Source: Melioribacter roseus
GTDB lineage: Bacteria; Bacteroidota; Ignavibacteria; Ignavibacteriales; Melioribacteraceae
Length of the DNA: 56,123 nt
NCBI GenBank assembly: GCA_020722085.1
Contig: DYLN01000007.1
Coordinates: 1 to 56,123 of the forward strand
Direction of reading: 5' to 3'
Shown: piece by piece, positions 1 through 56,123 of the stretch
Position numbering within the stretch: position 1 is the first letter of the stretch
Layout: every line of letters starts with the position of its first letter
Made by a program: the position numbers and the translations under genes
The notes under the pieces: model-generated
Databases searched by the model: none
Seen by the model: the letters and a program-made list of their open reading frames with translations, nothing else
Told to the model about the DNA's origin: nothing

Positions 1-32
1 ACATCTCGCCTCGCAAAGCGAAGCGGAGCGGG

Positions 33-139
33 CGGGACACGCCCCGATAAAAAGCCCCGATAAAAGACATCGGGACAGGCATCGGGACACGCCCCGATAA
101 AAAGCCCCGATAAAAGACATCGGGACAGGCATCGGGACA
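33..139. repeat. 50-bp tandem repeat, about 2.1 copies
   Basis: A 50-base unit beginning CGGGACACGCCCCGATAAAA occurs at 33-82 and again at 83-132, with the first seven bases of a third copy at 133-139. Only the last base of the region breaks the match. The unit is built from CCCCGAT and ATCGGGACA blocks that are complementary, so each copy can form hairpins. The same CGGGACA/TGTCCCG words return at 210-270, and close relatives occur at 17851 and 34287. It looks like a local expansion of a dispersed palindromic repeat. Confidence 0.85.
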
Positions 140-269
140 AGTTTCGAATTCTATTGCATAATTTGAATTAAAATTCAGAATTAACTTCTCAATATTCAAC
201 CCCTGACAAACCTGTCCCGCCCGCTCCAACTGCAGAGCGAGGCAAGCCTGCGGGGAATGTCGGGACAAG

Positions 270-467
270 AGCAATCGAACATGGGTTATTGTTCGTAGGT
301 TGTTAGACTCTCGCCAAAGTTCGCGTAGTCTGATCGTCAGTCGTCAGACCTCGAACGAACCCTGTCGGGATTCCGATGGAATCTGCTGTATTCTGTCGAG
401 CGACTAACGAGCGAACTCTGCAAGCATAATCCCTAAGACAAAGCTGGGATATGCTATGCCTTTTTTT
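270..467 (+). ncRNA. Candidate structured RNA (or decayed structured repeat) upstream of glyS
   Basis: This stretch is visibly richer in GC than its surroundings and contains a run of inverted repeats: CGAACA/TGTTCG (275-294), AGACT/AGTCT (305-331), GTCTGA/TCAGAC (about 328-349), a perfect GATTCC-GAT-GGAATC hairpin (370-384), and a terminator-like hairpin with a T-run at 424-467. AGTTCGC at 318-324 can also pair with GCGAACT at 411-417. No reading frame looks like protein. It matches no RNA family I can recognise: it lacks the tmRNA, SRP, RNase P and T-box signatures I checked by eye. It could be an independent small RNA, a leader that controls glyS, or a remnant of a mobile repeat. Confidence 0.3.
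424..467 (+). terminator. Probable intrinsic terminator before glyS
   Basis: GCATAATCCC (424-433) pairs with GGGATATGC (444-452) with one bulge, and seven T residues follow at 461-467 after a short spacer. It would end transcription arriving from upstream, just before the likely glyS promoter. Confidence 0.45.
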
Positions 468-488
468 CTTTCTTCTCAACGCTTTTCT

Positions 489-496
489 TATATTTG
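489..496 (+). promoter_or_regulatory. Possible glyS -7 box (TATATTTG)
   Basis: TATATTTG fits the TAnnTTTG box of Bacteroidota-type promoters. No good TTTG box lies 19 bases upstream; the sequence there is only T-rich. If it is used, transcription would begin near 503. That leaves GAGGTG at 513-518 as the ribosome binding site and favours a translation start around 523. Confidence 0.35.
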
Positions 497-510
497 CCGG
501 AAAAATTTTT

Positions 511-1971
511 GTGAGGTGTGCCATCGCTAAGAATAATCAAAATGAAATAGTCGAAAAAATTGTTTCACTTGCTAAACGCAGAGGTTTTGTTTTTCAATCC
601 AGTGAAATTTATGGCGGCTTGAACGGATGCTGGGATTATGGTCCGCTTGGAGTAGAACTATTAAACAATATCAAGTGTGAGTGGTGGAAATCCATGACGT
701 ATAGGGAAGATGTGGAAGGATTGGATGCCTCAATTCTTATGCATCAAAAAGTTTGGGTTGCATCAGGACACGTTGAAAATTTTACCGATCCGATGGTCGA
801 TTGTAAACAGTGTAAGTCCCGTTTTAGGCTCGATACGCTGAGCGAACTTGTGAGTGATAAAAACAAAGAAAAAGCATTAAGGGAAGTAAATCCTTCTCTG
901 CTTGAAAATGAAGGCTCACTTGAAGATAAATTCACTGCTGCTCTGGAAGATGCCGGCACGGCAGTAAAATTATTGGGGTTAATAAATTGTCCTCAATGCG
1001 GAAGTAAAGGAACATTTACGAGTCCGCGTAAATTTAATTTGATGTTTAAAACTTTTGTAGGACCGGTTGAAAGCGAAGATAATGTGGTTTATTTGCGTCC
1101 CGAAACTGCACAGGGCATTTACGTTAATTTCTTAAATGTGCTGAATTCCAGCCGCCAGAAACTTCCATTTGGAATCGCACAGATCGGCAAAGCATTTCGT
1201 AATGAAATAAATACAAAAAATTTTCTTTTCCGTACCCGCGAGTTTGAGCAAATGGAAATGCAGTATTTTGTAAAGCCCGGGACAGACAAAAAAAATTACG
1301 ACGAATGGAAAGAAAGAAGAATCGGCTGGTTTAAATCTCTCGGTATGACACCAGATAAATTACGCTTTCACGATCATCCCGCTGAAAAACTTGCTCATTA
1401 TGCTAAAGAGGCAACTGACATCGAATATCAATTTCCTTTCGGCTGGGGAGAAATAGAAGGGATTCACAACAGAACAGATTTTGACTTAACGCGTCATCAG
1501 CAGTTTTCCGGCAAATCCCAATTATATTTTGACGACGAAACGAAAGAAAAATATATACCGTTCATAATTGAAACCTCTGCTGGTGCAAGCCGTTCCTTTA
1601 TGGCATTTTTTATAGATGCTTATTACGAAGAAGAAGTCCGCGGCGAAATGAGGAGTGTTTTGAAGTTTCATCCTAAACTGGCACCCATTAAAGCTGCAAT
1701 TTTTCCTTTGGTGAACAAAGACGGTATGCCGGAAATAGCTCAAAAGATTGAAGAAGATTTGAGACCTTTCTTAAAAGTATTTTATGATGATAAAGGTGCA
1801 ATTGGAAGACGTTACAGAAGAATGGACGAAGCCGGAACCCCTTTTTGCGTAACAGTAGATACTCAAACTTTGCAGGACCAAACTGTTACGGTACGCGATA
1901 GAGATTCTATGGAACAAGTAAGAGTTTCTTCGAGTGAGCTGCTAAACTTTTTCCGCGACAAATTAAAATAA
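511..1971 (+). CDS. glyS: Glycyl-tRNA synthetase (class II, homodimeric type)
   Basis: Charges tRNA-Gly with glycine in the cytoplasm. The protein is about 486 residues, right for the single-chain alpha2 GlyRS and unlike the alpha/beta GlyQS enzyme. Family blocks are clear: an N-terminal RRGFVFQSSEIYGG.GCWDYGPLG segment, CxxC pairs in the insertion (CKQCKS and CPQCGS), class II motif 2 (FRNEIN..FLFRTREFEQME) and a C-terminal anticodon-binding domain. The start is uncertain. An in-frame ATG at 451 would add a hydrophobic stretch unlike the family and lies across a terminator hairpin. GTG at 511 is the first ordinary start codon near the conserved region but has no ribosome binding site. GAGGTG at 513-518 is better placed for the residues beginning at the ATC codon at 523. 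The gene converges on katG. Confidence 0.95.
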   Translation: MRCAIAKNNQNEIVEKIVSLAKRRGFVFQSSEIYGGLNGCWDYGPLGVELLNNIKCEWWKSMTYREDVEGLDASILMHQKVWVASGHVENFTDPMVDCKQCKSRFRLDTLSELVSDKNKEKALREVNPSLLENEGSLEDKFTAALEDAGTAVKLLGLINCPQCGSKGTFTSPRKFNLMFKTFVGPVESEDNVVYLRPETAQGIYVNFLNVLNSSRQKLPFGIAQIGKAFRNEINTKNFLFRTREFEQMEMQYFVKPGTDKKNYDEWKERRIGWFKSLGMTPDKLRFHDHPAEKLAHYAKEATDIEYQFPFGWGEIEGIHNRTDFDLTRHQQFSGKSQLYFDDETKEKYIPFIIETSAGASRSFMAFFIDAYYEEEVRGEMRSVLKFHPKLAPIKAAIFPLVNKDGMPEIAQKIEEDLRPFLKVFYDDKGAIGRRYRRMDEAGTPFCVTVDTQTLQDQTVTVRDRDSMEQVRVSSSELLNFFRDKLK

Positions 1972-2033
1972 AGACACAGAACACTTTAATTGTGCAGCGT
2001 CTGAAAAGTTAGTTTGACTCTCTTTGAAATACA

Positions 2034-2063
2034 AAAAGCCGCAGTATTACTCCCACGGCTTTT
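2034..2063. terminator. Bidirectional terminator between glyS and katG
   Basis: AAAAGCCG at 2034-2041 pairs perfectly with CGGCTTTT at 2056-2063, giving a T-tract on either strand. It lies between the convergent glyS and katG genes, where a shared terminator is expected. Confidence 0.55.
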
Positions 2064-2101
2064 GTTAAGATTTCTGAATGACTTATAATTAATAGTTAAA
2101 A

Positions 2102-4318
<2,217 letters not shown>

Positions 4319-4353
4319 TTATTTAATTAGTTAAGAACAGTAGCATAGTTAAT

Positions 4354-4365
4354 TTCGTTAACGAA
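4354..4365. promoter_or_regulatory. Palindrome upstream of katG, possible operator
   Basis: TTCGTTAACGAA is a perfect 12-base palindrome about 54 bases before the katG start. It does not match the PerR box or a typical OxyR site. Its placement suggests a repressor or activator site for the peroxidase gene, but chance is not excluded in AT-rich DNA. Confidence 0.25.
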
Positions 4366-4527
4366 TAATTTAGTCGAATTTAAGTAAAGGCCGGCGCAGC
4401 AAGCGGAATTGTAATACCGGCATATATCGAAGCTAAATTTAATCTGCCGGTGGTTGTATGTCAATTTTTAATTAATAGATAATATTTATCTGCATATTAA
4501 TATTATCTATGAAATAACTTCTAAGTT

Positions 4528-5274
4528 TCAGCCTTTTCTAATTTTTTTTATTTCTTCCAGAATTAAAGGTAAAATTTTTCCCGCTTCACCTAAAATTGAA
4601 TAATCGGCGTATCGGGAAAACTCTGTAGTGTCAATATTTATTTCTACAAGATATGCACCGCTTTGTTTAGCTGTCATTGGAATGTAAACTGCCGGATAAA
4701 CGACAGCAGAAGTTCCTACAACAAAGCAGATATCCGAAGATTCCGCAGCCTTCTCTCCGCTGTTATATTCATCCTGAGGAAGCATTTCTCCAAACCAAAC
4801 TACATCTGGTCTAATTAACCCCCCGCAATTTTTGCATTTGGGTACGCCTTTTGAAATATCAAGGTCGGGGGAATTATAAAAAGTGCCGCAGTCGATACAA
4901 TAATTTCTTTCAATATTGCCATGAAGCTCGAATATTTTTTTGCTGCCGGCTCTTCTGTGCAAATTGTCTATGTTTTGAGTAACAACAGTTACATCTTCGA
5001 AATAATTTTGAAATTCTGCAATTGCGATGTGACCCGGATTTGGCTTGGCTTCGTGAATAATTTGTCGACGATGCTGATACCATTCCCAAACCATGTCCGG
5101 ATTTTTTAAGAACGCATTAAAATTGGCAAGCTCTTCCGGTTTTAATTTATTCCAGATGCCGTCTTTACCGCGGAAAGTTGATATTCCGCTTTCTACCGAA
5201 ATGCCTGCACCTGTGAAAAAAACAATTCGTTTGGCGTTTGTTAATTTCTCAATAAATTCTTGTTTGAATTCCAT
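4528..5274 (-). CDS. cobB: NAD-dependent protein deacylase (sirtuin, CobB/SIRT5-like)
   Basis: Removes acyl groups from protein lysines using NAD. The 248-residue protein carries the sirtuin core: GAGISVESGISTFRG (22-36), TQNIDNLH (99-106) with catalytic His118 in LHGN, and a zinc site of Cys126, Cys129, Cys147 and Cys150. Tyr66 and Arg69 (WYQHRR) form the YxxR pair that binds acidic acyl groups in SIRT5 and E. coli CobB, so desuccinylase or demalonylase activity is likely alongside deacetylation. The gene lies 28 bases downstream of the TPR gene on the same strand and may share its transcript. Confidence 0.92.
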   Translation of the reverse strand: MEFKQEFIEKLTNAKRIVFFTGAGISVESGISTFRGKDGIWNKLKPEELANFNAFLKNPDMVWEWYQHRRQIIHEAKPNPGHIAIAEFQNYFEDVTVVTQNIDNLHRRAGSKKIFELHGNIERNYCIDCGTFYNSPDLDISKGVPKCKNCGGLIRPDVVWFGEMLPQDEYNSGEKAAESSDICFVVGTSAVVYPAVYIPMTAKQSGAYLVEINIDTTEFSRYADYSILGEAGKILPLILEEIKKIRKG

Positions 5275-5302
5275 CTCGACTTTTTTATAAACTGCTTTTG
5301 AT

Positions 5303-6091
5303 TTATTCTTCGTCTTTCCATTCGATCAATAATTTTTTTGCTTCTTCCAATTTTTTTGGATCTTCTTGATTTTTAATAGGAAGCGACAATGCTTTGTTAA
5401 GCATTTCTCTTGCTTCTTTATAACGATCTTCTCTGCTTAACGAAATGGCATAATCAACATAAAACATAATGTATTCGGGGTAAAGTTCAATTGCTTTTTT
5501 GTATTCTTTCAAAGCAATTTCATTATCTGCCCATCCGAGACCGATAATTGACCTTGCCGGTTTCCATTTTTCGCTTGCTTTAGAGTGAGCACGTGCTAAA
5601 ACATAATGAGTGACAGCTTGAACAAAATTACCGCCGTTGCCAAGCTGAATAGCTTTCTTGCAGTCATCTCTTACCGAATTGACTACTCCTGCTACCGAAA
5701 AAATTCCTTTAAATAATGCTATTCTCCCGTTTGCAATTGCGCGTCTTAAATAACTATTGGATTTATCCGGACCAAGCTTAACGGCTTTCTCTGCATATTC
5801 CAACGCTTTTTGATAAACTGCAAGCTGGGCATCTTCCTGTTCACCGGTACTGCTCGGCATTTTTTCTGCAATGTCTACATACGCTTTGCTTATTCGCCAT
5901 GTTACTTCCCAATTATCGGGAAAAAGTTTGTCTGCTTTTTGAAATATTGCAAGAGCCTTCTCATTATCGAACTTGTTCAAGTAACTGTCTCCTTGAGCCA
6001 AAAGTTCTTCGAGAGTTTGTGCCGGGATATTTACTATGACAGTAAAGAAAAAAATAAATGCAGTTAAGAATGCAATAGATATAGTTCTCAT
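5303..6091 (-). CDS. Exported tetratricopeptide-repeat protein
   Basis: A 262-residue protein with an N-terminal signal sequence (MRTISIAFLTAFIFFFTVIV, cleavage probably after PAQ) followed by TPR-like helical repeats (for example LEYAEKAVKLGPDKSNSYLR and ALKEYKKAIELYPEYIMFYV). It probably acts in the periplasm as a protein-interaction scaffold; no catalytic motif is visible. GGGAG before the ATG at 6091 decides the start; a longer frame to 6151 would hide the signal peptide and overlap the upstream gene. It lies 13 bases after the HD-domain gene, so the two are probably co-transcribed. Specific role unknown. Confidence 0.8.
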   Translation of the reverse strand: MRTISIAFLTAFIFFFTVIVNIPAQTLEELLAQGDSYLNKFDNEKALAIFQKADKLFPDNWEVTWRISKAYVDIAEKMPSSTGEQEDAQLAVYQKALEYAEKAVKLGPDKSNSYLRRAIANGRIALFKGIFSVAGVVNSVRDDCKKAIQLGNGGNFVQAVTHYVLARAHSKASEKWKPARSIIGLGWADNEIALKEYKKAIELYPEYIMFYVDYAISLSREDRYKEAREMLNKALSLPIKNQEDPKKLEEAKKLLIEWKDEE

Positions 6092-6104
6092 ATAACTCCC
6101 TAAA

Positions 6105-7100
6105 TTAATTATCGAATAGATTTTTATTTGGGATTTCGGAATTATCATCATCTTTGGGAATAAAGAGCGAAGTCTCGGCTAACGGAAGGTACTTTGTCCA
6201 GTTTGTTCCTTTGTTTTTTTCTGCAAGCACGGCGTATATATAAGCATTTGTCTTTGCACTTAGTTCATCAGCCTGATAAAGGGCAATTGCTTCCATTGTT
6301 TTGGGTTCAACCGGAGAAGCAAACTCAAGTTTCCCCTGATGGCTTAAAATCAAGTGTAAAAGCTGTTCTTTCAGTTCTTCAGGGAAATCTTTTATTTTGT
6401 CGATTGCCTTTTCTGTTTCGATAGCCGCAATAACAATATGTCCCAGTAATTTTCCTTTGTTGGTGTAATCAAAAACTGTGTCGTATGTTAACTCCTCTGT
6501 TTTGCCAAAATCGTGAAGGAGGGCACCTGCAATTAATAAATCCCGGTTAAGTTCTTTATGAAAAGAACACATCAGTTCGCAGATTTTTACTATTTCAAGT
6601 GTGTGTTCTAGCAGTCCGTTAATGTAAGCGTGATGCCAGCCTTTACCTGCCGGTGCACGTTGAAATTTTTTGAGATTGTCCCCCGTAAATATTGATTTCA
6701 ATAATTTTTTTAGATAAAGATTTTTTATTGAGCTTATAAAACCGTTCAGTTCATCGGTCATTTCAGTTAAATCCCGTGAAGACTTTGCCAGGAAATCTTC
6801 AAAAGAAACATTGTCTGCTGCCTCAACCGGTCTTATTTTCTCAATTATTATTTGGGGAGCGCCGTTAAATTCTTCCATTTTTCCGGCAGTTTTTACAATT
6901 GTTCCTTGATTTATTTTTGAGAATATTTCTTCGGCATTATCCCACATCTTTGCCGGTATTGTTGAAGAACGATCGCGCAGTTCTAAATTTAAGTACGGTT
7001 TGCCGGATTTTGCTTTTTTTAATTCAACTTTATCGGCAACTAAAAAATGAAGAATATCTTCGCCGGCTTTAATTTCTATTAAATCTTTCTGATTCAGCAT
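6105..7100 (-). CDS. OB-fold and HD-domain 3'-5' exoribonuclease, YhaM family
   Basis: A 331-residue protein with an N-terminal nucleic-acid-binding OB fold (about 15-95, with KPYLNLELRDRSSTIPAKMW) and a C-terminal HD phosphohydrolase domain. The metal-binding residues are visible: His166 (LLEHTLE), His196-Asp197 (LLHDFGK), and downstream histidines in LGHIV and LSHQG. The arrangement is that of YhaM/CBF1, a 3'-5' exoribonuclease of Bacillus. It is probably cytoplasmic and acts in RNA turnover or DNA processing; the substrate cannot be fixed from sequence. It stands between a NusG-like gene and a TPR gene on the same strand. Confidence 0.82.
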   Translation of the reverse strand: MLNQKDLIEIKAGEDILHFLVADKVELKKAKSGKPYLNLELRDRSSTIPAKMWDNAEEIFSKINQGTIVKTAGKMEEFNGAPQIIIEKIRPVEAADNVSFEDFLAKSSRDLTEMTDELNGFISSIKNLYLKKLLKSIFTGDNLKKFQRAPAGKGWHHAYINGLLEHTLEIVKICELMCSFHKELNRDLLIAGALLHDFGKTEELTYDTVFDYTNKGKLLGHIVIAAIETEKAIDKIKDFPEELKEQLLHLILSHQGKLEFASPVEPKTMEAIALYQADELSAKTNAYIYAVLAEKNKGTNWTKYLPLAETSLFIPKDDDNSEIPNKNLFDN

Positions 7101-7158
7101 AGGAATTATTTTGAGTTGTTGTTTACGGTAATTTAATAAAAAACCAGGAGAGTCAAAA

Positions 7159-7671
7159 TTAGTTTTCTATGTATTTAACAACACTTTCTACAGGCAGATT
7201 TACCAGAACCGACCGGTGTAACATGTCGATGGAAACAGCAAGCATGCGACCGTTGTTTGGGTTAAGTGTAACAACTCCTATTACACCGTTAAACGGTCCT
7301 GAAATAACTTTAACCTTTGAACCCTTTGGAATTTTATCACTGACAAAAATATCCAGCGATTCCTCAAGCATTTTTTTTATGCTTTCAATTTGCCATGCAG
7401 GAATTACAGCAGGTTTACCTTCAAAAACCACACATCTGATTATTGCCGGCTGTTCGAGTGAGATTATTCTTTCTTTTTCGTTGACATGAGCAAAGATATA
7501 TCCTTTGAAAATTGGTTCGGTTATTTTCTTTCTTCTGTCACTCCACCGACGAGTGGTTGTGATTGTTGGCAGGTAAAATTCAATTTCATTTTCCTGAAGC
7601 TGGGCTGCAGCTTTAAATTCATGACGCGGTTTCGTACACAAGGCAAACCAATTTTTTCTAGGTGCTTCCAT
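7159..7671 (-). CDS. NusG-like transcription antitermination factor (RfaH/UpxY type)
   Basis: A 170-residue NusG paralogue. The NGN domain starts with NWFALCTKPRHEFKAAAQL and ends near residue 100, and a KOW motif follows (GSKVKVISGPFNGVIGVV). NusG paralogues of this size bind RNA polymerase and promote read-through of long, often polysaccharide-related, operons. I read it as a specialised paralogue rather than housekeeping NusG because it stands apart from the secE-rplK neighbourhood. ATG at 7671 is preferred; a TTG at 7692 would overlap the upstream kinase gene, whose stop lies 8 bases away. It may serve the sugar cluster at 15-21 kb, but that link is inference. Confidence 0.85.
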   Translation of the reverse strand: MEAPRKNWFALCTKPRHEFKAAAQLQENEIEFYLPTITTTRRWSDRRKKITEPIFKGYIFAHVNEKERIISLEQPAIIRCVVFEGKPAVIPAWQIESIKKMLEESLDIFVSDKIPKGSKVKVISGPFNGVIGVVTLNPNNGRMLAVSIDMLHRSVLVNLPVESVVKYIEN

Positions 7672-7679
7672 AGGTTTCT

Positions 7680-9155
7680 TTAGAAAATACAAAAATTAAT
7701 TGCTTCAGTAAGTTGTTTTTGATCTACCGGCTTAATTATAATTTTTACTGTTCCCAGCCGCTCGTATTTGCGGCGCAGGTCGTCAGCTAATTTTTCAGCT
7801 ACAACAATAAAAGGAATATTGTAATTAGATTCCTTTTTCTGTACTGCTTCAATTAGCTGGATACCGTTCATAAGCGGCATATCGTGGTTCGTAATTATAA
7901 TTGCCGGAATTATTTTACGGAAAGTGCTGATAGCCTCATAGCCGTTTTTTGCACCCACAACTTCGAAATTCTTAAAAGTTTCTTCAATTATCTTTTTATA
8001 ATTTTCTTTGACGGTTTCCTCACTTCCCACAACAAGAATAGTGTTTTTTGCTTCAGGTACGGTTAAATGAAATTCGCTGCCTTCATCGACCTGAGAATAA
8101 AACCAAACTTCACCGCCGTGTTTACTTATTATTTCTTTAACAAGAGTCAGCCCTAATCCGCTTCCTTTTTCGCCGTTTGTACCTACCAGAACAAATTTTT
8201 CGTCAATTCTAAAAAGTTTTCCGTGATTTTCTTCTGCAATTCCAATTCCTTCATCCTTCACAACAATTTCAATCATACCCTCTTTAAATCTCTGTGAATA
8301 AATATAAATACGTTTTCCTTCGGGTGAAAATTTTATCGCATTGCTTACAAGATTGAAGATTGCCTGCGCAAAAAGTCTTTCATCTGCATTTATATTTAAT
8401 TCCGGCGGGATATCCTGTTTTATTTCTATGTTCTTCCGCACAGCATCGCCAGTAAGAGGAGTAATTGCAGTTGATACAGCAACTTTAACGTTTAATCTGA
8501 CAGGTTCAACTTTTACTCTTCCTGTCTGCAGTCTCGACCAGTCAAGAAGACAGTTGATCAGCTGCAGTTGACTTTTGGATGCTTCATAAATGTATTTTAA
8601 GTATTCTTCTTTTTCTTCTTCCGCAATATCTTTTTCGTTTAATAAAATTTCTGAAAAACCGAGAAGAGTTGTAAACGGAGCTCTCAGGTCGTGAGAGACA
8701 ATTGAAATAAATTTGTCTTTCGAAGCGTTTAATTCCTTTAATGCTTCTATTTTTTTCTGATGCTCTTCACCAATAGTTCCGTTGCCAAGGTTCAAATAAA
8801 AATTTTTTTGTTCTTTAATGCTGCCGCTTTCATCTCTGGTTATATGTATAAATTCTTTAATTAACCTGGTTTTTCCGTCTTTGGTTAGAATTCTGTATTC
8901 AAGTTCAAGATTAGTCTTATGATTATCTTTCTGAAAATCTGAAAGGATGTTTATTGTCTTATTCAAATCTTCGGGATGTATAATGGAAAACAGTTTCAAC
9001 GGAAGCCGGTCAATTTCTTTCGGCAGGTAGCCTGTACAATTAAAAACGGAATCCGAGAAGAATTCGGACTTTCCCTTTTTAATTGAACAGAACAAATCAG
9101 TAAAACCCTCTATAAATTCGTTTATTAGTTCAATATCTGTTTTTAGAACTGCCAT
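7680..9155 (-). CDS. PAS-containing histidine kinase with a degenerate C-terminal receiver
   Basis: A 491-residue soluble signalling protein: PAS/PAC sensor (about 15-125), HisKA domain with phospho-acceptor His155 (FISIVSHDLRAP), HATPase_c (about 255-367, with N-box LVSNAIKFSPEG and G-boxes DEGIGI and GSGLGL), then a receiver-like domain (about 372-490). In the receiver the Asp that should be phosphorylated is Asn423 (IITNHDMP), the N-terminal acidic pair is reduced to GSEE, and the Thr/Ser switch is Ala453; only Lys475 is kept. The receiver therefore probably cannot be phosphorylated normally. AGGAG lies five bases before the ATG. No membrane segment is visible, so it should be cytoplasmic. 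Confidence 0.9.
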   Translation of the reverse strand: MAVLKTDIELINEFIEGFTDLFCSIKKGKSEFFSDSVFNCTGYLPKEIDRLPLKLFSIIHPEDLNKTINILSDFQKDNHKTNLELEYRILTKDGKTRLIKEFIHITRDESGSIKEQKNFYLNLGNGTIGEEHQKKIEALKELNASKDKFISIVSHDLRAPFTTLLGFSEILLNEKDIAEEEKEEYLKYIYEASKSQLQLINCLLDWSRLQTGRVKVEPVRLNVKVAVSTAITPLTGDAVRKNIEIKQDIPPELNINADERLFAQAIFNLVSNAIKFSPEGKRIYIYSQRFKEGMIEIVVKDEGIGIAEENHGKLFRIDEKFVLVGTNGEKGSGLGLTLVKEIISKHGGEVWFYSQVDEGSEFHLTVPEAKNTILVVGSEETVKENYKKIIEETFKNFEVVGAKNGYEAISTFRKIIPAIIITNHDMPLMNGIQLIEAVQKKESNYNIPFIVVAEKLADDLRRKYERLGTVKIIIKPVDQKQLTEAINFCIF

Positions 9156-9253
9156 TTGCTCCTAAATTATTGAACTCTATAGCAATATAACAAAATAGTA
9201 TGTTAAATTCGTAAAGTTGTGACAAAAGTAATTTTTTTAGTGAAACTTTGTGA

Positions 9254-9283
9254 CAAAAATAAAATTCGAAAAAAAGCCACAAA
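9254..9283 (-). promoter_or_regulatory. Candidate promoter for the kinase-nusG-like-yhaM gene group
   Basis: Read on the minus strand this is TTTG, 18 bases, TATTTTTG, close to the Bacteroidota consensus TTTG-N19-TAnnTTTG. Transcription would start about 90 bases before the kinase ATG. A second TAnnTTTG-like word (TACTTTTG) lies at 9223-9230 within a partial direct repeat, but lacks a well-spaced upstream box. Confidence 0.4.
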
Positions 9284-9374
9284 CTTAATATAGCACAGAT
9301 ATACAAAAAAACACAAAGAGCTTTTTGGTCAGCTTCACGAGGTAAACATTTCATAAACTGGAAAGGCGACGTTG

Positions 9375-10754
9375 TTATTCGTTCTGTCCCTCAGAAACGG
9401 ACTTTGTTGGAATTCCAAGTTCATCCATTTTACGGTAAAGAGAAGAAAGACCAATATCAAGAGCCTTTGCAGCTTCTTCTTTATTGTAATCAAACTTTTT
9501 TATTGTTTTAAGTATATGTTCACGCTCAAAATTTTTGATTGCTTCTTTCAGTGAATCCGGATAAGCCTGATAAACCGAATTGCCTTTGATATAATCCGGC
9601 AGGTCTTCGGTTGTAATAAAATTTGTTTTGCAGAAAATAATAGCTCTTTCGATTACATTTTCAAGTTCCCGGACCCCGCCTTTCCAATCGTAGCCCATTA
9701 ATATTTTCATTGTTTCGTTATCAACGCCTAAAATTTTTCTCCCCATTTCGGTGCAGTATTTTTCAACAAAATGGTTTACAAGAAGAGGAATATCTTCTTT
9801 TCTTTCGTTTAATGTTGGAAGTTTGATCTCCACTACATTTAATCTGTAAAAGAGATCCTCTCTGAACTGTCCGTTTTTAATTTTATCATGAAGGTCCTGA
9901 TTGGTAGCTGCAATAATTCTTACATTGGTTGTTACCGGTTTTGTTGAGCCGACCGGAATAAATTCTTTATCCTCAATTGCACGCAGCAGTTTTACTTGTA
10001 AATTTAACGGGAGGTCGCCGATTTCATCTAAAAAGAGAGTTCCGCCGTCGGCATATTTGAAAAGTCCCACCTTATCTTCGGTTGCGCCTGTAAAAGCACC
10101 TTTTTTATGTCCGAATAATTCACTTTCAATTAAATTTTCTGAAATGGCGCCGCAGTTTATGGGGAGAAAAATATTGTCTTTTCTCCGGCTGTTATAGTGA
10201 ATTGCTTTTGCGACCAATTCTTTTCCGGTTCCGCTTTTGCCAAAAATTAAAACATTGCTGTTTGCTGGCGCTACCTGAGCTATTAAATCAAAAATTCTTT
10301 TCATCGGTTTGCTTTTGCCAATTAAATTTGAAAACCCCGCTTCCAATGAGACTCTTTGTTTGAGAGCTTTATTTTCCTGTGCAAGTTTTTTGTAATCTAT
10401 TAAACGTTTGATGCGGACAATTAAGTCGTCGAACTCTACCGGCTTTATCAAATAATCGAAAGCTCCTTTTCTGAGTGAGTCAATTGCAGTGTTTACCGAA
10501 GCGTAGGCAGTCATTATTATGAAGAAAATTTCGGGATGGCTTTTTGAAACTTGATCTAAAAGCTGCATGCCGTCAATTTTCGGCATTTTTATATCTGTAA
10601 GTACGATTTCAATATCGTTTCTTTCATTTATTTTAGTTAAAGCTTCTTCGCCGTCAGAAGCAGTATCGGTTTGAAAACCTTCTTCTTCCAAAACCATTTT
10701 TAAGGAATCGCGTATCCCTTTTTCATCGTCTACAATTAAAATTCTTGAAGACAT
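9375..10754 (-). CDS. Sigma-54-dependent response regulator, NtrC family
   Basis: A 459-residue three-domain activator. The receiver (1-120) has Asp9-Asp10 and phospho-acceptor Asp54 (LTDIKMP). The AAA+ domain (about 140-375) has Walker A GKSGTGKE and the sigma-54-contacting GAFTGA loop (GHKKGAFTGA). The C-terminal Fis-type helix-turn-helix covers about 405-450 (EEAAKALDIGLSSLYRKMDEL). It should activate sigma-54 promoters when phosphorylated, almost certainly by the kinase encoded 11 bases upstream. No -24/-12 promoter was identified in the window, so its targets are unknown. Confidence 0.95.
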   Translation of the reverse strand: MSSRILIVDDEKGIRDSLKMVLEEEGFQTDTASDGEEALTKINERNDIEIVLTDIKMPKIDGMQLLDQVSKSHPEIFFIIMTAYASVNTAIDSLRKGAFDYLIKPVEFDDLIVRIKRLIDYKKLAQENKALKQRVSLEAGFSNLIGKSKPMKRIFDLIAQVAPANSNVLIFGKSGTGKELVAKAIHYNSRRKDNIFLPINCGAISENLIESELFGHKKGAFTGATEDKVGLFKYADGGTLFLDEIGDLPLNLQVKLLRAIEDKEFIPVGSTKPVTTNVRIIAATNQDLHDKIKNGQFREDLFYRLNVVEIKLPTLNERKEDIPLLVNHFVEKYCTEMGRKILGVDNETMKILMGYDWKGGVRELENVIERAIIFCKTNFITTEDLPDYIKGNSVYQAYPDSLKEAIKNFEREHILKTIKKFDYNKEEAAKALDIGLSSLYRKMDELGIPTKSVSEGQNE

Positions 10755-10765
10755 TTTTACTCCTT

Positions 10766-12265
10766 CTAATTTTCTCCTATTGGTAAAATTACGGTGAAGG
10801 TACTTCCTTTACCGACTTGACTTTTAACTTTTATTTCTCCGCTGGCTTTTTTTATAATTCCGTAGCTTACAGAGAGACCGAGTCCAGTGCCTTTTCCAGT
10901 TTCTTTAGTTGTGAAGAACGGGTCAAAGATTTTTTCCATTGTGTTTGTGTCCATGCCACAGCCGTTGTCGGTTATTTCAACGTAAACGTGTTTGTTTCGG
11001 CTGAACGATTTTACAAAAATATTGCCGGTTCCTTCAATGGCGTCAAGTGCGTTTAATAAAATATTAACAAAAACCTGGAGGAGCTGGTCGGCAGCAACGT
11101 TAACTTTAGGCAGGTTCTCAGCCAATTCACTTTCAAATTTTACTTTCTTAACGCGCTTATCGTATTTGACGATCCCCAGCGCAGTTTTGATTATGTCGGT
11201 TAAATCGTAAAGCCCAACAACGTATGTCGGCGGTCTTGAAAAGTCAACAAGTTCGCGTACTATTTTTGAAATTCTCTCAATGTTTTCTTTAATGTTTGCC
11301 AATTGCTCGCTTATGAATGCATCTTTGCTTCTTCTTTGGAGTATTTGTACAAGAGATGAAATTGAAGCAAGCGGATTGCCGATTTCGTGGGCTACTCCGG
11401 CAGCAAGCTGTCCTATTACCGCAAGTTTTTCCGACTGATCGACTTGAGCCTGAAGTTTTTTGAATTCTGTAAAATCTTTTATTATAACGTTTCTTCCGAT
11501 GTATTCGCCGTTGCTACTCGGCAGTTTGGTTACGTTGAGTTTTACGCTAATTATGTCGCCGTTTTTTGTTTGACGTTCTGTTTCAAAAATTTTTATTTCA
11601 CCTTTTTCGTTGACTTCATCCTGAATCAGTTTAAGCTCTTTTAGATATTTTTCGCCTGGAGGCAAAAGCAGAGAAGAAGGTTTTCCGATTACTTCTTCTT
11701 CAGTATAGCCGAATATTTGTTCTGCCCCTTTGTTCCAAGCAACAAATTTTTCATTGTTATCAATTACCATAATTGCCGAATCGGAAAAATGGAGAATATT
11801 TTTTAAGTATTCTTGGTTATTATTAAGTTTAGCTGCAAGCCTGTCTCTGTCGGTTTTTAAAATTTTCATCTCGGCATCTTCGTGCAGCATTCCATATCGA
11901 GCATAAACTTGTTCAAATAAATCATCTATGTATCCGGTAACGAGCAAGGGGTCAAAGCCAGGTGAACGTTCAATTTCTATGAAAGGAATAAAAGAATATC
12001 TGCCAAGGCTGAATACCTGGCTGATTTCAAGCAAGTTTAAAGAAGCTTTGGAAAAAAGATTGTAAGTCTCTATCAAATATTGGTCGGCTACCGTATATTC
12101 GGCTTTATCAATTATTTCCATAAAAATTCTTAGGCTGCTTTCAACAAATGTTCTCATTTGAGATTGTGACAATTTATTTTTAAGTAAACCGAAAATTTTT
12201 GCCGACCAATTTTCGGATATTGAATCGAAATATTTTGAGAAAAAATTTAGAAGTAATTTCTTCAT
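10766..12265 (-). CDS. PAS-domain sensor histidine kinase, NtrB-like
   Basis: A 499-residue cytoplasmic kinase. An all-helical N-terminal region of about 150 residues with no recognisable fold is followed by a PAS/PAC domain (about 153-270; [20 protein letters not shown]), a HisKA domain with His293 ([17 protein letters not shown]) and HATPase_c (N-box [13 protein letters not shown]-boxes DNGCGM and [11 protein letters not shown]). The HEIGNPL form is typical of NtrB/AtoS-type partners of sigma-54 activators. The response-regulator gene follows after 11 bases, making a cognate pair. No membrane helix is visible, so the signal is internal or sensed through PAS. Confidence 0.93.
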
Positions 12266-12593
12266 TAATTATAGAGCCTAATTTTATTTTGTTTTATATT
12301 TTTGATAATTAATTATGAAAAATAAATAAAGCAGTTTTCAATTGAAAGAAACTGAAAATATTGGCGAAAACCTCCATAATAAGTGTTCAAGGAACTGTGA
12401 AATATTTGTTTATGTATAAAACCCAGGCAATTGACGGTTGATAAATGCAAAACAAAGACTATAAATAGATGGGAAATTCTCAATGCTCAATAATCAATTT
12501 TCAATATTCAATTCGGAATTGCCAATCGGAATTTTTCATTGGGATATTTGTCGACTTTGTCGGCATAAGAATAAAAATAATTTAAGGGGACTT
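12266..12593. other. Divergent intergenic region, no gene seen
   Basis: These 328 bases separate the divergent kinase and DUF4139 genes and must hold both promoters. The sequence is very AT-rich. A run of CTCAAT/TTCAAT words at 12478-12515 resembles similar low-complexity DNA at 150-205. An open frame continues upstream of the DUF4139 start but has no gene-like content. I found no convincing promoter pair, operator or RNA. Confidence 0.5.
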
Positions 12594-14192
12594 ATGAAAA
12601 ACCTATTTGTTTCTGCTCTGGTAGTTCTTTTATTCGTTAATCCGGCATTTGCATCTCAGCAGAAGATAGTAAAACCCACTCTGAAAAGTGCTAAGGTTTT
12701 CACAAACGGTGCTCAATTGAGTTACACTGCCGAAGTGAAACTTAACAAAGGTATCAACGAAGTGATTTTAACAGACCTTGCCGATAATATCGATAGAAAC
12801 AGTGTTACCGCTGCCGGCAGAGGAGATGCTGTAATTTTATCTGTTGTTCAGAGGTTCGATTATCTTGAACTACCACAAAAGGACCCTTTGGTTAAAGCTC
12901 TGGAAGATTCTCTTGAACTGCTGAATAATTTAATTGATACGAAGAAAATTGACAGTGAAGTTTTAGGAAATGAACAGGATTTAATTTTGTCGAATAAACA
13001 ATTGGGTGGGAAAGAAGGGAAAGTAAGCGTTGCCGAACTTCAAAATATGGCAGCTTTTTACAGAAAAAGGTTGAGCGAAATTAAAAACGACATGCACAAA
13101 ATTGATATTGAGATAAAGAAGATTCAAAAGGCAGCCGACAGAATTAAAAAACAACTTGACGATCTTAAAAGTAAAATTAACCAGAGAACAAATCAGCTTG
13201 TCGTTACTCTTTCTGCAGAATCTCAAGTAAACTTTGGACTGGATGTTTCATGTATAATTACAAATGCTGGCTGGACACCTTATTATGACATAAGAGTTCC
13301 AAATATTTCATCAAAAGCGGACTTAGCTTATAAAGCAAATGTTTGGCAGAAAAGCGGTTACGACTGGAAAGATATTGATATAATTCTTTCAACAAGAAGT
13401 CCCTATCAAAACAATCAAAAGCCCGAACTTAATCCGTGGTTTATTAACTTTTTAGAGCCGAGACCGTTGTCGAAAAGCATACGTGGTAAAAATATGGAAA
13501 AACTATCTATGCCTGATATAGCTGTAACCGAAGCAAAGGATGAAGCACAGACAATGGCAAATTACATGAATATTAATCAAACCCAGCTTGCGGTCGAGTT
13601 TTCACCGTCGATGAAATTTTCAATTCCATCTGATGGAAAACCTTATTCAATTGACATACAGAATTATGAACTGCCTGCAGATTATGAATATTATGCTGCA
13701 CCAAAACTGGATGACAATGCTTTCCTTGTCGGGAATTTAAAACAATGGTCGAATTACAATTTGCTGCCAGGCTCAGCGAATATTTATTTTGAAAATTCAT
13801 ATGTTGGCAAAACTTATTTGAATCCCTTTATTGCTCAAGATTCATTAGCAATTTCGTTAGGACGTGATCAATCGGTAGTTTTAAGTAAAAATCTATTAAA
13901 AGATTTTTCCGATAATAAATTTCTAAGCAGTAATGTCGAAAGAACCTTTGCTTATGAAATAAAAATTAAGAATAACAAAACCGTTCCGGTAAAAATTTCT
14001 GTTGAAGACCAGGTACCGCTTTCTAAAAATGAAGATATCGAAGTGAAATTGATCGACAGTTCCGGTGCGATTTACAATGCGGAAACCGGTTTGCTTCGGT
14101 GGAATGTTGAACTGAAACCGGGAGGGTTAATAACAAAACGACTTATGTATTCAGTCACTTATCCCAAAGATAAGGTAATTCCTAATTTATGA
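12594..14192 (+). CDS. Exported DUF4139 domain protein (mucoidy-inhibitor MuiA-like)
   Basis: A 532-residue protein with a clear signal peptide (MKNLFVSALVVLLFVNPAFA, then SQQK). The N-terminal DUF4140-like part (VFTNGAQLSYTAEVKLNKGINEVILTDL) and the long beta-rich DUF4139 part (GWTPYYDIRVPNISSKADLAYKA and later) match the MuiA family, joined by a coiled-coil segment around residues 165-200 rich in Lys and Glu. The family is periplasmic or surface-associated and poorly understood; a link with exopolysaccharide is reported only by name. AAGGGGA upstream of the ATG at 12594 fixes the start; the frame extends 37 codons further up without gene-like content. It overlaps the convergent hydroxylase gene by six bases. 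Confidence 0.85.
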   Translation: MKNLFVSALVVLLFVNPAFASQQKIVKPTLKSAKVFTNGAQLSYTAEVKLNKGINEVILTDLADNIDRNSVTAAGRGDAVILSVVQRFDYLELPQKDPLVKALEDSLELLNNLIDTKKIDSEVLGNEQDLILSNKQLGGKEGKVSVAELQNMAAFYRKRLSEIKNDMHKIDIEIKKIQKAADRIKKQLDDLKSKINQRTNQLVVTLSAESQVNFGLDVSCIITNAGWTPYYDIRVPNISSKADLAYKANVWQKSGYDWKDIDIILSTRSPYQNNQKPELNPWFINFLEPRPLSKSIRGKNMEKLSMPDIAVTEAKDEAQTMANYMNINQTQLAVEFSPSMKFSIPSDGKPYSIDIQNYELPADYEYYAAPKLDDNAFLVGNLKQWSNYNLLPGSANIYFENSYVGKTYLNPFIAQDSLAISLGRDQSVVLSKNLLKDFSDNKFLSSNVERTFAYEIKIKNNKTVPVKISVEDQVPLSKNEDIEVKLIDSSGAIYNAETGLLRWNVELKPGGLITKRLMYSVTYPKDKVIPNL

Positions 14193-15056
14193 GAATTTTG
14201 CTTTTTTGTTTGACTTAAGCTGACGTGGGAATAAACTAAACTCTTCTTCGCTTTTGGGATTCTTATTATAGCTTCTGAACGCAAAGAAAAATTGCTTGAA
14301 AAAATTAGCCGGGAAGAATGTTTTCAATCCGTATATTTCGGCTTTTCCGCCCGGCAGGTAAGCTGAATTAAAAAGCCAGTCCCAAATTGCGAGTTTTGTG
14401 GCAAAGTTTCTGTTTCTTCCTTTACCTATTGTGTGGTGCCAGCGGTGCATCTCAGGCCCGTTAATTATTAATTGAAGCCATCCTGATTTAACGTTTATGT
14501 TGGAATGAATGTACATCCCCCACACCGCACTTATAACGCCTTTGTAAGCAACAACCTGCGGCGGAGAGCCTAACAGAACAATAGGGAGGAATTCGACAGT
14601 TTGATTAATTAAAATTTCGAAAGCGTGGGAACGTGAGCCGGAAAGCCAGTCGACTTTTTTAGGGGAATGGTGGGCTTCATGAATTCTCCACAAATATTTG
14701 TTGCTGTGCTGCCAACGGTGCATCCAGTAAATATAAAGGTCATGTGTGATTGTAAAGAATATTAATTGAATCCATGTTGGTACATTCGAAAATAATTTTA
14801 GGCGTGACATACCAGTGCTGTTATCGATGTTAGCAATTATACCCGAAAAAATTATTATTCCCAGAATGTAATTTTGTGCTATGCTGTAGAGAGCAAGATC
14901 ATTAAAGAAACCTTCTCTCACAATTTTTTGGTTTTTGTTGTAGGGGAAAATTCTCTCTAATAGAATAAACAAAATTGCCGCACCAATTATAATCGAATAA
15001 GAAGCAATTTCGTAGCCTTGCAGATTTATAAAGTAATCCAAAATTTTCTCTAGCAT
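14187..15056 (-). CDS. Sterol desaturase / fatty acid hydroxylase family membrane protein
   Basis: A 289-residue integral membrane di-iron oxygenase. Histidine clusters that bind the two irons are present: HDLYIYWMHRWQH, HEAHH and HRWHH. Several hydrophobic segments lie before and between them (about 18-40, 60-80, 90-110 and 150-175). The family hydroxylates or desaturates C-H bonds of lipids, sterols, hopanoids or carotenoids, so the substrate here is open. It is convergent with the DUF4139 gene with a six-base overlap, and stands 123 bases downstream of the NeuB-like gene. It may be the last gene of that cluster or independent. Confidence 0.9.
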   Translation of the reverse strand: MLEKILDYFINLQGYEIASYSIIIGAAILFILLERIFPYNKNQKIVREGFFNDLALYSIAQNYILGIIIFSGIIANIDNSTGMSRLKLFSNVPTWIQLIFFTITHDLYIYWMHRWQHSNKYLWRIHEAHHSPKKVDWLSGSRSHAFEILINQTVEFLPIVLLGSPPQVVAYKGVISAVWGMYIHSNINVKSGWLQLIINGPEMHRWHHTIGKGRNRNFATKLAIWDWLFNSAYLPGGKAEIYGLKTFFPANFFKQFFFAFRSYNKNPKSEEEFSLFPRQLKSNKKAKFS

Positions 15057-15179
15057 AATTCTACTCCGACAAATTTTAAGAGCGGGGAAAATCAGAAAAT
15101 AATTTTCAATTAAATCATCTGTGCAAGACGTGTTCCATTTTTAAGAAGATATTTTATGTTCAGTCTCGTTGAGGATGGA

Positions 15180-16076
15180 CTAAACAGTCACGTCGTTTTT
15201 AGCACGCCTCAACTTTTTGATGTTTGGATACTCGCTCTCATACACTTTTTTTATACCGTCACCTAACGCTTTCTCGATATCACGTATATCTTTTACAAGT
15301 CTGAACATACCTCCAATTTCAACCGATGCAGCTTGATCCGTACCCCACATTGCCCGGTCAAGAGTAATATGTCTTTCTACAAAACAAGCACCAATGGCAA
15401 TAGCTGCAAGTGTCGGTGCTAGTCCGGTTTCATGACCAGAATAACCTATTGGCACACCCGGGAATTTTTTCTTATATGTTTTTATCACATTTAGATTTAG
15501 TTCTTCTAATTTGCATGGATACGTAGATGTTGATTGAGCAATTAATAATTTATCTGTTCCGAGTAAATTGACGGCTGATTCGATTTCTTCCATCGTAGAC
15601 ATGCCGGTTGAAAGCATGACTGGTCTTTTTGTTGCTTTTACTTTTTTCAAAAGGTTCTCATCGGTGAGCGAAGCAGATGCCAATTTGTAAGCAACGGGTT
15701 CAAACTCTTCAAGGAAATTTAGAGCTTCTTCGTCCCACGCAGATGCAAACCAATCAATGCCCTTTTCTTTGCAGTATCTGTCTATCTCTGAATATTCTTC
15801 GAAAGAAAATTCTACCTTGCGTCGGTACTCAATATATGGAATTCTTCCCCATGGTGTATCTCTTTCAATATACCATTGATCTTTCGGGACACAAAGTTCG
15901 GGGGTTCTTTTTTGAAATTTTACAGCGTCGCATCCAGCAAATACAGCGCCGTCAATTAATTTTTTAGCCAGTTCGAGTGAACCGTTGTGATTAATTCCGA
16001 TTTCCGCAATAATATAAATTGGTTCGGAATCACCTATATATCTGCTACCGAATAAAACTTTTGCTGTGTTTGTCAT
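15180..16076 (-). CDS. NeuB-like ulosonic acid synthase lacking the SAF domain (SpsE type)
   Basis: Condenses phosphoenolpyruvate with an aldose or aldose phosphate to give a sialic-acid-like 3-deoxy-2-ulosonic acid. The 298-residue protein is a TIM barrel with the family start (YIIAEIGINHNGSLELAKKL), the substrate block CDAVKFQKRTPE, and the C-terminal blocks GYSGHE and VERHITLDRAMWGTD. It stops soon after SEYPNIKKLRR, where the family's antifreeze-like SAF domain (about 60 residues) normally begins. It overlaps the phosphatase gene by 32 bases, suggesting tight coupling and possibly a phosphorylated product, as in the Kdn-9-phosphate route of Bacteroides. The exact sugar cannot be read from sequence. 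Confidence 0.9.
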   Translation of the reverse strand: MTNTAKVLFGSRYIGDSEPIYIIAEIGINHNGSLELAKKLIDGAVFAGCDAVKFQKRTPELCVPKDQWYIERDTPWGRIPYIEYRRKVEFSFEEYSEIDRYCKEKGIDWFASAWDEEALNFLEEFEPVAYKLASASLTDENLLKKVKATKRPVMLSTGMSTMEEIESAVNLLGTDKLLIAQSTSTYPCKLEELNLNVIKTYKKKFPGVPIGYSGHETGLAPTLAAIAIGACFVERHITLDRAMWGTDQAASVEIGGMFRLVKDIRDIEKALGDGIKKVYESEYPNIKKLRRAKNDVTV

Positions 16077-16602
16077 TTGTCACCTTTTTGTTTTTGGCTT
16101 CTATTATTAATTCCGCAAAATCTCTAAAAGCTCCGTATCCACCTTTGCTTTCTACGATTACATCCGCAATCTTAAGTATGAATTTTGTTGCATCGGCGGG
16201 ACATGCAGTTAGCCCGGCAATATTCATAACTTCGATGTCGTTTACATCATCGCCGATGAAGGCAACTTCTTCGGGCTTTAATTTTTTCCTTTGTAAAATC
16301 TCTTCTAAAATTTCTGCTTTGTTTAAAACGCCGAGATGAACTTCTTCCATCTTTAGTTTTTCGGCACGTTTTCTAACGATATTTGTGTTTTCTCCTGTTA
16401 GAATTCCAACTTCTACTTCCGCATGTTTTTTTAATCTTTCAACACCCATACCGTCACGGATAGAAAACCTTTTCATTAATTCGCCATCGGCTGAATAATA
16501 AACGCCGGTGTCGGTCAAAACGCCGTCGCAATCGGTCAGAAGCAGTTTAATTTTCTTTGCACGATCCAGGATTTGTTTTTTAGTTAATTTTTTTTTCGTC
16601 AT
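16045..16602 (-). CDS. KdsC-like HAD phosphatase (ulosonic acid phosphatase)
   Basis: A 185-residue HAD-superfamily phosphatase of the small KdsC type. It has the nucleophile motif LLTDCDGVLTD (Asp24 nucleophile, Asp26 acid-base), motif II ILTGE, and the late metal site FIGDDVNDIEVM; the length is typical of the tetrameric capless enzymes. Relatives hydrolyse Kdo-8-phosphate or Kdn-9-phosphate. Because it overlaps the NeuB-like gene by 32 bases and no KdsA is near, the Kdn-9-phosphate type is the more likely role. Alternatives are a true Kdo-8-phosphate phosphatase or the phosphatase domain seen in NeuA-like fusions. Confidence 0.9.
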   Translation of the reverse strand: MTKKKLTKKQILDRAKKIKLLLTDCDGVLTDTGVYYSADGELMKRFSIRDGMGVERLKKHAEVEVGILTGENTNIVRKRAEKLKMEEVHLGVLNKAEILEEILQRKKLKPEEVAFIGDDVNDIEVMNIAGLTACPADATKFILKIADVIVESKGGYGAFRDFAELIIEAKNKKVTNDKHSKSFIR

Positions 16603-16662
16603 AAAAATTTAGCTCTAAAATACTTTATAAACTTTCCAGTGTTATAACTTTTTAACCGGTTT

Positions 16663-17466
16663 TTACCACGCTGTCCACCCGCCGTCAACAATAAGATTTG
16701 CACCTGTCATATAACTCGAAGCGTTGCTGGCTAAAAAAATTAATGCACCTTTGTAATCGGTAGGTTTAGCCATCTTTCCCAAAGGAGTTTTTGCCGAATA
16801 TTTTTCTATGAAAAATTCGTCCTGAGAATTTTCAACGCCGCCAGGGGTTAATGTGTTTACACGAACGCCGGCTTTACCCCAATAAGCTGCGAGATATTTT
16901 GTGAACATTATGACCGCTCCTTTGGTAGCTGAGTAAGCCGGGGGTTTGTAAAAAGATTGTGAACCGTCTTTTTTAATATATAAAGATTGATCCGGCGCAG
17001 TTATTCCGTAAGTGGAAGCAATATTAATTATGCTTCCGGATTTTTGTTTTGCCATTTCTGTACCTATAATTTGAGAGCATAGAAATACGCCGGTTAAGTT
17101 TACGTCCACGGATTTTTGCCAGAGTTCCAATGGATAATTTTCAAACTTCGACTGTTCTGCCGCAGCTTTAGGATTTTCGAACATATCGTTTATTGCAGCA
17201 TTGTTAACAAGAACATCAATGTGTCCGAATTTTTGCAAAACTTTATCCCGAAGTTTTTTTATTGAGTCCGGATTGGTCACATCTAATCCGCTTCCCATAG
17301 ATTCGGTTTGCAAAGTTTTTGCAAAGTCAGCACATTCTAATTCATTAATATCAGCGGCAATAACATTTGCACCCGCTTCACTTAATGCTTTGCAATGTTC
17401 CTTGCCTAATAACCCTAATGCCCCTGTTACAATTGCTGTTTTATTTTTTAAACTGAATAATTCCAT
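16663..17466 (-). CDS. SDR-family oxidoreductase (PtmA-like)
   Basis: A 267-residue short-chain dehydrogenase with a Rossmann fold. The nucleotide motif is TGALGLLG (TGxxxGxG), the structural motif is LVNNAA (NNAG-like), catalytic Tyr and Lys are in YSATK with Ser upstream in NIAST, and the C-terminus ends SYMTGANLIVDGGW. Similar SDRs (PtmA) occur in flagellin and surface sialic-acid-like sugar clusters. Here it lies between the phosphatase and aminotransferase genes, so it probably oxidises a sugar hydroxyl to a ketone for transamination; that is inference. ATG at 17466 gives the normal family start; a GTG at 17487 has no ribosome binding site. Confidence 0.87.
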   Translation of the reverse strand: MELFSLKNKTAIVTGALGLLGKEHCKALSEAGANVIAADINELECADFAKTLQTESMGSGLDVTNPDSIKKLRDKVLQKFGHIDVLVNNAAINDMFENPKAAAEQSKFENYPLELWQKSVDVNLTGVFLCSQIIGTEMAKQKSGSIINIASTYGITAPDQSLYIKKDGSQSFYKPPAYSATKGAVIMFTKYLAAYWGKAGVRVNTLTPGGVENSQDEFFIEKYSAKTPLGKMAKPTDYKGALIFLASNASSYMTGANLIVDGGWTAW

Positions 17467-17495
17467 ATTCCTAGAAATGAATTTCACAAATTACA

Positions 17496-17710
17496 TTATA
17501 AAATTACTCTTTTATATTTCAAAGAATCTTCACTGAAATTTACTAACAATCCTAATTTACATTTCGATGCGACAAGGTAATTCAATATTTGTTTTATGTT
17601 TGAATTTGAAAGAATTTCAATAGCGTTTGCTTCAAGAATTATTTTATCATATTCCCAATTCATTTTGTACTTCCATACAACACCCAATAATTGCATAAAC
17701 TTCATTCTTA
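17496..17710 (-). pseudogene. Remnant of a GxxExxY-family gene
   Basis: Two pieces of the GxxExxY protein (PF13366) are visible in different frames. The N-terminal piece (about 17704-17650) reads EVYAIIGCCMEVQNELG, matching the family's IIGAxIEVHxELG block, then hits a stop. The C-terminal piece (about 17654-17496) reads YDKIILEANAIEIL then NYLVASKCKLGLLVNF, matching the ELKAV...LNYLKATGLxxGLLINF end. The middle third, including the catalytic-looking GxxExxY segment, is missing. This is an internally deleted, frameshifted relic. A terminal-inverted-repeat element abuts its upstream end. Confidence 0.75.
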
Positions 17711-17905
17711 TATAACTCACATTACGCAGAATGTTAATTGGAATTGCCACGAGCTTTAGCTCGTGGATTAATGAACACCCAAAAAACGGCTTTAGCCACA
17801 TTAATTACGAAAAATGGTGCTAAAGCACGAAATTTTGTTTTAATTTGGTTCCCGACATGAATGTCGGGGCTATTAAATAACCACCATTGCGTAAGGTGAG
17901 TTATA
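17711..17905. mobile_element. 195-bp MITE-like element with 18-bp terminal inverted repeats
   Basis: TATAACTCACATTACGCA at 17711-17728 is repeated inverted at 17888-17905 with one mismatch (17 of 18). The interior holds no gene but two perfect hairpins: CCACGAGCT-TT-AGCTCGTGG (17747-17766) and CCCGACAT-GA-ATGTCGGG (17851-17868). It lies between the GxxExxY relic and the aminotransferase gene. No convincing target-site duplication was seen. It is probably moved by a transposase encoded elsewhere. Confidence 0.7.
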
Positions 17906-17920
17906 ACATATTTTCCATAT

Positions 17921-18023
17921 TTATTCTTGAAATCTGTGAAATCCGTGTCTTTTTTTACTGGTTTCACATTACTTATTCTTGAAATCCGTGAAATCCGTGT
18001 CTTTTTTTACTGGTTTCATATTA
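17921..18023. repeat. 52-bp tandem duplication at the aminotransferase 3' end
   Basis: A 52-base unit with the words TTATTCTTGAAATC and TGAAATCCGTGTC occurs at 17921-17972 and again at 17973-18023 with very few differences. The stop codon of the aminotransferase gene (17969-17971) falls at the junction, so the last 17 or so residues of that protein are encoded by the distal copy. The CGGATTTCAC words suggest a dispersed repeat rather than conserved protein sequence. Confidence 0.85.
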
Positions 18024-19333
18024 AAATTATCAACTTTTCTAAATACCGGCTGTACAGGTTCGCCTTTCAGCAATTTTTTGATATTATCATTTTCAACTGC
18101 TTTTTTCAGAATAGGCAAAACATCTCTATAAGCTTCCAGCGTGTAATTTACATCGGCATCGCTGTGGGAATAACTCATGTTGTGGAATCCCTGCCATAAA
18201 ACTCCTCTGCGAATCATTTCTTGTTGTACCAGAGATTTTTGAAGAAGGGGATCGCCACCTTTAGGATCGAAATTAATTATAGAACGCCAGTTATAACCGG
18301 CTGCTTTTGTATAACCCATTTCAAGTTTAGATGCAATTTCGTTATAGCCGTCTTTAAGTTTTTTACCCATCTCGTTTAAATATTTAGGCACGTTCTTTTC
18401 TCTTAATTCTTCAATAGTAGTTTTAGCTGCTACAAGTGACAGAGCTTCGCCGCCAAATGTTGTGTAAAAGAAAACATCATTTTCAGCTAAATTCATAATT
18501 TCTTTTTTGCCGGTAAGAATTGCAATCGGCATTCCATTGGCAACGGCTTTGGAATAAGTTGCAAGATCGGGAACAATATCGAAATATTCCTGAGCGCCGC
18601 CTAACGCCATTCTAAATCCCGTCCACATTTCATCAAATATTAAAAGTGAACCGTTTTGTTTACACAGCTCTGCTAATTTATGAAGAAAGTTATCTTTTGG
18701 TTCCTGAAATACTACTGGTTCCAGAATTACTGCGGCAACATCTTCGTCCAATGAATTTTTTACTGAGTCGATATCGTTGTAATTAAATGTAAATGTTAGG
18801 TTCTGAACAGCTTCGGGAATCCCTTTATTTCTCGCAGTTACACTTATGTACCAGTCGTGCCAGCCGTGATAGCCGCAGCATAAAATTTTATTTCTTCCGG
18901 TGTAAGCGCGTGCAAGTCTAACCGCAGCACTTGCCACATCAGCGCCGGTTTTGCTGTACTTGACTGCTTCTGCATTCGGTATAATATCTCTGATCATTTC
19001 GGCAACTTCAACCTCGAGCGGGTGCATCAACGAAAAAGTAATGCCATCTTCCAGTTGTTTTTTAATTGCTTCGTCGACTTTTGGATATGCATAGCCAAGA
19101 GACAACGGACCAATTCCCATATTGAAATCAATATACTCGTTACCGTCAACATCCCATACGTGTGAACCTTTTCCTTTTACGAGATATTTTGGTGCGACGC
19201 CATTTACATACTGGGTAGGTCCCTTTGCTAATGTTTGAGTTACGGATGGAATTAATCCGAGCGCACGTTTGTAAAGTTCGTCCGATTTTGTAATGTCGGG
19301 ATAATTATTCTGTAAATTGATTTTGTTCGCCAT
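17969..19333 (-). CDS. Class III PLP aminotransferase, glutamate-1-semialdehyde aminotransferase-like
   Basis: A 454-residue PLP enzyme of the GSA aminotransferase/aminomutase branch. The fold is clear: HVWDVDGNEYIDFNMGIGP near the start, the PLP-phosphate block YSKTGADVASAAVRLARA, CGYHGWHDWY, the cofactor-Asp segment LLIFDEMWTGFR, and the Schiff-base lysine in YSKAVANGMP. True HemL is about 430 residues and stands with haem genes. Here the neighbours are sugar genes, so a role in aminating a keto-sugar or ulosonic acid is more likely. The last 17 residues (from NMKPVKKDTDF) come from a 52-base tandem repeat and are probably not functional. The gene ends next to a MITE-like element. Confidence 0.88.
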   Translation of the reverse strand: MANKINLQNNYPDITKSDELYKRALGLIPSVTQTLAKGPTQYVNGVAPKYLVKGKGSHVWDVDGNEYIDFNMGIGPLSLGYAYPKVDEAIKKQLEDGITFSLMHPLEVEVAEMIRDIIPNAEAVKYSKTGADVASAAVRLARAYTGRNKILCCGYHGWHDWYISVTARNKGIPEAVQNLTFTFNYNDIDSVKNSLDEDVAAVILEPVVFQEPKDNFLHKLAELCKQNGSLLIFDEMWTGFRMALGGAQEYFDIVPDLATYSKAVANGMPIAILTGKKEIMNLAENDVFFYTTFGGEALSLVAAKTTIEELREKNVPKYLNEMGKKLKDGYNEIASKLEMGYTKAAGYNWRSIINFDPKGGDPLLQKSLVQQEMIRRGVLWQGFHNMSYSHSDADVNYTLEAYRDVLPILKKAVENDNIKKLLKGEPVQPVFRKVDNFNMKPVKKDTDFTDFKNK

Positions 19334-19358
19334 AGCCTTATTTCAAAATTGTTATTGA

Positions 19359-20168
19359 TTAGTTATTTATTTTGTTTTTATATTCTTCGATATTTTTTAA
19401 TTCGTCCAGATGATTTTCGTACCAGTATTTGCCTGCAAATCTACCGTTTATTTTTCTTATTTCAGGTTTTCTTTCCAGCAAATTTAAAATATCGTTTAGA
19501 TCAAACGCTGGATTTAACGTATACAATTCTTCATAAACAGTTTTTATAAAAAGATAATCTTCTTCGTAATCAATTGTCCATCTTTCTGTGGTTGATAAGT
19601 CCTTTCCGGTTTCCCATTCAACATTTCCGATTCTGAAAAATTCCGGATTTTCCCAAATGTACGGGGTTGTATGTTCACGTTCAAAATTTTTTGATGACTC
19701 TTCCCATGCTTTTTTTAAGGCATTAAAAGACATTATCTCAACATCATTTCCATCGGGGTAAGTTGCCGGATGAAGATTGCTTACATAATCAAATTTGTCT
19801 GCGTGTTCCAAATAATAACTAAAAACTCTGTCGATAACATTAGGATCGATCAATGGGCAGTCGGATGGAATTTTTGCAACTGCATCGGCATTATATTTAA
19901 GTGCTGCTTTATAATGTCTGTCGAGCAGATCGCTTAAGCTGCCTCTAAAACAATCAATATTATTTTCGCCGCACAATTTTTCAATGGTATCGTCTTTTTG
20001 ATCGGTGGAAGTAGCAACAACCAAATGGCTGGTAAGTTTAGCTCTTTTAACTCTTTCGAGCATTCTGAGCAGCAAAGGTTTATCGAGAATAGGAAGCATA
20101 ACTTTGCCAGGTAATCGGGTAGAGGAAATGCGAGCTTGTACAACCGTAAGAATTTTAATTTCCGGCAT
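19359..20168 (-). CDS. SpsF-like cytidylyltransferase
   Basis: A 269-residue nucleotidyltransferase of the acylneuraminate cytidylyltransferase / SpsF family. The nucleotide-binding signature VQARISSTRLPGKVMLPI is at the N-terminus, followed by LVVATSTDQKDDTIEKL and KIPSDCPLIDPNVIDRV, where the Asp is a probable metal ligand. It most likely makes a CMP-activated acidic sugar from CTP. The short spacing to the aminotransferase (25 bases) and transferase (19 bases) genes argues for one transcript. The alternative is another CTP-using sugar activation, since SpsF substrates are poorly known. Confidence 0.88.
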   Translation of the reverse strand: MPEIKILTVVQARISSTRLPGKVMLPILDKPLLLRMLERVKRAKLTSHLVVATSTDQKDDTIEKLCGENNIDCFRGSLSDLLDRHYKAALKYNADAVAKIPSDCPLIDPNVIDRVFSYYLEHADKFDYVSNLHPATYPDGNDVEIMSFNALKKAWEESSKNFEREHTTPYIWENPEFFRIGNVEWETGKDLSTTERWTIDYEEDYLFIKTVYEELYTLNPAFDLNDILNLLERKPEIRKINGRFAGKYWYENHLDELKNIEEYKNKINN

Positions 20169-20187
20169 GATATGAAATTATCCTTCT

Positions 20188-21207
20188 TCAGATTCTAACA
20201 ACACTGTTTAATTCAATCTCTTCCTGGATTTCTTCTGCGGTAGTTCCGGGGAAATCTAAAAATCTTCTTCCTATCCTTGCGATTCTTTCCGCAGAAGTTC
20301 CGTTGTTCTGCAGCGGCATAAGTTTTTTTAATTCGTTCAGATCAAAAGACGAGTGGACTTCCTTTCCCAAAGCTAAACCGATATAAACAACAGAAGAGTA
20401 TTTTGTAATTAATACATCACAGTTTGCTATCATGTGATTAGTATCCCCATTCTGAAAAACTAAAGATCCAGGAGCATATTTATTTATTTCGCGTACTGCT
20501 CTATCGGCTTTTTCATTTGGATGCAGTTTGAAAATTAATTGTCTGCCATCTGCAATCTTGACGCACTGTTTAATAAATTTTCTTCTGTTCTCGTACCTAA
20601 ATGTTTCTCTTGCGTCAGATGTTGCTGCCAATACATAATTTTTGTAGGGGAAATTATTGGCAAGATATTTTTTTGCATTGTCGAAATTGGGAATCCCAGT
20701 TACAACTATTTTTTCTCTTTTAGCACCCTTTTTGATAAACAGTTCCTTGTATCCTTCGGAAGCCACACAAAAAATGTCATATTGATTTGACATTCCCATA
20801 GCGGAAGTGGATGCACTCCAGCGCGGAAAATTAAAATATTTTACAAGATAAAAAGCAAACTTCTCGGGGTCGGTCATCCCTTCTTGCACAAGAATTATTT
20901 TTTTGTTTTTAATGTTTTTTGGTATAAGTAAGTCCGCAGAAGTGAAAACCAAATCGTAATTGTTTTTTAAGCCTTTGTAATCTATTTGTAAATTGTGATT
21001 GTTAAGATATTCTTCGGTCTGTTTTCTGAATTTTCCTCCGAGTATAGTGAAATTTAACATTCCTTTTTTTGCTAAAAAACCAACATATCCATCATCGTAA
21101 TAAGGTGAAAACCAGCAGTCATAATCAGAAAGATGCTTTGATATTTCATGCATCATTGTAGTTTGATTCAAAGAACCGCCGATAAATAGTATTTTCTTTT
21201 TCATCAT
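20188..21207 (-). CDS. SpsB/TagB-like GT-B transferase (putative glycosyl- or glycerophosphotransferase)
   Basis: A 339-residue protein with a GT-B-like two-domain pattern: MKKKILFIGGSLNQTTMMHEI at the start and a C-terminal donor-binding region with FKLHPNEKADRAVREI, NHMIANCDVLITKYSSVVYIGLALGKEV. The HPNE and sTKYSSV blocks resemble CDP-glycerol glycerophosphotransferases and capsule transferases. It should use an activated sugar or polyol in surface polymer assembly; given its neighbour it may transfer the CMP-sugar product. ATG at 21207 is favoured over upstream codons because AAGGA precedes it, with a rather long spacing of 11 bases. It is the first gene of the minus-strand cluster. Confidence 0.72.
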   Translation of the reverse strand: MMKKKILFIGGSLNQTTMMHEISKHLSDYDCWFSPYYDDGYVGFLAKKGMLNFTILGGKFRKQTEEYLNNHNLQIDYKGLKNNYDLVFTSADLLIPKNIKNKKIILVQEGMTDPEKFAFYLVKYFNFPRWSASTSAMGMSNQYDIFCVASEGYKELFIKKGAKREKIVVTGIPNFDNAKKYLANNFPYKNYVLAATSDARETFRYENRRKFIKQCVKIADGRQLIFKLHPNEKADRAVREINKYAPGSLVFQNGDTNHMIANCDVLITKYSSVVYIGLALGKEVHSSFDLNELKKLMPLQNNGTSAERIARIGRRFLDFPGTTAEEIQEEIELNSVVRI

Positions 21208-21434
21208 AAAAGTGTCCGTCCTTATGAGGTTATCAATATACAACTTTTATTTATCGATTGGTAATGTCGAAATGCTTCCAGCTTTTGGAAAGCCGGAATC
21301 TCTCAAAATTTTCGATACTAAAGTAAAAAATCTGATCGGTAATATGAAACACTTAATAATTTGTTAACAGTCAATTTAATTGCCGTTAACAATAAATACT
21401 TAGCTTTTGTTTCTGATTTTTATAAGATGAAAAG

Positions 21435-22379
21435 ATGAAAATTGCTCATATATCGGATCTTCATTTATCCGGCAGCTATAAGAGAAAAAATATTTCCGCG
21501 TTAAAAAGAGTGATAAAACACGCACTTGAAAACGGAGCCGATCATTTTGTTTTTACGGGCGATATTGCCGATAATGCTGAGGAAAATGATTTTTTGTTAT
21601 TCAGAAAAATTCTTGAAAGGTTTAATCTGCTGAGCAGTGATAAAACTTCGATAGTAATAGGCAACCACGATATTTTTGGAGGTGCACAGACTGCTGAAGA
21701 TGTTGTGAATTTTCCATATAGATGTTTGAAGACAAATTATGCAGAAAAAGTAAAACTCTTCACTTCATTTTTTAAAGAATTGTTTGTTGATACCGTTCGT
21801 CCCGGCACAAATGAATTTTTCCCTTATGCTAAAGAATTGAGAAATACTGTTCTATTTGGCGTTAATTCCATAGACCGATATTCTAGAATTAAAAATCCTT
21901 TTGCTTCTAACGGAAGGGTTTCCCGGGAACAAAAAGAAAAATTAACTCTGCTGCTGGAACAGTTTAAATCAACAACGAAAAAGAAAATTCTGATGATACA
22001 TCATCACTTTTATAAAAAGAAAGACGAGACAGCCACTTCGGAAAGCGCGTTGTGGGATAAGATTGAAAGTTATACAATGAAATTGAGAGGGAAAAAGAAA
22101 CTGTTTAAGATTTTTCAAGAGGGGGGAATAGAACTTGTACTGCACGGACACAGTCATGAAATTAGAGATTATCAAAGAAAAGGAATCCGTTTTCTAAATG
22201 CAGGTGCATCAATCGAAGGGAAAACGAAAATACCGTCGTATTTTATCATTGATGATGAAAGCCTACATGATGGCAAGGCAGGCAAATCTTTTAGTGTAGA
22301 ACTTAAAAGTATTCCTGGAATAAAAGAAGCCGCATTCATTCGGCAACAGAAAGAATTTGTTTTGGTAGTTGAGTCATAA
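21435..22379 (+). CDS. Calcineurin-like metallophosphoesterase
   Basis: A 314-residue cytoplasmic protein with all metallophosphoesterase motifs: ISDLHLSG (Asp-x-His), FTGDIAD (Gly-Asp), IGNHDIF (Asn-His-Asp), MIHHHF and HGHSHE. It hydrolyses a phosphate ester with two metal ions; substrates of this branch (CpdA-like and others) range from cyclic nucleotides to lipid headgroups, and nothing here decides between them. It is divergent from the sugar cluster, 227 bases away, and followed by an oxidoreductase gene on the same strand after 86 bases. Confidence 0.88.
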   Translation: MKIAHISDLHLSGSYKRKNISALKRVIKHALENGADHFVFTGDIADNAEENDFLLFRKILERFNLLSSDKTSIVIGNHDIFGGAQTAEDVVNFPYRCLKTNYAEKVKLFTSFFKELFVDTVRPGTNEFFPYAKELRNTVLFGVNSIDRYSRIKNPFASNGRVSREQKEKLTLLLEQFKSTTKKKILMIHHHFYKKKDETATSESALWDKIESYTMKLRGKKKLFKIFQEGGIELVLHGHSHEIRDYQRKGIRFLNAGASIEGKTKIPSYFIIDDESLHDGKAGKSFSVELKSIPGIKEAAFIRQQKEFVLVVES

Positions 22380-22465
22380 ATCTAAAAGTTGAATCTCGTA
22401 GAGCTAAGTTGAAGTATTCCTCATAATAATTTATTATTTGCTTGGTCAAAAATTTTAATGTGTTT

Positions 22466-23524
22466 ATGTCTTCCGGTAAAAAGGGGGTCTTGGTTTATGG
22501 CGCAAACGGCTATTCTGCAAATCTGATAATTAATGAATTAGCCAAGCGAAACATTAGACCGATGCTTGCTGGAAGAAATGAACAAACCGTAAAAAAATCT
22601 GCTGAAAAATATAATCTGCCGTACAAAATATTTGACCTTACTAATGAAGAAAAAATAATTGAGAACATTAAAGACTTTCATACACTTCTTAACTGTGCCG
22701 GTCCTTTTAAGTACACTGCAAAAAATCTTGTTGAAGCATGTTTGAAAGCAGGTGTAAATTATCTCGATATAGCCGGTGAAATTGAAGTATTGCAAACAGC
22801 ATTTGAAAAAGACCAAGCCGCAAAAGATGCAGGAATTGTAATTCTGCCCGGAGCCGGTTTTGATGTAATTCCTACTGATTGTCTTTCAAAGAAACTTGCC
22901 TTAATAATGCCTGACGCAAAATATTTAATGCTTGGCTTGCTGAATAAAAGAGGCAAAATTTCGAGAGGAACGTGGCTTACAACAATTGAAGTCTTATCTG
23001 CCGCCGGTAAAATAAGAAAGAACGGGATCTTAGTTGATTCACCGATTGGAGAATATAAAATCAAATTGGTAAATGATCGAATCAAATTTTACGGCATTTC
23101 TATTCCATGGGGTGACGTTTATACTTCATATTATTCGACTGGAATTCCGAATACAACTTTTTATTTCGCCGTTCCCATGTTACTGTATTATTTTACTTGG
23201 ATTATTCCCGCGGTTAAAAAAATAATTTCAATAGGATATGTGAAAAAAATAATTGATTCATTTATCCGGCAGAACACTTACGGTCCTACTGAAAAGAGCA
23301 GGAATAAAACAAAAACAATCATCTGGGGACGGGTAGTAAACGAAAATGGAGAAGTTTATGAAGAAGCTTACAGAGTAATGGAAGCATACAATTTAACTGC
23401 TGCTGGTGCTGCAGAAGCTGTCTTAAGAATTTTAAATAATAATCTTAAACCGGGGACTCACACTCCATCCAATGTTTTGGGATATACATTTTTGAATCAA
23501 TTTATTCTCGAAAGGATTATTTAG
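22466..23524 (+). CDS. Saccharopine dehydrogenase-like NAD(P)-binding protein (trans-acting enoyl reductase type)
   Basis: A 352-residue protein with a Rossmann nucleotide motif at the start (VLVYGANGYSANLI), the family segment TLLNCAGPFKYTAKNLVEACLKAGVNYLDIAGE, and GAGFDVIPTDCLS. These blocks match the saccharopine dehydrogenase NADP-binding family, whose bacterial members include trans-acting enoyl reductases. A hydrophobic stretch around 235-260 may anchor it to membrane. ATG at 22466 is chosen; a TTG eight codons upstream adds residues that do not fit. Its last eight bases overlap the convergent YwqK gene. Substrate unknown. Confidence 0.82.
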   Translation: MSSGKKGVLVYGANGYSANLIINELAKRNIRPMLAGRNEQTVKKSAEKYNLPYKIFDLTNEEKIIENIKDFHTLLNCAGPFKYTAKNLVEACLKAGVNYLDIAGEIEVLQTAFEKDQAAKDAGIVILPGAGFDVIPTDCLSKKLALIMPDAKYLMLGLLNKRGKISRGTWLTTIEVLSAAGKIRKNGILVDSPIGEYKIKLVNDRIKFYGISIPWGDVYTSYYSTGIPNTTFYFAVPMLLYYFTWIIPAVKKIISIGYVKKIIDSFIRQNTYGPTEKSRNKTKTIIWGRVVNENGEVYEEAYRVMEAYNLTAAGAAEAVLRILNNNLKPGTHTPSNVLGYTFLNQFILERII

Positions 23525-24851
23525 GCAAATTACCGTTCAAAACATTTTCAGAAATTTTACTGCCTGTAGAATCATATAAAGTTTCTTTTATCAGATCATC
23601 GTTTTTATATTCTGCTTCCCGTTTAATCATTCCATTTTGAAAATAAGTATAATAAGTGCCTTCGAGCATGTTGTTTTTGTAAGTCACAAAATCGGAGATT
23701 TCTCCGTTTTGATAATACCACTTTGAAATTCCGTCTTTCAATCCGTTGTAATAATATTCTTCGGCATAAAGTTTCCCGTTTTGATAATAAGTTTTGACAT
23801 TGCCTTGCAGCTTGTCGTTTTTATAAAATCCTTCGGATTTTAATTCGCCGGAATCATAAAATTTTTTGAATGGTCCGTTTTTTAAGCCGTCTTGGTAGTT
23901 TAATTCTTCAATTTTGATCCCATCTGTACTATAAATTTCCGCATGTCCATCTTTCTTGTTGTTCTTATATTCAGCAATTTCAGAAAGAATTCCGGTATCG
24001 TGATAAAAATAAGCTGTGCCCTCAACTTTGTCGTCAACGTAATTAAGAACTGATTTCAGAAAACCTGTGGGATAATAGTTTTTGATGATGCCGTTTTTTT
24101 TGCCTTCTTTGAATTTTAATTCGGCGCGCATAATTCCGTCGTCGTAAAAATCGTTGAAGTTTTCCTCGACCTTATCGAATTTGCCGGCTATATCATAGCG
24201 GATTCGTTTAACAATTTGTCCGTTATTGTAAGTATCGATCACTTTGATTGAGCCGTCTGGATAATAAATGTATGAAGTGCCGTCGAGTCTATCGTTTTTG
24301 TAATTTGCTTCCAATGCAACCTGTCCGAAGTCGTAATAAACACGCGATATGCCTTCAAGCTTGTCGTTGACATAATTTCTTTCTACTTCAAGTTTGCCGG
24401 TTTCATAAAAAATTTTTGATAAGCCGTTGAGTTTTCCTTTATGATAATTCCAGATTGCTTCCAATTCACCGCTTTTATAATATGTTTTGCAGAATCCTTC
24501 CAGAGTATCGTTCACATAATTTGGCTCTGCCCATAATTCGCCGGACTCATAATACCATTTTGAAATGCCCTGTAGTTTCCCGTGTACATAATTCCATTCC
24601 ATACTTTTTGTGCCGTCTTCAAAATACCATGTGGATGTTCCGTCTTCTTTCCCGTTTTTGTAAATCCAGTTTTTCCACAGTTGCCCGTTCTGGTAATATT
24701 CTTTGTAGTAGCCGTTCAATTCGTTGTTAATATATTCACCTTCAATTTTCAATTGCCCGTTTGGATAATATTCTTTTCTGATTTCCTGTGCTGTGCACAA
24801 TGAAATTGATACTAAAAATAATAGGGGGGCAAAGAGTTTAATGTTATTCAT
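23517..24851 (-). CDS. Exported MORN/YwqK-type repeat protein
   Basis: A 444-residue secreted protein with a signal peptide (FAPLLFLVSISLCTAQ) followed by about 18 repeats of roughly 23 residues of the form G-x-x-K-x-Y-Y-x-N/S-G-x-L-x-x-E-x-x-Y-x-N-x-x-L-x-G. This is the MORN-variant repeat of the YwqK family, building an elongated beta-sheet structure. Some family members are annotated as antitoxins, but the signal peptide and length here fit a surface or periplasmic binding protein better. It is convergent with, and overlaps, the oxidoreductase gene. Confidence 0.85.
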   Translation of the reverse strand: MNNIKLFAPLLFLVSISLCTAQEIRKEYYPNGQLKIEGEYINNELNGYYKEYYQNGQLWKNWIYKNGKEDGTSTWYFEDGTKSMEWNYVHGKLQGISKWYYESGELWAEPNYVNDTLEGFCKTYYKSGELEAIWNYHKGKLNGLSKIFYETGKLEVERNYVNDKLEGISRVYYDFGQVALEANYKNDRLDGTSYIYYPDGSIKVIDTYNNGQIVKRIRYDIAGKFDKVEENFNDFYDDGIMRAELKFKEGKKNGIIKNYYPTGFLKSVLNYVDDKVEGTAYFYHDTGILSEIAEYKNNKKDGHAEIYSTDGIKIEELNYQDGLKNGPFKKFYDSGELKSEGFYKNDKLQGNVKTYYQNGKLYAEEYYYNGLKDGISKWYYQNGEISDFVTYKNNMLEGTYYTYFQNGMIKREAEYKNDDLIKETLYDSTGSKISENVLNGNLPK

Positions 24852-24997
24852 TGTTAATTAAGGAATTTTTTTAACTGGAAAACTAAAGAAATCTGATAAG
24901 AATTTATAAGGGTAAAAATTTGTGTCATGTGGATTATTATTAGTGGCATAATAGACTGGCTAATCGTTAAATTTTGTGTAAGAAAATAGAGTAGAAA

Positions 24998-25402
24998 ATG
25001 CACACAACGAAAATCAAAGTTTTTTTTTACGACGCAGATCCGGCAGGTATAATTTTTTATTCTAACATTTTCAAATTTGCTCATTCGGCGTACGAAGAAT
25101 TTATGAGAAGTCTTAAGACCGAAAAAAATTTTTTCTTTGATCGGGATTATGTGTTACCGATAATTCATACCGAAGCTGATTACCTGCAGCCAATTAAACC
25201 GGGTGATGAACTCGAAATAAAGCTTGAAGTTTCACGGTTGAAAAAATTTTCTTTCGAGTTGAGCTATACTTTTTATAATTCAAATAAAGAGATAACCGCG
25301 AAAGTAAAGACGGTTCATGTTTGCGTGGATAAGAAGAATTTTAAAAAGATAGAAATGCCGGAAGAACTATACCGGAAGTTGAATGATATATTAACGATTT
25401 AG
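24998..25402 (+). CDS. menI: Hotdog-fold acyl-CoA thioesterase, probable DHNA-CoA thioesterase
   Basis: A 134-residue single-domain hotdog protein of the 4-hydroxybenzoyl-CoA thioesterase/YbgC family. The catalytic Asp14 lies in YDADPAGIIFYSN, nearly the same as the DPAGIV block of the Pseudomonas enzyme. It faces the end of the menaquinone operon with only 22 bases between the stop codons, and that pathway needs a thioesterase to release 1,4-dihydroxy-2-naphthoate from its CoA ester after MenB. I infer that role from position; a general acyl-CoA thioesterase is the alternative. Confidence 0.75.
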   Translation: MHTTKIKVFFYDADPAGIIFYSNIFKFAHSAYEEFMRSLKTEKNFFFDRDYVLPIIHTEADYLQPIKPGDELEIKLEVSRLKKFSFELSYTFYNSNKEITAKVKTVHVCVDKKNFKKIEMPEELYRKLNDILTI

Positions 25403-25424
25403 ATGTTCCCCCTAGAATTAACAG

Positions 25425-26900
25425 CTAATTGTTGATTCTTTTTATTAATTCGTTTTTCATAACTTTTCCAAGTTCCGTCCTTGGCAGTTCTTTTAAAAAC
25501 AAAAACTTTTTCGGGATTTTGTAGCCGGCTATGGATTTTTTCAGAAAAGTTTTTAATTCTTCTTTGTCAATGGAAAAATTTTCTTCAGCAATTACTGCGG
25601 CACAAACAATTTGCCCCCATTCTTTATTTTCGGTTCCGAATACATAGGATTCTTTTACGCCTTTAAATTTTTCGATTGCGTTTTTTACCTCTGTCGGATC
25701 AACATTTTCTCCGCCGGTAACAATTAAGTCTTCTCTTTTTGCTTGAATGTAAATGTAGCCGTCATCATCTAAATAACCAATATCGCCGGTATAAAAATAG
25801 CCGTCCCTTAATTTTTCATCTGTTATTTTTTTGTTTTTGTAATATTCTTTAAATAAATATCTACTCCGAATAACAACTTCTCCCAGTTTACTTTCATGTG
25901 GCAATTTTTTAATAGAAAAACTATTACCTAAAAGAGGCCTGCCAGAAGATGAGGGTTTATTTAATATTTCTTCGGGTAAAATTGCTGCAGTCATTGAGCA
26001 TGTTTCGGTTGAACCGTAGACTTTAATAATATGCCATGATCTTTTTACGGCATTTAGGCTTAAATCTTTGTCAACGGGTCCGCCGCCGACAAAAATATAT
26101 TTTAAGCTTTTGGGTGTATAAGATCTTTTTTCTAAAAAATCCTTCAAAGTTTTTCCCACAATAGAAATATAGTTTACCCCGTACTTGTCTATTGCTTTAA
26201 GCAGGTAATCTGACGAGAAAGATTCCGGCAGCACAACTGCACTTCCCGTAAGCAGAGTACGGACGAAGATCATGAAACCGCCGATGTGATAAAATGGAAG
26301 AGATGCTAAAAATTTATCTCCAGTTTTCAGATTTATTATTGAGTCTGCAGCTTCAGCACTGTAAAACAGACCTCGAAAAGTATGCACGACAGCTTTGGGC
26401 TTGCCGCTGGAACCGGACGTAAACATAATAAGAGCATTGTTATTGGCATTAAACGTAGATTGTAGATTTTCGGTTTTTCGCTTTTGCTTAAAATCAAATT
26501 TGAATTCTGCAGCATTTGGGAGATCTTTGAACGAAGGAAATAATTTGTGATGAATCAAAACAATCTTAGCATCTGAAAATTCTATATTTCTTTTTAATTC
26601 GTTCCCAGTAAGTTTTATGTTCAGCGGTACGGGTACAGCATTTAGTTTCCAGAGAGCAAAGATTAACAGCATAAATTCAAGTGTGTTTTCAGAGAGAACA
26701 GCAGCATTGTCATTTTCTTTAATACCGAGTTTTTTTAAGAATGAACAAACACTATTTACGCTTTTCGAAAGTTCCGCATAAGTTAATTTTCCCGAGCTGC
26801 TGATCACCGCTAAATTGCTGCCGGATAATTGCTCTTGTTGGTCCAGCCAAAAATTATTACTTGCCCCGATAAAAATGTCGGGGTTGGAAATATTAATCAT
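25425..26900 (-). CDS. menE: o-Succinylbenzoate-CoA ligase
   Basis: Activates o-succinylbenzoate to its CoA ester with ATP. The 491-residue ANL-family enzyme has the P-loop-like motif MFTSGSSGKPKAVVH, the A5 block VYGSTETCSM, the A7 block YFYTGDIGYLD and hinge A8 with the C-terminal catalytic lysine near ELPRTELGKVMKNEL. Placement after menC, with a four-base overlap of stop and start, assigns it as MenE rather than another acyl-CoA ligase. It is the last gene of the men operon. Confidence 0.93.
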   Translation of the reverse strand: MINISNPDIFIGASNNFWLDQQEQLSGSNLAVISSSGKLTYAELSKSVNSVCSFLKKLGIKENDNAAVLSENTLEFMLLIFALWKLNAVPVPLNIKLTGNELKRNIEFSDAKIVLIHHKLFPSFKDLPNAAEFKFDFKQKRKTENLQSTFNANNNALIMFTSGSSGKPKAVVHTFRGLFYSAEAADSIINLKTGDKFLASLPFYHIGGFMIFVRTLLTGSAVVLPESFSSDYLLKAIDKYGVNYISIVGKTLKDFLEKRSYTPKSLKYIFVGGGPVDKDLSLNAVKRSWHIIKVYGSTETCSMTAAILPEEILNKPSSSGRPLLGNSFSIKKLPHESKLGEVVIRSRYLFKEYYKNKKITDEKLRDGYFYTGDIGYLDDDGYIYIQAKREDLIVTGGENVDPTEVKNAIEKFKGVKESYVFGTENKEWGQIVCAAVIAEENFSIDKEELKTFLKKSIAGYKIPKKFLFLKELPRTELGKVMKNELIKRINN

Positions 26901-27973
26901 TGAAAAAGTTTCTCAATGTTAAATGCCGATGGATACGATTCGCTGCCAAATTTAATTAAACCTTTTTCGACTGGAAACGGATCCTGATCGAGGTCTTTTT
27001 TAAAATATTGTGCTACTCCAATTCCGTGAGCGTGCTCGTGCGTTATAACAGACGATAAAAACACAAGTGCACTTCTACCTACAACACTTTCAAATAACGA
27101 TGAAATAATTACGATGATGTTGTTTGCTTCGGCTTCGGGAATGAAGGATAGCAAATTATAAATACTGCCTAACGTCATTGGCTTTAGCACAAGGAATTTT
27201 ACTTTGCTTTCTTTTGCAAATAAATTCAGCATTTCAAACGATTTTATGCTTTCATCAAGTGCAATTGGAATGGGGGAACCTTTAATTAATTTTAACGAGT
27301 CCTCTATTCTGGTGCACGGCTCTTCAATAAATTCAATATCGAATTCTTCAAAACATTCAATATTTGAAATTGCCTGATCATAGCTCCATGAACTATTTGC
27401 ATCTAATCTGATTTTAATGCTGCCGCCGAATTTTTCTCTAATCATTTTGATTAATTTTTCTTCTTCAGACAGCCGGAACTTTCCGAGTTTAATTTTAATA
27501 GTTTCGTAACCGGAATTTATACCTTTGGAGACCTCTTTGAATACTTTGTTAACTTCTTCAATTCCAAAAACAGCATTAACCGGAATGATCGAATTGTTTT
27601 TGATTTTGAGCTGTTGTATTACTAAGTCTTTTTCATTTTTAAGGTACAATCCAAGCAGTGCTTGTTCGACTGCAAATCTTACTGAAGGCAGTAATCTTAA
27701 TTTTTCTACAAAATCAATCGTATTTGAAAAATAATCCTCGAGCTGTAAGTTTTTGATCTTTTTTGTCAAAGAAGAAATTTGCTCCTCTGTTTGGGAAAAA
27801 GATTCGCTGCTGAATTTGGGAAGGGGGGCGGCTTCACCGTAAGCGATGTTTTTTTCTTCATCTTCAAGACGGATAATAATTCCCCTGCGGTTTTTAATTT
27901 TTTGTTTTGCAGTTGAGAATGTTTTTGAAAACGGAAGTGAATATGCAATGTATTTTAATTCTTTTATCTTCAC
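26897..27973 (-). CDS. menC: o-Succinylbenzoate synthase
   Basis: Dehydrates SHCHC to o-succinylbenzoate. The 358-residue enolase-superfamily protein shows the capping domain followed by the barrel with the KxK base motif (KIKLG), metal ligands in IRLDANSSW, IEFIEEP and IALDESI, and the second catalytic lysine in LKPMTLGS. The four-base overlaps with menA upstream and menE downstream show translational coupling. Confidence 0.93.
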   Translation of the reverse strand: MKIKELKYIAYSLPFSKTFSTAKQKIKNRRGIIIRLEDEEKNIAYGEAAPLPKFSSESFSQTEEQISSLTKKIKNLQLEDYFSNTIDFVEKLRLLPSVRFAVEQALLGLYLKNEKDLVIQQLKIKNNSIIPVNAVFGIEEVNKVFKEVSKGINSGYETIKIKLGKFRLSEEEKLIKMIREKFGGSIKIRLDANSSWSYDQAISNIECFEEFDIEFIEEPCTRIEDSLKLIKGSPIPIALDESIKSFEMLNLFAKESKVKFLVLKPMTLGSIYNLLSFIPEAEANNIIVIISSLFESVVGRSALVFLSSVITHEHAHGIGVAQYFKKDLDQDPFPVEKGLIKFGSESYPSAFNIEKLFQ

Positions 27974-28869
27974 GCTAGAATGCCTGTTGCAAACAGGAGT
28001 CCGTAAATAGCAGATAATCTTGCTGTCAACTCTAAAGTCTTATTCAATTCTTTACCTTTAAGCGTATAAATCATTTTGACAAGTTTTAATGACATGGGTA
28101 AGGTTAAAAGAGGCAGAAAAACAATTAAGTTCTGTTTATGAAAAAAATAAACGACAAATAAAATTACATAAGATAAAATCATAAAAACTACATACTGAAT
28201 GCGCGAAAACCTCTCGCCAAATTTAACTGCAAGTGTATATTTCCCGTTGTTAAAATCTTCTTCAATATCCCTGTAGTTATTTACGACAAGAATATTTGTT
28301 ATTAAAGCGCCGACAGGAATTGAAGCCCAGAGAGAAAGTGAGGTAATTGAAAGAGCCTGAACATAATATGTACCGACAGTTCCTACTAAACCGAAAAAGA
28401 GAAAAACAAAAATATCGCCGAGACCGTTATAGGCTAAAGGAAATGGTCCCGCGGTGTATGCAATTCCGGCTAAAATAGAAAGAATACCGATTAGAAGTAT
28501 CAGCCATCCGCCGAGATATACTAAATATAAGCCTAACAAAAATGTAATTGTAAAAACAGCAACAATTGCAGTTTTCATTTCGGCAGTTTTTATTAAACCA
28601 GTAGCAAGCACACGCGCCGGGCCTACCCGTTCTTTTTTATCTGTTCCGGCAAGATAATCGTAAAGGTCGTTTACGAAGTTTGTTCCTATTTGAATTAGTA
28701 AGGAACAAATGAGAGCAATTAATGCCGCCAATCCGTTGAATTTATTGTCATGGATAGCAAGCGAACTGCCAACAATAACAGGCACAACAGCGGCAGGTAA
28801 AGTTTTGGGTCTGCTTGCTAAAATCCAGCTGTCGAACTTAGATAAAGATTTTACGGTTGAATTTATCAT
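27970..28869 (-). CDS. menA: 1,4-Dihydroxy-2-naphthoate polyprenyltransferase
   Basis: Attaches the isoprenoid tail to 1,4-dihydroxy-2-naphthoate in the membrane, giving demethylmenaquinone. The 299-residue UbiA-family protein has about eight or nine hydrophobic helices and both Asp-rich prenyl-diphosphate motifs: NFVNDLYDYLAGTD and NNYRDIEEDFNNGKYTLAV. It lies between menB (3 bases) and menC (4-base overlap). The methyltransferase that finishes menaquinone (MenG/UbiE) is not in the window. Confidence 0.95.
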   Translation of the reverse strand: MINSTVKSLSKFDSWILASRPKTLPAAVVPVIVGSSLAIHDNKFNGLAALIALICSLLIQIGTNFVNDLYDYLAGTDKKERVGPARVLATGLIKTAEMKTAIVAVFTITFLLGLYLVYLGGWLILLIGILSILAGIAYTAGPFPLAYNGLGDIFVFLFFGLVGTVGTYYVQALSITSLSLWASIPVGALITNILVVNNYRDIEEDFNNGKYTLAVKFGERFSRIQYVVFMILSYVILFVVYFFHKQNLIVFLPLLTLPMSLKLVKMIYTLKGKELNKTLELTARLSAIYGLLFATGILA

Positions 28870-28872
28870 AAA

Positions 28873-29709
28873 TTACGGTACTCTTGGAAATTTTGAAAAG
28901 TCCGGTTTACGTTTTTCGTTGTAAGCGTTTCTACCTTCTTGTGCTTCATCGCTCATATAATAAAGCAATGTAGCGTTTCCAGCAAGCTCTTGTATTCCTG
29001 CCTGTCCATCGAGTTCCGCATTAAATGCAGATTTAAGAAGCCGAATTGCAAGTGGACTTTTTTCCAAAATTTCTTTAGCCCAACGTATGCCTTCTTCCTC
29101 GAGCTGATCAAGAGGAACAACTTTGTTTACAAGTCCCATTTCTAGAGCTTCCTGTGCGTTATATTGACGGCACAAATACCAAATCTCCCGCGCTTTTTTT
29201 TGTCCCACAATTCTTGCAAGATAACTTGCCCCGAATCCGCCGTCGAAACTTCCAACTTTGGGTCCGGTTTGACCAAAAATTGCATTGTCTGCTGCAATCG
29301 TTAAATCGCATACAACATGAAGCACATGTCCGCCGCCTATGGCATATCCGGCAACCAAAGCAATAACCGGTTTGGGAATGCTTCTTATCTGCTTCTGAAC
29401 GTCAAGTATATTTAGTCTGTGAACTCCGTCTTTTCCTACGTAACCTTTATCGCCGCGTATGGACTGATCACCTCCAGAGCAGAATGCATATTTGCCATCT
29501 TTGGCGGGACCTTTGCCGGTTAATAAAACTACACCTATCGAAGAGTCTTCGCGGGCGTCGTTAAATGCATCGTACATTTCTAAAGCTGTTTCAGGTCTAA
29601 ATGCATTTCTTTTTTCGGGGCGATTGATGGTAATTTTTGCTATGCCATCCATTTTTTCGTAGATGATATCTTTATAATCTATAGCAGCCTTTTGCCAGTT
29701 ATATTTCAT
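28873..29709 (-). CDS. menB: 1,4-Dihydroxy-2-naphthoyl-CoA synthase
   Basis: Closes the naphthoquinol ring of o-succinylbenzoyl-CoA. The 278-residue crotonase-family protein has the oxyanion-hole segments [11 protein letters not shown] and [17 protein letters not shown] and the family signature [21 protein letters not shown]. The Gly of QTGPKVG, where mycobacterial MenB has Asp, marks the bicarbonate-dependent type I enzyme (as in E. coli). GAGGT before the ATG at 29709 fixes the start; the frame runs nine codons further. A MITE-like element separates it from menH. Confidence 0.95.
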
Positions 29710-29736
29710 TTTGTACCTCTTATCCGAAAGGATCAA

Positions 29737-29864
29737 GATTGTGTCAAAAGTAATATTTTTTTGAAAAATAGAACACAGACAACGCAGATTTAAACGCTCG
29801 CTAAACTACAGCGGAGCAGAGATTTCCACTGATTTTAAAATTGAAAAGTACTTTTTACACAGTC
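29737..29864. mobile_element. MITE-like element between menH and menB (about 128 bp)
   Basis: GATTGTGTCAAAAGTA at the left (from 29737) matches the inverse of TACTTTTTACACAGTC at the right (to 29864) at 14 of 16 positions. The interior (ACACAGACAACGCAGATTTAAACGCTCG, split here by reading: ACACAGACAACG then CAGATTTAAACG, and TTTCCACTGATTTTAAAATT) is shared with the longer element at 34225-34449. Ends of this kind recall insertion sequences of the IS256 group. It lies inside the men operon without disrupting a gene. Confidence 0.65.
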
Positions 29865-29868
29865 TCGA

Positions 29869-30699
29869 TCACTCTGAACATATTTTTTCTAAAAAACGGT
29901 TAACTAAATTAATAAAATCAGCAGGCTTTTCTAAATGGGTATTATGCCCTGCACCTTTAATTATTTTATGAGAACCATATTTCAAAAGTTTAACGGCTTT
30001 TTTGTTTATAATATTATACTTTTTATCTAAACTGCCGTTAATAAGCAACACCGGAAAAGTAAAATGGTCGAATTCATTCCAGTAATCAGGCATTTTCCCG
30101 GGTGAAAATTCTGAGAGAATATTTTTTAAACCGACGGGAGAGTTTTTTAATTTTCTCCGAAGCAATTTTTTCAAATCAACTGCAGAATTTTTTTTTAGAG
30201 AATCGAATATCTGCTGGTTATACCAATTTTCGAAGAAATCACCCAAGTTGCTCTTCTTAATTTTGCTGGAAAGAGTTTTATCGGCAGTTAGTCTTTGAAT
30301 TCGTTCCACCGGATTATGGATACCCGGTGATGTGCTTTCCAAAACCAGAGCAGAAATTTTATAGGGATAATTAACTGCATAGCTCAATGCAGCACGTCCA
30401 CCCAATGAATAACCAATAAGAATAACTTTATTTAATTTCAGTTGATTGAAAATGTTATTAAGCTGGCGGGCAATTGCCCGTGCAGAATAATATTTGGGAT
30501 TTGCCGGGGCAGAGGTTTTCCCATGCCCTATAAGATCAACTGCAATTGTAAAAAATTTTTCGTTTAGTTTTTTTGTAATAAAGTTCCAATCACCAGCACT
30601 GCCGCCGAAACCATGAAGAAATACAACAGGAATTTGGCTTTTGTCTTTTTTCTTTTGAACGAGCAGTTGAAAAGTTATTTTGCTGGTTTTAATTTTCAT
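29869..30699 (-). CDS. menH: Alpha/beta hydrolase, probable SHCHC synthase
   Basis: A 276-residue alpha/beta hydrolase with the oxyanion region VVFLHGFGGSAGDWNFI, nucleophile Ser in GYSLGGRAALSYA, acid Asp in INGSLDKKYN and base His in GAGHNTHLEKP. In the men operon it should remove pyruvate from the MenD product SEPHCHC to give SHCHC. A general esterase cannot be excluded by sequence, but the position between menD and menB is strong evidence. Gaps of 171 bases to menD and 159 to menB hold repeats. Confidence 0.87.
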   Translation of the reverse strand: MKIKTSKITFQLLVQKKKDKSQIPVVFLHGFGGSAGDWNFITKKLNEKFFTIAVDLIGHGKTSAPANPKYYSARAIARQLNNIFNQLKLNKVILIGYSLGGRAALSYAVNYPYKISALVLESTSPGIHNPVERIQRLTADKTLSSKIKKSNLGDFFENWYNQQIFDSLKKNSAVDLKKLLRRKLKNSPVGLKNILSEFSPGKMPDYWNEFDHFTFPVLLINGSLDKKYNIINKKAVKLLKYGSHKIIKGAGHNTHLEKPADFINLVNRFLEKICSE

Positions 30700-30811
30700 T
30701 ATTCACATTGACTGCCAAATAAAAGATTCTTTGAAGTAAGCTGCTAATTACGCATCAACAATAAACACAAGTGTCTTAAAAATACAAAAAATTTAATGGA
30801 CGAAAATCAGT

Positions 30812-30844
30812 GAAATTCTGCCGAAGGAATTCCTTACGGAAGCG
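30812..30844. repeat. Short palindromic repeat (GCCGAAGGAATTCCTTACGG family), copy 1
   Basis: The core CCGAAGGAATTCCTTACGG is an imperfect palindrome. The 33-base stretch matches 34733-34767 at roughly four fifths of positions, including TGCCGAAGG, CCTTACG and AAGCG. It lies in the menD-menH gap and resembles a REP-type element. Confidence 0.6.
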
Positions 30845-30870
30845 CTAAATTATGTTTTTAAAATAAGCGG

Positions 30871-32634
30871 TTAATTGGAGAACTTATTTACTTCCAATCT
30901 TCCTGCTTCCCAGTATTTATTTCTTATTAATTTTGATTGATGTGAATCGGTTTTAATTTCGAGAACAGAGAATAGTTTTAACTTGCCTGCGATATGCAGT
31001 TGTTTTTTAAAACCATTCCAGCTTTTTATCAGCGAATAATTTCCGCCCAGACTTTTAACGGGTTTACCAAATTCGAAGTTATGCGGAGTGAGAAAATATT
31101 TTTTAAAAATTTTGCCGTAACCGGAAATCGGGAGTGATTCAAAAATGCCGCCGCCGTTGTTATTGATAAGAATAATTACAATGGGAAGCGAAAATTTAAT
31201 TGAATTAAAGAGAGAATTAAAATCGTGAATAAAAGCCAGATCGCCTGTAAGAAGATACGCCGGCAATTTTCGGTTTCCTGCCTTAATCCCTAAAGTTGTG
31301 GAAATGATTCCGTCGATTCCGCTAGCACCGCGGTTTGTATAAATATTTATTTCTTTTTTCGATTTTTGTGCAAAGAAGTCGAGATCACGGACAGGCAAAC
31401 TGTTAGAGACCATCAAGCTGCACTTGTCGGGTAGTGCATCAATCAACTCAGTTATTATTTTCCCTTCGAAAGGGAATCCGGCTTTTTCAAAAAACTTTTT
31501 TCTTAGTTTGTTAATTCTCTCATTGGCTGCAGTGATGTTTTTTATCCAGTCAATGTTTTTTATCTTTTTTGCAGTGCTATTCAATATCATATTTATAAAG
31601 TTTTCAGGATATGCTTTAAGAATATATTCTGCTGTGAATGAAGGATCGTTTCTGTCTCCAAATTCATTAACAATAATTTTGTCGGTTCTTATGTGTTTGA
31701 AATATTCGAGGGCAGCGTTAGAAGTGAACGCGCCGCCGAATTGAATTATCAAATCTGGTTTATATTTGTTTACAAATTTTTCGGAACGTATTAGCGAATT
31801 AAAATTTTCAATTGCGTTTTCTTTTCTGTGATTTCCAAAACGAAAGCCTGAAGCACCGTCTGCAGCAACAGGAAAATTCAAATGTTCTGATAACTTTGCG
31901 CACTGACTAAAAAATTTCCTTTCATAATTTCCTGGACCGCAAAATATAATACCTTTTTCTGCATCCTCAATTTTTTTTATAATTATTCTTTCTAACTCAT
32001 GGTTTCTGAGTGTATGATTACTTCGTAAAATTTTTCCTCCGTACAGAAAGACATTTTTAATTGTTTCTGTTTCAATTTTGTCTGTGTACGATTCCGGTTC
32101 AAAAGGTTTTTCGAAAGGGAAATTAATATGAACAGGTCCTTTAGAAATCACTGCATCTGTAATTGCTTTTCGCACATTATTTTGAAATTGCTTCAGTCTT
32201 CCATTCTTTAATTCCGGTAAGCCGGCGTCTAGAAAATGTCTTATATGATTTTTAAAAAGGTTATCCTGGTTAATTGTTTGATTAGCCCCGGAATTTCGCA
32301 AATAAGAAGGGCGGTCTGCTGTACAAACAATTAACGGAATTTTTTGATAGTAAGCTTCAATTATCGAAGGATATAATTCCGCGGCAGCAGTGCCTGATGT
32401 GGTAACAATTACCGAAGGAGAATTAGTGCTTTTAGCTAAACCTAATGCGAAAAATCCACTGTTCCGTTCGTCGGTTAAAATGTATTTTTTAAAATAATTA
32501 TTTGCTGCAAAAGCAAATGTGAGCGGAGTGCTTCTTGAGCCTGGAGAAATACAAACATTTTTTATTGAGTTATTGTAAAGAATATTTACGAAAAGATCGC
32601 ACCAAAAAGTATTACGGTTAATTGATATTTTCAT
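30871..32634 (-). CDS. menD: SEPHCHC synthase (2-succinyl-5-enolpyruvyl-6-hydroxy-3-cyclohexene-1-carboxylate synthase)
   Basis: Thiamine-diphosphate enzyme that adds the succinyl unit from 2-oxoglutarate to isochorismate. The 587-residue protein has the MenD start (CISPGSRSTPLTFAFA), the TPP-activating Glu region LTDERNSGFFALGLAKST, and the C-terminal TPP/Mg block LTGDLAFIHD with NNNGGGIFESLP. Length and motif order match MenD. It starts two bases after menF ends. Confidence 0.95.
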   Translation of the reverse strand: MKISINRNTFWCDLFVNILYNNSIKNVCISPGSRSTPLTFAFAANNYFKKYILTDERNSGFFALGLAKSTNSPSVIVTTSGTAAAELYPSIIEAYYQKIPLIVCTADRPSYLRNSGANQTINQDNLFKNHIRHFLDAGLPELKNGRLKQFQNNVRKAITDAVISKGPVHINFPFEKPFEPESYTDKIETETIKNVFLYGGKILRSNHTLRNHELERIIIKKIEDAEKGIIFCGPGNYERKFFSQCAKLSEHLNFPVAADGASGFRFGNHRKENAIENFNSLIRSEKFVNKYKPDLIIQFGGAFTSNAALEYFKHIRTDKIIVNEFGDRNDPSFTAEYILKAYPENFINMILNSTAKKIKNIDWIKNITAANERINKLRKKFFEKAGFPFEGKIITELIDALPDKCSLMVSNSLPVRDLDFFAQKSKKEINIYTNRGASGIDGIISTTLGIKAGNRKLPAYLLTGDLAFIHDFNSLFNSIKFSLPIVIILINNNGGGIFESLPISGYGKIFKKYFLTPHNFEFGKPVKSLGGNYSLIKSWNGFKKQLHIAGKLKLFSVLEIKTDSHQSKLIRNKYWEAGRLEVNKFSN

Positions 32635-32636
32635 TT

Positions 32637-34037
32637 TCAGTTGACTGCATTTTTTATATTGTCAACCTCAAAGAGGGAAAGTATTGGTTTTAGTTTCAAT
32701 TCTGTTTCGAGATATTCGGATTCCGGGTCGGAACCTTCAATAATACCGCAGCCAGCAAAGGCATATAATTTTTTCCCGTTTAACAATGCAGATCTTATTG
32801 CGACAGCAAGTTTTGATTCTGTGTTGAAATTAAACCACCCTATAATTCCGGCGTACAAACCTCTGTTGAATCCTTCTACTTCTCTGATAAAATCCATTGA
32901 TTGGGACCACGGAATGCCGCAGATAGCCGGCGTTGGGAAAATTGATCTTATAATTGAAAATATTGATTTGTCGTTTTGGATATTGGCTTTTATGGGCGTC
33001 CAAAGATGCTGAATATTTGGGAGTTTCTTTACTTTTGGCTGAACATCGTAAACTACCTGATTTGAAAATTCTGAAAAGGAACTTACAATAAATTCAACAA
33101 CTGCGTTTTGTTCCGCTAAATTTTTTTCGCTGTGAAGCAGTTCGTGCGAATATTTTTCATCTTCAGTTTCATCGTTGCCGCGGGGAAAAGAACCGGCAAG
33201 TGCATCAGCCTCAATATAACCGCCGGATATTTTTGCAAGTGTTTCCGGCGATGCACCGAAAAAAACAGAATCATTTGAGCTAAACGCGAAGATATGACAT
33301 GATGGATATTTAGATTCGAGGTCATTTAATATTTTGTGAATATCGGGTTTTGACGATAACTCCATTTCAACCCTGCGCGATAAAACAATTTTCTTAAAAT
33401 CCTGTTTTGAAATTCTTTTGAGAGTGTGTCTAACTTTATTTTGCCATTCTTCTTTATCGTTCGGAAGGTTTGTAGTAAATTTGACGGAAACTTCTTCATA
33501 TGCATCTTTTGCATCTAAAAATTGTTGCAGTTCCTCAATTTCTTTGTGGAGCTTACGAGCATTAAAATTTTTCGATAAAAAATTTATTGCCAGGTAAAAA
33601 TCATTGTTATGCTTGAGAAAAAGAAATTTTGGCACAAACCATTCAGAATCACTGAAATTACTCCAGATAGAGTCTCCTTGATCCGGTGAGAATTTTATTC
33701 CCCCAACAAATAACGGTACAGAATCAAGATTAAGTTGATACCAATTATTAATAAAATTTTTCTGCCAGTAGTTAATTAAATTTTCGGCATCATTAATTCT
33801 CTGGCTGCCGCAGGTTTTTATTGACAAAAGCGGACTTACGGCTAAAAATTTTATGCCGGATTGAGGCTCATTCCAATAAAAATATTTTTGACCTGATCGA
33901 GTGAGTTTTGTTAATATTCCGCCGAAATTAATTTCCCCGGATTTAAACAGATAGCTGAATAATGAATTTTTGCCTGGGAAAGCTTCTATTGAATTTTCGA
34001 GGAAAATCTTAAGATTTTGTAAAATTTCAAGTTTCAC
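32637..34037 (-). CDS. menF: Isochorismate synthase
   Basis: Converts chorismate to isochorismate, the first step of menaquinone synthesis. The 466-residue chorismate-binding enzyme has KIVLSRRVEME, FFGASPETLAKISGG, the helix with HLWTPIKANI, PTPAICGIP and the end block AGCGIIEGSDPESEYLETELK. The weakly conserved N-terminal half is usual. It is the first gene of the men operon and has a well-formed promoter 27-57 bases before the ATG. Confidence 0.93.
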   Translation of the reverse strand: MKLEILQNLKIFLENSIEAFPGKNSLFSYLFKSGEINFGGILTKLTRSGQKYFYWNEPQSGIKFLAVSPLLSIKTCGSQRINDAENLINYWQKNFINNWYQLNLDSVPLFVGGIKFSPDQGDSIWSNFSDSEWFVPKFLFLKHNNDFYLAINFLSKNFNARKLHKEIEELQQFLDAKDAYEEVSVKFTTNLPNDKEEWQNKVRHTLKRISKQDFKKIVLSRRVEMELSSKPDIHKILNDLESKYPSCHIFAFSSNDSVFFGASPETLAKISGGYIEADALAGSFPRGNDETEDEKYSHELLHSEKNLAEQNAVVEFIVSSFSEFSNQVVYDVQPKVKKLPNIQHLWTPIKANIQNDKSIFSIIRSIFPTPAICGIPWSQSMDFIREVEGFNRGLYAGIIGWFNFNTESKLAVAIRSALLNGKKLYAFAGCGIIEGSDPESEYLETELKLKPILSLFEVDNIKNAVN

Positions 34038-34063
34038 AGCAGATAGAAAAAAATTATTGAAAT

Positions 34064-34094
34064 CAAATATAAATTTATTAAAAATAGTTTCAAA
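34064..34094 (-). promoter_or_regulatory. Bacteroidota-type promoter of the men operon
   Basis: On the minus strand TTTG (34094-34091) is followed after exactly 19 bases by TATATTTG (34071-34064), a full match to the TTTG-N19-TAnnTTTG consensus known from Bacteroidota. Transcription would start near 34057, giving a leader of about 20 bases before menF. Confidence 0.6.
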
Positions 34095-34224
34095 TTTGGT
34101 TTCGAAATATTAACTTCAATATATACTTATTTTATCTTAATCTTGTTGAACGTTCTATACCTTAAATTAGCCGGTCAATCTATTCGATATAAGGTTGTAA
34201 GAAGCGGGAGGGCAAAGTATCCAA

Positions 34225-34449
34225 GACTTTGTAAAAAGTAATATTTTTTTGAAAAAATAGAAGACAGATAACGTAGATTTAAACGCTCGTCCCGACACTT
34301 ATGTCGGGGCTCGTCCCGACACTTATGTCGGGGCTCGTCCCGATTCGGCGGAACAGTCTCGCCTCAAATCGGCGGAGCGGGCTCGCCGCAAAACAGCGGA
34401 GCAGGAGTTTCCACTGATTTTAAAATTGAAAATTACTTTTTACACAGTC
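34225..34449. mobile_element. MITE-like element (225 bp) with 18-bp terminal inverted repeats
   Basis: GACTTTGTAAAAAGTAAT at 34225-34242 is repeated inverted at 34432-34449 with one mismatch. The outer parts of the interior match the element at 29737-29864. The centre carries extra material absent there: 2.3 copies of a 24-base unit with a CCCGACA-CTTA-TGTCGGG hairpin (34287-34345) and GCGGAGC/GCTCGCC words. It therefore appears to be the same mobile element with a second repeat inserted inside it. Confidence 0.75.
34287..34345. repeat. 24-bp palindromic tandem repeat inside the MITE
   Basis: The unit TCGTCCCGACACTTATGTCG plus GGGC repeats at 34287 and 34311, with a partial third at 34335. 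Each unit can form a seven-base-pair hairpin. Related hairpins occur at 17851-17868. Confidence 0.85.
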
Positions 34450-34732
34450 TCATCCGCGTTTACGAATTGAGACAAAAAATTACATAATACCACGAACAAA
34501 ATATTTTGCCGGTAAGTATAATTTTTCTTAAATAAAATTTTGGTGCAGAACAATAAATCGCGACGAGGAAAATTTTTGCTTAAAAAAATCTTTCTTTTAA
34601 TTCTAAATTAATGTATTTTAATCGTAAAGTTATCGATTATGTTATTCTGCATGAGCTTTAGTCATTTGGTAGAGTTTAATAACTTGAGGTTGATTAAAAA
34701 GCAAGAATCAATAAAATAATTCGAGAAAATTT

Positions 34733-34767
34733 GCGCAATTTTGCCGAAGGCATACCTTACGAAAGCG
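34733..34767. repeat. Short palindromic repeat (GCCGAAGG family), copy 2
   Basis: TTGCCGAAGGCATACCTTAC followed by GAAAGCG is the second copy of the repeat at 30812-30844, differing mainly in the palindrome centre (GCATAC against GAATTC). Confidence 0.6.
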
Positions 34768-34852
34768 GTTATTGTTCTATAAAAAAATTACTTTTTTGGT
34801 CAGCCTCAGCATCAAAGGAGATTTGGGGGTTGTTAAAAAGCATAATGCCGGA

Positions 34853-34867
34853 TTATGTTGAACATAA
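34853..34867. promoter_or_regulatory. Palindrome upstream of the MarR gene, probable operator
   Basis: TTATGTTGAACATAA is a perfect inverted repeat of seven bases around a central G, 45 bases before the marR-type start codon. Its length and position fit a MarR dimer site and autoregulation. No second copy was noticed elsewhere in the window. Confidence 0.45.
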
Positions 34868-34912
34868 AAAACAACTGAAGTTATTTTTTCCCAACTAAAA
34901 TAGGATACATAT

Positions 34913-35332
34913 ATGGAGACAAAACAACAACTGACAGTAGAATTATTGGACAAACTCTCCAAAGCATTTGACAAATTCCGCAAAGTTCAGCTAAAACAAA
35001 TGTATGGAGAAAAACTAACGGCACCGCAGTTTCAGGTTCTTGAAGTGCTGTCGAAAACCGGACCGATTCCTCTAAAAAGAATTAGTGAAATGTTGATGGT
35101 TACCGGTGCAAATATTACATGTGTGGTCGATAATCTCGAAAAGGAAGGTCTTGTCGAAAGAATTCACTCAAAAGAAGACCGGAGAGTAATTCTGGCAGAC
35201 CTTACTGAAAAAGGGAAGTCAAAAATCAATTCGATTATGCCGACTTACCTTAATAACATTGCGGCTATAACTCAACCGCTCTCTGATCATGAACATAGGG
35301 AGCTAATAAACTTACTGGAAAAATTGAGTTAG
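34913..35332 (+). CDS. MarR-family transcriptional regulator
   Basis: A 139-residue winged-helix regulator. The DNA-binding region shows LTAPQFQVLEVLSKTGPIPL, then ISEMLMVTGANITCVVDNLEKEGLVER (recognition helix) and the wing HSKEDRRVILADLTEKGK. MarR dimers usually repress a nearby gene and respond to small ligands. Here it stands alone, convergent with prmA and preceded by a palindrome, so autoregulation is the only visible link. AGGA lies eight bases before the ATG. Confidence 0.92.
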   Translation: METKQQLTVELLDKLSKAFDKFRKVQLKQMYGEKLTAPQFQVLEVLSKTGPIPLKRISEMLMVTGANITCVVDNLEKEGLVERIHSKEDRRVILADLTEKGKSKINSIMPTYLNNIAAITQPLSDHEHRELINLLEKLS

Positions 35333-35348
35333 GGCTTTTTATTGTATT

Positions 35349-36197
35349 TTAACTATAAGTAAATACAAGCGCAAGCCATTCGTCTTTGATCTTTTTCTCG
35401 ACGAAATGGAAGTCTAAGGAGGTGTATTTATTTAGAGTTTCTTTTTCATCAGCTATTAAAAGACCGGAGATAATTAATTTGCCGGTCTTTTTTATTTTTG
35501 CTCTTATCTGTTCTGCAATTTCCAGCAAGATATTTTTATTAATATTCGCAGCAATTAAATCGAAATCATATTCGTCAATTTTATTTATTTCAGATAGTTT
35601 AATACTTACTTTTTCTTCGAGTTTGTTTGCTTTTACATTTTCAATCCCGTTGTATAAACACCATTCGTCGTTATCGATTCCTAAAGCATAAGCTGCTCCT
35701 AATTTTACTGCTGCGATTGCAAGGATACCCGTGCCGGAACCTATGTCTAAAACTTTATCTCCTTCTTTAATGTACTTTTCAATAAGATTCAGCATAAGCT
35801 GAGTTGTTTGATGTTCACCTGTTCCGAAGGACATTTTGGGATCAATTGTTATTATTATTTGTCCCGGTTTGGCAGTATAATTTTTAAAAGAAGGTTTAAT
35901 TACAATTTTTTCCGTCACCTCAACTACGCGTACTTTTTTTTCCCACTCTTCGTTCCAGTTTTTATCTTCTAACAATTCTTCGGTTATTTTGTAATTATTT
36001 ATCAGTTTTTCTGCTGCAATTTTGTTCAGAATATTTTCGATGTTCTTTTTGCTTACACCGGAATTTTCAACACTGTAAATTATCAACTCGGATTCGTTTT
36101 CTGCGACTCCCGATATATTAAGTTCCCACAATTCTCCCGAAATTATATCCGGTATAAAAGGTTCTGAAGTTATTTTGAATTGTTTATAATATTTCAT
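35349..36197 (-). CDS. prmA: Ribosomal protein L11 methyltransferase
   Basis: A 282-residue SAM-dependent methyltransferase that trimethylates ribosomal protein L11. The SAM motif I is VLDIGSGTGILAIAAVKLGA, preceded by the PrmA-specific KMSFGTGEHQTTQLML; motif IV is LIAANINKNILLEIA. The N-terminal substrate-recognition domain is present (about 1-100). ATG at 36197, three bases after the dacB stop, is taken as start. It ends the tatD-dacB-prmA run. Confidence 0.93.
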   Translation of the reverse strand: MKYYKQFKITSEPFIPDIISGELWELNISGVAENESELIIYSVENSGVSKKNIENILNKIAAEKLINNYKITEELLEDKNWNEEWEKKVRVVEVTEKIVIKPSFKNYTAKPGQIIITIDPKMSFGTGEHQTTQLMLNLIEKYIKEGDKVLDIGSGTGILAIAAVKLGAAYALGIDNDEWCLYNGIENVKANKLEEKVSIKLSEINKIDEYDFDLIAANINKNILLEIAEQIRAKIKKTGKLIISGLLIADEKETLNKYTSLDFHFVEKKIKDEWLALVFTYS

Positions 36198-36199
36198 TT

Positions 36200-37693
36200 T
36201 TAAAGACCGGATAATATCCGGCAAATTTCATCTTGGATTTTTCTGGCTTTTGCAGAACTGCCGGCAAAATGCTGCACCAAAATAGAAAAACAAATTAAAC
36301 GTCCGGATTGAGCCTCTAAATATCCTGATAGATTACTTACCCCGCTTAGAGTGCCGGTTTTTGCTGTAATTTTTTGGTAAGTAGTTGAGTCCTTTAGCCT
36401 GTTCTTCAAAGTTCCATCCTTGCCCGAAACAGGCAGTGCGTTGATAAGTCGTTTGTAATTATTGTAGTCATTTTTGTAAGTATATTTTAATAATCCGGCG
36501 AGCAATTCTGCAGATATCAAATTGTATTCGGAAAGACCTGAGCCGTCTACTATTCTATAATTTTTAGGATTGTAGCCGGCGAGAGTAATTAAACTATCAA
36601 TTAACTTAATTCCCTTTTTTGCAGTAGCTGGTTTTCCGTAAAGCTCCATTCCTGTGGTGCGAAGCAGCAGTTCTGCGCTCAAGTTATCGGATTGTTTGTC
36701 CATGTAGACTAGCAAACTGTCTAACGGTCTGCTGAATTCTATAAGTTTTGTTGCACCTGAAGGCAGTGTAAGTGTGTCTCTTACATCGCCGATTTCAATT
36801 CCGTTTTTTTCAAATTGTTCTTTGGCAAGGGAAATAAAATATTTTTCGGGGTGAACAACATTTAATTCGATGCTGTCTTTTTTGGAATGAACAGATAAAT
36901 AACCCGATGCGGTGAAATCGTTTTTGTTGTTGAGCCAGTCTCGTGTAATTTCAAAATCGGATGTATCACTGTTGGTTGTTTCTGATAAATTTTTGAAATT
37001 ATAAAATTTGCTTTCAGGTTTAACTTCGATGGAAACAGTGGAGCCGGCTGTGTCAGGTTGGTAAATAAACTTAACTCCATTTCTATTAATTGAAAGCGGT
37101 GAAAGATAAGGGTTATAAATTTCTGGATTGTCATCCCACATCCAGCCGCTTCCAAAATAAAGAGAATCCATCATGCTCACATCAGCATAAATATTGCCGT
37201 TAATTTTTCTGATACCCAACTCTTTGGTTGCATAAGCAATTGAATCAAGGTCCCTTGTTGAAAACTCAGCATCGAATCCGCCAGTAAATATTAAGTCACC
37301 GTTTATGACCGAATCTTCTCTTGTTCCGTTATAATATGCGCTTGTTCTCAGCTTGTAATCTTCCGGCAGAAATTTAAGAGCCGAAAGAGAAGTAAGTAAT
37401 TTTAGATTTGAAGCAGGATGGAATAATTGTTTTTCATTTTTTCTGTATAGATATTTTTCGTTTGTCAAATCATAAATATCAATTCCTATCTGGCTCGACT
37501 TGAAAAATTCATCTTGCAAAAGGGTAGCTATTTCTTCTTTTATTTTTTCTTCTTTATTAAGCTCAGTAATTGGACGTAATGTAGAAACTCCTACAGAACA
37601 TGACGTTAAGAATGAAATGAATAAAAACGGTAATGCCGCCAATGCCGGCATTTTTAATAAGAATGTTTTGCAAAATAAATTCTTTGTTTCCAT
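36200..37693 (-). CDS. dacB: D-alanyl-D-alanine carboxypeptidase/endopeptidase (PBP4 type), probable lipoprotein
   Basis: A 497-residue class C penicillin-binding protein (peptidase S13) that trims or cleaves peptidoglycan peptide crosslinks. Catalytic motifs are SxxK in HPASNLKLL, the SGLSEYN segment (SxN region) and KTG in ITAKTGTLSGVSN. The N-terminus has a hydrophobic signal ending LTSC, a good lipobox, so the enzyme is probably tethered to a membrane in the periplasm. It lies 19 bases after the TatD-radical SAM gene and three before prmA. Confidence 0.92.
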   Translation of the reverse strand: METKNLFCKTFLLKMPALAALPFLFISFLTSCSVGVSTLRPITELNKEEKIKEEIATLLQDEFFKSSQIGIDIYDLTNEKYLYRKNEKQLFHPASNLKLLTSLSALKFLPEDYKLRTSAYYNGTREDSVINGDLIFTGGFDAEFSTRDLDSIAYATKELGIRKINGNIYADVSMMDSLYFGSGWMWDDNPEIYNPYLSPLSINRNGVKFIYQPDTAGSTVSIEVKPESKFYNFKNLSETTNSDTSDFEITRDWLNNKNDFTASGYLSVHSKKDSIELNVVHPEKYFISLAKEQFEKNGIEIGDVRDTLTLPSGATKLIEFSRPLDSLLVYMDKQSDNLSAELLLRTTGMELYGKPATAKKGIKLIDSLITLAGYNPKNYRIVDGSGLSEYNLISAELLAGLLKYTYKNDYNNYKRLINALPVSGKDGTLKNRLKDSTTYQKITAKTGTLSGVSNLSGYLEAQSGRLICFSILVQHFAGSSAKARKIQDEICRILSGL

Positions 37694-37712
37694 GGGCGCC
37701 TTTTATGGTTGT

Positions 37713-39071
37713 CTAAAAATACTCCCGCAATCTGAAATCTACGCCGAGTTCTTCGGTAACAAATTTTTTTGCGGCTTCTTTATCTACTTCATTTAATCCG
37801 ACGATAGACATTACAACATGTGAGTATTTGTTTGCTTTCTTTGCAAAGTCAATCATTTCGGTATGCATTTCCGGTTTAACGCGCATTAACTCGGCATATT
37901 GATTCGGATCAGTTGAGTTTAAGCTGATTGAGACGGTATCTATTAATCCTTTCATCTCAGGAGTAATATCTTTTTTGTTAATAAAATTACCGTGCCCGTC
38001 GGTATTTAATCTTGTGCTGCCTCCGTTTTCCTTTACATATTTTGCGATTTCCTTTACTACTTCCCACCTGATCGTTGGCTCGCCGTAACCGCAAAAAACT
38101 ATCTCTTTGAATTTTTTAGGGTCGCCGATTTCTCGAATATAAACGTTGGCATCCGGCTCCTCGGACTTCTTCATTTTAAGATTATATCCGTTAATAACTG
38201 CTTCTCCTTTACGATCGCAGAAAACACAATCGGCATTGCATCTGTTTGTAACATTGATGTAAAGAGACCGTCCGATTTGATAAGTAAAGCTTAATTGTGG
38301 TTTCATACCAATTCCAAAAAGTTTATAAGCATTATACGAAGTGGCTTTTGCAACATCCTCAACTCTAAGGTTATGAACTTCCGCTATTTTTTCTGCTATT
38401 AATTTGATGTTGGAAGGTTCGTTTCGCTGTCCTCTCAGCGGAACCGGTGTCATAAACGGTGAATCGGTTTCAAGAAGAAGATTTTCAATGGAAACCCTTG
38501 AAAGAATTTTCCTGATATTATCTGCCTTTTTGAAAGTAACATTGCCTGTGAACGAAACGAAATGATGCATTTCAACAAGTTCGCGCGCATCCTCAACCGT
38601 GCCGGCAAAACAATGAAATTGTGCGTGCAGATTTTTGTCTTTATACTTTCTTACGATTTTCATTATATCGTCATTCGATTCGCGGTTATGAACGATAATC
38701 GGCAGTTTGAGTTTTATTGCCAGTTCAATCTGTGATTCGAACGCTTGAATTTGAATTTCGCGCGGGGAAAAATCATAAAAATAATCCAGTCCGATTTCAC
38801 CGACTGCTACAACTTTTTTGTTTTCGGCGAGTTCCTCAATCTGATTTATTAATGAATCGTTCCATTCTTTGGTATCGTGCGGATGAACGCCTACCGCAGC
38901 ATAAATAAAATCGTATTTTTCGGAAAGTTCAATCGCCTGAACAGAAGAAGCAATATTTGTTGCCGGAACAATTATATAACTTATTCCAGAATCTTTAGCT
39001 CTGTTGATTACACCGGCTAAATCGCTGTTAAAGTTTGGATAGAATAAATGTGCATGTGTATCTATGAACAT
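37713..39071 (-). CDS. TatD-family metal-dependent hydrolase fused to a radical SAM domain
   Basis: A 452-residue two-domain protein. Residues 1-254 are a full TatD barrel: DTHAHL, GVHPHD, VGEIGLDY, IIVHNRES, HCFAG and LLETDSPFM, with a metal-dependent DNase or hydrolase role. Residues 262-452 are a radical SAM domain with the 4Fe-4S ligands Cys278, Cys282 and Cys285 (NRCNADCVFC), CGYGEPTIRW as the GGE-like SAM block and a barrel after it. This second part matches the TatD-linked radical SAM family, usually a separate neighbouring gene. The reaction of the radical SAM part is unknown. ATG at 39071 is preferred to a TTG at 39086. Confidence 0.9.
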   Translation of the reverse strand: MFIDTHAHLFYPNFNSDLAGVINRAKDSGISYIIVPATNIASSVQAIELSEKYDFIYAAVGVHPHDTKEWNDSLINQIEELAENKKVVAVGEIGLDYFYDFSPREIQIQAFESQIELAIKLKLPIIVHNRESNDDIMKIVRKYKDKNLHAQFHCFAGTVEDARELVEMHHFVSFTGNVTFKKADNIRKILSRVSIENLLLETDSPFMTPVPLRGQRNEPSNIKLIAEKIAEVHNLRVEDVAKATSYNAYKLFGIGMKPQLSFTYQIGRSLYINVTNRCNADCVFCDRKGEAVINGYNLKMKKSEEPDANVYIREIGDPKKFKEIVFCGYGEPTIRWEVVKEIAKYVKENGGSTRLNTDGHGNFINKKDITPEMKGLIDTVSISLNSTDPNQYAELMRVKPEMHTEMIDFAKKANKYSHVVMSIVGLNEVDKEAAKKFVTEELGVDFRLREYF

Positions 39072-39188
39072 AATTAACTTTCGCAATTTTCCAGAGCAAA
39101 TTTACTTATTTTACTAAAGTTACACATATATATTATAACTTCTTTTACTGAGCATTGAGAGTGAATATTGGTAATTATGTTTTATTGG

Positions 39189-40184
39189 TTATTTAATCTC
39201 GCCAATTACTAATCCTTTTTCACCAACTTTTCGAGAAATAGTCAGTACTTTGTCAACATCTGCTTTATTTGCAATGGCAATTAAGCCTATTCCTATATTA
39301 AAAACTTCTCTCATTTCTGAGTCGGAAACTTTTCCGGTTTCTTTTATCAGCTTAAATATTGGCGGCAGTTCCCACGCATTCCAGTCAATAGAAATTGAAA
39401 AGCCTTTAGGCACAACTCTTTTCGTATTTCCGACTATTCCTCCGCCGGTGATGTGAGAAAAAGCTTTGATTTTAACATTACCGGTTAATTTTTTTATCAA
39501 TCTCAAATACGACTTATGGATTTTTAACAATTCATCGCCTATAGTCATCTCCAGTATATCCGGTTTGTCGTTCACCTTAAATTTTTCAAAAAGAACTTTT
39601 CTTGCCAGTGAATAGCCGTTAGTGTGCAGTCCGCTGGAACTGAACCCAATTAATACGTCACCTTTTTTTACGGTATTTCCGTTAATTATTTTATTTTTTT
39701 CTACAATGCCTACAATAGTTCCCGACATATCATATTCCTGTTCGCTGTAGAAGCCGGGCATTTCGGCAGTTTCACCTCCAACTAATGCAACGTTGTTTTC
39801 ACGGCATGCTTTGGCAAATCCTTCAATAATCTGTGTTGCTGTTGTCTGATTCAATTTTCCAAAAGCGAGGTAATCCATAAAAAATTGTGGTTCGGCACCG
39901 CAGACAGCAATGTCGTTTACACAATGATTTACAAGGTCCTGACCGACAGTGTTGTGTTTGTTCATCATAAAAGCAATTTTTATTTTTGTCCCAACGCCGT
40001 CCACACTTGAGACAAGTACAGGATGGCTGTATTTTTTAAGATCAATATTATAAAATGCGCCGAAGTGACCGATTCCCGACAGAACATTTTTATTAAACGT
40101 AGTTTTCGCAAGATGTTTAATTTTAGTGACAGTTTCATCTCCCGCGTTAATATCTACGCCGGAAGCTTTATATAGTATACCCAA
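39189..40184 (-). CDS. purM: Phosphoribosylformylglycinamidine cyclo-ligase
   Basis: Makes AIR from FGAM with ATP in purine synthesis. The 331-residue protein has the PurM blocks YKASGVDINAGDETV, SSVDGVGTKIKIA, HCVNDIAVCGAEPQFFMDY, VGGETAEMPGFY, GFSSSGLHTNGYSLAR and HITGGGIVGN. The start is best put at TTG 40184: GAGGG lies six bases before it and the protein then begins at the usual place. The ATG at 40199 has no ribosome binding site and would include the GAGGG in the coding sequence. It is divergent from hrcA. Confidence 0.95.
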   Translation of the reverse strand: MGILYKASGVDINAGDETVTKIKHLAKTTFNKNVLSGIGHFGAFYNIDLKKYSHPVLVSSVDGVGTKIKIAFMMNKHNTVGQDLVNHCVNDIAVCGAEPQFFMDYLAFGKLNQTTATQIIEGFAKACRENNVALVGGETAEMPGFYSEQEYDMSGTIVGIVEKNKIINGNTVKKGDVLIGFSSSGLHTNGYSLARKVLFEKFKVNDKPDILEMTIGDELLKIHKSYLRLIKKLTGNVKIKAFSHITGGGIVGNTKRVVPKGFSISIDWNAWELPPIFKLIKETGKVSDSEMREVFNIGIGLIAIANKADVDKVLTISRKVGEKGLVIGEIK

Positions 40185-40393
40185 TTTTACCCTCAACATT
40201 TATTTAGCGAATACCAAAATAAAACGATAAATTCTAAAGTGAAACTTTAATAGCAGATTTTCTGTTAAAATTGACGTTTACAAAGACTTTTCAGTGCGTT
40301 TACTTCATCTAATCTAATGCAAAGTTTAACTTTTTTTAATAGTTTTAACACTTGAATTTTGTAAGTATATGTAAAATTTGAAGAAGTTGTTTT

Positions 40394-41440
40394 ATGAACC
40401 AAGATATACTTAAAGAAAGAGAAAAAGCAATATTGCGGTATGTGATTCACCAATTTATTCTTAATGCAACACCGGTAGGCTCGCGTTTTATTTCTAAAAA
40501 ATACAATCTTGGCTTGTCACCGGCAACTATCCGGAATATTATGTCCGATCTGGAGGACATGGGTTACTTAAATCATCCGCACACATCTGCCGGGCGTATC
40601 CCAACAGATAAAGGTTACAGAGTCTACGTAGATTCGCTTATGGATCCGCCGGTTCTGAATAAAAAAATGAAGGAATTTATCGACGTAAATTTTGATACGG
40701 ATTTTTCTGATGCTGAAGAATTGTTGCGAATAACCTCCTATGTATTAAGTGAACTGACAAACCAGCTTGCATTGGTTTCTTACCCTAAATTGGATCATGC
40801 AGTTCTTGAAAAAATTCAGATTGTAAGATTATCATCAACGAGAATTCTGGTTGTTGTCAGCATAAAATCCGGCATAGTTAGAACTATAACACTTGAAATA
40901 AATGCTGAATCAAAAGAAGAGCATATCGAAGCAGTTCAAAATTATTTGAATGAAAAGCTGTGTGGACTCACATTTACTGAAATTAAAAATACATTTGAAG
41001 AAAGAATGCGGGATATAAACAAAGAGTCGCTCAAACCTGTTATTAGGGTTTTCCTCGATTCTGTTGATAAAATTTTTAAGGATAACATTTCGGAAAAAGC
41101 TTTTGTGAGCGGCACAAAAAATATTCTGAAGCAGCCGGAGTTTGAAGATCATTCAAATATTCAAAGCATAATAGAGTTGATCGAAGATCAGGATATAATA
41201 ATTCATATCCTTGATACCAAGCGGGAAACAGATCCAAATGACGTTTCAATAAGTATAGGAGGTGAAATTAACGACGAAAAACTTTCCGAGTATAGTATGA
41301 TAACAAAGGAATACGTCATTGGTGATATAAAAGGAACGCTTGGTATTATGGGACCAAAAAGAATGGAATATTCTAAAATGGTAGCCGCTATTGTTTATAT
41401 TGCGGAACAATTGTCAAAAGAATTGAAACAAATTGCTTAA
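40394..41440 (+). CDS. hrcA: Heat-inducible transcription repressor HrcA
   Basis: A 348-residue winged-helix repressor of chaperone operons that normally binds CIRCE sites and is kept active by GroEL. The N-terminal DNA-binding part (LKEREKAILRYVIHQFI, GSRFISKKYNLGLSPATIRNIMSDLEDMGYL, HTSAGRIPTDKGYRVYVD) is highly typical and the C-terminal GAF-like domain is complete (GPKRMEYSKMVAAIVYIAEQL). It heads a hrcA-grpE-dnaJ operon; no dnaK gene is in the window. I could not find a CIRCE sequence in the 190 bases upstream. Confidence 0.95.
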   Translation: MNQDILKEREKAILRYVIHQFILNATPVGSRFISKKYNLGLSPATIRNIMSDLEDMGYLNHPHTSAGRIPTDKGYRVYVDSLMDPPVLNKKMKEFIDVNFDTDFSDAEELLRITSYVLSELTNQLALVSYPKLDHAVLEKIQIVRLSSTRILVVVSIKSGIVRTITLEINAESKEEHIEAVQNYLNEKLCGLTFTEIKNTFEERMRDINKESLKPVIRVFLDSVDKIFKDNISEKAFVSGTKNILKQPEFEDHSNIQSIIELIEDQDIIIHILDTKRETDPNDVSISIGGEINDEKLSEYSMITKEYVIGDIKGTLGIMGPKRMEYSKMVAAIVYIAEQLSKELKQIA

Positions 41441-41456
41441 AGAACGGAGAAGAGTA

Positions 41457-42155
41457 ATGAAAAAGAAAAGTGAAAACGGTATGGACGAAAATACAAAACA
41501 CAAGAATGAACACAAAGCAGATGAGGAAAGTAGAAAAGAGGGAAATAAAATTGAAGTTGAAAGAGAAACGAGCCAACAGCAGGCGGAAGAAGAAAATAAA
41601 CAAAAAGAATTGGACGCAGCATTGAAAAAAATAGAAGAGCTTGAGAGACAAAATTCGGAACTGAAAGACATGCTTTTAAGAAAAGCTGCCGATTTTGAGA
41701 ATTACAAAAAACGAATTGAAAATGAGCAAAGAAGCTTTCTTGCTTTTGCTAATGAAAATCTAATTCTCGATATCCTGCCGGTTTATAACGACCTCGAGAG
41801 GTCTTTAAACCATATTGATGATGAAAACAATTTTGAATCGCTTAAAACCGGATTAAAATTGGTGTTTGATAAATTTAGTAAAATGCTTGAAGTACAGGGT
41901 GTCAAAAAAATTGAAGCGAAAGGAATGCCTTTTGACTTTAACTTACACGAAGCATTGATGCAGCGGCAGGCTGATAATGTTCCGCCCCATACTGTGCTTG
42001 AAGTTGTTGAACCTGGTTATTTGCTCAAAGATAAAGTGATTAAGCATGCAAAAGTAATCGTTAGCCAGGATTTACAGGAATATCATGAAGATAAAAAATC
42101 TGAAAATAATTTAAACACCGACGAAGCTTCGGAAGGAACAAAACAGAATGGATAA
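41457..42155 (+). CDS. grpE: Nucleotide exchange factor GrpE
   Basis: A 232-residue DnaK co-chaperone that releases ADP. A charged, Lys/Glu-rich N-terminal coiled coil (about 1-75) precedes the conserved part with [28 protein letters not shown] and the C-terminal beta-wing region [14 protein letters not shown] and [17 protein letters not shown] before the ATG at 41457 fixes the start; an upstream TTG would overlap hrcA. It overlaps dnaJ by eight bases. Confidence 0.94.
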
Positions 42156-43269
42156 AAAAGATTATTACGAAATTCTTGGTCTGCCCAGAAACGCATCAAA
42201 AGATGATATAAAAAAGGCTTATAGAAAACTTGCAATGCAATATCACCCCGACCGTAATCCGGGCAATTCGGAAGCTGAAGAAAAATTTAAGGAAATAGCC
42301 GAAGCCTATGAAGTGCTAAGTAACGATGAAAAACGCGCCAAATATGATAGATTCGGTCACGGCGGACTTAGAGGCGGTACCGATTTTCATGAATGGAGTA
42401 ATGTTAATGATATATTTAGCCATTTCTCGGATATCTTTGGAAGTGCATTCGGCGGTTCTATATTTGATGATTTTTTTGGCACTTCCACCTCACAGCGTAC
42501 TAAACAGAGAACAACAGGAATTGCAGGCTCCGATTTAAGGGTAACTCTTAAATTAACTCTTGAAGAGATTGCTGTCGGCACAACAAAAAAAATTAAAATA
42601 AAAAAATATAGTAGATGTAACGTTTGCGGCGGCACTGGTGCTAAAAATAGTGCCTCGTTTAAAATGTGTCCTGTTTGTAACGGCACAGGCGAAATCCGTC
42701 AGGTTTCAAGATCAATTTTTGGGCAATTTGTTAATATTACGACATGTACCAATTGCGGCGGCACGGGAAAAGTTATTTCCGAGCCGTGTATGAAATGCAA
42801 AGGCGAAGGACGAATTTATGACGAAACCACTATCAAAATAAATGTACCTGCCGGTGTTTACAACGATAGTTACATGACTTTACGCGGCGAAGGAAATGCT
42901 GGTAAAAACGGCGGTGCGTCCGGTGATATAATAGTTGTCTTTCAGGAACTGCCTCATGAATATTTTACGAGAGATGGCGATAATGTAATTTATGAACTTT
43001 TCATTAGTTATTCGGATGCGGTACTTGGAACTGAAGTGGAAGTTCCAACACTTACCGGAAGAGCTAAACTGAAAATTGAACCCGGTATTCAACCGGGCAA
43101 ATTCTTGAAAATGCGTGAGAAGGGAATTCAGCATTTGCACGGTCATGGCGCCGGTGATGAGCTTGTGAGAGTAAATATTTATGTGCCTAAAAATATTAGC
43201 AGCAAAGAAAAAGAAATGCTGAAAGAACTTGCAAAAATGCCAAATATGAAACCACCGGGACAGAATTAA
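42148..43269 (+). CDS. dnaJ: Chaperone DnaJ
   Basis: A 373-residue type I Hsp40. The J domain (4-70) has HPD in [12 protein letters not shown], followed by a fairly short Gly/Phe segment (FGHGGLRGG to SIFDDFFG). The zinc domain has four CxxCxGxG repeats ([32 protein letters not shown]), then the two substrate-binding beta domains ([17 protein letters not shown]) and the dimerisation end. It works with DnaK and GrpE. The start overlaps the end of grpE, showing translational coupling. Confidence 0.96.
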
Positions 43270-43321
43270 TCCTGTTCGGGAAGATTAATTAAAATAAGTT
43301 TTCGGAGAGCCTATTAATCTG

Positions 43322-43819
43322 TTGAACAAAATAAACCGGAAGATTGGGTTTACCGATACTGAAAGTAAGGTAGTTCTTTTTTTACTGGTTACATTTTTAA
43401 TCGGACTGACAATTCATTTCTTTAAGAAAAACGGCGCAGCTGAATACATAGATTTTGATTATTCAAAACAGGATAGTTTGTTTAATGCCGCAAACAATAA
43501 TGTTTTGGCGGGTGATGCTGCTCAAAAAAATGTGGAAAAAAATGTTGATTCTCAGCAGGAACTTTTAGATTTTAGAAACGAAAAAAATGAAAAAGAATAC
43601 CGCTCTGCAGAGGGTTCGGAATTAGAAAAGATAAATATTAATACAGCGGATTTGAAAACATTGACTTCTCTTCCTGGTATAGGACCCAAAACAGCGCAGA
43701 GCATTATTAACTATAGAAATAAAATAAAAAAATTTTCCAGGGCTGAAGAATTGCTGAATGTAAAAGGAATCGGCAATTCTAAGCTGGAACATATCAGGAA
43801 ACTTATCACTGTTAAATAA
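43322..43819 (+). CDS. ComEA-like membrane-anchored helix-hairpin-helix protein
   Basis: A 165-residue protein with one membrane helix near the N-terminus (about 17-34, VVLFLLVTFLIGLTIHF), a charged linker and a C-terminal double helix-hairpin-helix DNA-binding domain (NINTADLKTLTSLPGIGPKT and AEELLNVKGIGNSKLEHIRK). ComEA proteins bind incoming DNA in the periplasm during transformation; short HhH proteins of this kind are widespread and not all act in uptake. The start is TTG with a GGAGAG 11 bases upstream. It lies 52 bases after dnaJ and 25 before the next gene. Confidence 0.85.
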   Translation: MNKINRKIGFTDTESKVVLFLLVTFLIGLTIHFFKKNGAAEYIDFDYSKQDSLFNAANNNVLAGDAAQKNVEKNVDSQQELLDFRNEKNEKEYRSAEGSELEKININTADLKTLTSLPGIGPKTAQSIINYRNKIKKFSRAEELLNVKGIGNSKLEHIRKLITVK

Positions 43820-43844
43820 ATTTATTAATTCCGGAGGGAACTAA

Positions 43845-44402
43845 ATGCAATCAAAAGGCGAACCGTGGTATCTTCATGCTGGGTTGTATGCAGTAATTTT
43901 AATTCTTGTTTATTTATTAATCCGTGTTGCGATAATTGAACCGCAGGAAATTATGGAAAAAGAACAATATTATAAAGCCGAATCAAGACTTAGGATGTCC
44001 AACCTTCGGGAAGGCGAGAAACTATGGCAGGCCCAATTTGGAAAATTTACCGATAAACTCGACAGCTTAATTATATTCTTGAAATCAAGTCCTTCCGTTG
44101 AGAAAGCTATGAATAGTGTTGACTCGATTACCGGAAGACCCGCCAATCCGTTTGTTAAATTAACAGATGGTAATTATAGCTGGGACTCGTTGTTACATAC
44201 CCCGAAATCACATCTGCCGTACACTTTGAAGGTTGATACATCGACTAATTATGATACCGTTATTAGTCGGCGTGGTAAAATTGTTAGGATCGATTCTACA
44301 ATTAAAGTAGGTTCAAGGTATTTAATTGAGGACCCGGATGGATACGGGAAAATCGGCGACCTTTATAACGAAGCTTTAAAAAATACAGCTTCATGGGAAT
44401 AA
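43845..44402 (+). CDS. Hypothetical single-pass membrane protein
   Basis: A 185-residue protein I do not recognise. A membrane helix near the N-terminus (about 11-30, HAGLYAVILILVYLLIRVAI) is followed by a soluble, probably periplasmic, region with two predicted helices (EQYYKAESRLRMSNLREGEK) and a C-terminal part rich in beta-forming residues with charged turns (YDTVISRRGKIVRIDSTIKV). A strong GGAGG ribosome binding site precedes the ATG. It sits between the ComEA-like and PilM-like genes with short gaps, so a shared envelope or pilus-type role is possible but unproven. Confidence 0.75.
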   Translation: MQSKGEPWYLHAGLYAVILILVYLLIRVAIIEPQEIMEKEQYYKAESRLRMSNLREGEKLWQAQFGKFTDKLDSLIIFLKSSPSVEKAMNSVDSITGRPANPFVKLTDGNYSWDSLLHTPKSHLPYTLKVDTSTNYDTVISRRGKIVRIDSTIKVGSRYLIEDPDGYGKIGDLYNEALKNTASWE

Positions 44403-44409
44403 AGATGAA

Positions 44410-45354
44410 ATGCCTTTGTTTCAAAATCATGTCGGCATAAACTTAACAAGCAGCAAAATACAGTTAGTTGAAATAATATCTAAACAAGATGGTTTTTATC
44501 TGGAGAACGTAGGTGAAGAAATTTTCGACGAAAGTTTCAAAGAAGAATTAAAGGAAACTAAACTCGTCTCTGTTCTCCAGAATTCTTTTAACAAAGTTTT
44601 ATCCCGCATAAAATTAAATTCTCGAAATCTTTCCTTTACTTTATCCAGCGAATTTTTCAAAATATGTGAATTGCCTTACGAAGGCTCCCTCATAAAAAAA
44701 GATCTTCTCAATCATTTAAAGTGGGAAATATCGATTCTCTTTCCATCTTTAAATTTCGATAATATTTTTGTGCAGCATATCGAAGTTGATAAAAGCAATA
44801 TCCGTAAACAAAAAAAAATTGGAAACTCCATTGTTAAACGGGCTCTGGTATTTGGCTTGAATAAAAAGCTGATAACAGTTCTTCAACGCTTTTCGTTTGA
44901 GAATGGCTTTGAGCTTAAGTTCGTTGATAACTCTCACATTGCTTCAAATGCAATTATTGTAATCGAAGGATTAAGCTCTGCCGGCGAAATTGTTGGCAGT
45001 CTGCTGTTGGACGGATGTAACTGTTCTCTGGCAATAATGGAGGGCAATTACCCCGTTTATTTTAAGAGCAGCAACAGTTTGAATACACACTGCATCGATT
45101 TTCTTAAAAGGGAATTAACTGCAGTGAATGAATCGGATAAACTAACCGGAACAATAAAAAAGTTATTTCTGTTTGGGGAGGGTGTTACCGATGAATTTGT
45201 AGAAGACCTCCGTTCCGAATTTAGTTTTTCAATTATAAGGTCCAATCCTTTTACCAAACTTCGGGTAAATAAAACGATTGCGGCTAACGATTTATATAGA
45301 AAAAAGAATTACTCTTTTTCCGCCGCTGCAGGAATAGCATTAAGAATTGTTTAA
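44410..45354 (+). CDS. PilM-like actin-fold protein
   Basis: A 314-residue protein whose start (HVGINLTSSKIQLVEI) and end (SAAAGIALRIV) match the phosphate-1 block and C-terminal helix of PilM, the actin-like cytoplasmic ring protein of type IV pili. Between them the sequence is divergent (LSFTLSSEFFKICELPYEG; LLLDGCNCSLAIMEG for the phosphate-2 region). No pilN, pilO or pilQ gene is near, though the preceding membrane protein could play a PilN-like part. Assignment to the actin-like fold is fairly secure; the role in pili is not. Confidence 0.65.
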   Translation: MPLFQNHVGINLTSSKIQLVEIISKQDGFYLENVGEEIFDESFKEELKETKLVSVLQNSFNKVLSRIKLNSRNLSFTLSSEFFKICELPYEGSLIKKDLLNHLKWEISILFPSLNFDNIFVQHIEVDKSNIRKQKKIGNSIVKRALVFGLNKKLITVLQRFSFENGFELKFVDNSHIASNAIIVIEGLSSAGEIVGSLLLDGCNCSLAIMEGNYPVYFKSSNSLNTHCIDFLKRELTAVNESDKLTGTIKKLFLFGEGVTDEFVEDLRSEFSFSIIRSNPFTKLRVNKTIAANDLYRKKNYSFSAAAGIALRIV

Positions 45355-45373
45355 TTAAAATTGATCACCGCGG

Positions 45374-45919
45374 ATGCGAATTATTGCAGGAATTTATAAG
45401 GGAAGAATTGTAAAATTTCCAAATTCCAAACTGGTTAGACCCACAACCGATAAGGTTAAAGAATCTCTCTTTAATTATTTGCAAAACCAGATCGATTTTG
45501 AAGGCATATATGTTTGCGATATTTATGCCGGCTCAGGTTCTTTGGGCTTGGAGGCTTTGAGCCGCGGCGCTGCCGAAGTGCATTTTGTTGAGAAAGACTA
45601 TCACATCATAAAAACTCTTGAAATGAATATTAACACTCTCGATGCAGAAGACAAGTGCAGAATATTTAGAATGGAAGCTGTGAAATTCTCAAAGATGAGC
45701 AGGCACAACAAATATGACCTCATTTTTGCTGACCCTCCCTTTTACAAGTACGATATACATAAAGTAGTTTCAAATTTTTTAACTAATAATTTCTTAAAAG
45801 AAAACGGCAGATTGATAGTTGAGCGATCCGTTCAAACAGAAAAAATAGATCGGGAAAATTTTTATAAAGAACCTTTTAGGCGAATCGGTGATAGTTTGAT
45901 TTATCAATTTACAGCTTAA
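45374..45919 (+). CDS. rsmD: 16S rRNA (guanine(966)-N(2))-methyltransferase
   Basis: A 181-residue SAM-dependent methyltransferase with the RsmD start MRIIAGIYKGR, the family block VRPTTDKVKESLFN, SAM motif I CDIYAGSGSLGLEALSRGA and catalytic motif DLIFADPPF. It modifies G966 of small-subunit rRNA during ribosome assembly. In many bacteria coaD follows directly; here coaD is 3.5 kb away, separated by the restriction-modification genes. Confidence 0.94.
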   Translation: MRIIAGIYKGRIVKFPNSKLVRPTTDKVKESLFNYLQNQIDFEGIYVCDIYAGSGSLGLEALSRGAAEVHFVEKDYHIIKTLEMNINTLDAEDKCRIFRMEAVKFSKMSRHNKYDLIFADPPFYKYDIHKVVSNFLTNNFLKENGRLIVERSVQTEKIDRENFYKEPFRRIGDSLIYQFTA

Positions 45920-45983
45920 AACAGTATTAAACCGCCTGCAGATTATTTGTTTCTTTTTGTAAATTTTTTACATATTGCAAACT

Positions 45984-47846
45984 ATGACAAAAGAATACTT
46001 ATCAAATTTATTCAAAACCTATCAAAAAGGCGATGCGAGAGAAGAATCTTATTATGAACATCTTGCAGATTTCTTGAGAGACTATTCCCAAACCAAAAGA
46101 AAAAAGAAAATTGATGTGACTATTCTGCCTAAAAAGACAGAAGCCGGAAATCCCGATTTTAGAATTTGGGACCAGCCTACCCGACAGGCAGGCGGCAAAC
46201 AAAAAATAATCGGTTATATTGAAGCAAAAGATTTAGGTGTTGATCTTGATAGAATTGAAGACAGCGAACAACTCGAAAGATATTTATCAACTTTCCCGAA
46301 TGTCATCTTAACAAACTTTACAGAGTTTCGTTTATACAGAAACGGCGAACGAGTTGAAAAAATATCAATTGCTCGTCCATTTGTTATTAAAAAACTTTCC
46401 ACTGTTCCGCCTCTTGAAAACGAATATAAATTATTTGAACTGCTCGAAAGATTCTTAGACTTTTCACTTCCTAAAACTTACACGGCTAAAACTCTTGCTG
46501 TTGAACTTGCGAAAAGAACAAAGTTCTTGAAAGATGAAATTGTAACCGAAGAATTAAGGCTCGGCACAAAATCAATACACGGTTTTTATGATGCTTTTAA
46601 AGAGTTTTTAATTGCTGGAATAAACGAAAGTGAATTTGCCGATCTTTATTCGCAAACAATTACTTACGGTTTGTTCGCGGCTCGTCTCCGTGCTGAAAAA
46701 GATTTTAACAGAAAACTGGCTTACTCATACATTCCAAAATCTATTGGAATTCTTCGTGATGTTTTCAAATTTATTTCATTGGAAGATTTGCCTCAGCAAA
46801 TGGAAATAATAATTGATGATATTGCCGAAGTTCTTAACGCTGCAGACGCAAAAAAGATTCTTGACCAATATTATCACGAAGGCAAAGGAAGCGATCCGGT
46901 ATTACATTTTTACGAAACATTTCTTTCAGTTTACGATCCCGAAACAAGAGAAAAACGCGGTGTTTATTATACGCCTGAACCGATTGTTTCCTTTATAGTC
47001 CGTTCACTGCATGAAATACTTAAAGAAAAATTTAGTATGTCTGATGGTCTTGCTTCAAATGATGTAACGCTTCTCGACCCTGCCGGTGGAACACTTGGAT
47101 TTCTTGCTAAAGCAATTGAGACTGCGGTTAAAGAGGTTAAAGATAAATATGGCGAGGGCATTGTTAAAGCTTTCCTTAAAGAAAATATACTGCAAAATTA
47201 TTATGCTTTTGAGTTGATGATGGCTCCTTATGCAATCGGTCATATGAAAATGTCTTTTCTCTTGGAAGAACTTGGCTATAGAATGGAAGACGATGAACGA
47301 GTAAAATATTATTTGACAAACACTCTCGAAATGAAAGAACTTGATGAATCTAAATTCCCTGGAATGTCATCACTCTCTCACGAAAGCCACGAAGCCGGAA
47401 AAGTTAAAAAGCAAGTTCCAATTCTCGTTGTTCTTGGCAATCCGCCCTATTCAGGTCATTCTTCAAATACCGGCGATTGGATAAAAGATACAATCAAAGA
47501 ATATTACCGAGTAGATGGAAAACCTCTGGGTGAAAAAAATCCTAAATGGCTTCAAGACGATTATGTTAAATTTTTCCGCTTCTCTCAGTGGAAAATAGAC
47601 CAAGCTGGTGAAGGTGTTTTGGGATTTATTACAAACCATAGTTACCTCGATAATCCTACTTTCAGAGGAATGCGCCAATCCTTAATGAACAGTTTTGATG
47701 AAATTTATATCCTCGATTTGCACGGGAACAGTTTGAAAAAAGAAAAAGCACCTGACGGCAGCAAAGATGAAAATGTTTTCGATATTATGCAAGGTGTTGC
47801 AATTTGTTTTATGATTAAGTATAAGAAAGTAGATGGAAACCGATGA
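45984..47846 (+). CDS. Type ISP-like restriction-modification enzyme, N-terminal part (nuclease and DNA methylase)
   Basis: A 620-residue fragment of a single-chain restriction-modification enzyme. An N-terminal Mrr-like PD-(D/E)xK nuclease is visible (Asp58 in GNPDF, Glu80 and Lys82 in GYIEAKD). A helical coupler follows, then the adenine methylase: GVYYTPEPIVSFIVRS, motif I LLDPAGGTLGFL (365-374) and motif IV NPPY (486-489). No helicase domain is present, so it is shorter than LlaBIII. The frame ends at VDGNR where a palindromic insertion begins; the target-recognition part continues at 47991. Residues 65-72 (PTRQAGGK) are encoded by a repeat-like insert. ATG at 45984 lacks a clear ribosome binding site. 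Confidence 0.85.
   Translation: MTKEYLSNLFKTYQKGDAREESYYEHLADFLRDYSQTKRKKKIDVTILPKKTEAGNPDFRIWDQPTRQAGGKQKIIGYIEAKDLGVDLDRIEDSEQLERYLSTFPNVILTNFTEFRLYRNGERVEKISIARPFVIKKLSTVPPLENEYKLFELLERFLDFSLPKTYTAKTLAVELAKRTKFLKDEIVTEELRLGTKSIHGFYDAFKEFLIAGINESEFADLYSQTITYGLFAARLRAEKDFNRKLAYSYIPKSIGILRDVFKFISLEDLPQQMEIIIDDIAEVLNAADAKKILDQYYHEGKGSDPVLHFYETFLSVYDPETREKRGVYYTPEPIVSFIVRSLHEILKEKFSMSDGLASNDVTLLDPAGGTLGFLAKAIETAVKEVKDKYGEGIVKAFLKENILQNYYAFELMMAPYAIGHMKMSFLLEELGYRMEDDERVKYYLTNTLEMKELDESKFPGMSSLSHESHEAGKVKKQVPILVVLGNPPYSGHSSNTGDWIKDTIKEYYRVDGKPLGEKNPKWLQDDYVKFFRFSQWKIDQAGEGVLGFITNHSYLDNPTFRGMRQSLMNSFDEIYILDLHGNSLKKEKAPDGSKDENVFDIMQGVAICFMIKYKKVDGNR
46176..46195. repeat. In-frame palindromic insert in the restriction gene, site 1
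   Basis: CCTACCCGACAGGCAGGCGG interrupts the nuclease domain between the Asp and Glu-x-Lys catalytic residues and adds residues PTRQAGG without shifting the frame. It is much richer in GC than the flanking gene and similar to the insert at 49029-49053 read in reverse. Confidence 0.6.
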
Positions 47847-47920
47847 ATCAGTTTTTTACTCTTTGTTGGTTTTGCTTCCCCACGACTGAAGTCGTGGGTT
47901 AATCAAAACAATCAGTTTTT
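47846..47920. repeat. Palindrome flanked by direct repeats, splitting the restriction gene
   Basis: AATCAGTTTTT occurs at 47846-47856 and again at 47910-47920. Between them lies CCCACGACT-GA-AGTCGTGGG (47878-47897), a perfect nine-base-pair hairpin, enclosed by a second TTGGTTTTG/CAAAACAA pairing. The direct repeats may be a target duplication made when the palindrome inserted. Confidence 0.65.
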
Positions 47921-47955
47921 ATAACCTCGAGAGTAGAAAAGGAAAACAAAAAGAC

Positions 47956-47973
47956 AAACCGTTTTAACGGTTT
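47956..47973. repeat. Second palindrome in the split (AAACCGTT-TT-AACGGTTT)
   Basis: A perfect eight-base-pair hairpin with a two-base loop, a few bases before the ribosome binding site of the downstream fragment. It has the same build as the hairpins at 17747, 17851 and 47878. Confidence 0.7.
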
Positions 47974-47990
47974 ATTGAAAAGGAAATATT

Positions 47991-49361
47991 ATGGCTAAAG
48001 TATATCACTCGGAAATTTATGGTTTAAGAGAAACCAAATATAATTGGCTTAACAAGCACAGCATTAAAAATGTAAAATGGCAAAAGATTTATCCGCGGCC
48101 TGAATTCTATCTTTTTATTCCGACTGATGATAAACTGGCTAATCATTATTATTCCTTCCCTAAAATAACTGAAATTTTTCCGGTTAACAGTGTTGGAATA
48201 GTGACTGCACGAGATAATTTTGTAATAGATTTTGAAAAGAAAGAACTTGAGCGAAGAATAAAACAATTTATAGATCCAAAAGTTGATGATGAAATTCTTA
48301 AACAGACTTACGGTTTGTCAGAAAATCAAAACTGGAAAATAAAAGATCAAAGAGAAAAACTAAGAAAAGATTTAGACTGGAAAGATTCGATTACGAAAAT
48401 TCTTTATCGTCCCTTTGATGAACGCTGGATTTTGTATCACGATGAAATGGTTGAAAGAACAAGAAAAGAAGTGATGAAAGAAATGATAGAGGAAAACCAA
48501 GGTATTTGCATTGGCAGACAAGGAAGTGTTATTGGTTCGGATTTATATGACATTGTTTTTATAACTGACCGCATTGTTGATCTTAACCTTTTTAGAAGAG
48601 GCGGAGAGTTAGTATTTCCACTGTACATTTATGTAAAATCTTCGGCGAAGAAAAAAGCAAGGTTCACCCAGCTTTTTATGTTTGAACCTGAAGAAGAATA
48701 TCAGGCAGTTTTACCTAATATTTCTAAAGACATAATCTCTTTATTGTGTAGCAATTTTAGAAAACCTTTTTATGGTCCGCAGCATCGCATACAAAGAGAA
48801 AAAGAGAAAAAACAGGAAGCTAATTCAAAAAAAATTGAAAAAGAAGGATTCGGCACGAAGAATATTTTCTATTACATCTATGCAATTCTCTACAGCAATA
48901 CCTACAGAGCCAAATATGCTGAATTTCTTAAAATAGATTTTCCAAGAATCCCATTCACTAAAGGTTACAAACTTTTTATTCAACTTGGTAAACTTGGGCA
49001 GCAGCTTGCGGATTTGCATTTGCTCAAACCTGCCTCGCCGGCGGGCGGGTCGGAAGATTTAGATAAAACAATTTCCAAATTCCAAGGCGAAGGGAATAAC
49101 AAAGTAGAAAAACTAAAATACGAAACTGAAAAAGTCTGGATAAACAAAGAACAATATTTTGATGGAATAAAAGAAGAAATCTGGCAGTATCAAATCGGCG
49201 GCTACCAGGTTTGTGAAAAATGGTTAAAAGATAGGAAAGAAAGGACACTTACTAAAGATGAAATCCTAACCTATTGCAAAATTGTAACTGCTCTTTCAAA
49301 AACGATCGAATTGCAGAATGTAATTGATAAATATTATGAAAAAGTTGAGAAAACGCTGTAA
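47991..49361 (+). CDS. Type ISP-like restriction-modification enzyme, C-terminal part (target recognition)
   Basis: A 456-residue fragment that continues the preceding gene: its start (AKVYHSEIYGLRETKYNWL) is the block normally following the methylase core in these enzymes, and the rest is the C-terminal specificity region (ILYRPFDERWILYH, RQGSVIGSDLYDIVFITDRIVD, YIYAILYSNTYRAKYAEFLKIDFPRIPF). No start is expected here in an intact gene, yet AAAGGA lies seven bases before the ATG, so it may be translated on its own and pair with the first part. Around residue 350 PASPAGGS is encoded by a GC-rich repeat. Both parts lack internal stops, so the split is recent or tolerated. Confidence 0.82.
   Translation: MAKVYHSEIYGLRETKYNWLNKHSIKNVKWQKIYPRPEFYLFIPTDDKLANHYYSFPKITEIFPVNSVGIVTARDNFVIDFEKKELERRIKQFIDPKVDDEILKQTYGLSENQNWKIKDQREKLRKDLDWKDSITKILYRPFDERWILYHDEMVERTRKEVMKEMIEENQGICIGRQGSVIGSDLYDIVFITDRIVDLNLFRRGGELVFPLYIYVKSSAKKKARFTQLFMFEPEEEYQAVLPNISKDIISLLCSNFRKPFYGPQHRIQREKEKKQEANSKKIEKEGFGTKNIFYYIYAILYSNTYRAKYAEFLKIDFPRIPFTKGYKLFIQLGKLGQQLADLHLLKPASPAGGSEDLDKTISKFQGEGNNKVEKLKYETEKVWINKEQYFDGIKEEIWQYQIGGYQVCEKWLKDRKERTLTKDEILTYCKIVTALSKTIELQNVIDKYYEKVEKTL
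49029..49053. repeat. In-frame palindromic insert in the restriction gene, site 2
   Basis: A GC-rich stretch, CCTGCCTCGCCGGCGGGCGG then GTCGG, lies in the specificity domain and adds residues PASPAGG to 456-residue fragment without breaking the frame. The centre CGCCGGCGG is nearly palindromic. It resembles the insert at 46176 in the opposite orientation. Confidence 0.6.
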
Positions 49362-49448
49362 CTTCTGATGTGAGTTAAGTATGCAGATTTAATAGACATA
49401 TAATAGGTTGAAAAATATTTTTGATTTATAAATAACCGGAATATAATT

Positions 49449-49928
49449 ATGGCAAAAGTAATTTACCCAGGCACGTTCGACCCGATAACCAACGGTCACA
49501 TCGATATTATTAAAAGAGCTGCGGAATTATTCGACGAAGTGATTGTTACCGTTGCGAAAAATCCTTCCAAGACTTGTCTTTTTTCAATTGAAGAAAGAAT
49601 TCAAATGCTGAAAGAAAGCCTGAAAGATTTTGAAAAAGTAAGGGTGGACTCCTTTGACGGACTGGTAGTAGATCATGCAAAGCAAGTAGGTGCAGTGGGA
49701 ATAATAAGAGGCTTAAGGGCAGTCAGCGATTTTGAGTATGAATTTCAAATGGCTTTGATGAATAGAAAATTAAGCAGCGGCATAACAACTATTTTTTTGA
49801 TGCCCCATGAAAAATATACTTATCTTAATTCAACCATAATTAGAAATCTTGCACAATTTAAAAGCGATGTATCGGATTTTGTTCCTCAGGCTGTTGTCAG
49901 AAAACTAAAGGAAAAGTTTAGCCACTAA
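49449..49928 (+). CDS. coaD: Phosphopantetheine adenylyltransferase
   Basis: Transfers AMP from ATP to 4'-phosphopantetheine in coenzyme A synthesis. The 159-residue protein has the nucleotidyltransferase motif YPGTFDPITNGHIDII, the block GIIRGLRAVSDFEYEFQMALMNR and the end motif TYLNSTIIRNLAQF (where many enzymes have ISSS). It is the usual partner of rsmD, separated here by the restriction genes. A terminator follows. Confidence 0.96.
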   Translation: MAKVIYPGTFDPITNGHIDIIKRAAELFDEVIVTVAKNPSKTCLFSIEERIQMLKESLKDFEKVRVDSFDGLVVDHAKQVGAVGIIRGLRAVSDFEYEFQMALMNRKLSSGITTIFLMPHEKYTYLNSTIIRNLAQFKSDVSDFVPQAVVRKLKEKFSH

Positions 49929-49953
49929 CTTTTAAGATAAAAGTAGAAAGATA

Positions 49954-49977
49954 AAAGATGCTCATTGAGCATTTTTT
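49954..49977 (+). terminator. Intrinsic terminator after coaD
   Basis: ATGCTC (49958-49963), loop ATT, GAGCAT (49967-49972) followed by a T-run to 49977. The stem is short (6 base pairs), with A residues before it that could pair with the T-tract and serve the opposite strand. Confidence 0.55.
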
Positions 49978-50037
49978 CCCTTTGACGCTTTTTACTTTTT
50001 ACTTTGATCTTAGCTCTTTAGTCTTTGATCTTTATCA

Positions 50038-51114
50038 TCAATAAATTGCTTCTCTTATTCGTGCGCTGATATAATCCATAATCCATACAACAATTGCAAT
50101 AATAATAATAATTAATCCGACCTCATGCCATTTTGCCAGTCCCTGATATTGAATCAGCATGGTGCCAATACCACCGCCGCCTACTAAACCAATAATTGTT
50201 GCCATCCTGACGTTTATATCCCATCGGTAGATTGTAAACGAAAGAAAAGGAAGAACAATCTGAGGAACAACGGCATACCAGACAATCTGGATTTTATTAG
50301 CGCCGGTTGCACTGATTGCTTCTACGGGACCTTCTTCAATACTTTCTATTGCCTCGGAGTAGAGTTTTGCATTTGAAGCAATTGTGTGTACGAGCAGAGC
50401 GATCATTCCGGCATAAGGACCAATTCCAACCCACACGGAGAAAATTATTGCCCAGATTAATGGTTCGATAGAACGAACGAAATTCAAAATTATTCTTAGG
50501 AGATAGTAGGTGACAAACGAAATTTTATTTTCCTTCATTAAGTTTCTTGCCGTAAAAAAACTAATAACCAATGCAAAAGGGATTGAGATTAACGTAGCGA
50601 TTAGTGCAATGTAAATTGTTTCAATCATTGCAAAAAGTACATCATTGAAAATTCCGTATTCAGGCTGAAACAAAGCTGTGAAAATTCTTTTTGCCCCTTC
50701 AAGACCGTCTGAAGAAAATAAATCAACAAGCGATATTTTCGTTACAATCCAGCCGGCAATAAATGTAATGTCAAATAGAAAGAAACCATAAATCTCCGCA
50801 GTCCATTTTGTTATTTTGTTGTCGGCTGCAATTCCAAATATTTTGCAGGAAATAGAAGTTTTTGAGTATGTCCAAACGCCGCCTATTATTAAACTAATTG
50901 CGAAAATAATTCCAACTTGATTCCACGAGAAAGGTAAATCGTTAAGTTCGAGTATAAACTTATAATAAATTATGCGGATCAAAACAAGAAGCGAGTAGAA
51001 AGCGAAAAAACTTTCGAGAAGAAAAGCCTTTAAAAAACTAAATCTGCTTTCTCTTTTTTGTTTTTGTTCGAGTAAATGTTTCGGATTTATTTCAAGTTCG
51101 GGCTCATTTATCAT
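50038..51114 (-). CDS. phnE: Phosphonate-type ABC transporter permease
   Basis: A 358-residue inner-membrane permease with at least six helices and the BPD-permease loop EAISATGANKIQIVWYAVVP that contacts the ATPase. It is longer than typical PhnE (about 270) because of an N-terminal extension of roughly 90 residues with two extra helices. Together with the upstream ATPase and binding-protein genes it forms a PhnCDE-type importer for phosphonate, phosphite or phosphate. No phosphonate-degrading genes are in the window, so the substrate is open. Confidence 0.92.
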   Translation of the reverse strand: MINEPELEINPKHLLEQKQKRESRFSFLKAFLLESFFAFYSLLVLIRIIYYKFILELNDLPFSWNQVGIIFAISLIIGGVWTYSKTSISCKIFGIAADNKITKWTAEIYGFFLFDITFIAGWIVTKISLVDLFSSDGLEGAKRIFTALFQPEYGIFNDVLFAMIETIYIALIATLISIPFALVISFFTARNLMKENKISFVTYYLLRIILNFVRSIEPLIWAIIFSVWVGIGPYAGMIALLVHTIASNAKLYSEAIESIEEGPVEAISATGANKIQIVWYAVVPQIVLPFLSFTIYRWDINVRMATIIGLVGGGGIGTMLIQYQGLAKWHEVGLIIIIIAIVVWIMDYISARIREAIY

Positions 51115-51156
51115 TTTAATTTGTCTCTTTTTAATTCCTGCGAAGTCGATGTCGGA

Positions 51157-51918
51157 TCATTGTATTTGCACCTCTTCTGCTTCTTCGCCGTAAATTGTTT
51201 TGAACCATGTTTCATCAATCTCGGAAGGCAGTCCTTCATAGACAATTAAGCCAGCTTTAAGCGCTATAACGCGCGTTGCATATTTTCTTACAAGACTTAG
51301 AAAATGAAGATTGCAAATTATCGTTGTACCTAATTCTTTGTTTATTTTTTCGAAATACTGCATTACAGAATTTGAAGTTGCAGGATCGAGTGAGGCAACC
51401 GGTTCATCTGCCAGCAATAATTTGGGATTTTGCACAAGACTTCTTGCAATTGCTACTCTTTGCTGCTGACCGCCGCTTAACGTATCTGCACGCAAGTCGG
51501 ATTTTTCTTCAATGCCGACAATAGAAAGCGCTCTTCTCGCCGATTCATAAGCCTCCTCGGGAAATTTTTCGAACAGCGATGAAATAGTGTTTATACGTCC
51601 CAGACTTCCTGTAAGAACATTCAACATAACGGATCTTCTTTTAACTAAATTGAACTGCTGAAAGACCATCCCGATTTGGGATTTTATTTTTCTGAGTTCA
51701 TCCCCTTTGATATGTGTAATGTCTTTACCCATAAACTCGACCGTGCCCGATGTCGGTTCAATTAATCGGTTGATGCTGCGAAGAAGAGTAGTTTTTCCCG
51801 AGCCGCTTAATCCAATTACAACTAAAAATTCACCTTCTTTAACATCAAAGCTGACGCCTTTTAATGCGTGAGTTCCGTTCGGATATATTTTATGAAGTTT
51901 TTGAACGCGTAAAAGCAT
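51157..51918 (-). CDS. phnC: Phosphonate-type ABC transporter ATP-binding protein
   Basis: A 253-residue ABC ATPase with Walker A GLSGSGKTTLL, Q-loop VFQQFNLV, signature LSGGQQQRVAIAR, Walker B LLLADEPVASLD and the switch His in ICNLHFLSL. The order binding protein, ATPase, permease and a short two-base gap to phnD argue for one operon. It drives the importer from the cytoplasmic side. Confidence 0.94.
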   Translation of the reverse strand: MLLRVQKLHKIYPNGTHALKGVSFDVKEGEFLVVIGLSGSGKTTLLRSINRLIEPTSGTVEFMGKDITHIKGDELRKIKSQIGMVFQQFNLVKRRSVMLNVLTGSLGRINTISSLFEKFPEEAYESARRALSIVGIEEKSDLRADTLSGGQQQRVAIARSLVQNPKLLLADEPVASLDPATSNSVMQYFEKINKELGTTIICNLHFLSLVRKYATRVIALKAGLIVYEGLPSEIDETWFKTIYGEEAEEVQIQ

Positions 51919-51920
51919 AA

Positions 51921-52853
51921 TTATTTTTTAATTAGTTTTTCGTAATCGATGTTTTGCTCTTTTAACATTTTTCTTAGTACATCGTAATCGCTGTCTTTTG
52001 TTGGGATGAAACTTACCACGCCGTATGCATCGTACAAATCGTGCTGTCCTTTTGGAGTTTTAACAAAATCAAGGAGTGCATTAACAATCTTTTGTTTCAT
52101 TGTGTCCGGTATTTCTTTTCTGAAGATTACTGGGTCATTAGGAATTTCTTCGGTTAAACCGATCGTTTTTACTTTTTGGGCAACATCCGGAAACTGCTGC
52201 AGTACTTTCATTCTTGCATCTAAAATTTTTCCTGTATTGGGATCGGGCGGCGAATAAAAACATGCGCCAGCGTCTACTTGCTTTTGATAGACCATCGTTA
52301 CAACGTTATCGTGCCGCATTGCAAAAGCTTCTTCGGAAGGTTTTATGCCTTTTCGTTTCAACATTGCATTCGGAAGTAAATAGCCTGAAGTTGAAGAAGG
52401 ATCAACGAAGGCAATTGATTTCCCATTCAAATCCGAAATACTGTCGATGCCCGAATCTGTTCTTGCTAAGAACTGCCCTCTGTATGTTGTTTCACCGTTG
52501 TCCCTTACCACTCTTAATAAAGCCGTGGCTCCGTATTTTTCATTAGCCATTAAATATGCAAATGCACTTAGTCCAATAGCAATATCTGCTCTGCCGGTTC
52601 CAAATGCTTCTATTATAGCAATGTAACTGCTCGGCACGGCAGAAATAAAATAATAGCCTGTCTGTTTTTGAAGAAAATCGATAAGTGGTTTTGCTGTTGT
52701 AGTAAGTTTATTCGCATCTTCCGAAGGAGTAAGATAAAATTTTATTGGATTACTCTTGGAACCAAGCTCACCGCTCTTCAACTTTCGGGAGACGTTAAAC
52801 GCAATAAAAATTAATATGGGTGATAAATAGAAAATGTATTTTACCAATTTCAT
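51921..52853 (-). CDS. phnD: Phosphonate-type periplasmic substrate-binding protein
   Basis: A 310-residue PhnD/PtxB-family binding protein. An uncleaved-looking N-terminal hydrophobic segment (about 5-20, KYIFYLSPILIFIAFNV) precedes the binding core: FYLTPSEDANKL, IIEAFGTGRADIAIGLSAFAYLM, NGKSIAFVDPSSTSGYLLP and VDAGACFYSPPD. There is no lipobox Cys, so it is probably membrane-anchored by the N-terminal helix. First gene of the phnDCE operon. The STSGYL block is the usual ligand site; the ligand among phosphonate, phosphite and phosphate cannot be told. Confidence 0.9.
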   Translation of the reverse strand: MKLVKYIFYLSPILIFIAFNVSRKLKSGELGSKSNPIKFYLTPSEDANKLTTTAKPLIDFLQKQTGYYFISAVPSSYIAIIEAFGTGRADIAIGLSAFAYLMANEKYGATALLRVVRDNGETTYRGQFLARTDSGIDSISDLNGKSIAFVDPSSTSGYLLPNAMLKRKGIKPSEEAFAMRHDNVVTMVYQKQVDAGACFYSPPDPNTGKILDARMKVLQQFPDVAQKVKTIGLTEEIPNDPVIFRKEIPDTMKQKIVNALLDFVKTPKGQHDLYDAYGVVSFIPTKDSDYDVLRKMLKEQNIDYEKLIKK

Positions 52854-53121
52854 AATTGTCTTCTTAAGTAATAATTTTGATAAGAACTAAAAAAATTATG
52901 AAATAAGAACTATTGGTCAAAGTAATTTTTCATGAAATAAAAAAAATTAACTTAGAATTAATATACTGTTTAGCAAGATAAAAGCCGCTGTTATAAGATA
53001 TTAGATTTCAATGTGTTAACAATATTTTTGCACTTCAAAAAAAATTGCATTTGAAAGGCAGTGTATATAATTTAAGTCTCTTAAAAATTTCATATATCTT
53101 AAAAACGGAGGCAGAACTATT

Positions 53122-55215
53122 ATGGGTATGATGGGCCGGATGAGAAATTTAGCCCCCTGGTTTATACTTGGGGTTGGCGGCTTATTTGTTTTGTTTATGG
53201 TAATAACGGATTCGAAGGTTCTTGACTTTATTCAAACCACAAGACAAAATGTAGGTTCGGTAAACGGGGAAAATATTACATACAAAGAATTTTCTGATTT
53301 TGTTGAAGCAGCCAGAAAAGAGCAGCAGCAGGCAACTGGAAAGGAAATTGATGAATCTCAGATGGATTATTTCCGTGATCAGGTTTGGGATGCGATGGTA
53401 ACTAGAAAATTAATCGATGAAAAAATTAATCAGTTCGGAATTGTTGTCAGTGATGATGAAATCAGAGAACAATTGCTTGGTCCGAATCCTCCAGCCTCTT
53501 TAAAACAACAGTTTACCGATTCATTAGGTCATTTCAATAGACAACTTTACGAAGCTGCTTTACGTGACCCGCGTAACAAGCAAATAGTGATTCAGTTGGA
53601 AGACCAGCTTAGAGAACAATTAATCCAGCAGAAACTTCAGAATTATTTGTATGCTTCAATTAATGTAAGCGATGAAGAATTAAGAGATCAATTCATACAG
53701 CAAAACATTAAAATGAAAGCCGATTATGTTTTAATTGATGCAAATACAATTCCCGACTCGACAATCAATGTTTCGAAAGACGAGATAAAGAATTATTATG
53801 ATAAGCATCTTGATGACTATAAAATTGAAGCACAAAGAAAATTGAAATATGTGATGTTCAGAAAAAACGCTTCCAAAGAAGATTCTGCCGCAATATTTAA
53901 TAACCTCGCTGCAATTGTGAATAAATTAAAAAGCGATACTTCTACTTTTAAAACTTACGTGCAAATTTATTCCGAGCAGCCTTATTCAAAGGATACTGTT
54001 TCGATAACTACACTGCCGGTATCTGCGAGAGATTTACTTATGAATGCAAACAAAGGAGACATTGTTGGTCCTGTAAAGACCTTTGAGGGATATGTTGTTT
54101 ACAGACTGGATGACAAAGTAAAAGCAAAAAGTGAAATTGTAAGAGCATCGCATATTCTTGTAAAATCCACTGGAAACGATAATGCCGATCTAAAAAAAGC
54201 AAACGAAATTTATCAGAAAGCTGTTAAAGGTGCCGACTTTGCATCATTAGCAAGAGAAAAATCGGAAGATACAGGCTCGGCAGTAAGAGGCGGCGATTTA
54301 GGATGGTTTGGTAAAGGACAAATGGTCAAGCCGTTCGAAGATGCTGTTTATTCGGGCAGGGTTGGGCAAATTCTTAAACCTGTCAAATCCCAGTTCGGTT
54401 ATCATATTATCAAAGTGACAGGAAAGTTAAACCAGGATTTTGTAATTGAAAAAATTGTAAATAAAATTCAGCCGTCCGGGACAACGTTAGACCAAATTTA
54501 CAACAATGCCAGCGACTTTTCTTACATAGCAAAAGAAAATGGTTTTGAATCGGAAGCAAAACTGATGAATTATTCTGTTATTGAAACCCCTCCCTTTAAG
54601 GAAGATGCAACTGCTATTGCAGGCATTGGACAGAACATTGCCCTCGTTAAATTTGCTTTTGAAGAAAGCGTTGGAAAAGTCAGTGACGTTTACAGAGTGC
54701 CAGCAGGTTACGTTGTTGCAATGGTCTCTGATATTATTAAGCCCGGATTTCAAAAAATAGAAGATGTTGAGACAGCGATTAAAAATAAGTTAATAAAAGA
54801 AAAGAAACTTGATAAAGCTTTAGAAATTGCAGATGGAATCCGTTCTAAAATAACCGGCAATCCCGATTTAAATGCTGCAATTCAGATTTATCCCAAAGCA
54901 AAAGTCGGTACTACCGAAAGTGAATTTACTTCCTCTGGTTTTATTCCGGGAGTCGGAAGGGAATATGCTTTTTCGCAATATTGTTTAACCGGGGATTTGA
55001 ACAAATTATCGCAGCCTGTCAAAGGCAACAGAGGGGTGTTTTTAATCCGGGTAACATCAAGAACAGATTTTGACGAGCATGCATTTGAAGCCGGAAAGCA
55101 ATCGTTAAGAAAGGCAATGATTCAAAGGAAAAAGAATGCATATTTTGCACAGTGGATACAGGATTTGAAAAAGGAAGCCGATATAGTTGATAACAGATAT
55201 TTATTTTATCGGTAA
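53122..55215 (+). CDS. Membrane-anchored periplasmic peptidyl-prolyl isomerase (PpiD/SurA-like)
   Basis: A 697-residue foldase. One N-terminal helix (about 10-26, APWFILGVGGLFVLFMVIT) anchors it with the rest in the periplasm. A SurA_N-like chaperone region (about 40-200) is followed by a degenerate parvulin-like segment and a good parvulin domain (VRASHILVKSTG, GADFASLAREKSEDTGSAVRGGDLGWFGKGQMVKPFEDAVYSG read in parts, QFGYHIIKVTGK). It assists folding of exported and outer-membrane proteins. GGAGG precedes the ATG. A strong terminator follows. Confidence 0.9.
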   Translation: MGMMGRMRNLAPWFILGVGGLFVLFMVITDSKVLDFIQTTRQNVGSVNGENITYKEFSDFVEAARKEQQQATGKEIDESQMDYFRDQVWDAMVTRKLIDEKINQFGIVVSDDEIREQLLGPNPPASLKQQFTDSLGHFNRQLYEAALRDPRNKQIVIQLEDQLREQLIQQKLQNYLYASINVSDEELRDQFIQQNIKMKADYVLIDANTIPDSTINVSKDEIKNYYDKHLDDYKIEAQRKLKYVMFRKNASKEDSAAIFNNLAAIVNKLKSDTSTFKTYVQIYSEQPYSKDTVSITTLPVSARDLLMNANKGDIVGPVKTFEGYVVYRLDDKVKAKSEIVRASHILVKSTGNDNADLKKANEIYQKAVKGADFASLAREKSEDTGSAVRGGDLGWFGKGQMVKPFEDAVYSGRVGQILKPVKSQFGYHIIKVTGKLNQDFVIEKIVNKIQPSGTTLDQIYNNASDFSYIAKENGFESEAKLMNYSVIETPPFKEDATAIAGIGQNIALVKFAFEESVGKVSDVYRVPAGYVVAMVSDIIKPGFQKIEDVETAIKNKLIKEKKLDKALEIADGIRSKITGNPDLNAAIQIYPKAKVGTTESEFTSSGFIPGVGREYAFSQYCLTGDLNKLSQPVKGNRGVFLIRVTSRTDFDEHAFEAGKQSLRKAMIQRKKNAYFAQWIQDLKKEADIVDNRYLFYR

Positions 55216-55240
55216 AAATCTCCGCAAATTTTTGCATACA

Positions 55241-55268
55241 AATCCGCGAACATTCGCGGATTTTTTTT
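55241..55268 (+). terminator. Intrinsic terminator after the PpiD-like gene
   Basis: AATCCGCG (55241-55248) pairs with CGCGGATT (55255-55262) around a six-base loop and runs into eight T residues. This is the clearest rho-independent terminator in the window. Confidence 0.85.
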
Positions 55269-55282
55269 ATATTTTATAAATT

Positions 55283-55993
55283 ATGATAAAGAAGGCATTA
55301 TTAACATTTCTATTTTTATTCCAGATTTTTCTACCCCATGTTTTTGCTCAGTACAATAGCAGCCTTTTTAGTTTCTCCGCCAATTATAATTATACAACCA
55401 CCTCTAAACTTTTTATTAACCCGAATTCTCCCGATCCGATTTTAAGCAGCACTTACCTTGAACTAGACGACATAGGAAGTTACTCGTTTGAGTTTCGTTA
55501 TAGAATTTCAGAACCATTGATAATCGGTATTATCGGAGAATATATTAATAAGATTAACACAAACGCTCCAATTAGTCTCGGCGGAATAAGACTCGATATG
55601 AAGGAAGGATTCCGCGTATTTCCTGTTGAGCTTACGATTTATTACTTGCTTCCTTTTTCTACTTCACAGTTTAAGTTTTTAATGGGTGGAGGCGGAGGAA
55701 TTTATATCGGTAATGAAATAAGAAGCATAAGAGAAGCCTCAATTAATAATGTAAGCAAAAAGATAGGCTATGGAATACAAGTTGCAGTTGGTATGGATTA
55801 TCTTGTAACCGAATATTTTGCTGTAAGAGGACAAATGCGTTTTCGTGATCCCGAATTTCAAATGAAAAGCAGTTACAACGTTAAATCAATTGAGTACCAG
55901 GGAAGAACCATTAATTTGCCTTCCAACCCGTTTGATACAAAAGTAAATATCGACGGGATAACATTTTCTATCGGTGCGGTTTTTATTTTTTAA
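55283..55993 (+). CDS. Probable outer-membrane beta-barrel protein
   Basis: A 236-residue protein with a signal peptide (MIKKALLTFLFLFQIFLPHVF, then AQ) followed by alternating amphipathic strands (YSFEFRYRISEPLIIGIIGEY, VELTIYYLLPF, FKFLMGGGGGIYIG, YGIQVAVGMDYLV, ITFSIGAVFIF). The final strand ends in Phe, typical of barrel proteins recognised by BAM. The fold is likely an eight-stranded OmpA/OmpW-like barrel; function unknown. It starts 14 bases after the terminator of the foldase gene and so needs its own promoter or read-through. Confidence 0.7.
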   Translation: MIKKALLTFLFLFQIFLPHVFAQYNSSLFSFSANYNYTTTSKLFINPNSPDPILSSTYLELDDIGSYSFEFRYRISEPLIIGIIGEYINKINTNAPISLGGIRLDMKEGFRVFPVELTIYYLLPFSTSQFKFLMGGGGGIYIGNEIRSIREASINNVSKKIGYGIQVAVGMDYLVTEYFAVRGQMRFRDPEFQMKSSYNVKSIEYQGRTINLPSNPFDTKVNIDGITFSIGAVFIF

Positions 55994-56050
55994 GAATACT
56001 ACCGACCTTGTATTTTTAACCCTATAAATATGTTGAAAGAATTGACTGTA

Positions 56051-56077
56051 GGAGGGTGACCAGAAAGTAATTTTCAA
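56051..56077. repeat. Insertion-sequence-like end fragment
   Basis: GGAGGGTGACCAGAAAGTAA then TTTTCAATT shares AGTAATTTTCAATT with the inner ends of the elements at 29737 and 34225, and the TGACCA word with 9324 and 34795 read in reverse. It is probably one end of a related element running past the window. Confidence 0.35.
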
Positions 56078-56123
56078 TTAAACCCAAATTATGCATTAGA
56101 AAATTATATTTTGCACAACGACT

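Follow-up and report, generated by a model that had tools for sequence, protein, structure and literature searches.

A probable two-subunit restriction-modification enzyme in Melioribacter roseus, split from a Type IIG chain at a point where relatives carry accessory genes

Type IIG restriction-modification enzymes hold a nuclease, an N6 methylase and a recognition part in one polypeptide, and published models propose that they arise by fusion of Type I-like subunits (PMC6158711). In the Type IIB enzymes BcgI and BsaXI, the RM and recognition polypeptides come from separate genes and reconstitute activity (PMC9159934, PMC11997821). Type I operons can carry accessory defence genes between their RM genes, for example DarTG2 between hsdS and hsdR (PMC12255303). 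M.AquI and M.EcoHK31I are C5 methylases made of two polypeptides (PMC3404938), and a fusion of the M and S subunits of EcoKI is active (PMC3510504). Our literature search found no paper describing a Type IIG chain split as reported below, which is weak evidence because the coverage of the search was partial.

The window, a stretch of 56,123 nucleotides of Melioribacter roseus DNA, contains two forward-strand open reading frames that probably make up a split Type IIG restriction-modification enzyme, one encoding its RM subunit and the other its S-like subunit. The first half (45984-47846) has 620 residues counted from its ATG, with a possible alternative start at the TTG at 45975, and the second half (47991-49361) has 456 residues. 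Both are open to their own stop codons, share a common frame and are spaced by 144 bp. The first half contains a PD-(D/E)xK nuclease, a helical connector and an N6-adenine methylase (Pfam N6_Mtase and Eco57I), and the second half contains the target-recognition part and, as predicted from a model, the last strand of the methylase fold, with Type_ISP_C (298 bits) as its only Pfam match. The PADLOC Type IIG model PDLC03610 spans both halves, scoring 560 bits in the first and 290 bits in the second (model positions 658-1063). These matches support the earlier note, made from the sequence alone, which had described a single-chain restriction-modification enzyme in two pieces, the first ending at 47846 and the second resuming at 47991, with no stop or frameshift in either. 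The note had also called both halves intact and proposed a comparison with unsplit orthologues. When added to the alignment of 31 fused orthologues, the window pair has 206 of the 206 invariant residues, including the DPAGG, NPPY and PD..EAK motifs, so that intactness holds for reading frame and invariant residues; it is qualified by in-frame 7-residue insertions, one in each half, that are unique to the window.

The best solved relatives of the window pair are LlaBIII, DrdV and LlaGI. Compared with single-chain Type IIG enzymes, of which DrdV is the nearest with a solved structure, the pair keeps the nuclease, the N6 methylase and the recognition part as well as their order, but on two genes with stop codons between them, cut between methylase and recognition part, and with a gap that is often filled. 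The separate RM and S genes match the arrangement of BcgI and BsaXI, which as Type IIB enzymes cut on both sides of a bipartite site and have an S subunit with two TRD-CR repeats. The window pair derives from a split Type IIG chain, and its second half belongs to the Type_ISP_C family. By this analogy, the window pair is likely to be an RM and S enzyme of the BcgI/BsaXI plan in its working and a split Type IIG enzyme by descent. The Type ISP enzymes LlaBIII and LlaGI share a homologous methylase and C-terminal part with the pair, but the Pfam scan found no helicase-like ATPase, which Type ISP enzymes have between nuclease and methylase, in the window enzyme, and its PDB alignments to LlaBIII start at residue 790 of that protein. 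Membership in Type ISP was therefore ruled out, despite the Pfam name Type_ISP_C. Type I operons resemble these loci in having accessory defence genes between RM genes and differ in that the window pair has no HsdR motor and is of Type IIG descent. M.AquI and M.EcoHK31I likewise divide a methylase fold over two gene products, but they are C5 methylases without a fused nuclease and have other split points.

A model of one fused orthologue (L033, 31-row alignment, pLDDT 79, pTM 0.60) represents a fused relative and not the two-chain complex. Its best fold match is DrdV (7LO5, 7LVV). The split maps to a turn that joins strands 598-605 and 613-618, in a block with pLDDT of 84-88. The model thus places the split in what would be the last beta-hairpin of the methylase fold, with the second half supplying the final strand. 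In BsaXI, the strand of the methylase sheet on which the TRDs pack is the eighth (PMC11997821).

Many Ignavibacteria carry unsplit orthologues of about 1030-1070 residues, and in fused enzymes the junction itself can accommodate a long linker in frame (L054, L056). In 17 Ignavibacteria loci, the window included, the enzyme is split at one common junction, which lies between ..FMIK(Y)KK and M(A/S/T)K(V/I)(Y/F)H... Seven kinds of gap content occur among these loci, the window's palindrome remnant included. The gap contains a Y1 transposase gene in five loci (L030, L035, L036, L093, L099), a Bro-N gene in six (L031, L032, L034, L038, L068, L101), a Bro-N gene disrupted by DUF559 in L140, DUF559 in L043, MNT-HEPN in L141, an unrelated palindrome in L052 and a bare 42-nt spacer in L050; in L030 and L031, the contig edge is reached before the second half. 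Some split relatives have merely a 42- or 89-nt spacer between the halves. PADLOC assigns Bro-N to PDC-S13 and MNT to PDC-S09, PDCs being candidates from "guilt-by-embedding" that are mostly untested (PMC12988326).

Four further loci are split at the equivalent place, one in Acetothermia (L089) and three in a distant subfamily with 37-39% identity (L196, L197 and L198). The gap of L089 encodes HEPN and MNT, and the MNT stop codon overlaps the ATG of the second half; the gaps of L196 and L197 encode YhcG/DUF1016 (PDC-S02) and SduA/Shedu, respectively. In total, accessory or mobile genes occupy the gap in 18 of the 20 other split loci. In L198, positions 2869-3823 encode a gap protein of 317 residues whose N-terminal region is hydrophobic and which only its position makes a defence candidate; it has no Pfam or PADLOC match, and an abortive-infection reading of this membrane protein was dropped for that reason. 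One apparent split locus, L090, was rejected as such, as it has an in-frame GIY-YIG insertion instead. Because relatives share this split point, and their gaps often contain other defence genes or mobile elements, we read the split as a two-part design that was probably inherited and not as damage.

In the window, the 144-bp gap contains three palindromes. Palindrome A (GAAACCGATGAATCAGTTTT, 47836-47855), which is degenerate and had been missed by the earlier note, includes the stop codon of the first half. Palindromes B (CCCACGACT-GA-AGTCGTGGG, 47879-47898) and C (AAACCGTT-TT-AACGGTTT, 47956-47973) are perfect hairpins, and palindrome C adjoins AAAGGA at 47979-47984 (forward strand), the likely ribosome binding site of the second half, 6 nt upstream of the ATG at 47991. 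An 11-bp direct repeat, AATCAGTTTTT, is found at 47846-47856 and 47910-47920. The two hairpins, the repeat and AAAGGA all lie where the earlier note had placed them. An assembly error across 47846-47990, which it had considered, is unlikely because an independent metagenome-assembled genome (L099) has an almost identical right-hand junction. The RNA stability of the whole gap is not unusual (z = -1.7, with 12 of 200 shuffles equally good). The many copies per genome that mark the REP family were not found for palindromes B and C: palindrome B has 1 exact copy in its own genome and 0-2 in each of 57 relatives, and palindrome C has only a few degenerate copies elsewhere in its own genome.

The gap palindromes recur in relatives by homology. 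The gap gene of L035 is a Y1 transposase (PF01797, 84.6 bits; NF033573, above cut-off), and palindromes flank the transposase gene in L030, L035, L036, L093 and L099. In L030 and L099, palindromes A (GAAACCGATGAATCGGTT..) and B (..CACGACTGAAGTCGTGGG) are present on both sides of the transposase gene, with the A copies intact. The window gap matches the junction of L030 on its left and the tail of L099 on its right, with the two joined directly and no transposase gene between them, and the leader with AAAAGGAAATATT beside a hairpin is specific to the REP-bearing loci, namely the window and L099. The window palindromes are therefore better explained as the remains of an IS200-like (Y1) transposase element, left after gene loss. 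The gap would formerly have held a Y1 transposase gene between repeated palindromes, and its loss, most simply via recombination between the direct A-B copies, would have left the present 144 bp. IS200-like Y1/REP elements resemble this locus in that a Y1_Tnp gene is flanked by short palindromes in the relatives, and differ in that the window has no such gene and palindrome B is single-copy in its genome, which contains two other Y1 genes. For IS200-like elements, a target-site duplication is not expected. The 11-bp repeat was dropped as a target-site duplication, as it was not seen in L030 or L099, and it may be due to chance. Elsewhere, a similar palindrome lies beside a Y1 gene in L174 (G046) and, at what seems to be the same place, without a Y1 gene in L173 (G048), a possible second case of gene loss leaving palindromes.

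Several lines of evidence bear on the order of events. The first half ends in FMI in all 17 split Ignavibacteria copies, versus FFI in the fused ones compared. Of 16 split copies, 13 cluster in a DNA tree built from the last 438 columns of the first half (support 81/84), and for this part the AU test does not reject one clade of split copies (p = 0.26). An argument for a single origin from the whole first half was set aside, as those trees are poorly resolved. The common FMI end and the grouping of split copies suggest that the split is most likely older than the insert now present, with less certainty for the window's own lineage. L089 and L196-L198 stand apart from the Ignavibacteria split copies, with fused enzymes between them and at least four changes forced, and the 20 other split loci lie on at least three separate branches. 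The second-half tree scatters the split copies, with at least seven state changes on well supported branches. Since the second halves follow a different tree from the first halves, this pattern is best explained if recognition parts have been exchanged between split and fused enzymes.

For the first half, dN/dS is 0.045-0.076 in comparisons of split copies and 0.04-0.07 in those of fused copies; for the second half, it is 0.08-0.36 across both classes. These ratios blend the periods on either side of the split, and dS is often close to saturation. Among the split copies, these substitution patterns show the methylase half to be under strong purifying selection. Of the 17 split Ignavibacteria copies, four are broken: L068 and L093 by frameshift, L101 by truncation and L099 by both. 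None of the 22 fused copies tabulated is broken. The first-half frameshift in L068, at about 5580, resembles one extra T in a T homopolymer and may be a sequencing error or phase variation.

These broken copies, together with the unique 7-residue insertion in the nuclease motif region of the window, would fit a decaying gene, in which a mobile element broke a single-chain gene and the pieces have stayed open either by chance or because little time has passed since. We consider this unlikely, as 20 other loci on at least three branches are split at the same point, the start codon of the second half and its context are kept, the window pair retains every invariant residue, and the first half is strongly constrained between split copies. 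Far less probable is the history given in the earlier note, that a palindrome insertion split the gene in this lineage and that the mobile repeat supplied the start of the second half. It could account for the AAAGGA leader beside palindrome C, shared with the element-bearing L099, and for the few terminal residues of the first half that come from palindrome A. However, the other 16 Ignavibacteria loci, with six other gap contents, show that the split does not depend on the window's insertion: relatives have the same junction and FMI end with other inserts or a bare spacer, and the grouping of split copies in the tree of the last part of the first half points the other way. The second half also begins in the same way (MAKVYH/MSKIYH-type starts) in split relatives without such a repeat, and the repeat was rejected as the source of the start codon. 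What stands of that account is one Type IIG enzyme in two intact pieces, whose action as two subunits is plausible; the insertion as cause and the repeat as start are not supported.

For the split Type IIG enzyme that we favor, both halves would be translated from one operon and would associate, because the second half would carry the last strand of the methylase sheet; precedents are the reconstitution of BsaXI from RM and S polypeptides (PMC9159934), the two-polypeptide methylases M.AquI and M.EcoHK31I (PMC3404938) and the active M-S fusion of EcoKI (PMC3510504). The complex would methylate DNA and may also cut it, at a site set by the exchangeable second half. Whether the window copy cuts is uncertain because of an in-frame 21-bp GC-rich insertion (QPTRQAG, 46173-46193, forward strand) within its nuclease motif, between PD and EAK. 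The spacing from NPDF to YIEAK is 27 residues in the window versus 20 in 37 of the 37 distinct orthologue variants listed, and the insertion may weaken cutting. A two-subunit methylase whose nuclease has been inactivated by these seven residues, so that the pair only marks DNA, is a reading we take seriously without favoring it: the insertion is in frame and lies in the turn between model strands 59-62 and 68-74, away from the motif residues, which are all in place, and similar insertions are found in other genes.

A second in-frame 21-bp GC-rich insertion unique to the window (PASPAGG, 49029-49049, forward strand) lies in the second half and is palindromic, like the first. A similar palindromic GC-rich in-frame insertion of 21 bp, LPTGQAG, is present in a heavy-metal P-type ATPase gene of the same genome (C278:1388-1405, L186). 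In L090, arms of the form LPAPQP.. and RARQAGGG flank the GIY-YIG domain inserted in frame in the first half, at about 1540-1900. Given these similar arms, each 21-bp piece may represent one end, on its own, of a GIY-YIG mobile element. The GIY-YIG genes of the window's own genome were rejected as their origin, as no matching GC-rich ends lie next to them.

The window pair lies between rsmD (45374-45919) and coaD (49449-49928), both on the forward strand. In six relatives, one of them of the same genus, rsmD and coaD are adjacent, 22-202 nt apart, which indicates from gene order that the split pair was gained as a unit between them.

By analogy with Type I operons, the gap is best read as a site that takes up accessory genes. 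We propose, tentatively and with more doubt than conviction, that Type IIG enzymes were divided on several occasions into RM and S genes at a single beta-hairpin and that the gap serves as a permanent site for defence genes (Bro-N/PDC-S13, HEPN-MNT, YhcG/PDC-S02 and SduA) that act in dependence on the state of the restriction enzyme, a convergence of single-chain enzymes on the Type I operon plan. The split loci would represent the reverse of the fusion step in the published models: a single chain would have returned to RM and S, at a structurally fixed point and, it seems, repeatedly. With S on a gene of its own, recognition parts would be easier to exchange, in line with the different tree of the second halves. 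The gap position flags candidate defence genes, and the fixed split point suggests a cut site for two-part tools.

The gap of L140 offers one further observation. At about 460-1380, the DUF559 gene inside Bro-N lies between inverted repeats (ACACACCCCTTCTTTTCCCCTCTC..), suggesting that such genes are mobile in the form of small elements.
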